Source: Alphaproteobacteria bacterium
Lineage (GTDB): Bacteria > Pseudomonadota > Alphaproteobacteria > SMXQ01
DNA: 40,939 nucleotides
Direction: 5' to 3'
Assembly (NCBI GenBank): GCA_030831315.1
Contig: JAURLI010000042.1
Coordinates: 1-40,939, forward strand
The notes under the pieces are model-generated. The model was not told the DNA's origin. It did no database searches and saw nothing but the letters and a program-made list of their open reading frames with translations. The stretch's first letter is position 1. The number at the start of each line of letters is the position of its first letter. Position numbers and translations under genes: made by a program. Below are positions 1-40,939 of this stretch, piece by piece.

Positions 1-2
1 AA

Positions 3-92
3 TGGCGGAGAGGGCGGGATTCGAACCCGCGATACGTTTTACCGTATGCACGCTTTCCAAGCGTGTGCCTTAAACCGCTCGGCCACCTCTCC
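3..92 (-). tRNA. tRNA-Ser (anticodon GGA)
   Basis: Read on the minus strand, this folds as a class II tRNA with acceptor stem GGAGAGG/CCTCTCC, a D-arm containing GCCGAGCGG, and an anticodon stem-loop with GGA between CGCTT and AAGCG. It has the long variable arm typical of serine tRNAs and a T-arm with GGTTCGAATCC. The 3' CCA is encoded (plus positions 3-5 read TGG). It would decode UCC and UCU. No clear promoter was found upstream of it. Confidence 0.96.
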
Positions 93-244
93 GTTTTTCC
101 GGGGCGGGCGCTAACCATAGGCGCGTCCCGCCGTCGTCGTCCCGAACCCTGAAACCGGCGAATTCGCGCAGTCCGCGGCGGGGTTGGGAGCGCGCAAGTT
201 ACCCGATTAGGGTTAACGATTCAATTTCAGTAAATTTCCAATAT

Positions 245-273
245 TTGCAATGACTTAGTCCGTTTCTTACACT
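245..273 (+). promoter_or_regulatory. candidate sigma-70 promoter for the small membrane-protein gene
   Basis: TTGCAA (245-250) and TACACT (268-273) are separated by exactly 17 bp in an AT-rich patch of otherwise GC-rich sequence. The predicted start of transcription, near 280, lies about 57 bases before the ATG at 337. Seen in sequence; activity is inferred. Confidence 0.5.
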
Positions 274-336
274 TTTGGGGAAGCCGGAGAGCCATCATGG
301 ACCCGGTCGGTCACGCAAAAACGGAGGCCCCCCGTC

Positions 337-714
337 ATGCCAGGCCGCATCATTGCCCTGTTCCTGCTGCTTGCCGCGGCCGTCGCCGCGACGGCATAAA
401 TCTTCCGATCCTTCGACCAGGGACGTTACGACGTCTTTTCGGCGGCGGATATCTGGCTGCTCGCCCATCGCGGCAGCATCAATGCCCTCGAAAGGATGAT
501 CGTCGACATCATCGCGCCCTGGGCATGGGAGCCGGTTGTTTTCAAAATCCTGTCCCTGCCCGCGTGGCTTTTGGCCGGCACGCCGGCGCTGCTCGTGCTG
601 TGGCGCGCGGAACCGATGCCCAAACGCCGCTTCACGCCCAAAGGCGATACGCCGAAGCGCCGGCGTCTTGCGGGAATGATGGCGGGAAACGATCGCCGCG
701 GCAGACCGGGCTGA
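337..714 (+). pseudogene. small two-segment membrane protein gene interrupted by an in-frame TAA
   Basis: Reading from the ATG at 337, which has GGAGG at 323-327 nine bases upstream, gives 20 codons that form a hydrophobic segment (RIIALFLLLAAAVAATA). A TAA follows at 397-399. The same frame then continues open for 105 codons to the TGA at 712-714 and encodes a sensible continuation: an IFRSFDQGRYDVFS-like stretch, then APWAWEPVV and a second hydrophobic segment (LSLPAWLLAGTPALLVLW). Replacing the stop gives a 125-residue protein with two membrane segments and a basic tail. I recall similar small hypothetical membrane proteins in other alphaproteobacteria but cannot name a family. An internal ATG at 496 could give a 72-residue remnant, but its AAAGG lies directly against the ATG. 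The gene ends 4 bp from the lepA stop, convergently. It is either a nonsense mutation or a base-call error. Confidence 0.65.
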
Positions 715-718
715 AGGA

Positions 719-2521
719 TCAGTTGTCGCCGGTCTTGAGCGCGGCGATAAAGGCAGATTGCGGGATCTCGACGTTGCCGATGGCCCGCATGCGCTTCTTG
801 CCTTCCTTCTGCTTCTCCAGAAGCTTGCGCTTGCGGGTGGCGTCGCCGCCGTAGCATTTCGCCGTCACGTCCTTGCGCAGCGCGGAAAGCGTTTCGCGGG
901 CGATCACCTTGCCGCCGATGGCGGCCTGGATCGCCACCTTGAAGAGCTGGCGCGGGATCAGGTCCTTGAGCCGCATGCAGAGATGCCGCCCGCGGGCTTC
1001 CGCCTGGGTGCGGTGAACGACCATGCTGAGCGCGTCCACGGGATCGCCGTTCACAAGGATGGACAGCTTCACGAGGTCGCTCTCGTGATAGCCCTCGATC
1101 TGGTAATCGAACGAGGCATAGCCGCGCGAGACGGACTTGAGACGGTCGTAGAAATCGTAGACCACTTCGTTGAGCGGCAGGCGGTAGACCGCCATCGCAC
1201 GGCCCGAAACATAGGTCAGGTCGAGCTGCTCGCCGCGCCGTTCCTGGCAAAGGGCGAGCACCGCGCCGAGATAGCTGTCGGGCACCATGACGGTGGCGCG
1301 AATCCACGGCTCTTCCATTCCGGCGATGCGCACCGGGTCGGGCATGTCGGCGGGGTTATGCAGCTCAATCGTCGAGCCGTCGGTCAGATGCACCTTGTAG
1401 ACGACGCTTGGCGCCGTGGTGATGAGGTCGAGGTCGAACTCGCGCTCGAGCCGCTCCTGGATGATTTCGAGATGCAAAAGGCCGAGGAAGCCGCAGCGGA
1501 AGCCGAAGCCGAGCGCGGCCGAGGTTTCCATCTGATACTCGAAGCTCGCGTCATTCAGCGCCAGCTTGGCGATCGAATCGCGCAGCTTTTCGAAGTCGTC
1601 CGAGTTCACCGGGAACAGGCCGCAGAACACGACGGGCTGGGACGGCTTGAAGCCGGGAAGCGCCGCCGCCGCGGGACGGCGGTCGTCGGTGATGGTGTCG
1701 CCCACCTGGCAGTCGGCAATGGTCTTGATCGAGGCGGCGATGAAGCCGACCGAGCCGGGGGTGAGCTCGTTGACCTTGAGCGGCTTGGGCGTGAACACGC
1801 CGACCTCGTCCACCTCGTAAGCCGCGCCGGTGCCCATCATGCGGATCTTCATGCCCTTGCGCAGCACGCCGTCGCGTATGCGCACCAGGATGACGACGCC
1901 GAGATAGGCGTCGTACCAGCTGTCGACCAGCAGCGCCTTGAGCGCGGCCGCCTCGTCGCCCTTGGGCGGCGGCAGCTTGTGAACGATCGCTTCCAGCACT
2001 TCGTCGACGCCCATGCCGGTCTTGGCCGAAATGGGCAGCGCGTCGGAGGCATCAAGACCGATGACGTCGTTGATTTCCTGCTTCACGCGGTCGGGTTCCG
2101 CCGCGGGCAGGTCGATCTTGTTGAGGACGGGGACGATCTCGTGGTTGGCATCGATGGCGAGATAGACGTTGGCAAGGGTCTGCGCTTCCACCCCCTGGCT
2201 CGCGTCGACGACGAGGATGGAGCCTTCGCAGGCGGCGAGCGAACGCGACACCTCGTAGGTGAAGTCGACATGGCCCGGCGTGTCGATGAGGTTGAGCTCA
2301 TACATCTCGCCGTTGCGCGCGGTATAGGTCAGGCGCGTCGTGTTGGCCTTGATGGTGATGCCGCGTTCACGCTCGATCTCCATCGAATCCAGCACCTGGT
2401 CGCGCCGCTCGCGCGCCGTCAGGCCGCCGCACAGTTCGATCAGGCGGTCAGCCAGGGTCGACTTGCCGTGGTCGATATGGGCAATGATCGAGAAATTGCG
2501 GATATGGGCGAGGTCGGTCAC
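719..2521 (-). CDS. lepA: elongation factor 4 (LepA), ribosome back-translocase GTPase
   Basis: This is a 600-residue translational GTPase that acts on the ribosome and can remodel stalled or mistranslocated complexes. The P-loop AHIDHGKST lies at about residues 14-22. Further GTP-binding signatures follow: RERGITIKA (switch I), DTPGHVDF (G3) and NKIDLP (G4). The C-terminal region carries the LepA-specific [12 protein letters not shown] stretch and ends in the basic segment [11 protein letters not shown]. Length matches the family (about 600). The GTG start at 2521 was chosen because it gives the conserved N-terminus [15 protein letters not shown] and has AGGAAAGG a few bases upstream. A longer in-frame reading to 2698 adds only Arg/Gly-rich sequence. 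It is divergent from the efflux genes and convergent with the broken small gene. Confidence 0.97.
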
Positions 2522-2749
2522 CGCTTGCCTTTCCTGTGTCGCCCGGGCACCCCGGGCGCGTGCGGAAGATAAAGGCTCCGCCCCGCCGGCGCAACGCCGG
2601 CAAAAAGACCGAAATCCGGGCGTTCTGAAGCCTCCGCGGGGCCGCCATCGCAGTCCGCGCATGGCTGCCCTGCCCGGGTCCGGCTTAAAAACGGGCACCC
2701 ATGCTGTTAGGATCGCCTCCGCGTTTCAGGCCCGTTACAGGAGTAGCCC

Positions 2750-3841
2750 GTGTCCCGCATCGTGCTTGCCGTCGTCGCCGCCATCGCTGTTGCCGTAGCC
2801 GGGTATTTTGTGTTCCGGCCGGGCGGCGGTCCGGGGCAGCGCGGGCCGGGCAGCTTTGCCATCCCGGTGGAAACGGCCAAGCCACGCGTCGAGACGGTCC
2901 TGCGCACGGTGCCGGCGGTCGGCACCCTGCGCTCGGCCGAAAGCGTCGTCATCCGGCCCGAAGTCGCGGGCCGCGTCGCGGCCATCGCCTTCAAGGAAGG
3001 TGCCGCCGTGAAAAAAGGCGACGTGCTGGTGACGCTGGACGACGACATCGCCCGTTCGCAGATGAACGAGGCGCGGGCCAGCCTCAACCTCAGCAAGGCC
3101 AATTTCGAGCGCGCCGCCAAGCTGTTCAAGCAGAAGGTCGGCAGCGCCCAGGCGCGCGACCAGGCGCTGGCCAATATGCGCGTCGACGAGGCCCGCGTGG
3201 CCGTCGCCCGCGCCCAGTTCGAAAAGACCGTCATCCGCGCCCCCTTCGACGGCATCATCGGCCTGAAGAAGGTGAGCCCCGGCGATTACCTGACCGTCGG
3301 CGCCGAGATCGTCAATCTCGAGCACATCGACACATTGAAGGTCGATTTCGCGGTGCCCGAACTGGCGCTGCCGGAAATCGCCGTCGGCCAGGCCGTGACC
3401 GTCACCGCCGATGCCCTGCCCGGGCGCAGCTTCGAAGGAAAGGTCTATGCCATCGATCCGCTGATCGAGGCCAAGGGCCGGTCCATCGCCGTGCGCGCCC
3501 ATATCGATAACGCCAAGCGTGACCTACGCCCCGGCCTGTTCGTGCGCATCGCGCTGGTTACCGCGCGCATCGAGGGCGCCCTGCTGGTCCCCGAAGAAGC
3601 AATCGTGCCGGTCGGCCGCGACCGCTTCGTCTTCCGCGTCCGGGACGGCAAGGCATCAATGACGAAGGTCGAGACCGGCCTGCGCCGCAAGGGCGAGGTC
3701 CAGATCGTCAGCGGCATCGGCGCGGACGATGCGGTGGTAACCGCCGGCCAGATCAAGCTGCGCGACGGCGTGCCGGTGATGGCTGTGCCGCCCGGTGGCG
3801 CGCCCGGAAAGCCCCCCGCCGCAAATGCCAAGGGCAAGTAG
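2750..3841 (+). CDS. RND efflux periplasmic adaptor (membrane fusion protein, HlyD/AcrA type)
   Basis: This 363-residue protein links an inner-membrane RND pump to an outer-membrane channel. An uncleaved or signal-like hydrophobic N-terminus spans about residues 5-23. It is followed by a biotinyl-lipoyl-like half-motif (VIRPEVAGRVAAI), an alpha-hairpin region rich in Ala/Glu/Arg, and the second lipoyl half around FEKTVIRAPFDGIIGLKKV. Beta-barrel and membrane-proximal domains come next, and the C-terminus is Pro/Gly-rich. The GTG start at 2750 has AGGAG at 2739-2743. The stop lies 6 bp before the permease start, so the two are probably one operon. No outer-membrane factor or regulator gene lies nearby. 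The substrate cannot be inferred. Confidence 0.93.
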   Translation: MSRIVLAVVAAIAVAVAGYFVFRPGGGPGQRGPGSFAIPVETAKPRVETVLRTVPAVGTLRSAESVVIRPEVAGRVAAIAFKEGAAVKKGDVLVTLDDDIARSQMNEARASLNLSKANFERAAKLFKQKVGSAQARDQALANMRVDEARVAVARAQFEKTVIRAPFDGIIGLKKVSPGDYLTVGAEIVNLEHIDTLKVDFAVPELALPEIAVGQAVTVTADALPGRSFEGKVYAIDPLIEAKGRSIAVRAHIDNAKRDLRPGLFVRIALVTARIEGALLVPEEAIVPVGRDRFVFRVRDGKASMTKVETGLRRKGEVQIVSGIGADDAVVTAGQIKLRDGVPVMAVPPGGAPGKPPAANAKGK

Positions 3842-3847
3842 GCGGCC

Positions 3848-6800
3848 ATGAAGCTGCCCGATCTCTGCATCCGCCGGCCGGTTTTCGCCATCGTCGTCAA
3901 CCTGCTGATCCTGCTGGTCGGCGCCATCGCCTATGACCGCCTCAGCGTGCGCGAATACCCGAAAATCGACGAACCGGTGGTGACGGTGGAAACCACCTAC
4001 CGGGGCGCCAGCGCCGAAATCATCGAGACGCGGGTGACCCAGCCGCTGGAAGATTCGCTTTCGGGCATCGAGGGCATCAACTTCATGACGTCGATCTCGC
4101 GGCCCGAGAAAAGCCAGATTACCGTCACCTTCCGCCTGACCCGCGACATCGAATTCGCCGCCAACGACGTGCGCGACCGCGTCGCGCGCGTACGCGCGGC
4201 CCTGCCCGACGACATCAATGAGCCCGTCGTATCAAAGGTCGAAGCCGACGCACAGCCGCTGGTCTACCTTGCCTTTTCGTCGAGCCGTCATTCGGCTATG
4301 GAAGTGACCGACTTCGCCGACCGCGTCGTGCGCGACCGGCTGCAGAATGTCGGTGGCGTCGCCAGCGTGCGCATTTTCGGCGAGCGGCGCTATTCCATGC
4401 GCGTGTGGCTGGACCCGGCGCGCATGGCTGCCTACGGCATCGCGCCCGCAGACATCGAAAAAGCGCTGACGGCCCAGAACGTCGAAATTCCCGCCGGGCG
4501 GATCGAAAGCAGCACACGCGAATTCACGGTCGTCAACGAAAGCGACCTGCGCGGAGCAGACGAGTTCGCGGATATCGTGCTGCGCGACACCGGCGGCTTT
4601 CTCGTGCGCCTGAAGGATGTCGCAAGAATCGAGCTCGGCCCCGCCGACACCCGCGTGCGCGCCCGCTTCAAGGGCCAAAGCGCGGTGGCGATGGGCGTCA
4701 TCAAGCAATCGACAGCCAACCCGCTCGACGTTTCCAAGGGGGTACGCGAGGCGCTGCCGGAAATCACCCGCGTGCTGCCGCCGGGCATGTCGGTTGAGGT
4801 GGCCTACGATTCTTCCATCTTCATCGAACGGTCCATCAGCAACGTTTACAAGACCCTGGCCGAGGCAGTGGCCCTGGTCGTCGCCGTGATCTTCTTCTTC
4901 CTGCGCACCGGGCGGGCGACGCTCATCCCGCTGGTGACGATCCCCATATCCCTGATCGGCGCCTTCGCGCTGATGGCGGCACTGGGCTTCACCATCAACA
5001 CGCTGACCCTGCTCGCGCTTGTGCTGGCGATCGGGCTGGTGGTGGACGATGCCATCGTCATGCTGGAAAACATCTACCGGCATATCGAGGACGGCATGGA
5101 ACCGGTCGCCGCCGCCTTCAAGGGCGCGCGCGAAATCGCCTTCGCCGTGCTGGCGATGACGATCACCCTTGCCGCGGTATTCGTGCCGATGGCAACGACC
5201 GAAGGCCGCACCGGCAAGCTGTTCACGGAGTTTGCCCTGACGCTGGCGGGCGCCGTGATCGTATCGGGCTTCGTTGCCCTGACGCTGTCGCCGATGATGT
5301 GTTCGAGGCTCCTGCGCAAGAGCACCCGCCATGGTCCCGCCTACAGCGCCATAGAGGCGCGCCTCGTTCGCATGACGGAGGGCTACCGCCGCTGGTTGGA
5401 GCGCGCCCTTCGCATTCGCCCGCGCGTCGTCGCCGGAATGCTTGCCATTGCCGCGCTGGGTGGCGGCCTCCTGTTCGTGCTGCGCTCGGAACTGTCGCCG
5501 CTGGAGGATCGCGGGTATGTCGTCGCCATCCAGATCGCTCCGGAAGGCTCGTCGCTGGATTTCACCGATCGCTACGCCCGCCAGATCGAGGGGATCATCG
5601 GTTCCGTCCCCGAGGTCACCCGCTATTTCATGGTGGTGGGGTTCCCGGTGTCCAACCAGGCGATATCCTTTTCCCTGCTGAAACCCTGGAACGAGCGCGA
5701 CCGCAAGGCGCGCGATATCGTGGCCAGTATCGGGCCGCTCATGTTCGGGGTGACGGGCTCGCTTGCCTTTCCGGTCAACCCGCCGTCGCTGGGCCAGAGC
5801 CCGGTATCGAAGCCGCTGGAATTTGTCGTCCAGACCACCGGCACCTATGCCGAGTTGCAGAACATGGTGAACAAGGTCATCACCCGCGCGCAGGCGTTTC
5901 CGGGGCTCGCGAATTTCGATTCGGACCTCAAGCTCAACAAGCCGGAACTGCGCGTTACGGTCAACCGCGACAAGGCGGCCGCCGCCGGGATCGAGGTCGC
6001 CGTTATCGGCCGGGCGCTCGAAACCATGATCGGCGGCAAGCAGGTGACGCGTTTCAAGCGCGCGGGCAAGCAGTATGACGTCATCGTGCAGGTGGATGAT
6101 CCGGCCCGCAGCGCGCCCGACGACATTCGCCGCATTTATCTCCCGCTGAAAGACGGCCAGATGGTGCCGCTTGCCAATTTCGTCGATGTCTTAGAAACCG
6201 TCGCCCCGCGCGAGCTCAACCATTTCAACAAGCTGCGCGCGGCCACCATCACCGCCACCCTGCAGCCGGGCTATACGCTGGGCGACGGCCTGGCCGCGCT
6301 GACCGAGGCCGCCCGCGAAGTGCTGCCCGCGAACGCCCAGATCGACTATGCCGGCCAGTCGCGAGAATTCCGCGAATCGAGCACAAGCCTCCTAGTCAGC
6401 TTCGTGCTCGCCATTGCCTTCATCTACCTGGTGCTGGCCGCCCAGTTCGAGAGCTTTTCCGATCCGCTGATCATCCTGCTCACGGTGCCGCTTTCCATCG
6501 CGGGCGCGCTGGCGACGCTCTACGTCACCGGATCGACGATCAACGTCTACAGCCAGATCGGCCTGATCACGCTGATCGGCCTGATATCGAAACACGGCAT
6601 CCTGATCGTGGAGTTTGCCAACCAGCTACGCGATCGCGGCATGAGCGCGGCAGAGGCCGTGCGCGAGGCTTCCGTCCTGCGGCTGCGTCCGATCCTGATG
6701 ACGACGGGCGCAACCGTGCTGGGCGCATTGCCGCTTGCCATCGCCTCTGGCGCAGGCGCCGAAGCGCGCCAGACCATAGGCTGGACCATCGTCGGCGGCA

Positions 6801-6907
6801 TGAGTTTCGGCACCCTGTTCACCCTGTTCGTGGTGCCTGTCGCCTACAGCTACGCCGCCCAGTGGATCGCCCGCAAGAAGCTGGTCGAAGCTCCGCCCGA
6901 GGCATAG
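3848..6907 (+). CDS. RND-family multidrug efflux permease (AcrB/MexB/MexF-like)
   Basis: This is a 1019-residue proton-driven inner-membrane pump of normal length for the hydrophobe/amphiphile efflux class. The first membrane helix (about residues 11-30) is followed by a large periplasmic porter domain, which begins REYPKIDEPVV and includes TRVTQPLEDSLSGIEGI. A cluster of helices then carries the proton-relay motif GLVVDDAIVMLEN near residues 396-408, with the expected adjacent Asp pair. The second half repeats this layout (QFESFSDPLIILLTVPLS, LITLIGLISKHGILIVEFAN). It is translationally close to the adaptor gene upstream. The short C-terminal tail is hydrophilic. Specificity (drugs, solvents, fatty acids) is not visible in the sequence. 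Confidence 0.95.
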   Translation: MKLPDLCIRRPVFAIVVNLLILLVGAIAYDRLSVREYPKIDEPVVTVETTYRGASAEIIETRVTQPLEDSLSGIEGINFMTSISRPEKSQITVTFRLTRDIEFAANDVRDRVARVRAALPDDINEPVVSKVEADAQPLVYLAFSSSRHSAMEVTDFADRVVRDRLQNVGGVASVRIFGERRYSMRVWLDPARMAAYGIAPADIEKALTAQNVEIPAGRIESSTREFTVVNESDLRGADEFADIVLRDTGGFLVRLKDVARIELGPADTRVRARFKGQSAVAMGVIKQSTANPLDVSKGVREALPEITRVLPPGMSVEVAYDSSIFIERSISNVYKTLAEAVALVVAVIFFFLRTGRATLIPLVTIPISLIGAFALMAALGFTINTLTLLALVLAIGLVVDDAIVMLENIYRHIEDGMEPVAAAFKGAREIAFAVLAMTITLAAVFVPMATTEGRTGKLFTEFALTLAGAVIVSGFVALTLSPMMCSRLLRKSTRHGPAYSAIEARLVRMTEGYRRWLERALRIRPRVVAGMLAIAALGGGLLFVLRSELSPLEDRGYVVAIQIAPEGSSLDFTDRYARQIEGIIGSVPEVTRYFMVVGFPVSNQAISFSLLKPWNERDRKARDIVASIGPLMFGVTGSLAFPVNPPSLGQSPVSKPLEFVVQTTGTYAELQNMVNKVITRAQAFPGLANFDSDLKLNKPELRVTVNRDKAAAAGIEVAVIGRALETMIGGKQVTRFKRAGKQYDVIVQVDDPARSAPDDIRRIYLPLKDGQMVPLANFVDVLETVAPRELNHFNKLRAATITATLQPGYTLGDGLAALTEAAREVLPANAQIDYAGQSREFRESSTSLLVSFVLAIAFIYLVLAAQFESFSDPLIILLTVPLSIAGALATLYVTGSTINVYSQIGLITLIGLISKHGILIVEFANQLRDRGMSAAEAVREASVLRLRPILMTTGATVLGALPLAIASGAGAEARQTIGWTIVGGMSFGTLFTLFVVPVAYSYAAQWIARKKLVEAPPEA

Positions 6908-6959
6908 ACGCCCGCCCGGCCAGGCTCATCCGGCCCGATACGTCAGATTCGGGGAAATA

Positions 6960-9362
6960 TCAGCCGCGCAAGGTAGCGCCGCAGGCCTTTTCGGCGGCGG
7001 CAACGATCTTCTTCGCCACCGCCTCGATCTCGGCTTCGGTCAACGTCGCCTTGGTCGGCTGCAACGTCACCGATACGGCGAGGGAGACCTTGCCATCGGG
7101 CACGCCCTTGCCGGCATAGACGTCGAATACGGAAACCTCGCTGATCAGCGCGCGATCGGCGCCCTTCACAGCGCGGATCAGCGCTTCCGCCGAAACCTCG
7201 GCGCCGACGATAAAGGCGAAGTCGCGTTCCACCGCCTGCAGGTCGGCAAGATTGAGCGCACCGCGCGCCTTGCCAGATTTGCCCTTGGCCTCGGGGATGG
7301 CGTCGAGGAAAACCTCGAAGCCGACAACAGGCCCCGCCACATCCATGTCGACGAGCGCGCCCGGGTGGATTTCACCGAAGGCCGCCAGCACCGTCTTGGG
7401 GCCGAGGCGGAGCGTGCCGGATCGGCCCGGATGATAATGGCCGGGAGCCTCGGCAAAGGTCTGAAGCGACGCGACCGGCGCGCCGCATTCGGCAAGCGCC
7501 GCAAGCGCATCGCCCTTGGCATCGAAAGCATCGACCGGGCGCGGGCGCTCGGACCAGTGGCGCGGGCCGGTGTTGCCGGCGCGAATGCCGCCCGCCACAA
7601 GGGACTGGCCCGCGGGCGTCGCATCGGCGAAGGCAGGACCGACTTCGAACAGGCCGACATCGGCAAGGCCACGCGCGGCGTTGCGCGCCGCCGCCTGAAT
7701 GAGGGCTGGCAGAAGCGACGGCCGCATGTCGGTCAGTTCAGACGAAATGGGATTGGCGAGACGCAGCGACGTATCGCCGCCGCCGAACAGTTTGGCCTCG
7801 CGCTCGCCGATGAAGGAAAAACTCACCGCTTCGGAAAGGCCGCGTGCGGCAAGAGCACGCCGGGCGAGGCCACGGCGGCGCTGGCGGGCGGTCGCGACAG
7901 GCTTGGCGAGCGATCCGCTGCGCACGAGGGAGACCGAGGGAATGGCGCCGAAACCTTCGACGCGTAGCGCTTCCTCGACCAGGTCTTCGGGGATGGAAAC
8001 GTCGCCGCGCCAGCTCGGCACGCGCACATTGAGGCTGCCTGTGCCGGGTTTCGCCTCGAAACCGAGCGCGGTCAGGATCTCGACGACACGCCTTTCCGGC
8101 ATGTCGACGCCGCCGCGCCGCGCAACCAGCGCGGAGGGAAACTGGATGACCGTGTTGCGCGCGGGCGCTTCACCGGCGACGACAATATCCAAGGCCTCGC
8201 CCCCGCAGAGATCGAGGATGAGCCTCGTCGCCGCCTCGATGCCGGGCAGCGTGGACGCGGGATCGATGCCGCGCTCGAAACGGTAGCGCGCATCCGACTC
8301 GATGCCGAGCCTGCGCCCCGTTGCGGCGATGGCGAGCGGCTCGAACCATGCGGCTTCAAGCAGGACGTTGGTGGTCGCGGCCGTGCAGCCCGACGATTCA
8401 CCGCCCATGATGCCGCCCAAGGATAGAACGCCATCCCTGTCGGCGATGACCACGGCGCCCTCGCCCAGGTCATAGTCGCGGCCATCGAGCGCCGTCAGCT
8501 TTTCGCCCGCGCGGGAGAAACGCACGACCAGGTTGCCCGCAACCGCGTCGAGATCGAACACATGCAGCGGCCGGTTGCGGTCCATCAGCAGGTAATTGGT
8601 GATGTCGACCAGCACCGAGATCGGACGCAGGCCCACGGCCTTCAGCTTGCGCTTCAGCCAGTCGGGGCTTTCGCCGTTCCTGACGCCGCGAATGACACGC
8701 CCGACGAAATGCGGGCAGGCAACATTGTCCGCCGGGAAGTCGAGGGAAATGGATATCTCGGGCTTGAACGCGCCCTTCACCTGCGCGGGCATTTCGGGCT
8801 TGAGGGTACCAAGCCCGCGCGCGGCCAGATCGCGGGCGATGCCGCGCACGCCGAGGCAGTCGCCCCGGTTCGCGGTCACCGCGATGTCGATGACGGGATC
8901 ATTGAGGCCGAGTGCCGCAGCCGCGGCACTGCCCGGCGCGGGCTTGCCGGACAGTTCGATGATGCCGTCGTGGTCTTCGCCGATCTGAAGTTCGCGGGAC
9001 GAGCACATCATGCCCATGGATTCAACGCCACGGATCTTGGCCTTCGACAACATCAAGTCGAGACCCGGGACGTAGGTGCCGGGCGCGGCAAAAACGCCGA
9101 CAAGGCCGGCGCGCGCATTGGGTGCGCCGCAGACGACCTGCACGACATCCTTGCCGGTATCGACCTTGCAGACGCGCAGGCGGTCGGCGTCAGGGTGCGG
9201 CACCGCTTCCTTGATCTCGGCGACGGTGAAGGCGGCAAGTGCCTGGGCGGGATCGAAGACGCTTTCGACCTCAAGCCCGAGGGACGTCAGCGCATCGGAC
9301 ACGGCCGAAGCGTCGGCGGTGGTATCGAGGTGATCCTTGAGCCAGGAAAGAGAGAACTTCAT
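6960..9362 (-). CDS. pheT: phenylalanyl-tRNA synthetase beta subunit
   Basis: This 800-residue subunit of the alpha2-beta2 enzyme charges tRNA-Phe and edits mischarged Tyr. It starts [14 protein letters not shown]. An EMAP/OB-type tRNA-binding domain follows at roughly 40-150, with [10 protein letters not shown]. The B3/B4 editing region contains FVGRVIRGV and [18 protein letters not shown]. Next are the B5 domain, the catalytic-like core, and a C-terminal FDX-ACB anticodon-binding domain of about 94 residues ([12 protein letters not shown] to the end). The ATG overlaps the pheS stop in an ATGA (9359-9362), which implies translational coupling. A longer in-frame reading up to 9542 runs through pheS codons and is rejected. 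Confidence 0.97.
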
Positions 9363-10435
9363 CGGGCCAGCCCCTGGGCAAGCGAGGGCTGGTCGAGACA
9401 GGCGAAGCCGTAGTGGCGCAGCCAGCGCAGGTCGGAATCGAAGAAGGTGCGCAGGTCGGGAATGCCGTATTTCAGCATCGCCACGCGCTCCACCCCCATG
9501 CCGAAGGCAAAGCCCTGCCACTCGTTGGCATCGAGCCCGCAATTGGCGAGCACATTGGGGTGCACCATCCCGGCGCCGAGGATTTCAAGCCAGCCTTCGC
9601 CGGCGCCGATCTTCAACTCGCCGCCCGCGCGCGAACAGCCGATATCAACCTCGCAGGACGGTTCGGTGAAGGGGAAGTAGCTCGGCCGGAAACGCAGCGG
9701 CAGGTCGTCCACTTCGAAGAAGGTGCGGCAGAGGTCTTCGAGGCAGCCCTTGAGGTGGCCCATATGGGTCGCCTTGTCGATCACCAGTCCTTCGATCTGG
9801 TGGAACATTGGCGTGTGGGTCATGTCCGAATCGCATCGATACGTGCGCCCCGGCGCGATGATGCGGTGCGGCGCCGGCGTCGCCATCATGGTGCGGATCT
9901 GCACCGGCGAGGTGTGGGTGCGCAGCAGCATCGGGCGGCCATCGGCTGCGGGCGGCAGGTAGAAGGTATCGTGCATCTGGCGCGCCGGATGGGATTCGGG
10001 AATGTTCAGCGCGTTGAAATTGTGAAAGTCGTCCTCGATATCGGGGCCTTCGGCGACGGTGAAGCCCATGTCGCCGAAGATCGCCATCAGCTCGTCCATG
10101 ACCTGGGAGATCGGATGGATGGTGCCGGCCGCCTGGGGCCGCGCGGGCAGGGTGACGTCGATACGTTCGGCCGCGAGGCGCGTATCGAGGGCGGCGCGGG
10201 AAAGGGCGGCCTTGCGGGCCTCGATCGCGGTGGCGACGGCGTCTTTCGCCGCGTTCAGCGCCTGGCCGGCGGCGCGGCGCTCATCAGGGCCGAGCCCGGA
10301 AAGACCCTTCATCGCCTCGGTCAGGGAGCCCTTGCGGCCGAGTGCCCCGACGCGCACCTGCTCGAGCGCATCGAGATCGGCTGCGGCGGCAACGGCCTTG
10401 AGGATTTCGGCCTTCAGGGTATCGGCATCGGCCAT
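9359..10435 (-). CDS. pheS: phenylalanyl-tRNA synthetase alpha subunit
   Basis: This 358-residue catalytic subunit has an N-terminal coiled-coil (about 1-90) that contacts tRNA-Phe. The class II synthetase core follows, with motif 2 as [17 protein letters not shown] and motif 3 as [17 protein letters not shown]. Length fits the bacterial alpha subunit. I chose the ATG at 10435 ([11 protein letters not shown]). The in-frame ATG ten codons further upstream would add [10 protein letters not shown], which is not typical of the family. The start lies only about 45 bases after the terminator-like hairpin downstream of rplT. There is therefore little room for a separate promoter, and expression probably depends on readthrough of that hairpin. 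Confidence 0.96.
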
Positions 10436-10470
10436 GATGGCTCTGTCGTTCTTGGACGGTTGCACGTTTA

Positions 10471-10536
10471 ATAAGACAAAAGGGGCTGTCGAGACAGCCC
10501 CTTCGTCATTTTATTCTTTTGGCCGGCGTGGGCTGT
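10471..10536 (-). promoter_or_regulatory. rplT-pheS terminator with an overlapping alternative pairing (candidate pheST attenuator)
   Basis: On the minus strand an 11-bp perfect stem (AAGGGGCTGTC / GACAGCCCCTT, plus 10480-10503) with a tiny loop is followed by TTTTGTCTTATT, a standard intrinsic terminator. A third copy of the same arm, ACAGCCC (plus 10530-10536), lies just upstream and can pair with GGGCTGT of the terminator's 5' arm as an antiterminator. E. coli has its pheM attenuator at this position in the same gene order. The only short ORF across the hairpin (13 codons, ATG at 10509) has no Phe codon and no Shine-Dalgarno, so a Phe-leader mechanism is not supported. The terminator is seen; attenuation is inferred. 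Confidence 0.6.
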
Positions 10537-10540
10537 TCGC

Positions 10541-10903
10541 TTACGCGGCCTTCAGCGCCGCGCGGGCCTGTTCGACGATCGCGGTAAACGACGAGGGGTC
10601 GCGGGCGGCGATGTCGGCCAGAACCTTGCGATCGAGCACGATGCCCGACAGCTTGATGCCGTTCATGAGCTGCGAATAGGTCAGGCCGTTTTCACGGGCG
10701 CCGGCATTGATGCGGCGAATCCACAGAGAGCGGAATTCGCGCTTCTTGGCGCGGCGGTCGCGAAATGCGTAGCGCAGGCCCTTCTCGACCTTCTCGATAG
10801 CAACCCGGTAGCAGCTGTTGGCGCGACCGCGGTAGCCCGAAGCGAGCTCAAGGATCTTCTTGTGACGGGCGTGTGTGGTGACGCCCCGTTTGACGCGTGC
10901 CAT
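10541..10903 (-). CDS. rplT: 50S ribosomal protein L20
   Basis: This is a 120-residue, strongly basic protein with the L20 signatures [31 protein letters not shown] and [13 protein letters not shown]; the length is exact for the family. L20 is needed early in 50S assembly by binding 23S rRNA. In several bacteria it also represses its own operon through the rpmI leader. It lies 11 bp after rpmI and just before the hairpin that separates it from pheST. Confidence 0.98.
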
Positions 10904-10914
10904 GACTCAGATCC

Positions 10915-11115
10915 TCAACCGTAGGGAAGGAAGTACTTCTTGACGTTATCGGCATCACCCTCGAACAGGATGAAGGTGCCGCGGGCGGTACGCTTCATCT
11001 TCTGGGTGCGCTTGCGCAGGTTGTGTCGCTTTCCGGCGACATTGCCGCGAACCTTTCCCGAGGGAGTTACGCGGAAGCGCTTCTTGGCGCCGCTTTTCGA
11101 CTTCAGCTTGGGCAT
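10915..11115 (-). CDS. rpmI: 50S ribosomal protein L35
   Basis: This 66-residue basic protein begins [17 protein letters not shown] and ends near FLPYG, as expected for L35. I chose the ATG at 11115. The longer in-frame reading to 11268 would translate the promoter and leader region, which is not family-like. It forms a two-gene unit with rplT (11 bp spacing), probably transcribed mainly from the promoter at 11191-11219. Confidence 0.97.
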
Positions 11116-11190
11116 GACCCGAATTCCTTGGAAACCCTGGAAAAAAACGTGGCGCCGGCCCGACCCGAAGGCAGTCCGGCGGAGCGCGTG

Positions 11191-11219
11191 TTTATAGCGG
11201 GGAAGCCCCGGGATTGCAA
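11191..11219 (-). promoter_or_regulatory. sigma-70-type promoter for rpmI-rplT
   Basis: On the minus strand TTGCAA (plus 11214-11219) and TATAAA (plus 11191-11196) are separated by 17 bp. The predicted transcript starts near 11184 and leaves a leader of about 69 nt before rpmI containing a T-rich run (around 11141-11147). That leader is long enough for the L20 feedback control known in other bacteria, but I could not identify a specific L20 site. Confidence 0.65.
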
Positions 11220-11240
11220 GCGCCCCCGGGGCCGGATGAC

Positions 11241-11266
11241 GGCCCCCGGCGCAAGGCCGGGGAGCC
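11241..11266 (-). other. GC-rich hairpin between infC and rpmI
   Basis: The plus-strand sequence CCCCGGC / GCCGGGG flanks a short loop, with GGC/GCC extending the stem. It sits just downstream of infC and upstream of the rpmI promoter. No T-run follows on the minus strand, so it is not a good intrinsic terminator for infC. It could slow polymerase or protect the infC 3' end. Confidence 0.35.
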
Positions 11267-11295
11267 ATTAAAATTCGTTATAAATCAGGCACTTG

Positions 11296-11835
11296 TTACC
11301 TAGGCGCGATGACCATGGTCATCTGGCGGCCTTCCATCTTCGCATGGGCCTCGACCTTGGCCCTCTCGTCGACCTCTTCGCGGACCCGGTTGAGAACCGC
11401 AAGGCCGTGTTCCTGATGGAGGAATTCGCGGCCGCGGAAGCGGATCGTGACCTTCACCTTGTCGCCTTCGTCGAGGAACTTGTTGATGGCCCGCATCTTG
11501 ACCTCGTAGTCGTGCTGGTCGATGCCGGGACGCATCTTGATTTCCTTGACCTCGATGACCTTCTGCTTCTTGCGGGCCTCGTTGGCCTTTTTCTGGGCCT
11601 GGTACTTGTACTTGCCGTAATCGAGGATCTTGCAGACCGGCGGCTCGGCATTGGGCGAGACCTCGATCAGGTCGAGGCCGGCGGCTTCGGCCCGGGCCAG
11701 AGCCTGGGCGACGGTCATGACGCCGAGCATTTCGCCGTCTTCACCGACGACGCGGACAGAGGGAGCATGAATGGCTTCATTCACGCGGGGGCCGCCCTTT
11801 GTGGCGGGCGGGGGACAAAAGGTGGAACGGGCTAT
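11296..11835 (-). CDS. infC: translation initiation factor IF-3, apparent AUA start codon
   Basis: IF-3 binds the 30S subunit, prevents premature 50S joining and rejects non-canonical start codons. The N- and C-terminal domains are clear: [20 protein letters not shown] in the linker region, and [15 protein letters not shown] with [10 protein letters not shown] in the C-domain. From the first conventional start (GTG at 11784) the protein would be 162 residues and lack the usual basic GPR-N lead-in. The frame stays open upstream and encodes [20 protein letters not shown], which matches the family N-terminus. An ATA at 11835-11833 follows GGAGAG by six bases. Starting there gives 179 residues, the usual length. 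Rare AUU/AUC/AUA starts are the known basis of IF-3 autoregulation. The gene is certain; the start is inferred. Confidence 0.93.
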
Positions 11836-11888
11836 GGAACTCTCTCCATCGGTTGTTTCAAATCAGGGTCAATAGACGACCGGGCTGC

Positions 11889-11917
11889 GGGGCTCCATCG
11901 CATTTCCGTCGAGCCCC
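11889..11917 (-). other. hairpin in the thrS-infC intergenic region
   Basis: GGGGCTC (11889-11895) and GAGCCCC (11911-11917) form a 7-bp GC-rich stem with a 15-base loop. On the minus strand it lies about 30 bases after the thrS stop and is not followed by a T-run. On the plus strand T-rich sequence follows, but no plus-strand gene ends there. It may modulate readthrough from thrS into infC. Confidence 0.3.
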
Positions 11918-11945
11918 CCAGTCTTTTTCTGGTCTTTATGAAGTG

Positions 11946-13907
11946 CTAGTCACCGGCAGCGGTTTGTGATGGCGCCTTGGCCTCGGCGGCAAGTCTAGCG
12001 CGGGCTTCCTCGAGCGCAAGGGATTCTTGCGCCTGGGAGCCGAACCGGCGCATGGCCACGGTCCGTTCCTCGGCCTCCCGGCGGCCAATGGCGAGGATGA
12101 CCGGCACTTTGGCCAGGGAATGCTCGCGCACCTTGTAGCTGATCTTTTCATTGCGCAGGTCGAGCTGGCAGCGCAAACCGGCCGCCGACAGGGCTTCCTC
12201 GACCTCACGGGCATAGGCATCGCCGTCGTTGGTGATGGTGGCGATGACCACCTGTACCGGGGCCAGCCACAGCGGGAAGGCGCCCGCATATTGTTCGATC
12301 AGGATGCCGATGAAGCGCTCGAGCGAACCCAGGATGGCGCGGTGCAGCATGACCGGGCGGTGCCGGCTGCCGTCCTCGCCGATATAAGACGCATCGAGAC
12401 GCTCGGGCAGGACGAAGTCCACCTGCAGGGTGCCGCACTGCCAGTCGCGGCCGATCGCGTCGCGCAGCACGAATTCGAGCTTGGGTCCATAGAAGGCGCC
12501 CTCGCCCGGATTGAGGATGGTCTCAAGACCGGCGGCGGCAACCGCCTCGCGCAGTGCGCCTTCGGCCCTGTCCCAGATGGCGTCGGTGCCGGCGCGGGTT
12601 TCGGGCCGGTCGGAGAATTTCACGACCACGTCGCTGAAGCCGAAATCCTTGTAGACGCTCAGCAGCAGTTCGCAGAACGACTTGGTTTCGGAGGTGATCT
12701 GGTCTTCGGTGCAGAAGATATGGGCGTCGTCCTGGGTGAAGGACCGCACGCGCATGATGCCGTGCAGCGCGCCCGAGGGCTCGAAGCGATGGCAGGAGCC
12801 GAATTCGGCCATGCGCAGGGGCAGGTCGCGGTAGCTCTTCAGACCCTGGCGGAAGATCTGGACGTGGCACGGGCAGTTCATCGGCTTGACCGCGAGGATG
12901 CGGTCGCCTTCGTCCTTGCGCGCTTCGGCCGAGCGCGGCTGGGCGGTGAACATGGCATCGCCGAACTTTTCCCAGTGGCCCGACTGTTCCCACAGCACGC
13001 GGTCGACGAGGATCGGCGTCTTGACCTCGACATAGCCCTTGCGGCCGAGACGGTCGCGAACGTAATTCTCGACCGTGCGGTAAAGGGTCCAGCCGTTGGG
13101 ATGCCAGAACACCGAACCGACGGCCTCTTCCTGCACGTGGAACAGGTTCATCTCGCGCCCCAAACGTCGGTGGTCGCGGCGTTCGGCTTCTTCAAGGCGG
13201 TGCAGGTGATCGGCAAGATCCTTGTCGCTGGCCCAGGCGGTGCCGTAGATGCGCTGCAACATCTCGTTGCGCGAATCGCCGCGCCAGTAGGCGCCGGCCA
13301 GTTTCATCAGCTTGAAGGCCTTGCCCAGCCTGCCCGTGGACGGCAGGTGCGGCCCGCGGCAAAGGTCGATGAAGGCACCCTGACGATAGAGAGTGACATC
13401 TTCGCCGGCAGGGATTGATTCGATGATCTCCGCCTTGTAGTGCTCGCCCTGGTCCTTGAAGAACTGGATCGCCTTGTCGCGCGGCCAGACCTCGCGCTCG
13501 ATCTTTTCATCGCGGGCGACGATGTCCTTCATGCGCGCCTCGATCTTCCCGAGATCGTCAGGCGTAAAAGGTTCCTTGCGCGAAAAATCGTAATAAAACC
13601 CGTTCTCGATCGCCGGGCCGATGGTGACCTGGGTTTCGGGATAAAGCTCCTTTACCGCTTCGGCCATGACATGGGCGGCGTCGTGGCGGATCAGTTCGAG
13701 CGCGCCCGGCGACTTGGCGGTAACGATTTCGATACTGGCGTCGGCCTCGATGGCGCGGCCGAGATCCCAGTCCTTGCCGTCGACGCGCGCGGCAAGGGCT
13801 GCCTTGGCGAGGCCCGGACCGATGGCGGCGGCAAGCTCGCCCGCGGTCGTGCCGCGCGGCATTTCGCGCACGGAACCGTCGGGAAGGGTGAGCTTGATAT
13901 CGGCCAT
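11946..13907 (-). CDS. thrS: threonyl-tRNA synthetase
   Basis: This 653-residue class II synthetase charges tRNA-Thr and hydrolyses Ser-tRNA-Thr. Domain order: TGS domain (about 1-62), editing domain with HDAAH (His75 and His79), catalytic core, and C-terminal HGTP anticodon-binding domain ([16 protein letters not shown] onward). The core contains the zinc-ligand region [10 protein letters not shown] and motif 2 ([16 protein letters not shown], then [14 protein letters not shown]). Length is typical. It is first in the thrS-infC-rpmI-rplT-pheS-pheT series, the same order as in E. coli. Confidence 0.97.
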
Positions 13908-14034
13908 CTGAACGTCCTTGCCTGCACAGAAAAGGTTGGGATTCGGCGGAGAGTACTTTGGTTAAAGCCCCTGTCAAGGGAAGCGCCCCTGCCCCGGCGG
14001 TGTTAGGCCATCGGGGTTAAGGGCGGATGAAGGC

Positions 14035-15234
14035 TCAGGCCCCGTCGAGGCCCAGAACCTCGGCATAGACGGCCAGCGTGTCGGCGCACATGCGCTCGAC
14101 CGTGAAACGCTCGCGCATGGTCTGCATGGCCAGATCGGCAAGGCGCAGGCGCCCAGCCGCATCCAGTCCGAGCGCCGCATGAAGAGCGGCGGCCATGCTT
14201 TCCGCATTGCCCGGCCGGTAGAGCCAGCCGGTTTTCTGGTCATCGACGATTTCGAGCGCGCCGCCATGGGCGGGGCCGGCGACCGGGCGGCCCATGGCCA
14301 GCGCCTCGGCCAGCACGCGGCCGAAGGCCTCGGGCTTGGTCGCCGCCGACAGCACCACGTCCGACAGCATGTAGGCAGCGGGCATGTCGCGGCAGTAATC
14401 GACGAAGCGGATGAGATCGGCGACATTGCGCCTTGCCGCAAGTTCGGTCAGGCGGCGCATGTAGTCTTCCGAGCCCGTATCGGCGCCGACCATGACGCAC
14501 AGCACGTCGCGCCGGCCGAGCCGCGCCACGCCTTCGATCGCAAGCTCGTGTCCCTTCCAGTCGGAAAAGCGCGCCGGGAACAGGATGATCTTGCGGTCGT
14601 CGGGCAGCTGCCAACGCGTCGCCAGATCGATGATGCGTTCCTGGGTGACGTTGTCGGGATTGAAACGGGCCACGTCGACGCCGCGATGAATGGTGCGGAT
14701 GCGATCGTCCTCGACCCTGTAGACGGCACGAAGATGGTTCGCGATGAAATCCGAAATGGCGATGACGCGCTCGCCCCGCGCCATGACGGCATTGTAGAAG
14801 CGCTTCGGTCCGAACCTGTGGCCATAGGTGCCGTGGAACGTGGTGACGAAATGCACCCCCGCCCGGCGCGCGGCTACTTCGGCGCTCCATGCCGGGGCGC
14901 GCGAACGCGCATGCACGATATCGACGTTGTATTCGGCAATCACCCGCTCGAGGCGGGCGATATTGGCGCGCATCTTGAACGGGTTCTTGGTATCGAGCGG
15001 CAGTTCGACATGGACCGCACCGGCGCGCGTCATCTCGCGCACCATGGGCCCGCCGGCCGATGCAACGATCGACCCCCACCCCGCCCGCGCCAGCGCCACC
15101 GCGACGTCGATGGTGCCGCGCTCGACGCCGCCGCCGTTCAGGCTCGGCAATACCTGAAGCACGACTGGAGCGCGCGCACCTTCGGTGTTAGCTTGCGCGG
15201 CGCTGGCATTGTCCTGTTCGGGTGCGGCGGTCAT
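14035..15234 (-). CDS. GT4-family glycosyltransferase
   Basis: This 399-residue GT-B fold enzyme has an N-terminal acceptor domain containing the loop PSLNGGGVERGTIDVA, and a C-terminal nucleotide-sugar domain. The latter carries FPARFSDWKGHELAIEG and the retaining-GT4 signature around EAFGRVLAEALAMGRPV (the E-x7-E element). There is no membrane segment. Such enzymes build LPS core, O-antigen or capsule glycans. Donor and acceptor cannot be read from the sequence, and no polysaccharide cluster surrounds it. It is transcribed toward thrS with a gap of about 127 bp and is divergent from the hydrolase gene. Confidence 0.88.
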   Translation of the reverse strand: MTAAPEQDNASAAQANTEGARAPVVLQVLPSLNGGGVERGTIDVAVALARAGWGSIVASAGGPMVREMTRAGAVHVELPLDTKNPFKMRANIARLERVIAEYNVDIVHARSRAPAWSAEVAARRAGVHFVTTFHGTYGHRFGPKRFYNAVMARGERVIAISDFIANHLRAVYRVEDDRIRTIHRGVDVARFNPDNVTQERIIDLATRWQLPDDRKIILFPARFSDWKGHELAIEGVARLGRRDVLCVMVGADTGSEDYMRRLTELAARRNVADLIRFVDYCRDMPAAYMLSDVVLSAATKPEAFGRVLAEALAMGRPVAGPAHGGALEIVDDQKTGWLYRPGNAESMAAALHAALGLDAAGRLRLADLAMQTMRERFTVERMCADTLAVYAEVLGLDGA

Positions 15235-15311
15235 CTGCTGGCAGTCATCGGATTGTCGGACCGGGATCGTCCGGAGCGGGCGGCCGGGTTATCTCCCATT
15301 GCGGGCGCGGG

Positions 15312-16094
15312 ATGCAAGAAGGAAACGAGAGTCTATCACGGCCCGGGCGCGGGTCCATCGCCTACCGGCGGTCTCCCGGCAAAAACGGGCCGGCGGGCAC
15401 GGCGGCGCGCCCAGGAATCGTGTTCCTCGGCGGCTTCATGTCGGACATGACCGGCACCAAGGCCCAGTGGCTGGAAAGTTTCGCCCGGGGTGCAGGTTTC
15501 CCCTACCTGCGTTTCGACTACTCGGGCCACGGCGCCTCCGAAGGCGCCTTCACCGAGGGCACCATCGGCGGCTGGCTCGAAGACGTTCTCGATGCCCTCG
15601 ACCATTTGACCGAGGGGCCGCAACTCCTTGTCGGCTCCTCTATGGGCGGCTGGCTCGCCCTTCTCGCGGCCCTGAAGCGGCCCGGCCGGGTGCGCGGCAT
15701 CGTCGGGCTGGCGGCGGCGCCCGACTTCACCGAAGACCTGATCCACGGCGAGTTGAGCCCGGCGCAGATGGATGTCTTGATGCGCGAAGGCGTCGTCAAC
15801 CTGCCGAGCGACTACGGCGAGACCCCTTACGCCATCACCCGCGCCCTGATCGAGGAAGCCCGCGCGCACCTGCTGCTGCGCGGCCCCATCGGCATCACCT
15901 GCCCGGTGCATCTGCTGCACGGTCTTGCCGATCCCGATGTGCCGTGGCGGACGGCGGTGAAAATCCTGGAAAAACTGGCGAGCCCCGGCGCCGCGGCGAC
16001 CTTCATCAAGGATGCCGATCATCGCCTCTCGCGCCCCGAGGATCTGGAGCGCATCGGCGCCGCCGTCATCGCCGTCGCCAACGCGCGGGCCTGA
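15312..16094 (+). CDS. alpha/beta hydrolase, ABHD10-like thioesterase/esterase
   Basis: A 260-residue cytoplasmic alpha/beta hydrolase. The nucleophile elbow GSSMGG puts the catalytic Ser at about residue 110. The acid lies in HGLADPDVPW, and the catalytic His in DADHRLS near residue 240. The segments GFMSDMTGTKA, LRFDYSGHGASEG and EGPQLLVGSSMGGWL resemble mitochondrial ABHD10 (depalmitoylase and acyl-glucuronide esterase) strikingly well, judged from memory. I chose the ATG at 15312 because it gives a family-like start. The longer reading to 15222 overlaps the divergent glycosyltransferase start, and no good Shine-Dalgarno supports either choice. The substrate is unknown. Confidence 0.85.
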   Translation: MQEGNESLSRPGRGSIAYRRSPGKNGPAGTAARPGIVFLGGFMSDMTGTKAQWLESFARGAGFPYLRFDYSGHGASEGAFTEGTIGGWLEDVLDALDHLTEGPQLLVGSSMGGWLALLAALKRPGRVRGIVGLAAAPDFTEDLIHGELSPAQMDVLMREGVVNLPSDYGETPYAITRALIEEARAHLLLRGPIGITCPVHLLHGLADPDVPWRTAVKILEKLASPGAAATFIKDADHRLSRPEDLERIGAAVIAVANARA

Positions 16095-16097
16095 CCC

Positions 16098-16973
16098 CTA
16101 GCCGCCCGCGGCCAGCACGGCGTCGAGGCCGCGGCGAAAGTCGGGACAGGCGAGGCTGACGCCAAGCTCGCGCTTGATCAGGGAATTATCGACGCGCTTG
16201 TGATCGGCCCAGAAGCTTCGCGCCATGTCCGAAAAGCCGGCGGGATCGAAAGGTACGAGCGGCGGCGGCGCGACGCCCAGCCTTGACGCCGCGTATTCGA
16301 CCACCGCGCGCGGCTCCGCCGGTTCATCGTCGCAGACGTTATAGACGGCGCCCGCCCGCGGCCGCGCGATGGACGCCGCCAGCACGCGGGCGATATCGTC
16401 CACATGGATGCGCGAAAAGACATGGCCCGGCTTGTCGATACGCTTCGCGGTGCCCGCCCGCAGGTCGTCGAGCACGCTGCGCCCGGGACCGTAAATTCCG
16501 GCAAGGCGAAACACCTGCACGCAGAACCCGTTCGCTTCACCGAAGCGCAGCCAGTCAAGTTCCGCCTGCACGCGGCGGCGCGCGCGCTCGGACGTCGGCT
16601 TGAGGGCAGAGCCTTCGTCCACCTTGGCCCCATCGCGGTTGCCGTAGACGCCGGTGGTCGAGAGATAGCCGATCCAGCGCGGCCGCGCCGCGACGATGGC
16701 CGCGCGCTCAAGGCGCAGGACCGGATCGCCCGCGCCGTCAGGCGGCACGGAGACAAGCACGTGGCTTGCCCCGTCGAGGGCACCCGGGCCGAGCGGTGCG
16801 CTGCCGTCAAAGGGAAAAGCTGCAATGCCCTGGGTGTGCAGGGCCTCGGCCTTTTCCCCATCGCGCGTCGTGCCCGCGACCTGCCAGCCATCGGCCCGCA
16901 ACAGGCGCGCGAGCGCCGCGGCCGAATAGCCGAAGCCATAACAGAACAGTCGGGGAGGCGTGCTCACATTCAT
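16098..16973 (-). CDS. NAD(P)-binding epimerase-like protein (extended SDR, YeeZ-like)
   Basis: This 291-residue protein has a Rossmann start, FCYGFGYSAAALARLL, in which the glycine pattern is the shortened G-x-G-x2-A form seen in YeeZ-type proteins. It also has YLSTTGVYG, FRLAGIYGPGRSVLDDL and RIHVDDIARVL. The Y-x3-K catalytic pair of classical SDRs is not obvious, so its chemistry is uncertain. It is convergent with the hydrolase gene (3 bp between stops). The start is the ATG at 16973; a GTG two codons later is equally possible. Confidence 0.8.
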   Translation of the reverse strand: MNVSTPPRLFCYGFGYSAAALARLLRADGWQVAGTTRDGEKAEALHTQGIAAFPFDGSAPLGPGALDGASHVLVSVPPDGAGDPVLRLERAAIVAARPRWIGYLSTTGVYGNRDGAKVDEGSALKPTSERARRRVQAELDWLRFGEANGFCVQVFRLAGIYGPGRSVLDDLRAGTAKRIDKPGHVFSRIHVDDIARVLAASIARPRAGAVYNVCDDEPAEPRAVVEYAASRLGVAPPPLVPFDPAGFSDMARSFWADHKRVDNSLIKRELGVSLACPDFRRGLDAVLAAGG

Positions 16974-17045
16974 GGGCGATGATCATAAACGCCGGCGGGT
17001 GGCAACAACAGCCGCCCCTTGCGGGGCGCGCCCGCGCGGGGAAAT

Positions 17046-17795
17046 ATGGCGCCCATGACACGGCCCCGCACAATCTTCGCTTTTCTGTTCGTGCTGTCCG
17101 CCCCGGCCCATGCGGCCAATGGCGCCGCCGGCTATGCGACCTGCATGGAACTGGCCCGCCGCGCACCCCATGACGCCATAGCCCAGGCCGAGAGCCTGTA
17201 CAAGGCGGGCGCTACGCAGGCATCGCGCCATTGCCTCGCGACGGCGCTGCTGACACTCGGCCGCGCCGCCCAGGCGGCGAAGGTGTTCGGCGACCTTGCC
17301 CGCGACATGAGGGGCGCCGACGCAACAGAGCGTGCCGAGGCCTTCGGGCAGGCGGGACGCGCCTGGCTGGAAGCGGGCGACGTGAAAAAGGCGGAAGCGG
17401 CCTTCAATGACGCGCTCGCCGCCAGTCCCAACGACGTTCTCAGGCTGATCGACCGGGCCATCGCGCGCGGCTCGCAAGGCAAGGACTTCGAGGCGCTGGA
17501 TGATTTGAACCGCGCCGTCGAGCTTGCCCCCAACGTCGCCGATGCGCGCATCCTGCGCGCCGCCGCCAACCGGCGCGTCGGTGCGGGGGAACTCGCGGAT
17601 ATCGATATCGCCGCCGCACTGCAGATTGACCCGGACTCGCCGGCGGCCTGGCTGGAAAAGGGCCTGCTCGCCGAAAGCCGCCAACAGATAAGGTATGCGC
17701 AGGCCGCCTTCAGGCGCGCGGCCGAGCTCGACCCTGAAGGCCCGTCGGGCCTGACCGCCAGGTCGGCGCTGCGGCGAACGGGGGGCGCGCCCTAG
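17046..17795 (+). CDS. exported tetratricopeptide-repeat protein
   Basis: This is a predicted 249-residue periplasmic protein. The signal peptide (TRPRTIFAFLFVLSAPAHA) is cleaved after an AHA motif. At least four degenerate TPR units follow, for example GRAWLEAGDVKKAEAAFNDA and DFEALDDLNRAVELAPNV, each with the Ala/Gly small-residue pattern. Such proteins are protein-protein scaffolds; no partner is suggested by the context. The ATG at 17046 was chosen, and one at 17055 also fits. The stop shares a CTAG tetranucleotide with the stop of the convergent downstream gene, so the two overlap by 4 nt. Confidence 0.78.
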   Translation: MAPMTRPRTIFAFLFVLSAPAHAANGAAGYATCMELARRAPHDAIAQAESLYKAGATQASRHCLATALLTLGRAAQAAKVFGDLARDMRGADATERAEAFGQAGRAWLEAGDVKKAEAAFNDALAASPNDVLRLIDRAIARGSQGKDFEALDDLNRAVELAPNVADARILRAAANRRVGAGELADIDIAAALQIDPDSPAAWLEKGLLAESRQQIRYAQAAFRRAAELDPEGPSGLTARSALRRTGGAP

Positions 17796-18310
17796 GCGCC
17801 CGCGGGCGGGCCGTTTTCGTCGGGCTTGTTCAGATACAGCCGCGCGAAGGTGCGCCAGTCGCCATCGGGCCCGTTGCACTCGATGCTCGAGTCCATGGCA
17901 AGGCGGATCGAGATGCCGCCTTCCTTCCACAATTCTTCCCAGCCGCCTTCATTACTGAAGGCCTTTTCCAGCACGCGCGCGCGCAGCTTGCGCAGTACCC
18001 ACTTGGGCAGGATGAGAAATCCGAAGAACGTGAGTGCCAGGAACAACGACAGGCCGGCCTGCCAGCTCGACGTCACGCCCGTGTACAGGCCGAGGAAACC
18101 GACAAGCGCAATAGGCCCCCAGTTTTCATAGGCGTTGTAGACCGACGAACCCGGCCGGTTGAGAACGGCGACCTTGGTGCCGAAATGAATCCAGCCCAGC
18201 AGGTAGGCGCGATAGATCAGCTCGTGCGGCGTTTCGTCGCCGGTGCGGGGACCGAGTTCTTCGAGCGGGCTTTTGGGCTTGGGCGGGGGTTGTAACTTGG
18301 GGAACTTCAG
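17792..18310 (-). CDS. unrecognised two-helix membrane protein, probable CUG start
   Basis: About 172 residues. A Pro/Lys-rich N-terminus (KFPKLQPPPKPKSPLEEL) leads to a cytoplasmic stretch. Two hydrophobic helices follow near residues 66-108 (GPIALVGFLGLYTGV and LSLFLALTFFGFLIL), then a basic and acidic C-terminal domain with one Cys. I do not recognise the family. Start choice: AGGAGG (plus 18316-18321) sits five bases before a CTG at 18310-18308. The alternative ATG at 18358 overlaps gst by 20 nt and has no Shine-Dalgarno. The perfect ribosome-binding site favours CTG. It is likely co-transcribed with the GST gene upstream. Confidence 0.75.
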   Translation of the reverse strand: MKFPKLQPPPKPKSPLEELGPRTGDETPHELIYRAYLLGWIHFGTKVAVLNRPGSSVYNAYENWGPIALVGFLGLYTGVTSSWQAGLSLFLALTFFGFLILPKWVLRKLRARVLEKAFSNEGGWEELWKEGGISIRLAMDSSIECNGPDGDWRTFARLYLNKPDENGPPAGA

Positions 18311-18338
18311 CGTCGCCTCCTGGGGTCTGGCGCGGGTT

Positions 18339-19007
18339 TCAGAAATCGAGGTCGGCATAGTGCCGGGGTGGCGGCAGTCCGGCAATATGATCTGCAAGCA
18401 AGGGACGGAAGGATGGGCGCGACTTGATGCGCACGTACCAGTCCTTTGCCGCCGGATAGTCCTCCCACGGCACATCGCCGATGTAATCGAGGCAGGACAG
18501 ATGCGCCGCCGCCGCGATATCCGCAAGTGAAAACTGGTCGCCGGCGAGCCAGGTGCGGCGCTCGGCAAGATAGGTGATGTAGTCGAGATGCACCGGCAGA
18601 TTGGCATGGCCCGCGCGGATCGCGGCGGAGTTGGGCTCGCCCAGCCCGAGAAAGCGCTTCATCATCTTTTCGCCGACGAGATTACGCGTCACCTCGCGCT
18701 CGAACTTTAGATCGAACCACGCGACAAGGCGCCGGATCTCGGCGCGCTGGCGCGGCTTGCCGGCAACGAGGACCGGGTCGGGAAACATCTCTTCGAGGTA
18801 TTCGCAGATGGCGGAAGATTCGGCCAGAACCGCGCCGTCCTCTTCGACCAGCACGGGAACCTGCCCCGCCGGGTTGAGGGCGAGGAACTGGGGACGGCGC
18901 TCCCACACCTTTTCGACCTGCAACTGGTACTCGGCCGCCTTTTCATTGAGGACGACCCGGACCTTGCGGCTGAAGGGGCAGAGCGCGACATGGTAGAGAA
19001 GACGCAT
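18339..19007 (-). CDS. glutathione S-transferase family protein
   Basis: This 222-residue soluble protein has an N-terminal thioredoxin-fold domain: YHVALCPFSRKVRVVLNEK with a CPFS active-site-like motif, then the cis-Pro in NPAGQVPVLVEEDG and the glutathione-contact ESSAICEYLEE. A C-terminal helical domain contains GDQFSLADIAAAAHLSCLDY. It could conjugate glutathione to electrophiles or act as a reductase via the Cys; the substrate is unknown. The downstream membrane-protein gene starts 28 nt after its stop, suggesting a two-gene unit. Confidence 0.88.
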   Translation of the reverse strand: MRLLYHVALCPFSRKVRVVLNEKAAEYQLQVEKVWERRPQFLALNPAGQVPVLVEEDGAVLAESSAICEYLEEMFPDPVLVAGKPRQRAEIRRLVAWFDLKFEREVTRNLVGEKMMKRFLGLGEPNSAAIRAGHANLPVHLDYITYLAERRTWLAGDQFSLADIAAAAHLSCLDYIGDVPWEDYPAAKDWYVRIKSRPSFRPLLADHIAGLPPPRHYADLDF

Positions 19008-19056
19008 CGCGCCCTAATCTAGAGCAAACACCGCACGCGGGGAACCGTCCGCCTGC

Positions 19057-20403
19057 CTATTCCGCCGGCTGCCCGGCACGGGCCCGGGCGCGATAGCGCA
19101 TCGCCCACCATACGGGCAGGCCGAGTACGACCGCGGCCACGCCCACAAGCGCGCCGCGCCCGGTATAGGCGATGGCCGAATGCAGCATGTAGGCCGCCGT
19201 CACGCAGAACAGGATCGGCGTCAGCGGGTAGAAGGGTACCCGGAAGCCGTCCGGACGGCCGGTGCCCTTGCGGCGCAGCACGAACAGGGCGACGCCGGTC
19301 GCCAGCAGGAAGAACCAGAATACCGGCGCCGTGAAATCGACCATGGTGGCGAAGCCCTTGCGGGTGGCGGTGCCGAGCCCGATCAGGGCCAGCGCGATCG
19401 CCGCCTGCACCAGATGCGCATTCACCGGCCCCTGGGCGCCCGTATCCCAGCGCCCGAGGATGCCGAACAGGCCGGTATCACGGCCGACCGCATAGGCCGA
19501 GCGCGCGCCGGTGAAAATGGTGGCATTGAGCGTCGTCAGCGCCGCGATCAGCACCAGCACGGTCAGCACGATGGCACCCGGACGGCCGAGCAGGGCCTGC
19601 ATGTAATCGGCGCCGATGGCATCCGACTTGCTCATGGCCTGTGGGCCCAGCACATGAAGGTAGGCCGCGTTGATCGAGACATAGAGCACGGCGACGACGA
19701 TCGTGGCGATAACGACGACGCGCACCATGGAACGGGTAACGTCCTTGAGTTCGCCGGAGATATAGGCTGCTTCGTTCCAGCCGCCATAGGTCAGCATGAC
19801 GAAGATCATGGCGAAGCCGATGCCGGCGAGAAGTTCACCGGTAGCCACCGGCGCCACCGGCTGCGGCGCGGGCGCCGCGGGCTGGCCGATGGCGAAGCCG
19901 ATGATCGCGGCGGCAATGACCGAAAGCACGAGGGTCACGGCGAGCACATCCTGCACGCGGGCCGACAGCCATGTGCCGCGAATGTTGATGGCGGTCAGGC
20001 CGACAACGGAGAGGCAGGCGTATATCGATGCGCCGTAGGACCCGAGGTTGTAGAGGCGCTGGGCATAGTCGCCGAGCACGAAAGCGACGGCGGCGATGGC
20101 GCCGGTCTGGACGACCAGCAGGCGGCCCCAGGCGAACAGGAACGCCGTTCCCGGACCGAAGGCACGATGAAGAAAATGGTACTCGCCGCCGGCGTCGGGG
20201 TAGGTCGAGGCCAGTTCGGCGTAGCACAGCGCGCCGATCAGAACGATGACGGCGCCGAGAACCCAGAGCCCGATGATCAGCGCCGGATCGGAGAGCTTGA
20301 GCGCCACCAGCGAGGGTGCGCGAAACACCCCGATGCCGACGATCATGCCGACCATCAGCGCGACACCGTCGCGAATGCGCAGGGAAGCCGTAGGTCCGGC
20401 CAT
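19057..20403 (-). CDS. amino acid permease, APC superfamily
   Basis: This 448-residue inner-membrane transporter has about 12 hydrophobic helices. The first carries the APC substrate-binding glycine motif MVGMIVGIGVFRAPS, and helix 6 contains MLTYGGWNEAAYISGELKD. Both are typical of the amino acid/polyamine/organocation family (LAT/YjeH-like side). I chose the ATG at 20403 (MAGPTASLRIRD) with GAAGGAG eight bases upstream. The in-frame GTG three codons earlier abuts the ribosome-binding site and is less likely. The substrate amino acid is not evident. Confidence 0.9.
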   Translation of the reverse strand: MAGPTASLRIRDGVALMVGMIVGIGVFRAPSLVALKLSDPALIIGLWVLGAVIVLIGALCYAELASTYPDAGGEYHFLHRAFGPGTAFLFAWGRLLVVQTGAIAAVAFVLGDYAQRLYNLGSYGASIYACLSVVGLTAINIRGTWLSARVQDVLAVTLVLSVIAAAIIGFAIGQPAAPAPQPVAPVATGELLAGIGFAMIFVMLTYGGWNEAAYISGELKDVTRSMVRVVVIATIVVAVLYVSINAAYLHVLGPQAMSKSDAIGADYMQALLGRPGAIVLTVLVLIAALTTLNATIFTGARSAYAVGRDTGLFGILGRWDTGAQGPVNAHLVQAAIALALIGLGTATRKGFATMVDFTAPVFWFFLLATGVALFVLRRKGTGRPDGFRVPFYPLTPILFCVTAAYMLHSAIAYTGRGALVGVAAVVLGLPVWWAMRYRARARAGQPAE

Positions 20404-20478
20404 TGCCGTCACTCCTTCAGGAGAAAGGGGCGGCCCGCATCATGATGCCGGCCGCCCTCGTCAAAACGTCGATCTGAC

Positions 20479-21426
20479 TTACTTGCCGGCCTTGTTGCGC
20501 CGGGCCGTCCACGGGAAGGTCCGGGACTCGATAGGCCCACGCAGGGTCACGGTGCCGCGAATGGTGTCGCCATCGACGACGCCTTCGAAGTCGTGCTGAA
20601 CGACGCGATCTTCGACTTCGCCGGAGGCGGAGAAGCTGATCTTCTCGCCATCGAGACGGGCATTGAAGAACCGCATCGGCAGCGCGCCCGTGTCGAGCTT
20701 GCCCTCGACGTCCTGGAAACGCTGGCTGATCTGCGCCTTGTATTCGCGCGCACCCGGGAACAGCGGGCTGTAGTCGATCTGCCAGTCCCAGTTGCCCGCG
20801 ACCTTGGCGGGAACCTTCCAGTAATAGACGACGTCGTCTTCGCCGCTGGCGCGTCCCGACACCGGCTTGGCGCCGTCAAAGCGCCAGTTGCCCATGTGGT
20901 AGTCGTGGGAAACGATGCGCGTGCCGGGCTTGAGCGCGAGCAGCTTGGGACGAAGCTGCATCATAAGTTCTGGCAGCAGGTACATGGTGATGACGGTGGC
21001 CTTGGACAGGTCTTCCTTGAACAGGTCACGCACGTAGAACTGGGCGCGGTCGGCGATGCCCGCGCTCTTGGCGCGCGCATTGGCGACCTTGACGAGGCCT
21101 TCGTTCAGATCAATGCCGTGGCCGCGCGCGCCGAAATGCGACACGGCGTAGTTGACGATGCGACCGTCGCCGGACCCAAGGTCCATGACGTAGTCGTCCT
21201 TCGTCGGCTTGGCGAATTCGAACATGGTGTTAAGCACCGCGTTGGTCGACGGCACGAAAGGCACGTCGAGCTGGTCCGAGCGGTTCTCGATTTCCGGGGT
21301 AACGTCCGCGGCATTTACCGGCAGCGCGGCGACGGCCGCAACCGCAAACGCCGCAACCGTGGCGGCGCGCAACCCGCGCGCAAGGGTAGACCGGCGCGAG
21401 ACGCGCCCGAAACAAGATGACTGCAT
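20479..21426 (-). CDS. exported class I SAM-methyltransferase-fold protein (FAM173-like)
   Basis: This is a 315-residue protein. Residues 1-39 form a signal peptide (basic SRRSTLARGLR, hydrophobic AATVAAFAVAAVAALP, then VNA before ADVTPE). The start ATG has GGGAGG six bases upstream. The Rossmann methyltransferase core has motif I as VMDLGSGDGRIV (about 80-91), then GHGIDLNEG and ATVITMYLLPELMMQLRPKL. This layout recalls FAM173/ATPSCKMT-type lysine methyltransferases. A beta-rich C-terminal region of about 110 residues follows (from VVYYWKVPAKV). Export of a SAM-binding fold is odd because the periplasm has no known SAM supply. The twin Arg could mean Tat export of a folded, cofactor-loaded protein, but the motif is imperfect. 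Neighbours give no clue. Confidence 0.85.
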   Translation of the reverse strand: MQSSCFGRVSRRSTLARGLRAATVAAFAVAAVAALPVNAADVTPEIENRSDQLDVPFVPSTNAVLNTMFEFAKPTKDDYVMDLGSGDGRIVNYAVSHFGARGHGIDLNEGLVKVANARAKSAGIADRAQFYVRDLFKEDLSKATVITMYLLPELMMQLRPKLLALKPGTRIVSHDYHMGNWRFDGAKPVSGRASGEDDVVYYWKVPAKVAGNWDWQIDYSPLFPGAREYKAQISQRFQDVEGKLDTGALPMRFFNARLDGEKISFSASGEVEDRVVQHDFEGVVDGDTIRGTVTLRGPIESRTFPWTARRNKAGK

Positions 21427-21583
21427 GCTATGCCTCCCTGACGGACGGGCCCCGGCGACCCGGTGCGGGTACGCCCGGCGGCACCTGCGCGCCCCTTACG
21501 GGGACTGCCTTGCCGCGATGCCCGGCCGGCGCGCAGGTTGTCCTGACTGCTGCGATTTCGCAATGGGAATGTGACTTAAATAT

Positions 21584-21611
21584 GGCTACCCCCGGTTTTC
21601 GGGGGATAGCC
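21584..21611 (-). terminator. candidate gltB terminator
   Basis: GGCTACCCCC and GGGGGATAGCC (with one bulge) form a strong hairpin about 80 bases after the gltB stop on the minus strand. The following sequence is ATATTTAAGT rather than a clean T-run, so termination efficiency is uncertain. Confidence 0.4.
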
Positions 21612-21691
21612 TTCCGGGGACCGTGGCAGCCATGCATCACCCCCGAAGGGGCGGCGCCCGCCGCGAGGCGACGGGCGCTTCGACCAAACGC

Positions 21692-26257
<4,566 letters not shown>

Positions 26258-26267
26258 GTCTACTCTC

Positions 26268-27713
26268 CTACTCCGCCGCGCTCTTGGCGCCGGCACGCGC
26301 ATTCTGTTCGCACCATGCATCGATGGCGGCCGCGGCCTGACGGCCGTCATGGATCGCCCAAACCACGAGCGACGCGCCGCGCACGATGTCGCCCGCGGCG
26401 AATACGCCGTCGAGCGACGTCATCAGGGTGCGGTAATTGACCTTTAGGGTGCCCCAGCGGGTCACGGCCAGTTCCGGCTCGTTGAACATCCCCGGAAGAT
26501 GTTCCGGATCGAAGCCGAGCGCCTTGATCACGAGGTCGGCATCGACATTGAAGGATGAACCCTCGATCGGTTCCGGCGTCTGCCGCCCGGTCGCATCGGG
26601 CACACCGAGATGGATGCGCTGGGAGCGCACGCCCGTCACCTTGGTGTCGCCCAGCATCGCTTCGGGGGCCGCCAGCCAGACGAATTCGACGCCTTCTTCC
26701 TCGGCGTGGGCAACCTCACGCCGCGAACCCGGCATGTTGTCGCGGTCGCGCCGATACAGGCACTTCACCGACTTCGCGCCCTGACGAATGGCCGTGCGCA
26801 CGCAGTCCATCGCGGTGTCGCCGCCGCCGATGACGACGATATCGCGCCCCGCCGCGTTCAGCGTGCCGTCGGCGAAGGCCGGAACCTTGTCGCCGAGGCC
26901 GATGCGGTTCGACGTCGTCAGGTAATCCATCGCCTGGAAGATGCCCGTGAGGCCGGAGCCCGGCATCTTGATGTCGCGCGCCTTGTAGACGCCGGTCGCG
27001 ATCAGCACCGCGGTATGGCGCTTGCGCAGTTCCGCCATCGTCACGTCCTTGCCGACGGCGCAATTGAGATGGAAGGTGATCCCGGCATCCTTGAGCAGCT
27101 TGGCCCGGCGCTCGACGACTTCCTTTTCCAGCTTGAAGTTGGGAATCCCGTAAATCAGCAGTCCGCCCGCCCGGTCGTAGCGGTCATAGACATGCACCTC
27201 GTAGCCGCGCTGGCGCAGCTGTTCGGCGGCAGCGAGACCGGCGGGACCGGCGCCGATGATGGCGACCGAACGGCCGTTTTCGGAAAGTGGCTTCGGCGGC
27301 TTCACCCAGCCGCGCTCGAAGGCGGTGTCGGTGATGTATTTCTCGACCGAGCCGATGGTGACGGAACCGTGACCCGATTGCTCCAGCACGCAATTGCCTT
27401 CGCACAGGCGATCCTGCGGGCAGATGCGGCCGCACACTTCAGGCATCGAATTGGTCGCCGCCGAAACCTCGTAGGCTTCTTCGAGACGGCCCTCCGCCGT
27501 CAGCTTCAGCCAGTCGGGAATATTGTTGGAGACCGGGCAATGGACCTGGCAGAAGGGCACGCCGCACTGGGAACAGCGCGAAGCCTGTTCGGCCGCGGCC
27601 GGGTCCGAGAAGCGGGCATAGATTTCGCCGAAGTCGGCGCGGCGGTCTTCCGCCTTGCGCTTGTCAGGCATGCGGCCGGCGAGGCCGGTGAATTTCAGCA
27701 TCTTCTGGGACAT
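26268..27713 (-). CDS. gltD: glutamate synthase (NADPH) small subunit
   Basis: This 481-residue flavoprotein oxidises NADPH and passes electrons to GltB. The N-terminal 4Fe-4S ligands are in CSQCGVPFCQVHCP (Cys47, 50, 55, 59) and CGRICPQDRLCEGNC. FAD binding is at GAGPAGLAAAEQLRQRGYEV and NADPH binding at IGGGDTAMDCVRTAIRQGA. The C-terminal FAD contact is VFAAGDIVRGASLVVWA. I chose the ATG at 27713 (MSQKMLKFTGL), which gives the family length. The longer reading to 27845 adds 44 unrelated residues. The ribosome-binding site is weak. It is transcribed first, followed by gltB. Confidence 0.97.
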   Translation of the reverse strand: MSQKMLKFTGLAGRMPDKRKAEDRRADFGEIYARFSDPAAAEQASRCSQCGVPFCQVHCPVSNNIPDWLKLTAEGRLEEAYEVSAATNSMPEVCGRICPQDRLCEGNCVLEQSGHGSVTIGSVEKYITDTAFERGWVKPPKPLSENGRSVAIIGAGPAGLAAAEQLRQRGYEVHVYDRYDRAGGLLIYGIPNFKLEKEVVERRAKLLKDAGITFHLNCAVGKDVTMAELRKRHTAVLIATGVYKARDIKMPGSGLTGIFQAMDYLTTSNRIGLGDKVPAFADGTLNAAGRDIVVIGGGDTAMDCVRTAIRQGAKSVKCLYRRDRDNMPGSRREVAHAEEEGVEFVWLAAPEAMLGDTKVTGVRSQRIHLGVPDATGRQTPEPIEGSSFNVDADLVIKALGFDPEHLPGMFNEPELAVTRWGTLKVNYRTLMTSLDGVFAAGDIVRGASLVVWAIHDGRQAAAAIDAWCEQNARAGAKSAAE

Positions 27714-28128
27714 CGAACGCTTGCGCCTTGCTTCAGCTTCAAAAGCTGCGGTTTCAAAATCGGCAGGCGTCACATGGCCTGCCCGCCTCTGCCGCCCTGG
27801 GGCGGAGCAAACGGGCAAGATCCCCGTCAGGGGCCGGTTCTTCATCCTGAAAGGAGCCGGCAGAACGCCTTTAACGGCCCCCTAATAAGTGACAGGCCTA
27901 GGGAAGGCGAGCGAAAACGTACAATTTAGTCAGTACTATTGTCTTAAAATATACTCTGTTTCGGTGCCGCCCCCATCCCGGGTCGACCGCAGGTCGAGGT
28001 GCCCCTGGTTCAGGGAGCCATTTAGTCTCGATCTGGAACTATTTTCTTCGAAACCTTGGGAGCCCGCACCCCTGACGACCCCAACATCTTGTGTTATAAG
28101 CCTCCCGTTGATTGAAGGGGGGATAAGC
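27714..28128. other. divergent gltD/uppP intergenic region with an AT-rich promoter-like block
   Basis: No gene is supported in these 415 bases. An AT-rich block at about 27921-27962 stands out. It contains TATACT (27950-27955), preceded by TTTAGT/TTAGTC at 18-19 bp spacing on the plus strand, a weak uppP promoter candidate with a leader of about 165 nt. A minus-strand promoter for gltD is also likely here but no convincing pair was found. No riboswitch fold or NtrC-type site was recognised. Confidence 0.4.
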
Positions 28129-28968
28129 TTGAGCCTGCTGCAGATGATCGTCACTGCCCTGGTCCAGGGCATTACCGAATTTCTCCCCATTTCCTCGCAG
28201 GCGCACCTGATCATGCTGCCCCGCTTGACCGGCTGGTGCGACCAGGGCCTGATGATCGATATCGCCGTCCATGTCGGCACCCTTGGCGCCGTCGTCGTCT
28301 ACCTGTGGCCCGAGTGCTTTGGCATGGCGCGAGGCGTCCTCAATCTCGCGCGCGGACGCCGCTCCAACGAAGCCCGCCTGTTCATGTTCCTCGTGCTGGC
28401 AACGATCCCGGTGGTGGTCGCGGGCTGGCTGGTCAAGACGTATGTCGGGCTGGAATTGCGCAGCCTCAAGGTCATCGCCTGGGCGACACTGGGCTTTGCC
28501 GTTCTCCTGTGGGTGGCCGACCGCTGGGGACTGAAGATCCGCCGCGTCGATCACATGACCTGGCAATCGGCGCTGTTCATCGGCGTCTTTCAGGCGATCG
28601 CGCTGATCCCCGGCACATCGCGGTCGGGCATCACCATGACCGCGGCAAGGCTGCTCGGCTTCGAGCGCATCGCCGCGGCTCGCTTTTCGATGCTGATGGC
28701 GATCCCGGTGATCGTGGCGGCAGGAACGCTCGCGGGCCTCGACCTGGTCAAGGCCGGCAACGCGCAGCTGACCCAAGCGGTTTTCCTGTCGGCGGCCCTC
28801 GCCTTCGTTGCCGCTTTCGTTGCGATCATCGCCATGATGGGGTGGCTGAAGCGGGCAAACTTCACGCCCTTCGTCATCTACCGCATCGTGCTCGGCGCGG
28901 TGCTGCTGACCCTGGTCTACGCCTATGGCGTGCAGGACAGCTCCCTGACTGCGGCCTGCCCCGCCTGA
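28129..28968 (+). CDS. uppP: undecaprenyl-diphosphate phosphatase (UppP/BacA)
   Basis: This 279-residue integral membrane phosphatase recycles undecaprenyl pyrophosphate to the lipid carrier used in peptidoglycan and LPS synthesis. The conserved catalytic regions are LVQGITEFLPISSQAH (here SSQAH rather than the common SSTGH/SSSAH) and PGTSRSGITMTAARLLGF. About eight hydrophobic helices are present. The start is a TTG at 28129 after GGGGGGA, giving the family start SLLQMIVTALVQG. The longer reading to 27889 adds 80 low-quality residues across the promoter-like region. It is convergent with the NDUFA9-like gene (10 bp gap). Confidence 0.95.
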   Translation: MSLLQMIVTALVQGITEFLPISSQAHLIMLPRLTGWCDQGLMIDIAVHVGTLGAVVVYLWPECFGMARGVLNLARGRRSNEARLFMFLVLATIPVVVAGWLVKTYVGLELRSLKVIAWATLGFAVLLWVADRWGLKIRRVDHMTWQSALFIGVFQAIALIPGTSRSGITMTAARLLGFERIAAARFSMLMAIPVIVAAGTLAGLDLVKAGNAQLTQAVFLSAALAFVAAFVAIIAMMGWLKRANFTPFVIYRIVLGAVLLTLVYAYGVQDSSLTAACPA

Positions 28969-28978
28969 AGCCGAAAGC

Positions 28979-29932
28979 CTAGAAGCGCGCGCTCTGGAAA
29001 CGGCCGGTGCGGCGGAAACGGTCGAGATAGGCCGGCAGCACCACTTCCATCGCCGTCGCCCTGATGCCGAGCGCGGCAAGACCGTCCGAGGACGCGACAT
29101 TGTCGCTGCGCAGCAGAACCGCCTGATCGCGGGTCAGCTGCGGCGGAATGCCGAAGACCTTGCCCAGATCGCCAAAGAAACCGATCACGTCGGCAAGCCC
29201 CATCGGCAGCGACAGAAGGCCGCGCCGGCGGCCGGTGACCGACAGGATTTCCTCCATCAGCTCGCGGAAAGTGGCAACGCGGGGGCCGCCAAGTTCCAGG
29301 GTCTGGCCGCGCGCATCGTGACGCGCCAGCGAGCGCGCCACCGCTTCGGCGACATCGCAGACATAGACCGGCTGGAAGCGCGTCTTGCCGCCGCCGAACA
29401 ACGGCAGCGCCGGGACAAGGCGGGCAAGGCAGGCGAAACGGTTGAAGAAATCGTCCTCGGGCCCGAACACGATGGAGGGACGCAGGATCACGGCCCCCGG
29501 AAAGGCGGCCCGCACAGCGGCCTCGCCCCGGCCCTTGGAGCTCGCGTAGGCGGACACCGCGTTTTCATCGGCGCCGATCGCCGAAACGTGAACCAGCGAG
29601 CGCAAGCCCGCCGTGGCGGCGACGCGGGCGATCAGGCCCGGGCCCTCGGCGTGGATCGCATCGAAACTGTTGGAACCCTTTTCGTAGAGGATGCCGACGA
29701 GGTTGACCGCCGCGTCGGATCCCGCAAGGGCACGGGCCACCAGGGCCTCGTTGCGAATATCGCAAGCGAGCGGCACGATCTGGCCGACATCGCCCATGGT
29801 GCGCAGGAAAGCGGCCGCTTCCGGGTCGCGCACCGCGGCAACGATGCGCGCGCCATCGGCGGCGAGCCGCTTGACCACATGACGACCGAGAAAGCCGGAA
29901 GCGCCGAATACCGTGACCTGACGTGGACCCAT
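28979..29932 (-). CDS. NDUFA9-like NAD(P)-binding protein (atypical SDR)
   Basis: This 317-residue protein has an N-terminal dinucleotide fold, VTVFGASGFLGRHVVKRL. It also has NLVGILYEKGSNSFDAIHAEGP, VSAIGADENAVSAYASSKGRGE and LRPSIVFGPEDDFFNR, the pattern of the complex I accessory NDUFA9 family. In mitochondria NDUFA9 binds NADPH and stabilises complex I; bacterial relatives are often annotated as complex I proteins, though no nuo genes lie here. The ATG at 29932 is preceded by GAAGGGG. A longer reading to 29992 lacks support. Confidence 0.88.
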   Translation of the reverse strand: MGPRQVTVFGASGFLGRHVVKRLAADGARIVAAVRDPEAAAFLRTMGDVGQIVPLACDIRNEALVARALAGSDAAVNLVGILYEKGSNSFDAIHAEGPGLIARVAATAGLRSLVHVSAIGADENAVSAYASSKGRGEAAVRAAFPGAVILRPSIVFGPEDDFFNRFACLARLVPALPLFGGGKTRFQPVYVCDVAEAVARSLARHDARGQTLELGGPRVATFRELMEEILSVTGRRRGLLSLPMGLADVIGFFGDLGKVFGIPPQLTRDQAVLLRSDNVASSDGLAALGIRATAMEVVLPAYLDRFRRTGRFQSARF

Positions 29933-30041
29933 GACCAAAACCCCTTCGTTCCAGAGCCCTTGCCTAATAGGCGCGCCCCCGCCCGCCGTCAAGGATGGCG
30001 GGGGGCGGGGGTAGACGGGCGAGCCAAAGCCCCCGCGAGAG

Positions 30042-30070
30042 TTGACTTTGGCAGGGGGTAAGTATATTCA
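30042..30070 (+). promoter_or_regulatory. candidate promoter for tRNA-Leu and possibly the rnd gene
   Basis: TTGACT at 30042-30047 is followed by an AT-rich -10 region. TATTCA at 30065-30070 has 17-bp spacing; TATATT at 30063-30068 matches better but has 15-bp spacing. Transcription would begin near 30077, about 70 bases before the tRNA. Confidence 0.5.
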
Positions 30071-30146
30071 ACCCCGCTTGCAGCGGCGGGCAGCCCCAAA
30101 GGCGCCGGTCGTCCCCCGTCACAGGGGGTCCTGCTCCGGATTCCGT

Positions 30147-30233
30147 GCCCAGGTGGCGGAATTGGTAGACGCGCTAGTTTCAGGTACTAGTGGGCGAAAG
30201 CTCGTGGAAGTTCGAGTCTTCTCCTGGGCACCA
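30147..30233 (+). tRNA. tRNA-Leu (anticodon CAG)
   Basis: The acceptor stem GCCCAGG/CCTGGGC is followed by a D-arm with TGGCGGAATTGGTAGACGC and an anticodon stem CTAGT/ACTAG enclosing loop TTCAGGT (CAG). A long variable arm (GGGCGAAAGCTC) and a T-arm with GTTCGAGTC follow. Discriminator A and encoded CCA end at 30233. It decodes CUG, probably the most used Leu codon in this GC-rich genome. Confidence 0.96.
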
Positions 30234-30282
30234 TCTTCGGCCGAGCCGCTGTCGCGGCCCTGCCGCTATTAGGGAGCACGCG

Positions 30283-30903
30283 ATGGCCATCCATCTTCAT
30301 GAAGGCGACCTGCCCGACGGGCTCGATCTCGGCGACATCATCGCCGTCGATACCGAAACCATGGGCCTGATCACCCCGCGCGACCGGCTGTGCGTCGTGC
30401 AGCTGTCGGCGGGCAACGGCGACGCCCATGTCGTTCGCCTGCCCCAGCAGCCGCGTCCCTACAAGGCGCCGAATCTTGCGCGCATGCTGGCCGACCGGAA
30501 GCGCCTCAAGATTTTTCATTTCGCCCGTTTCGACATCGCTGCGCTGAAATACTGGATGGGCATCGACTGCACACCCGTCTATTGCACCAAGATCGCCTCC
30601 AAGCTGGCGCGCACCTATACCGACCGCCACGGGCTCGCAGATCTCTGCCGCGAGCTGGGCGGCGTCGAGCTGAGCAAGCAGCAACAGTCATCCGACTGGG
30701 GCGCAGGCGCGCTGACCGATGCCCAAAAGACCTATGCCGCCTCGGACGTCCTGCATCTGCACGTGCTGAAAGCGCGCCTCGACGAGATGCTCGCCCGCGA
30801 GGGCCGCGCCGCGCTGGCCCGGGCCTGTTTCGATTTCCTGCCCCACCGGGTGGCGCTCGACCTCGCCGGCTTCGGCGAGGGCGACGACATCTTCCACCAC
30901 TGA
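30283..30903 (+). CDS. RNase D-type 3'-5' exoribonuclease, short form
   Basis: This 206-residue DEDDy exonuclease contains only the catalytic domain; the HRDC domains of E. coli RNase D are absent, as in many alphaproteobacteria. Metal-binding acids are in AVDTETMGL (Asp23, Glu25) and in FHFARFDIAALKY. The final Tyr/Asp pair is in YAASDVLHLHVL. The likely role is tRNA and small RNA 3' trimming. The start ATG has AGGGAG six bases upstream. It lies 49 bp after tRNA-Leu and may share its transcript. Confidence 0.9.
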   Translation: MAIHLHEGDLPDGLDLGDIIAVDTETMGLITPRDRLCVVQLSAGNGDAHVVRLPQQPRPYKAPNLARMLADRKRLKIFHFARFDIAALKYWMGIDCTPVYCTKIASKLARTYTDRHGLADLCRELGGVELSKQQQSSDWGAGALTDAQKTYAASDVLHLHVLKARLDEMLAREGRAALARACFDFLPHRVALDLAGFGEGDDIFHH

Positions 30904-30987
30904 ACCACGCCCGCGAAAAGCACGGCGAGTATGGCGCGGCGGGGGGAATCTGCTAGCATCGCGCCCGAAAGGACACCGCCCCGATCC

Positions 30988-32025
30988 ATGAGCACCGCCC
31001 GCAGCCGTACCGCATCCCGCAAGACCGCGACGAAACCTGCGAAAGGTGCCGCGCGCGCCAAGGGCAAGCGCGGATCCGGCGACGGGCTGGCCGCAGCGCG
31101 CCGGGTCTTCACCATTGAAGCCGAAGGCCTCGCCGAAGCGGCCCGCAGGCTCGATGGGCGCTTCGATGCGGCGCTCGACCTGATCGCCGGGATCGAGGGA
31201 CGTCTCATTGTTTCGGGCATGGGCAAGAGCGGCCACGTCGCGCACAAGATCGCCGCCACCCTCGCCTCGACCGGCACGCCCGCGTTTTTCGTTCATCCCG
31301 CCGAGGCGTCCCACGGCGATCTCGGCATGGTCACGCGCGCCGATGCGGTAATCGCAATTTCCAATTCGGGCACGACGGCCGAGCTCGGCGATCTCGTCGC
31401 GCACACGCGCCGGTTCTCGATCCCCCTGATCGCGATTACGGCCGATCCGAAAAGCCAGCTCGCCGAAGCCGCCGATGTGGTGCTCGAACTGCCGCGCGCC
31501 AAGGAAGCCTGCCCGATGGGCCTAGCACCCACCACTTCGACGACCATGACGCTCGCCATGGGTGATGCGCTGGCGGTGGCGCTGCTGGAACGGCGCGGAT
31601 TTACCTCGGACGATTTTCAGTTGCTGCATCCGGGCGGCCAACTCGGCAAGCAGCTGCTCAAGGTCGGCGACATCATGCACGCGGGCAGCGAAATCCCGGT
31701 GGTGGCCCCCGGCGAAAAGATGGCCGACGTCCTGATCACCATGACGGCAAAGCATTTCGGCTGCGTCGGCGTGGTGCGCGGCAGCAGGCTGGCCGGCATC
31801 ATCACCGACGGCGACCTGCGCCGCCACATGTCGCCCGACCTTTTGCGCCGCAAGGCCGGCGATGTCATGACCGCGTCGCCGGTCACCATCTCTTCCAACG
31901 CACTTGCGGCGGAAGCGCTCGGCATCATGAACGACCGCACCATCACGACACTGTTCGTCGTCGATGACGGCAAGCTGGTCGGCATCGTCCACATCCACGA
32001 CATCCTGCATTCGGGCGTTGCCTGA
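30988..32025 (+). CDS. kdsD: arabinose-5-phosphate isomerase, KpsF/GutQ/KdsD family
   Basis: This 345-residue enzyme converts ribulose 5-phosphate to arabinose 5-phosphate, the first committed step to Kdo for LPS. A Lys/Arg-rich N-terminal extension of about 30 residues is unusual. The SIS domain follows (RLIVSGMGKSGHVAHKIAA, HPAEASHGDLGMV, AISNSGTTAELGDLV), with the family segment PTTSTTMTLAMGDALAVAL. Two C-terminal CBS domains contain KHFGCVGVVRGSRLAGIITD and DRTITTLFVVDDGKLVGI. The ATG at 30988 was chosen over an upstream start at 30931. Its stop is one base before lptC, which places Kdo synthesis in one operon with LPS transport. Confidence 0.93.
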   Translation: MSTARSRTASRKTATKPAKGAARAKGKRGSGDGLAAARRVFTIEAEGLAEAARRLDGRFDAALDLIAGIEGRLIVSGMGKSGHVAHKIAATLASTGTPAFFVHPAEASHGDLGMVTRADAVIAISNSGTTAELGDLVAHTRRFSIPLIAITADPKSQLAEAADVVLELPRAKEACPMGLAPTTSTTMTLAMGDALAVALLERRGFTSDDFQLLHPGGQLGKQLLKVGDIMHAGSEIPVVAPGEKMADVLITMTAKHFGCVGVVRGSRLAGIITDGDLRRHMSPDLLRRKAGDVMTASPVTISSNALAAEALGIMNDRTITTLFVVDDGKLVGIVHIHDILHSGVA

Positions 32026-32026
32026 C

Positions 32027-32713
32027 ATGAACCCTCCGACGCCCGCCCTTGCGAACCCTGCCGCGGCCCGGACCGCGGCGCGGCGGCAGGGGTGGAGCCG
32101 GACCGTCGGCCTTCTCAAGATCCTGCTGCCCGCGGTGGCGCTGTCACTGGTGGCGCTGGTCATCGTCTGGGCGCAACTGCGCAATTCGGACCCGGGCTTT
32201 CGCATCGGATTCTCGCTGGTCAAGCCCGAGGATGCGCGCCAGCTCAGCATGGTCAAGGCGCGCTACGCGGGTCGCAACAAGAACAAGCAGCCCTATCTCG
32301 TCACTGCGACGACGGCCGTGCAGGAAACGGCGAAGGCCGACAAGATTCGCCTGCAAAGCCCAAAGGGCGACATGACGATGAGCGGCGGCGCCTGGGTCGC
32401 CCTGTCGGCCCCGGAGGGCGACTACCACCAGTCGACGCAGATCCTCGACCTGCGCGATGGCGTCAACCTGTTCCATGATTCAGGCATGGAATTCGACACG
32501 CAGACGGCACGGATCAACCTCAAGGACTCGACGGCCTTCGGAAACGATCCCGTCACGGGCCACGGCCCTGCCGCCGACATCAAGTCGAAGGGCTTTCGAA
32601 TTCTCGACAGCGGCAAGCGCGTCATCTTCACGGGCAAGGCGCAGCTGACGCTTTACCGCAAGAAGGAAACGCCGGCAAAACCGAAGCGCGCATCAACCGG
32701 GGGGAAGAAATGA
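32027..32713 (+). CDS. lptC: LPS export ABC transporter periplasmic protein LptC
   Basis: This 228-residue bitopic inner-membrane protein has a basic N-terminus, then one membrane helix at about 26-48 (LLKILLPAVALSLVALVIVW) and a periplasmic beta-jellyroll that receives LPS from LptBFG. Typical features are QPYLVTATTAVQE, DKIRLQSPKGDMTM and DGVNLFHDSGMEFDTQTARI. The C-terminus is Lys-rich. The ATG at 32027 is one base after the kdsD stop. The last codons overlap lptA by an ATGA (32710-32713). Confidence 0.92.
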   Translation: MNPPTPALANPAAARTAARRQGWSRTVGLLKILLPAVALSLVALVIVWAQLRNSDPGFRIGFSLVKPEDARQLSMVKARYAGRNKNKQPYLVTATTAVQETAKADKIRLQSPKGDMTMSGGAWVALSAPEGDYHQSTQILDLRDGVNLFHDSGMEFDTQTARINLKDSTAFGNDPVTGHGPAADIKSKGFRILDSGKRVIFTGKAQLTLYRKKETPAKPKRASTGGKK

Positions 32714-33618
32714 AAATACGGCAATGGGCGATGCCGGCCCTTATCGCGGGCGCAGCTCTGGCGCTGGCCGCCGCCGGCCCGGCCTGGGCGGCGCAGAGCC
32801 TCGGGCTTGGTTCAAAGTCGGACAAGCCGATCCAGGTCTATGCCGACGAAGGGATCGAGTGGAACCAGAACACGAAACAGTACATCGCGCGGGTCAACGC
32901 CAAGGCGATACAAGGCGACACCACGGTCTATGGCGACACGCTGGTCGCCTATTACGAAGAGATCGCGGGCGGCAACACCGAGGTCTACCGAATCGATGCC
33001 ATCGGCAATGTGCGCATCGTTTCGCCGAGCGAGACGGCCTACGGCGAAAAGGCGGTCTATGACGTACGCAAGGGCGTGCTGGTGATGACCGGCGCCGGGC
33101 TCAGGCTCGTCACACAGACCGACATCGTCACCGCGCGCGACAGCCTTGAATATTACGAAGAGCGCAGCCTCGCCGTCGCCCGCGGCAACGCCGTCGCGCG
33201 CCCGGTTGCGGCCAAGGGCAAGGCAAAAAGTTCGGGAGGAGAGCGCACCGTGCGCGCCGACGTGCTGACCGCATACTTCGTCGATGAAGCCGCCAAAAAG
33301 AAATCAACCAAGAAGAAAGCCCAGACCAGCGGGCGCAGCACCATCGAACGCATGGATGCCTACGGCAACGTCTCGGTCACGCGCCCGGGCGAAGTGGCGC
33401 TCGGCAGCCGCGGCGTCTACTTCCCCCAGCGCGAACTGGCTCACCTGTGGGGCCGCGTCCGCATTACCCGCCAGGACAACCAGCTCAACGGCGAATATGC
33501 CGAAGTGAACTTCAAAAGCGGCATTTCGCGCATCCTGGCGAGCCCGTCCGCCCCCGTCCGCGCCCTCATCGAACAGGACAAAAAGCCGGAAAATGTGCCG
33601 GCCGGGGCCGGGCGTTAA
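32710..33618 (+). CDS. lptA: LPS transport periplasmic bridge protein LptA
   Basis: This protein of 302 residues has a signal peptide (MKIRQWAMPALIAGAALALA to about residue 27, AWA cleavage). OstA/LptA beta-jellyroll repeats follow: IQVYADEGIEWNQNTKQYIA, GNVRIVSPSETAYGEKAVYD, ARDSLEYYEERSLAVARGN and YGNVSVTRPGEVALGSRGVY. It is much longer than E. coli LptA (185 residues). A Lys-rich insertion (AAKKKSTKKKAQ) lies in the middle, as in larger alphaproteobacterial homologues. It carries LPS across the periplasm between LptC and LptD, and is translationally coupled to lptC. Confidence 0.92.
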   Translation: MKIRQWAMPALIAGAALALAAAGPAWAAQSLGLGSKSDKPIQVYADEGIEWNQNTKQYIARVNAKAIQGDTTVYGDTLVAYYEEIAGGNTEVYRIDAIGNVRIVSPSETAYGEKAVYDVRKGVLVMTGAGLRLVTQTDIVTARDSLEYYEERSLAVARGNAVARPVAAKGKAKSSGGERTVRADVLTAYFVDEAAKKKSTKKKAQTSGRSTIERMDAYGNVSVTRPGEVALGSRGVYFPQRELAHLWGRVRITRQDNQLNGEYAEVNFKSGISRILASPSAPVRALIEQDKKPENVPAGAGR

Positions 33619-33628
33619 GATTAATCTT
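33617..33628. repeat. 12-bp palindrome between lptA and lptB
   Basis: AAGATTAATCTT is a perfect palindrome overlapping the lptA stop in an AT-rich 48-bp gap. It could be a small operator or chance; the AT-rich gap may hold a secondary promoter for lptB-rpoN-ptsN. Confidence 0.3.
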
Positions 33629-33665
33629 CACTAATTAGCAAGAATCAGGCCAATAATAAGGGGAC

Positions 33666-34469
33666 ATGAGCAAACAGACCCCCGCCAAGGGCCCCGCCGC
33701 CGCATCCCCCGCCCCCGCCAGTTCCGGGCCGGCGCTGGTGCGTGACAATTCCGGACTTGAGGCCATCAACCTCGGCAAGCGCTTCCACCGCCGCCCCGTG
33801 CTGCGCGACGTGTCCATGACCGTCCAGCGCGGAGAGATCGTCGGCCTGCTGGGGCCCAACGGCGCCGGCAAGACCACCTGCTTCTATATCATGAGCGGAC
33901 TGATCGCCGCCGACTACGGCACGATACGGCTCGACGGGCAGGACATCACCGGCCTGCCGATGTACCGGCGCGCAAGGCTCGGCATCGGCTACCTGCCTCA
34001 GGAAGCATCGATCTTTCGCGGCCTTTCGGTTGCCGACAATATCCGCGCCATTCTCGAGGCAACCGAACCCGACGCCGAACGGCGCGAGGCCATGCTCGAG
34101 GACCTGCTGGCGGAGTTTTCCATTTCCCATCTCGCCCGCACCCCGGCGCTGGCGCTGTCGGGCGGCGAACGCCGCCGCGTCGAAATTGCGCGCGCCCTCG
34201 CCGCGCAGCCGAAGTTCATGCTTCTCGACGAGCCGCTGGCGGGCATCGACCCGGTCGCGCTCGGCGATATCCGCGACCTGGTGCTGCACCTGAAGGATCG
34301 CGGCATCGGCGTCCTGATTACCGATCACAACGTTCGCGAAACGCTGGAGATCGTCGACCGCGCCTACATCATCCACGACGGGCACGTGTTGATGGAAGGC
34401 AAGCCGTCCGAGATTCTGACGCACGAGGATGTGCGCCGGGTCTACCTGGGGGAACGGTTCAGCCTTTAG
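33666..34469 (+). CDS. lptB: LPS export ABC transporter ATP-binding protein LptB
   Basis: This ATPase of 267 residues powers LPS extraction by LptFG. Walker A is GPNGAGKTT (about 63-71). The Q-loop region is YLPQEASIFRGLSV, the signature is LSGGERRRVEIARAL, Walker B is FMLLDEPLAGID, and the H-loop is ITDHNVRETLEI. The GPNGAGKTTCFYIMSGL stretch is characteristic of LptB. A Pro/Ala-rich N-terminal extension of about 30 residues precedes the domain, so a later start is possible. lptF and lptG are not in the window. rpoN follows after 10 bp. Confidence 0.95.
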   Translation: MSKQTPAKGPAAASPAPASSGPALVRDNSGLEAINLGKRFHRRPVLRDVSMTVQRGEIVGLLGPNGAGKTTCFYIMSGLIAADYGTIRLDGQDITGLPMYRRARLGIGYLPQEASIFRGLSVADNIRAILEATEPDAERREAMLEDLLAEFSISHLARTPALALSGGERRRVEIARALAAQPKFMLLDEPLAGIDPVALGDIRDLVLHLKDRGIGVLITDHNVRETLEIVDRAYIIHDGHVLMEGKPSEILTHEDVRRVYLGERFSL

Positions 34470-34479
34470 GCGGTTCGCG

Positions 34480-36012
34480 ATGGCGCTTGGCCCCAGACTC
34501 GTTCAAAAACAGTCCCAGCAGCTGGTGATGACGCCCCAGCTGCAGCAGGCCATCAAGCTGCTGCAGATGTCGAACCAGGACCTGGCGACCTTCATCGAAA
34601 ACGAAATTCAGGAAAATCCGCTGCTCGAACGTGAATCCGCCGAAGGCGGCTTTGAGCAGGAGGCGGACGGCGCCCCCGAGGCCACGGGCGACGGCTTCGA
34701 CGCCGCTCCCGATCCCGGCGATTCGGCTGACCATGCCGCCGCCGAAAACCTGCCCGAGGCGCAGGACCAGCCGCTCGATACCGATTACGAAAACGACTAC
34801 ACCAACGACGACCGCGCCGCGGTGGCCGACGACGACCGCCCCGAACAGTTCCCCGACTGGGGCTCCGGCGGCGATCCGCGCGGCGGGGGCGGCGATGGCT
34901 TCGGCCTCGAAGACCGGCTGAGCAGCGAAAAGACGCTGCGCGAGCATATCGTCTTTCAGATCAATGTCGGCTTCGAGCAACCGGCCGAGCGCATGATCGC
35001 CCGTGCGCTCGCCGACCAGCTGGACGAGGCGGGCTACCTGACCGGCACGCTGGACGACGTCGCCGACAAGCTCGGTGTCGGCATGGACGCGGTCGAGGCC
35101 GTGCTGGCCCGCTGCCAGGGCTTCGACCCGGTCGGCGTGTTCGCCCGCAATCTTGCCGAATGCCTGGCGATCCAGCTCAGGGACCGCGACCGTTTCGATC
35201 CCGCGATGGCGACCTTGATCGGCAACCTCGAGCTTCTGGCCAAGCGCGACATCGCCCAGATCAAACGCCTGTGCAAGGTAGATGACGAGGATCTGGCCGA
35301 TATGGTTGCCGAGATCCGCGCGCTCGATCCCAAGCCGGGCCTCGCCTTCGAAAACAACGTCGCGCCGCCGGTGGTGCCCGATATCCTTGTTCGCCGCCGC
35401 GCCGACGGCACCTGGCAGGTCGAACTCAACGCTGAAACCCTGCCGCGTGTCCTCGTCAACCAGACCTATTTCGCCGAAATTCCCAACGGAGCGCGCACCA
35501 AGGCGGAACGCGATTACGTCAACGAACGCATGACCTCGGCCAACTGGCTTGTCCGCGCCCTGCATCAGCGCGCGACCACGATCCTGAAGGTGGCGAGCGA
35601 GATCGTCGGTACCCAGGCCGACTTCTTCGAAAAGGGTGTGCAGTTTCTGAAGCCGCTGACCCTGCGCGATGTGGCCGATGCCATCGGCATGCACGAATCG
35701 ACGGTCAGCCGGGTCACCTCGTCCAAGTTCATGGCGACGCCGCGGGGCGTGTTCGAACTCAAATATTTCTTCACCACCGCCATCGCCGCCACCGCCGGGG
35801 GCGAGAGCCATTCGGCCGAGTCGGTTCGCCACCGCATCCGCAAGATGATCGAGGGCGAAGCGCCGCGCGCCGTCCTGTCCGATGACAAGATCGTCGCGCT
35901 CCTGTCGGGGGAAGGCATCGAGATCGCCCGGCGCACGGTCGCCAAATACCGGGAATCCATGCACATTCCGTCCTCGGCCCAACGCCGCCGGGAGAAGTCC
36001 ATCCGCCTTTAG
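34480..36012 (+). CDS. rpoN: RNA polymerase sigma-54 factor
   Basis: This 510-residue sigma factor recognises -24/-12 promoters and depends on enhancer-binding ATPases. Region I starts LVQKQSQQLVMTPQLQQAI (Gln/Leu-rich). Region II (about 50-150) is a long Asp/Glu-rich linker with DTDYENDYTNDD. The core-binding region follows, then the HTH DVADAIGMHESTVSRVTSSK, and the RpoN box ARRTVAKYRE near residue 490. The ATG at 34480 gives the canonical start. The lptB-rpoN linkage is widespread in proteobacteria. The hpf gene that commonly follows rpoN is absent here. Confidence 0.97.
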   Translation: MALGPRLVQKQSQQLVMTPQLQQAIKLLQMSNQDLATFIENEIQENPLLERESAEGGFEQEADGAPEATGDGFDAAPDPGDSADHAAAENLPEAQDQPLDTDYENDYTNDDRAAVADDDRPEQFPDWGSGGDPRGGGGDGFGLEDRLSSEKTLREHIVFQINVGFEQPAERMIARALADQLDEAGYLTGTLDDVADKLGVGMDAVEAVLARCQGFDPVGVFARNLAECLAIQLRDRDRFDPAMATLIGNLELLAKRDIAQIKRLCKVDDEDLADMVAEIRALDPKPGLAFENNVAPPVVPDILVRRRADGTWQVELNAETLPRVLVNQTYFAEIPNGARTKAERDYVNERMTSANWLVRALHQRATTILKVASEIVGTQADFFEKGVQFLKPLTLRDVADAIGMHESTVSRVTSSKFMATPRGVFELKYFFTTAIAATAGGESHSAESVRHRIRKMIEGEAPRAVLSDDKIVALLSGEGIEIARRTVAKYRESMHIPSSAQRRREKSIRL

Positions 36013-36065
36013 AAATACCAATTATACGTTATATTTCAATTGGTTAATCAATTTTCCCTGTTCTA

Positions 36066-36095
36066 TTGACTTTGACCTGCCGCAAGACCTATGGT
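36066..36095 (+). promoter_or_regulatory. candidate sigma-70 promoter for ptsN
   Basis: TTGACT (36066-36071) and TATGGT (36090-36095) are separated by 18 bp, in the 219-bp rpoN-ptsN gap. The transcript would start near 36102, with a leader of about 130 nt. The AT-rich sequence just before it (36013-36060) contains a 7-bp inverted repeat, ACCAATT/AATTGGT. This suggests ptsN can be expressed separately from rpoN. Confidence 0.5.
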
Positions 36096-36231
36096 GCGGC
36101 CACCGCGATCAAGGGACGGCGCCCGACAGGCTGCCATCCGGACCGGTCGCCGGCAGAGCCCCGGAGGAGAGATCCGGACGGACCCGGCACCGCAAGCGAG
36201 AGAGATATCGCGGCTTATTTCACAGAAGGAC

Positions 36232-36702
36232 ATGACAGTGGACATCAGTGATTTGATCACACCCGCCACCATCGTTCCGAATCTCAAGGTTACCAGCAAG
36301 AAACAGGCGCTTCAGGAACTGGCCCGGCTCGGCTCGGAAGCCACCGGCGTCGGCGAGCGCGAAATCTTCGAGATTCTTCTGGAACGCGAACGCCTCGGCA
36401 CCACCGGCGTCGGCGGCGGCATCGCCATCCCGCACGGCAAGCTGCCCGGCCTGAAGGGCCTCAGCGGCATTTTTGCCCGCCTCGAACAGGCCATCGATTT
36501 CGATTCCATCGACGAACAGCCCGTCGATCTGATCTTCCTGCTGCTTGCGCCGGAAACCGCCGGGGCCGACCACCTGAAGGCCCTTGCCCGCGTTTCGCGC
36601 CAGCTGCGCGACCGTGAGATGTGTGAAAAGCTGCGCGGCTCGGACACGGCGGATGCGCTTTATGCGCTGCTCACCGAAACGCCGGCAAGCCACGCCGCCT
36701 GA
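36232..36702 (+). CDS. ptsN: PTS-Ntr EIIA component (nitrogen regulatory IIA)
   Basis: This cytoplasmic phosphoacceptor protein of 156 residues belongs to the PTS-Ntr chain (PtsP, NPr, PtsN). The phosphorylated His is in GGGIAIPHGKL (His68). The family segments EIFEILLERERLGTTGVG and PVDLIFLLLAPETAGADHLK are present. It regulates nitrogen- and potassium-linked processes by its phosphorylation state. The ATG at 36232 has AGAAGGA just upstream. It is the last gene of the LPS/rpoN run and is followed by a strong terminator. Confidence 0.95.
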   Translation: MTVDISDLITPATIVPNLKVTSKKQALQELARLGSEATGVGEREIFEILLERERLGTTGVGGGIAIPHGKLPGLKGLSGIFARLEQAIDFDSIDEQPVDLIFLLLAPETAGADHLKALARVSRQLRDREMCEKLRGSDTADALYALLTETPASHAA

Positions 36703-36728
36703 CAGCGACGGCCTGCCGCCATAGACAA

Positions 36729-36760
36729 AACCCCGTGCCATCGGCGCGGGGTTTTTCTTT
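36729..36760 (+). terminator. intrinsic terminator of ptsN
   Basis: AACCCCGTGCC and GGCGCGGGGTT pair over 11 positions (one G-T) around a 3-base loop, followed by TTTTTCTTT. It lies 26 bases after the ptsN stop and also faces the convergent DUF1150 gene. Confidence 0.92.
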
Positions 36761-36781
36761 CAGGCCTTGCCCAAAGGGCAT

Positions 36782-36997
36782 TCAGTGAACGCAGACCGGC
36801 TCGAGGTCATGGCTGCGGATCGCCGCTACCGCCGTATCACGGTTTTCCATGATGGCGATTTCGGTGCCGTCGGCGGCATAGATTGCATAGGCATCGCCGC
36901 CGCGTTCGGCGACCGGCTTGACGTAGGCAACGAACTGCAGCCCCAGGTTGGCGAGGTCGTTGTCGGACATGATGCGTTTTTCAGCGTTCAATTCCAT
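36782..36997 (-). CDS. DUF1150 family small protein
   Basis: This 71-residue protein (NDLANLGLQFVAYVKPVAE, then GDAYAIYAADGTEIAIMENR) matches my recollection of DUF1150. That family is restricted to alphaproteobacteria and often sits beside hsp20, as here. Function is unknown; the pairing suggests a stress-related role. The ATG at 36997 has GAAAGG eight bases upstream. It lies 118 bp after hsp20 on the same strand and is probably in its transcript. Confidence 0.8.
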   Translation of the reverse strand: MELNAEKRIMSDNDLANLGLQFVAYVKPVAERGGDAYAIYAADGTEIAIMENRDTAVAAIRSHDLEPVCVH

Positions 36998-37115
36998 GAC
37001 ACTTGCCTTTCAGGCTATCTGCCTTGATACCGAGCCTAGCGGCCCGTACTTAACATCAGGTTTACGCGGTTACGGCATTCCGGGATCACCTTGGAATCCG
37101 GGGGGTTTTTGAGCC

Positions 37116-37532
37116 TCAGCCGCGGCGCTCGATCGGGATGGAACGGCTCGTCTCGCGGCCTTGCGGGCGCACCAGGTCGATATGCAGCAGGCCCTTGTCG
37201 AGGGCCGCACCCGCCACCTCCATGCCGTCGGCAAGAACGAAGCGGCGCTGGAACGCGCGCGCGGCAATGCCGCGGTGAAGGAAGACCCGTTCCGCCGCCT
37301 CGTCGGCCTGACGGCCGGCGATGGACAGCTCACTGTTTTCGAGCGTGACGGTCAGTTCGCTCTCGTCGAAGCCTGCGACGGCAACGGTAATGCGCAGCCG
37401 GTCGGGCCCGAGGCTTTCGACATTATAGGGGGGATAGCCGTCGCCCGACGACTTGGCGATGCGTTCGAGCGCTTCCTCGAACACGTCGAAGCCCAGCAGA
37501 AAGGGCGATGAAAAACCACGTTCACGCGACAT
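37116..37532 (-). CDS. small heat-shock protein, Hsp20/alpha-crystallin (IbpA-like)
   Basis: This 138-residue holdase chaperone prevents aggregation of unfolding proteins. The N-terminus is MSRERGFSSPFLLGFDVFEE. The alpha-crystallin domain spans about 30-120 with PPYNVESLGPDRLRITVAVA, GRQADEAAERVFLHRGIAAR and the conserved AFQRRFVLADG. The C-terminal tail SRSIPIERR contains an I-P-I element that docks neighbouring subunits. The ATG at 37532 has a strong GGAGGAGGAG site, and a sigma-32-like promoter lies upstream. Confidence 0.93.
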   Translation of the reverse strand: MSRERGFSSPFLLGFDVFEEALERIAKSSGDGYPPYNVESLGPDRLRITVAVAGFDESELTVTLENSELSIAGRQADEAAERVFLHRGIAARAFQRRFVLADGMEVAGAALDKGLLHIDLVRPQGRETSRSIPIERRG

Positions 37533-37590
37533 CGGTCTCCTCCTCCGAGCGAGAGCCACGGGCGGCCCGGAACGGCACCGCCACGAAGGA

Positions 37591-37619
37591 GAGATAAGCG
37601 GAGATACCGGTTTTTCAAG
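37591..37619 (-). promoter_or_regulatory. sigma-32 (RpoH)-type heat-shock promoter for hsp20
   Basis: On the minus strand CTTGAA (plus 37614-37619) and CTTATCTC (plus 37591-37598) are separated by 15 bp, close to the alphaproteobacterial RpoH pattern CTTGAA-N-CCTATNT. The predicted leader is about 52 nt. I saw no convincing ROSE-type thermometer in that leader. Confidence 0.6.
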
Positions 37620-37640
37620 CCCCGCCGGACAGCATGGACC

Positions 37641-37878
37641 TCAGGGCTGGACGGGCTTCGGTTTCGTGCCAAGCGCGTTGAAGGCGGTGGCGAGGTCGTT
37701 GAGCTCGCTTTGCAGCTTGGCCGGATCGTTCTTCGGCAGCATGGTCACCATGCACCAGCCGTCCTCCAGACCGCCCGGGCAGCCCGAACTGGGCGACGAT
37801 GTTCAAGCAGGCGCGCAGTTCGAATGCCTGCGCTGCGCGCTCGAACGGCGATCTTGCTGCCGATGAAGCGAAAGCCAT
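37641..37878 (-). pseudogene. small frameshifted ORF, function unknown
   Basis: The region ends with a high-quality reading, LEDGWCMVTMLPKNDPAK, then LQSELNDLATAFNALGTKPK and a TGA at 37643-37641, with strong GC third-position bias. In another frame just upstream it reads MAFASSAARSPFERAAQAFE then LRACLNIVAQFGLPG. Removing one base in the CCGCCCGGG run near 37770-37780 joins the two into a 78-residue protein. I do not recognise it. The upstream part overlaps antisense the 5' end of the plus-strand ORF at 37799, so the true 5' boundary is unclear and part may be shadow coding. No clear Shine-Dalgarno precedes the ATG at 37878. Confidence 0.4.
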
Positions 37879-38569
37879 CGTGCGCACGGGCGCCGTCCTC
37901 GGCGAACCTGCGATCTGCGAGATGCAGTTCGGTGGGTTGGCCGACCTCGACCGCGCCCTTGCCGCTGAAGCGGCCGAGATCGCCGCCAAGGCGCCCAAGA
38001 TGGACAACCGGGTCGGCTCGGCCCTCGATCGCGCGCTCGGCATTCCGAGCCAGCCCGCGCAAGCGCCGGCGAAGACGCCGGCACAGGGCCAGGGCCAGGG
38101 CAAGCCCGGCTCGGGCACCGACGCGCTCGCCAATGTCATGAACCGCAAGTTCGGCGACGCCCCCGCCAAGACCAAAGCCCCAGCCGGCACGGGCGCCGGC
38201 ACGCCGCCCGCCGCATCGGGCGATGCCCTCGCCAATGCCTTCGGCAAGGTGCAGCAGAAGGACAAGGCACGCCAGCAGCAGGCCAAGGCGCTGACCGGCA
38301 CGGTGACGCAGCAGATGGCGCGCGTCGCATCCAAGTGCCATTGCTACCTGTCGGGGCGCAACTGCCCGCCGGCGCTGGCCGACCGGTCGTGGCTCTACGA
38401 CGATACGGCGCGCTACGCGTTCAACAATGCCGTGAATACGGCGCGCAACCAGTGCAGCTCGTGGACGGCGCTGCGCGTGCGCAACATTACGGAAGCCAAC
38501 AAGGCCGACGTCCTGCCCGCGAAAAAAGTCGAACTGATCCGCAACGATTTTATCAGAAATCTTTTTTAA
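37799..38569 (+). CDS. unrecognised Pro/Ala/Gln-rich protein with C-terminal Cys cluster
   Basis: 256 residues from the ATG at 37799; an alternative ATG at 37922 gives 215 and avoids overlap with the minus-strand fragment. No signal peptide is visible, so the natural 5' end may be missing. A low-complexity linker (about 85-150: PAQAPAKTPAQGQGQGK, then two DALAN-containing stretches) leads to a C-terminal domain with four Cys (SKCHCYLSGRNCPP and NTARNQCSSW) and YDDTARYAFNNAVN. Third positions are strongly G/C until the last codons. The final residues (DFIRNLF) are AT-rich and lie in the adjacent island, and the stop overlaps the island gene's end by 17 bp. The 3' end may therefore have been created by an insertion. 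Function unknown. Confidence 0.55.
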   Translation: MFKQARSSNACAARSNGDLAADEAKAIVRTGAVLGEPAICEMQFGGLADLDRALAAEAAEIAAKAPKMDNRVGSALDRALGIPSQPAQAPAKTPAQGQGQGKPGSGTDALANVMNRKFGDAPAKTKAPAGTGAGTPPAASGDALANAFGKVQQKDKARQQQAKALTGTVTQQMARVASKCHCYLSGRNCPPALADRSWLYDDTARYAFNNAVNTARNQCSSWTALRVRNITEANKADVLPAKKVELIRNDFIRNLF

Positions 38570-39944
38570 GAACTTTTGTGCCGAGGATTTCTTTCTCTTT
38601 CTTCAAAAAGTTCAGGTAAAACGAATCACAAATTTCCTTAGCGCTAGTGAACTGGCGAACGTTTTTATTCCAAGCTATTAGAACATCAAAAAGATTCAGT
38701 TTTGTACTAAGCCAATTGTAATTCTGCAGCGCCATATTTGCTTTGTTCCACAATTCTTTTTTTTCTGTCTCACCTATGTCGAGACTGAGTTTTTCTTCAA
38801 TTTCTCGCATGGCACTTTTGACTCGATCAAATTCTTTGCGCGAAATGAACTGAGCAGCTTTGTCAGAGCGTATATCGTGACAATGGCTTACTATTTGATA
38901 ATTTCTGTAGGTAAAATCTAACTTTCCCGATGGTGAGTTCGCATATTTTTCCAACTCTAATCTTGAAGCTTTAAAAGCAGCATCTCTTTTCTTCGCTTCG
39001 GCTTCTTCTATCTTTTTATTTTTTTCTGCCTCAGCTTTCTGTGATGCACGCCTCTGTGCTAGTTTTATTTGATCTTGCTTATATTTTTCTTTTGCCTCCG
39101 CAAAATTCTTGTCAGCAGCAGCAATTAAATTCAGTAATCTTTTTCTTTCATTTTGATAATTTTCGAGGAACTGTTCATTTATTGAGACGATTGCACTCAC
39201 TTTTTCAGATATACGTCCAAAATTAATTTTTTCTGTAATTTTTTGAGAGCTTTGCTGCCCCATAATAAAGAACAGTGGGGTGACCCATTTTGGGTTAATC
39301 CTTGACTGAAATGGGTCGAAATTGGGTGATCCGATAATTCCATTTCTGAACTGCGTTTTATTAATTTTTCCGCCCAAAAAGCCATTTTCTTTTGATGGAC
39401 TTACAAAAATATATAATGCAGTTGAGGCCTTAAGATGAGTTGCGCATTCAAAGAACCAGTCCGAATATCTCGGAAGAATTTGCTCGCCAAACTGTATGGC
39501 TTTGGTGGCATTTGTTGCGCTGATTTCGTTTGAAATGCCTGCTGCTTTTGCCAGAATTTGAATCGTAGCATTTGAAACCGCTCCAGAACCATCTTCTATT
39601 CCCAAGGTTGTAATTTCATCGAAGTTTTTCTTCGAGCTTTCAATTTGACGGCTTAATTCGGTCAGCATTTTTTTTGGAATACTTGTCAAAGAACGCTGAT
39701 AAATGTTTGGGAATGATTTTCCCTTTGACGTCAGGTATTCATCTATCGGCTTTAATTTAGTCTGCAAATCGACTAAACTTTTTATCGACTGCTTTGCCCT
39801 GCTATATTGCGTAGTCAATTTCTTGCTGATTTGGGATGTTCTGACCGCCTCGCAATACGCTTCGGGCGTCTGAGAACTTGACGCCTCGGAAGCTCGACCG
39901 AAAAACAATGTAGCCAGAAGAACAAGCAGAAACATCTTGTGCAT
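38553..39944 (-). CDS. unrecognised secreted coiled-coil protein of foreign base composition
   Basis: 463 residues. A signal peptide, MHKMFLLVLLATLFFGRASE, precedes a predicted cleavage near residue 23. The mature N-terminal half is helical (TPEAYCEAVRTSQISKKL; SIKSLVDLQTKLKPIDEYL), with a more globular middle (YSDWFFECATHL, ALYIFVSPSKENGFLGG). A long charged coiled coil follows at about 260-335 (EAKEKYKQDQIKLAQRR, AEKNKKIEEAEAKKRD), then a C-terminal domain with HCHDIRSDKAAQF and EICDSFYLNFL. The mature part has several well-spaced Cys, so disulfides are possible. The ATG at 39944 was chosen (GAGG six bases upstream) over a TTG four codons earlier. I do not recognise the family. It probably acts in the periplasm or outside the cell. 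Confidence 0.8.
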   Translation of the reverse strand: MHKMFLLVLLATLFFGRASEASSSQTPEAYCEAVRTSQISKKLTTQYSRAKQSIKSLVDLQTKLKPIDEYLTSKGKSFPNIYQRSLTSIPKKMLTELSRQIESSKKNFDEITTLGIEDGSGAVSNATIQILAKAAGISNEISATNATKAIQFGEQILPRYSDWFFECATHLKASTALYIFVSPSKENGFLGGKINKTQFRNGIIGSPNFDPFQSRINPKWVTPLFFIMGQQSSQKITEKINFGRISEKVSAIVSINEQFLENYQNERKRLLNLIAAADKNFAEAKEKYKQDQIKLAQRRASQKAEAEKNKKIEEAEAKKRDAAFKASRLELEKYANSPSGKLDFTYRNYQIVSHCHDIRSDKAAQFISRKEFDRVKSAMREIEEKLSLDIGETEKKELWNKANMALQNYNWLSTKLNLFDVLIAWNKNVRQFTSAKEICDSFYLNFLKKEKEILGTKVLKKDF

Positions 39945-39998
39945 GGATAGCCTCAATTGAAAATTAGGCTGAAATTTTTAGCATCTAAGATAAGGTTC

Positions 39999-40028
39999 AT
40001 TTTCTTACTGTCCATTTCTGCCTGTCAA
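39999..40028 (-). promoter_or_regulatory. candidate promoter of the island gene
   Basis: On the minus strand a perfect -35, TTGACA (plus 40023-40028), is followed after 18 bp by GAAAAT (plus 39999-40004), a 4/6 match to the -10 consensus. The leader would be about 50 nt. Confidence 0.42.
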
Positions 40029-40232
40029 AGGAATTCCTAAATTTTTGTGTGCACGGGAAGTAGAAAAAAATCAAGCACGAGGCGCCGGTTATTGGGGGGA
40101 GCCCCATTGGGGCCTATTGTATTCTGGCCCTTCCGGCGGTCGGTGGCTTGTTGTGACGCGAGATTGATCCAAAGCCGAGGGACAGCCGTAGAAGGGAAGA
40201 TCTTTCCAGATCAGTTTCCTCCCTGACTTCAG

Positions 40233-40263
40233 CCCCGGCATCAAAAGTGCCGGGGGTTTTTTT
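40233..40263 (+). terminator. strong orphan intrinsic terminator, plus strand
   Basis: CCCCGGCA (40233-40240) and TGCCGGGG (40248-40255) form a perfect 8-bp stem with a 7-base loop, followed by seven T. No plus-strand gene ends near it; the nearest plus-strand stop is at 38569. It may end an unannotated small RNA beginning somewhere after about 40030. Confidence 0.85.
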
Positions 40264-40360
40264 ATGGCGAGCGGCGTCGTGCGATCCGTGACGACACAGT
40301 CGTTTGATAGGCCCGCCTCGTTCGTACTTGGGTCGTGCATATGGCGGCTTTGGCAAAGAA

Positions 40361-40392
40361 CAAGGGCTTAGCGACAACTCGCTAAGCCCTTG
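40361..40392 (-). terminator. hairpin terminator downstream of tRNA-Ala
   Basis: A perfect 14-bp stem (CAAGGGCTTAGCGA / TCGCTAAGCCCTTG) has a 4-base loop. On the minus strand it follows the tRNA-Ala 3' end by about 17 bases and is followed by TTCTTTG. On the plus strand it is followed by ATTTTAAT, so it could act in both directions. Confidence 0.65.
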
Positions 40393-40409
40393 ATTTTAAT
40401 GCCTTAAAC

Positions 40410-40485
40410 TGGTGGAGCCGAGGGGAATCGAACCCCTGACCTCGTGAATGCCATTCACGCGCTCTCCCAACTGAGCTACGGCCCC
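40410..40485 (-). tRNA. tRNA-Ala (anticodon GGC)
   Basis: The acceptor stem GGGGCCG/CGGCTCC has one G-T pair. It is followed by the D-arm TAGCTCAGTTGGGAGAGC, then the anticodon stem-loop CGTGAATGGCATTCACG with GGC, and a T-arm with GGTTCGATTCC. Discriminator A and encoded CCA (plus 40410-40412 reads TGG) complete the 76 nt. It decodes GCC and GCU. Confidence 0.97.
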
Positions 40486-40539
40486 GAAATTCGGGGCTGG
40501 CACCGACACCTCTGGAGGGCCGGGCTGCCATGGGGGGCG

Positions 40540-40569
40540 AACATAGGGTCGAGCCCCGCGCCCGCGCAA
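40540..40569 (-). promoter_or_regulatory. candidate promoter for tRNA-Ala
   Basis: On the minus strand TTGCGC (plus 40564-40569) and TATGTT (plus 40540-40545) are separated by 18 bp. The predicted start, near 40533, is about 48 bases before the mature tRNA 5' end. Confidence 0.5.
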
Positions 40570-40662
40570 GGAAAAAATCGGCGCTCCCGCAAGGACCGCT
40601 GAAACCAGCAGATTGGTCGGAAAACGGGGAATAAGGGGAGGGTCAGGCGAGGAACAGGCGCC

Positions 40663-40939
40663 TCAGGCGTCCTTTTCCCCGTCCATGTTCTCCATCACTT
40701 CGGAAACGTCGTCATCGTCGCCACCGAGATCGGAGGCGTCCTCCATGACATCGTCGTCTTCGTCGTCATCATCATCGTCGTCGTCGATGTCGACGTCTTC
40801 GATGTCGATATCCTCGTCGTCGATATCGTCATCCGCGACTGCCTTCTTTGGCGCTGCTTTCTTTGGCGCTGCCTCGGGCTTCGGTTCCGCCTTGGGCGCG
40901 CGCTTGGGCTTCGCCGGCTGGGCCACGAAAGCGGTGCCG
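40663..40939 (-). CDS. FYDLN_acid / TIGR02300 family protein, C-terminal part (cut by window edge)
   Basis: Only the C-terminal 91 residues are visible; the frame runs off the right edge, and GTAFVAQPAKPKRAPK is consistent with the end of the family's CPKCGT-x-F zinc-ribbon-like motif. A Lys/Pro/Ala-rich linker follows, then a very acidic tail (a run of eight Asp plus many Asp/Glu), ending VSEVMENMDGEKDA. The DNA for the tail is a GTC/ATC-type simple repeat around 40745-40800. The GTG about five codons into the visible frame is probably internal. Function is unknown; the family is alphaproteobacterial and commonly near tRNA-Ala and aroA. Confidence 0.75.
   Translation of the reverse strand, partial: GTAFVAQPAKPKRAPKAEPKPEAAPKKAAPKKAVADDDIDDEDIDIEDVDIDDDDDDDDEDDDVMEDASDLGGDDDDVSEVMENMDGEKDA

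What the first reader, a model, noticed from the sequence alone, without database searches (positions are those of the whole stretch)
38545..40085. AT-rich island carrying a single unknown secreted coiled-coil protein
It is the only segment of foreign composition, lies close to tRNA-Ala, and brings one complete gene with its own promoter but no mobility genes. The protein has a signal peptide, a long charged coiled coil and several Cys. It might be an anti-phage, toxin-like, surface or envelope-stress factor; nothing in the sequence decides. It is the best candidate for an undescribed system here.
Basis: partly seen in the sequence, partly recalled or inferred. Interest (0 to 1): 0.6.

Follow-up and report, generated by a model that had tools for sequence, protein, structure and literature searches.

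The report
Orphan exported protein at tRNA hotspot
A bacterium carries, beside a tRNA gene where its relatives carry nothing or quite different genes, one AT-rich gene for an exported helical protein with no detectable relative anywhere searched; this is an ordinary kind of accessory island, though the protein is unknown and a small-RNA-like repeat sits next to it.

Summary
Window 38545-40085 is the only AT-rich stretch (about 37% GC against about 65%) and carries one genuine gene, 38553-39944 (-), 463 aa. It has a Sec signal peptide, four Cys in the mature part and a long charged helix. No relative was found in Pfam, NCBIfam, PHROGs, PADLOC, PDB, phages, plasmids, IMG/VR or GTDB contigs, or in the whole genomes searched.
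Comparison with family genomes settles the locus. The block rpoN-ptsN-DUF1150-(hsp20)-tRNA-Ala(GGC)-FYDLN-aroA is conserved. The slot before tRNA-Ala is empty (284-310 bp) in three relatives and holds different genes in the others. In the same-genus relative a serine recombinase sits beside tRNA-Ala. So this is acquired cargo at a variable tRNA hotspot, without its mobility genes.
Function is not decided. Most likely it is a Sec-exported periplasmic or envelope helical spacer protein (inference).
A further part was missed: 40126-40267 is repeated (85%) once elsewhere in the genome, also upstream of an AT-rich exported orphan. It resembles the alphaproteobacterial alphaR8/mmgR sRNA: exact UUUCCUCCCU, upstream hairpin, terminator. 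It scores below Rfam's cut-off.
Kind: known (orphan cargo in a tRNA-adjacent island). Interest is low to moderate.

The parts
38553..39944 (-). orphan gene, 463 aa: signal peptide (about residues 1-22), helical N-terminal part, charged helix about 241-335, C-terminal helical part; Cys 31, 167, 355, 439
   Evidence: no family or homologue
38545..40085 (.). AT-rich segment (about 37% GC in a 65% GC contig)
39999..40028 (-). sigma-70-like promoter match (TTGACA, 18 nt, GAAAAT) ahead of the orphan gene; GAGG Shine-Dalgarno-like sequence just before ATG 39944
   Evidence: consensus match only; sequence
37799..38569 (+). GC-rich (host-like codon use) orphan gene, 256 aa, convergent with and overlapping the orphan gene by 17 bp; its last codons lie in AT-rich DNA
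   Evidence: no homologue in 10 family or 374 class genomes or plasmids
40126..40267 (+). element present twice in the genome (85% identical copy at contig C52:2761-2904, also upstream of an AT-rich exported orphan gene); alphaR8/mmgR-like sRNA candidate
40199..40263 (+). core of the sRNA candidate: weak hairpin GATCT/AGATC 40199-40212, TTTCCTCCCT 40215-40224, terminator stem 40233-40255 with T run
   Evidence: features as described in PMC12559287
40361..40392 (.). perfect 14-bp-stem hairpin, likely two-way terminator between the island and tRNA-Ala
   Evidence: z -6.8
40410..40485 (-). tRNA-Ala (GGC); its 3' side faces the variable slot
37116..37559 (-). hsp20, conserved left border of the slot
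40663..40939 (-). FYDLN-acid-type protein (cut by the contig end), conserved right border; aroA follows in relatives and on contig C63

Best explanation
The island is horizontally acquired cargo lodged in a variable slot on the 3' side of tRNA-Ala(GGC), between the conserved hsp20/DUF1150 and FYDLN/aroA genes. What is left is one AT-rich gene, without the recombinase that brought it. Its product is exported by Sec, its signal is cleaved about after ASEA, and it works outside the cytoplasm. Helical parts that probably carry disulfides (Cys 31, 167, 355, 439) are held apart by a charged helix of about 95 residues. The most likely role is that of a periplasmic or envelope spacer or scaffold whose end domains bind envelope or extracellular partners. 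Shown: composition, ORF, absence of homologues, empty and differently filled sites in relatives. Inferred: horizontal origin of this particular gene, export, disulfides, spacer role.
For: Conserved block with the slot empty in G005 (DUF1150 to tRNA 310 bp), G002 (290 bp) and G006 (284 bp). The slot is filled with an acyltransferase and an epimerase in G003 (Pfam), RTX-repeat and PDZ-trypsin genes in G007 (Pfam), and other exported proteins in G004, G008 and G009 (own ORF reading). In same-genus G001 a serine recombinase lies about 185 bp from tRNA-Ala. GC 0.37 and GC3 0.36 against 0.83 in the neighbouring gene. No homologue at family, class or phylum level. Signal peptide, Cys and charged helix; all-helical model with the long helix its best-scored part, pLDDT up to 77 there but 45 overall; weak TolA-like coiled-coil resemblance only (E 0.037).
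Against: No attachment-site duplication of the tRNA 3' end was found in the window, so tRNA-targeted integration is not shown. The single-sequence model has pTM 0.25 and no PDB match below E 1.6, so the spacer role rests on sequence features. An orphan can also arise natively.
Confidence: 0.5

Rival explanations
1. Phage- or satellite-derived accessory gene (moron type): an exported envelope protein that shields its host from other phages or supports a vanished prophage.
For: The same-genus relative has a serine recombinase at the same tRNA and a ParB-like gene on the other contig side. The genome's second copy of the repeat lies on C52 in a stretch with a phage-type protein (phrog_4756, E 1e-22) and another AT-rich exported orphan.
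Against: No match in 50,697 phage records, IMG/VR seeds, PHROGs or PADLOC; no phage gene in the island itself.
Confidence: 0.2
2. The alphaR8-like sRNA candidate and the orphan gene form one unit: the sRNA controls the exported protein post-transcriptionally, and such pairs move together.
For: Both genomic copies of the repeat lie upstream of an AT-rich exported orphan. Only 1.9% of a 385-kb sample lies within 500 bp of such AT-rich DNA. UUUCCUCCCU can pair with a GAGG-type ribosome site, and both orphans have one.
Against: Two cases only, chosen after the fact. The leaders of the two orphans are not significantly alike (16 of 300 shuffles as good). The two proteins are unrelated. A family-built model does not single out the window copy (E 0.29).
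Confidence: 0.1
3. Native gene that evolved too fast to be recognised, or arose de novo in AT-rich intergenic DNA.
For: No homologue anywhere; the neighbour 37799-38569 is an orphan too, with host-like codon use.
Against: Long 463-codon gene of sharply foreign composition; slot empty in three relatives and otherwise filled with unrelated genes.
Confidence: 0.12
4. Secreted toxin or contact-dependent effector.
For: Exported, disulfide-capable, lone accessory gene.
Against: No secretion or maturation genes beside it, no immunity candidate, no toxin family match.
Confidence: 0.06

Closest known systems
tRNA-adjacent variable genomic islands (integration hotspots)
   Same: conserved borders, tRNA 3' side, slot empty or holding different cargo in relatives, a recombinase at the same tRNA in the same-genus genome
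   Different: no recombinase and no detectable tRNA-end repeat in this copy
alphaR8 / MmgR (Rfam RF00519 suhB) sRNA family
   Same: full-length model match 32.6 bits, exact UUUCCUCCCU, upstream hairpin, terminator (PMC12559287)
   Different: below the 41-bit gathering score; canonical copies in most family genomes score 47-67 bits and mostly lie in loci of normal GC
TolA-like charged periplasmic helix (NF007065)
   Same: long Ala/Lys/Glu-rich helix (E 0.037, residues 275-330)
   Different: far below the cut-off (13 of 213 bits), signal peptide rather than an evident membrane anchor, extra Cys-bearing parts

Membership tests
tRNA-adjacent genomic island | foreign base composition | tested here: met
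tRNA-adjacent genomic island | adjacent to a tRNA gene, with conserved borders and an empty site in relatives | tested here: met
tRNA-adjacent genomic island | direct repeat of the tRNA 3' end at the far border | tested here: not met
tRNA-adjacent genomic island | integrase or recombinase gene | tested here: not met
   none seen in the slot here; present at the same tRNA in G001
alphaR8/mmgR sRNA (RF00519) | internal UUUCCUCCCU | tested here: met
   40215-40224
alphaR8/mmgR sRNA (RF00519) | weak hairpin upstream and Rho-independent terminator downstream | tested here: met
alphaR8/mmgR sRNA (RF00519) | Rfam gathering score (41 bits) | tested here: not met
   32.6 bits
alphaR8/mmgR sRNA (RF00519) | match to a model built from this family's own copies | tested here: inconclusive
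   15.9 bits, E 0.29 in 444 kb
alphaR8/mmgR sRNA (RF00519) | transcription as a small RNA | not testable with these tools
   needs RNA-seq or Northern blot
TolA | curated NCBIfam score | tested here: not met
   13 of 213 bits
known anti-phage defence proteins (PADLOC-DB) | profile match | tested here: not met

The most novel reading that the evidence does not exclude
An alphaR8-type sRNA gene travels with AT-rich exported orphan genes as a small mobile unit (two copies here, at or near tRNA slots), the sRNA regulating whatever exported protein it lands beside.
Probability: 0.06. Interest if true: 0.6.

Novelty: new member of a known kind. Interest (0 to 1): 0.25.

Why it matters
It defines a tRNA-Ala(GGC) slot in this family where many genomes carry different, often exported, cargo, and it puts a family-less exported protein on record. 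If the link with the sRNA-like repeat held in more genomes, it would be an unusual case of a regulatory RNA gene spreading with its target genes.

Tried and rejected
Homology by Pfam, NCBIfam, PHROGs, PADLOC and PDB, and by tblastn in phages and plasmids: nothing usable. Weak class-level hits (E 5e-4 to 0.5) were looked at in part. They are short and low-identity, many in frames with stops, the strongest full-protein one lying on the coiled coil. The best-looking one, G201 with a 465-aa frame, is a zinc protease by eye. A remembered C-terminal motif (Y..Y..V..C...R...IS..E) was sought in all held loci and found only in the query, so it was dropped. Weak matches of the repeat in G284 (terminators of short repeated genes) and G148 (inside a coding region) are chance; 60 viral 15-mer hits are chance. 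Similarity of the two orphan leaders is not significant. Fold search on a pLDDT-45 model gave only noise.

Full report
Observation. The AT-rich segment 38545-40085 is real and is the only one in the window. It holds one gene, 38553-39944 (-), 463 aa. Its 474 open codons far exceed chance for that composition: the maximum was 213 in 500 Markov sequences. Codon-position GC is 0.42/0.36/0.36, against 0.65/0.53/0.83 in the neighbouring gene. The start of the gene, with the signal peptide, is less AT-rich (0.45-0.57) than the rest.

No family. Pfam, NCBIfam, PHROGs, PADLOC and PDB sequences gave nothing above noise. Nor did 50,697 phage records, 72,556 plasmid records, seed scans of IMG/VR and GTDB contigs, or whole-genome searches of 60 relatives, 385 class genomes (337 for the C-terminal part) and 398 phylum genomes. 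The seed scans only reach close relatives. The structure model from the single sequence is all helical and of low confidence (pLDDT 45, pTM 0.25), and its fold search is uninformative.

The locus. tblastn and tRNA calls on family genomes show a conserved order rpoN-ptsN-DUF1150-(hsp20)-[slot]-tRNA-Ala(GGC)-FYDLN-aroA. The slot is 284-310 bp in G006, G002 and G005. It is 2.5 kb in G003 (acyltransferase, epimerase) and 4.4 kb in G007 (exported 239-aa protein, RTX protein, PDZ-trypsin), by Pfam. It is 2.5 kb in G004 and 5.8 kb in G008, where my reading of the ORFs gives glyoxalase-like, cupin-like and exported proteins, one of them a 175-aa exported coiled-coil protein in G004; these were not run against Pfam. 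In the window it is 2.85 kb. In G001, the same genus, a serine recombinase lies beside tRNA-Ala at one contig end, and a ParB-like gene lies at the end of the hsp20 contig (own reading). This makes the slot a hotspot and the window gene acquired cargo. The island copy here has no recombinase and no copy of the tRNA end.

The border. The composition changes inside the last codons of the GC-rich gene 37799-38569, which overlaps the orphan by 17 bp. That gene too has no homologue in 10 family genomes or 374 class genomes. The part that differs from relatives is therefore about 37560-40400, wider than the AT-rich part.

The repeat. 40126-40267 occurs once more in the genome, at C52:2761-2904 (85%), upstream of another AT-rich (38% GC) exported orphan of 646 aa, near tRNA-Glu and a gene with a phage-type profile (phrog_4756). 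Rfam RF00519 (suhB/mmgR) matches 40193-40270 (+) over its full length at 32.6 bits, below its cut-off of 41. The three features given for the alphaR8 family in PMC12559287 are present: upstream hairpin, UUUCCUCCCU and terminator. A model built from ten family copies gives only 15.9 bits. I call it an sRNA candidate, not a proven member. The C52 copy has UUUCCUCCCC in place of UUUCCUCCCU and falls further below the cut-off (24.1 bits; nothing at E 0.01). Canonical copies in the G001, G003, G007, G009, G010, G004 and G002 loci lie in DNA of 57% GC or more, while both copies here lie beside AT-rich DNA. With two cases chosen after the fact this is a lead only.

Mechanism. Best supported: an exported helical protein with probable disulfides and a charged spacer helix, acting in the periplasm or at the surface, carried as lone cargo. 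The location and composition are shown; export, disulfides and spacer role are inferred from sequence.

Verdict. Ordinary in kind (orphan cargo in a tRNA-adjacent variable slot), unknown in family, with one small open question, the sRNA-like repeat.

Noticed in passing
L026 (contig C52) 1-4725: second AT-rich island near tRNA-Glu: 646-aa exported orphan (544-2484 -), Cys-rich repeat protein (161-511 -), phrog_4756-like protein (3115-4437 -, also 31% identical to a Sphingomonas plasmid protein), and the second copy of the 142-bp repeat
   Followed up: partly
window 40593-40939 and contig C63 end (L027 5700-6043): the window's end and the end of contig C63 overlap by 347 bp at only 95% identity, both carrying the FYDLN gene: strain mixture or unresolved assembly; the aroA side of the locus continues there
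   Followed up: partly
window 37799-38569: GC-rich orphan gene without relatives, its last codons in AT-rich DNA, overlapping the AT-rich orphan by 17 bp
   Followed up: partly
L019 10150-11537 and L043 2-457: same-genus genome G001: serine recombinase beside tRNA-Ala(GGC) and a ParB-like gene at the matching hsp20-side contig end, suggesting a larger integrated element in this slot
   Followed up: partly
L109 17501-19600; L119 14701-16400: further AT-rich stretches in the same genome (contigs C25 and C65), one with a TAXI/TRAP-type exported binding protein by eye
   Followed up: no
G000 versus family genomes: most family genomes have a canonical alphaR8/mmgR sRNA (47-67 bits); in this genome the best match is the divergent window copy (32.6 bits), so the canonical copy seems lost, replaced or in an assembly gap
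   Followed up: no
G001:C88, G003:C76, G007:C37, G008:C168, G009:C204, G010:C297, G004:C6: weak RF00519 matches recur within about 200-500 bp of an hsp20 paralogue in seven genomes, perhaps another RNA element
   Followed up: no
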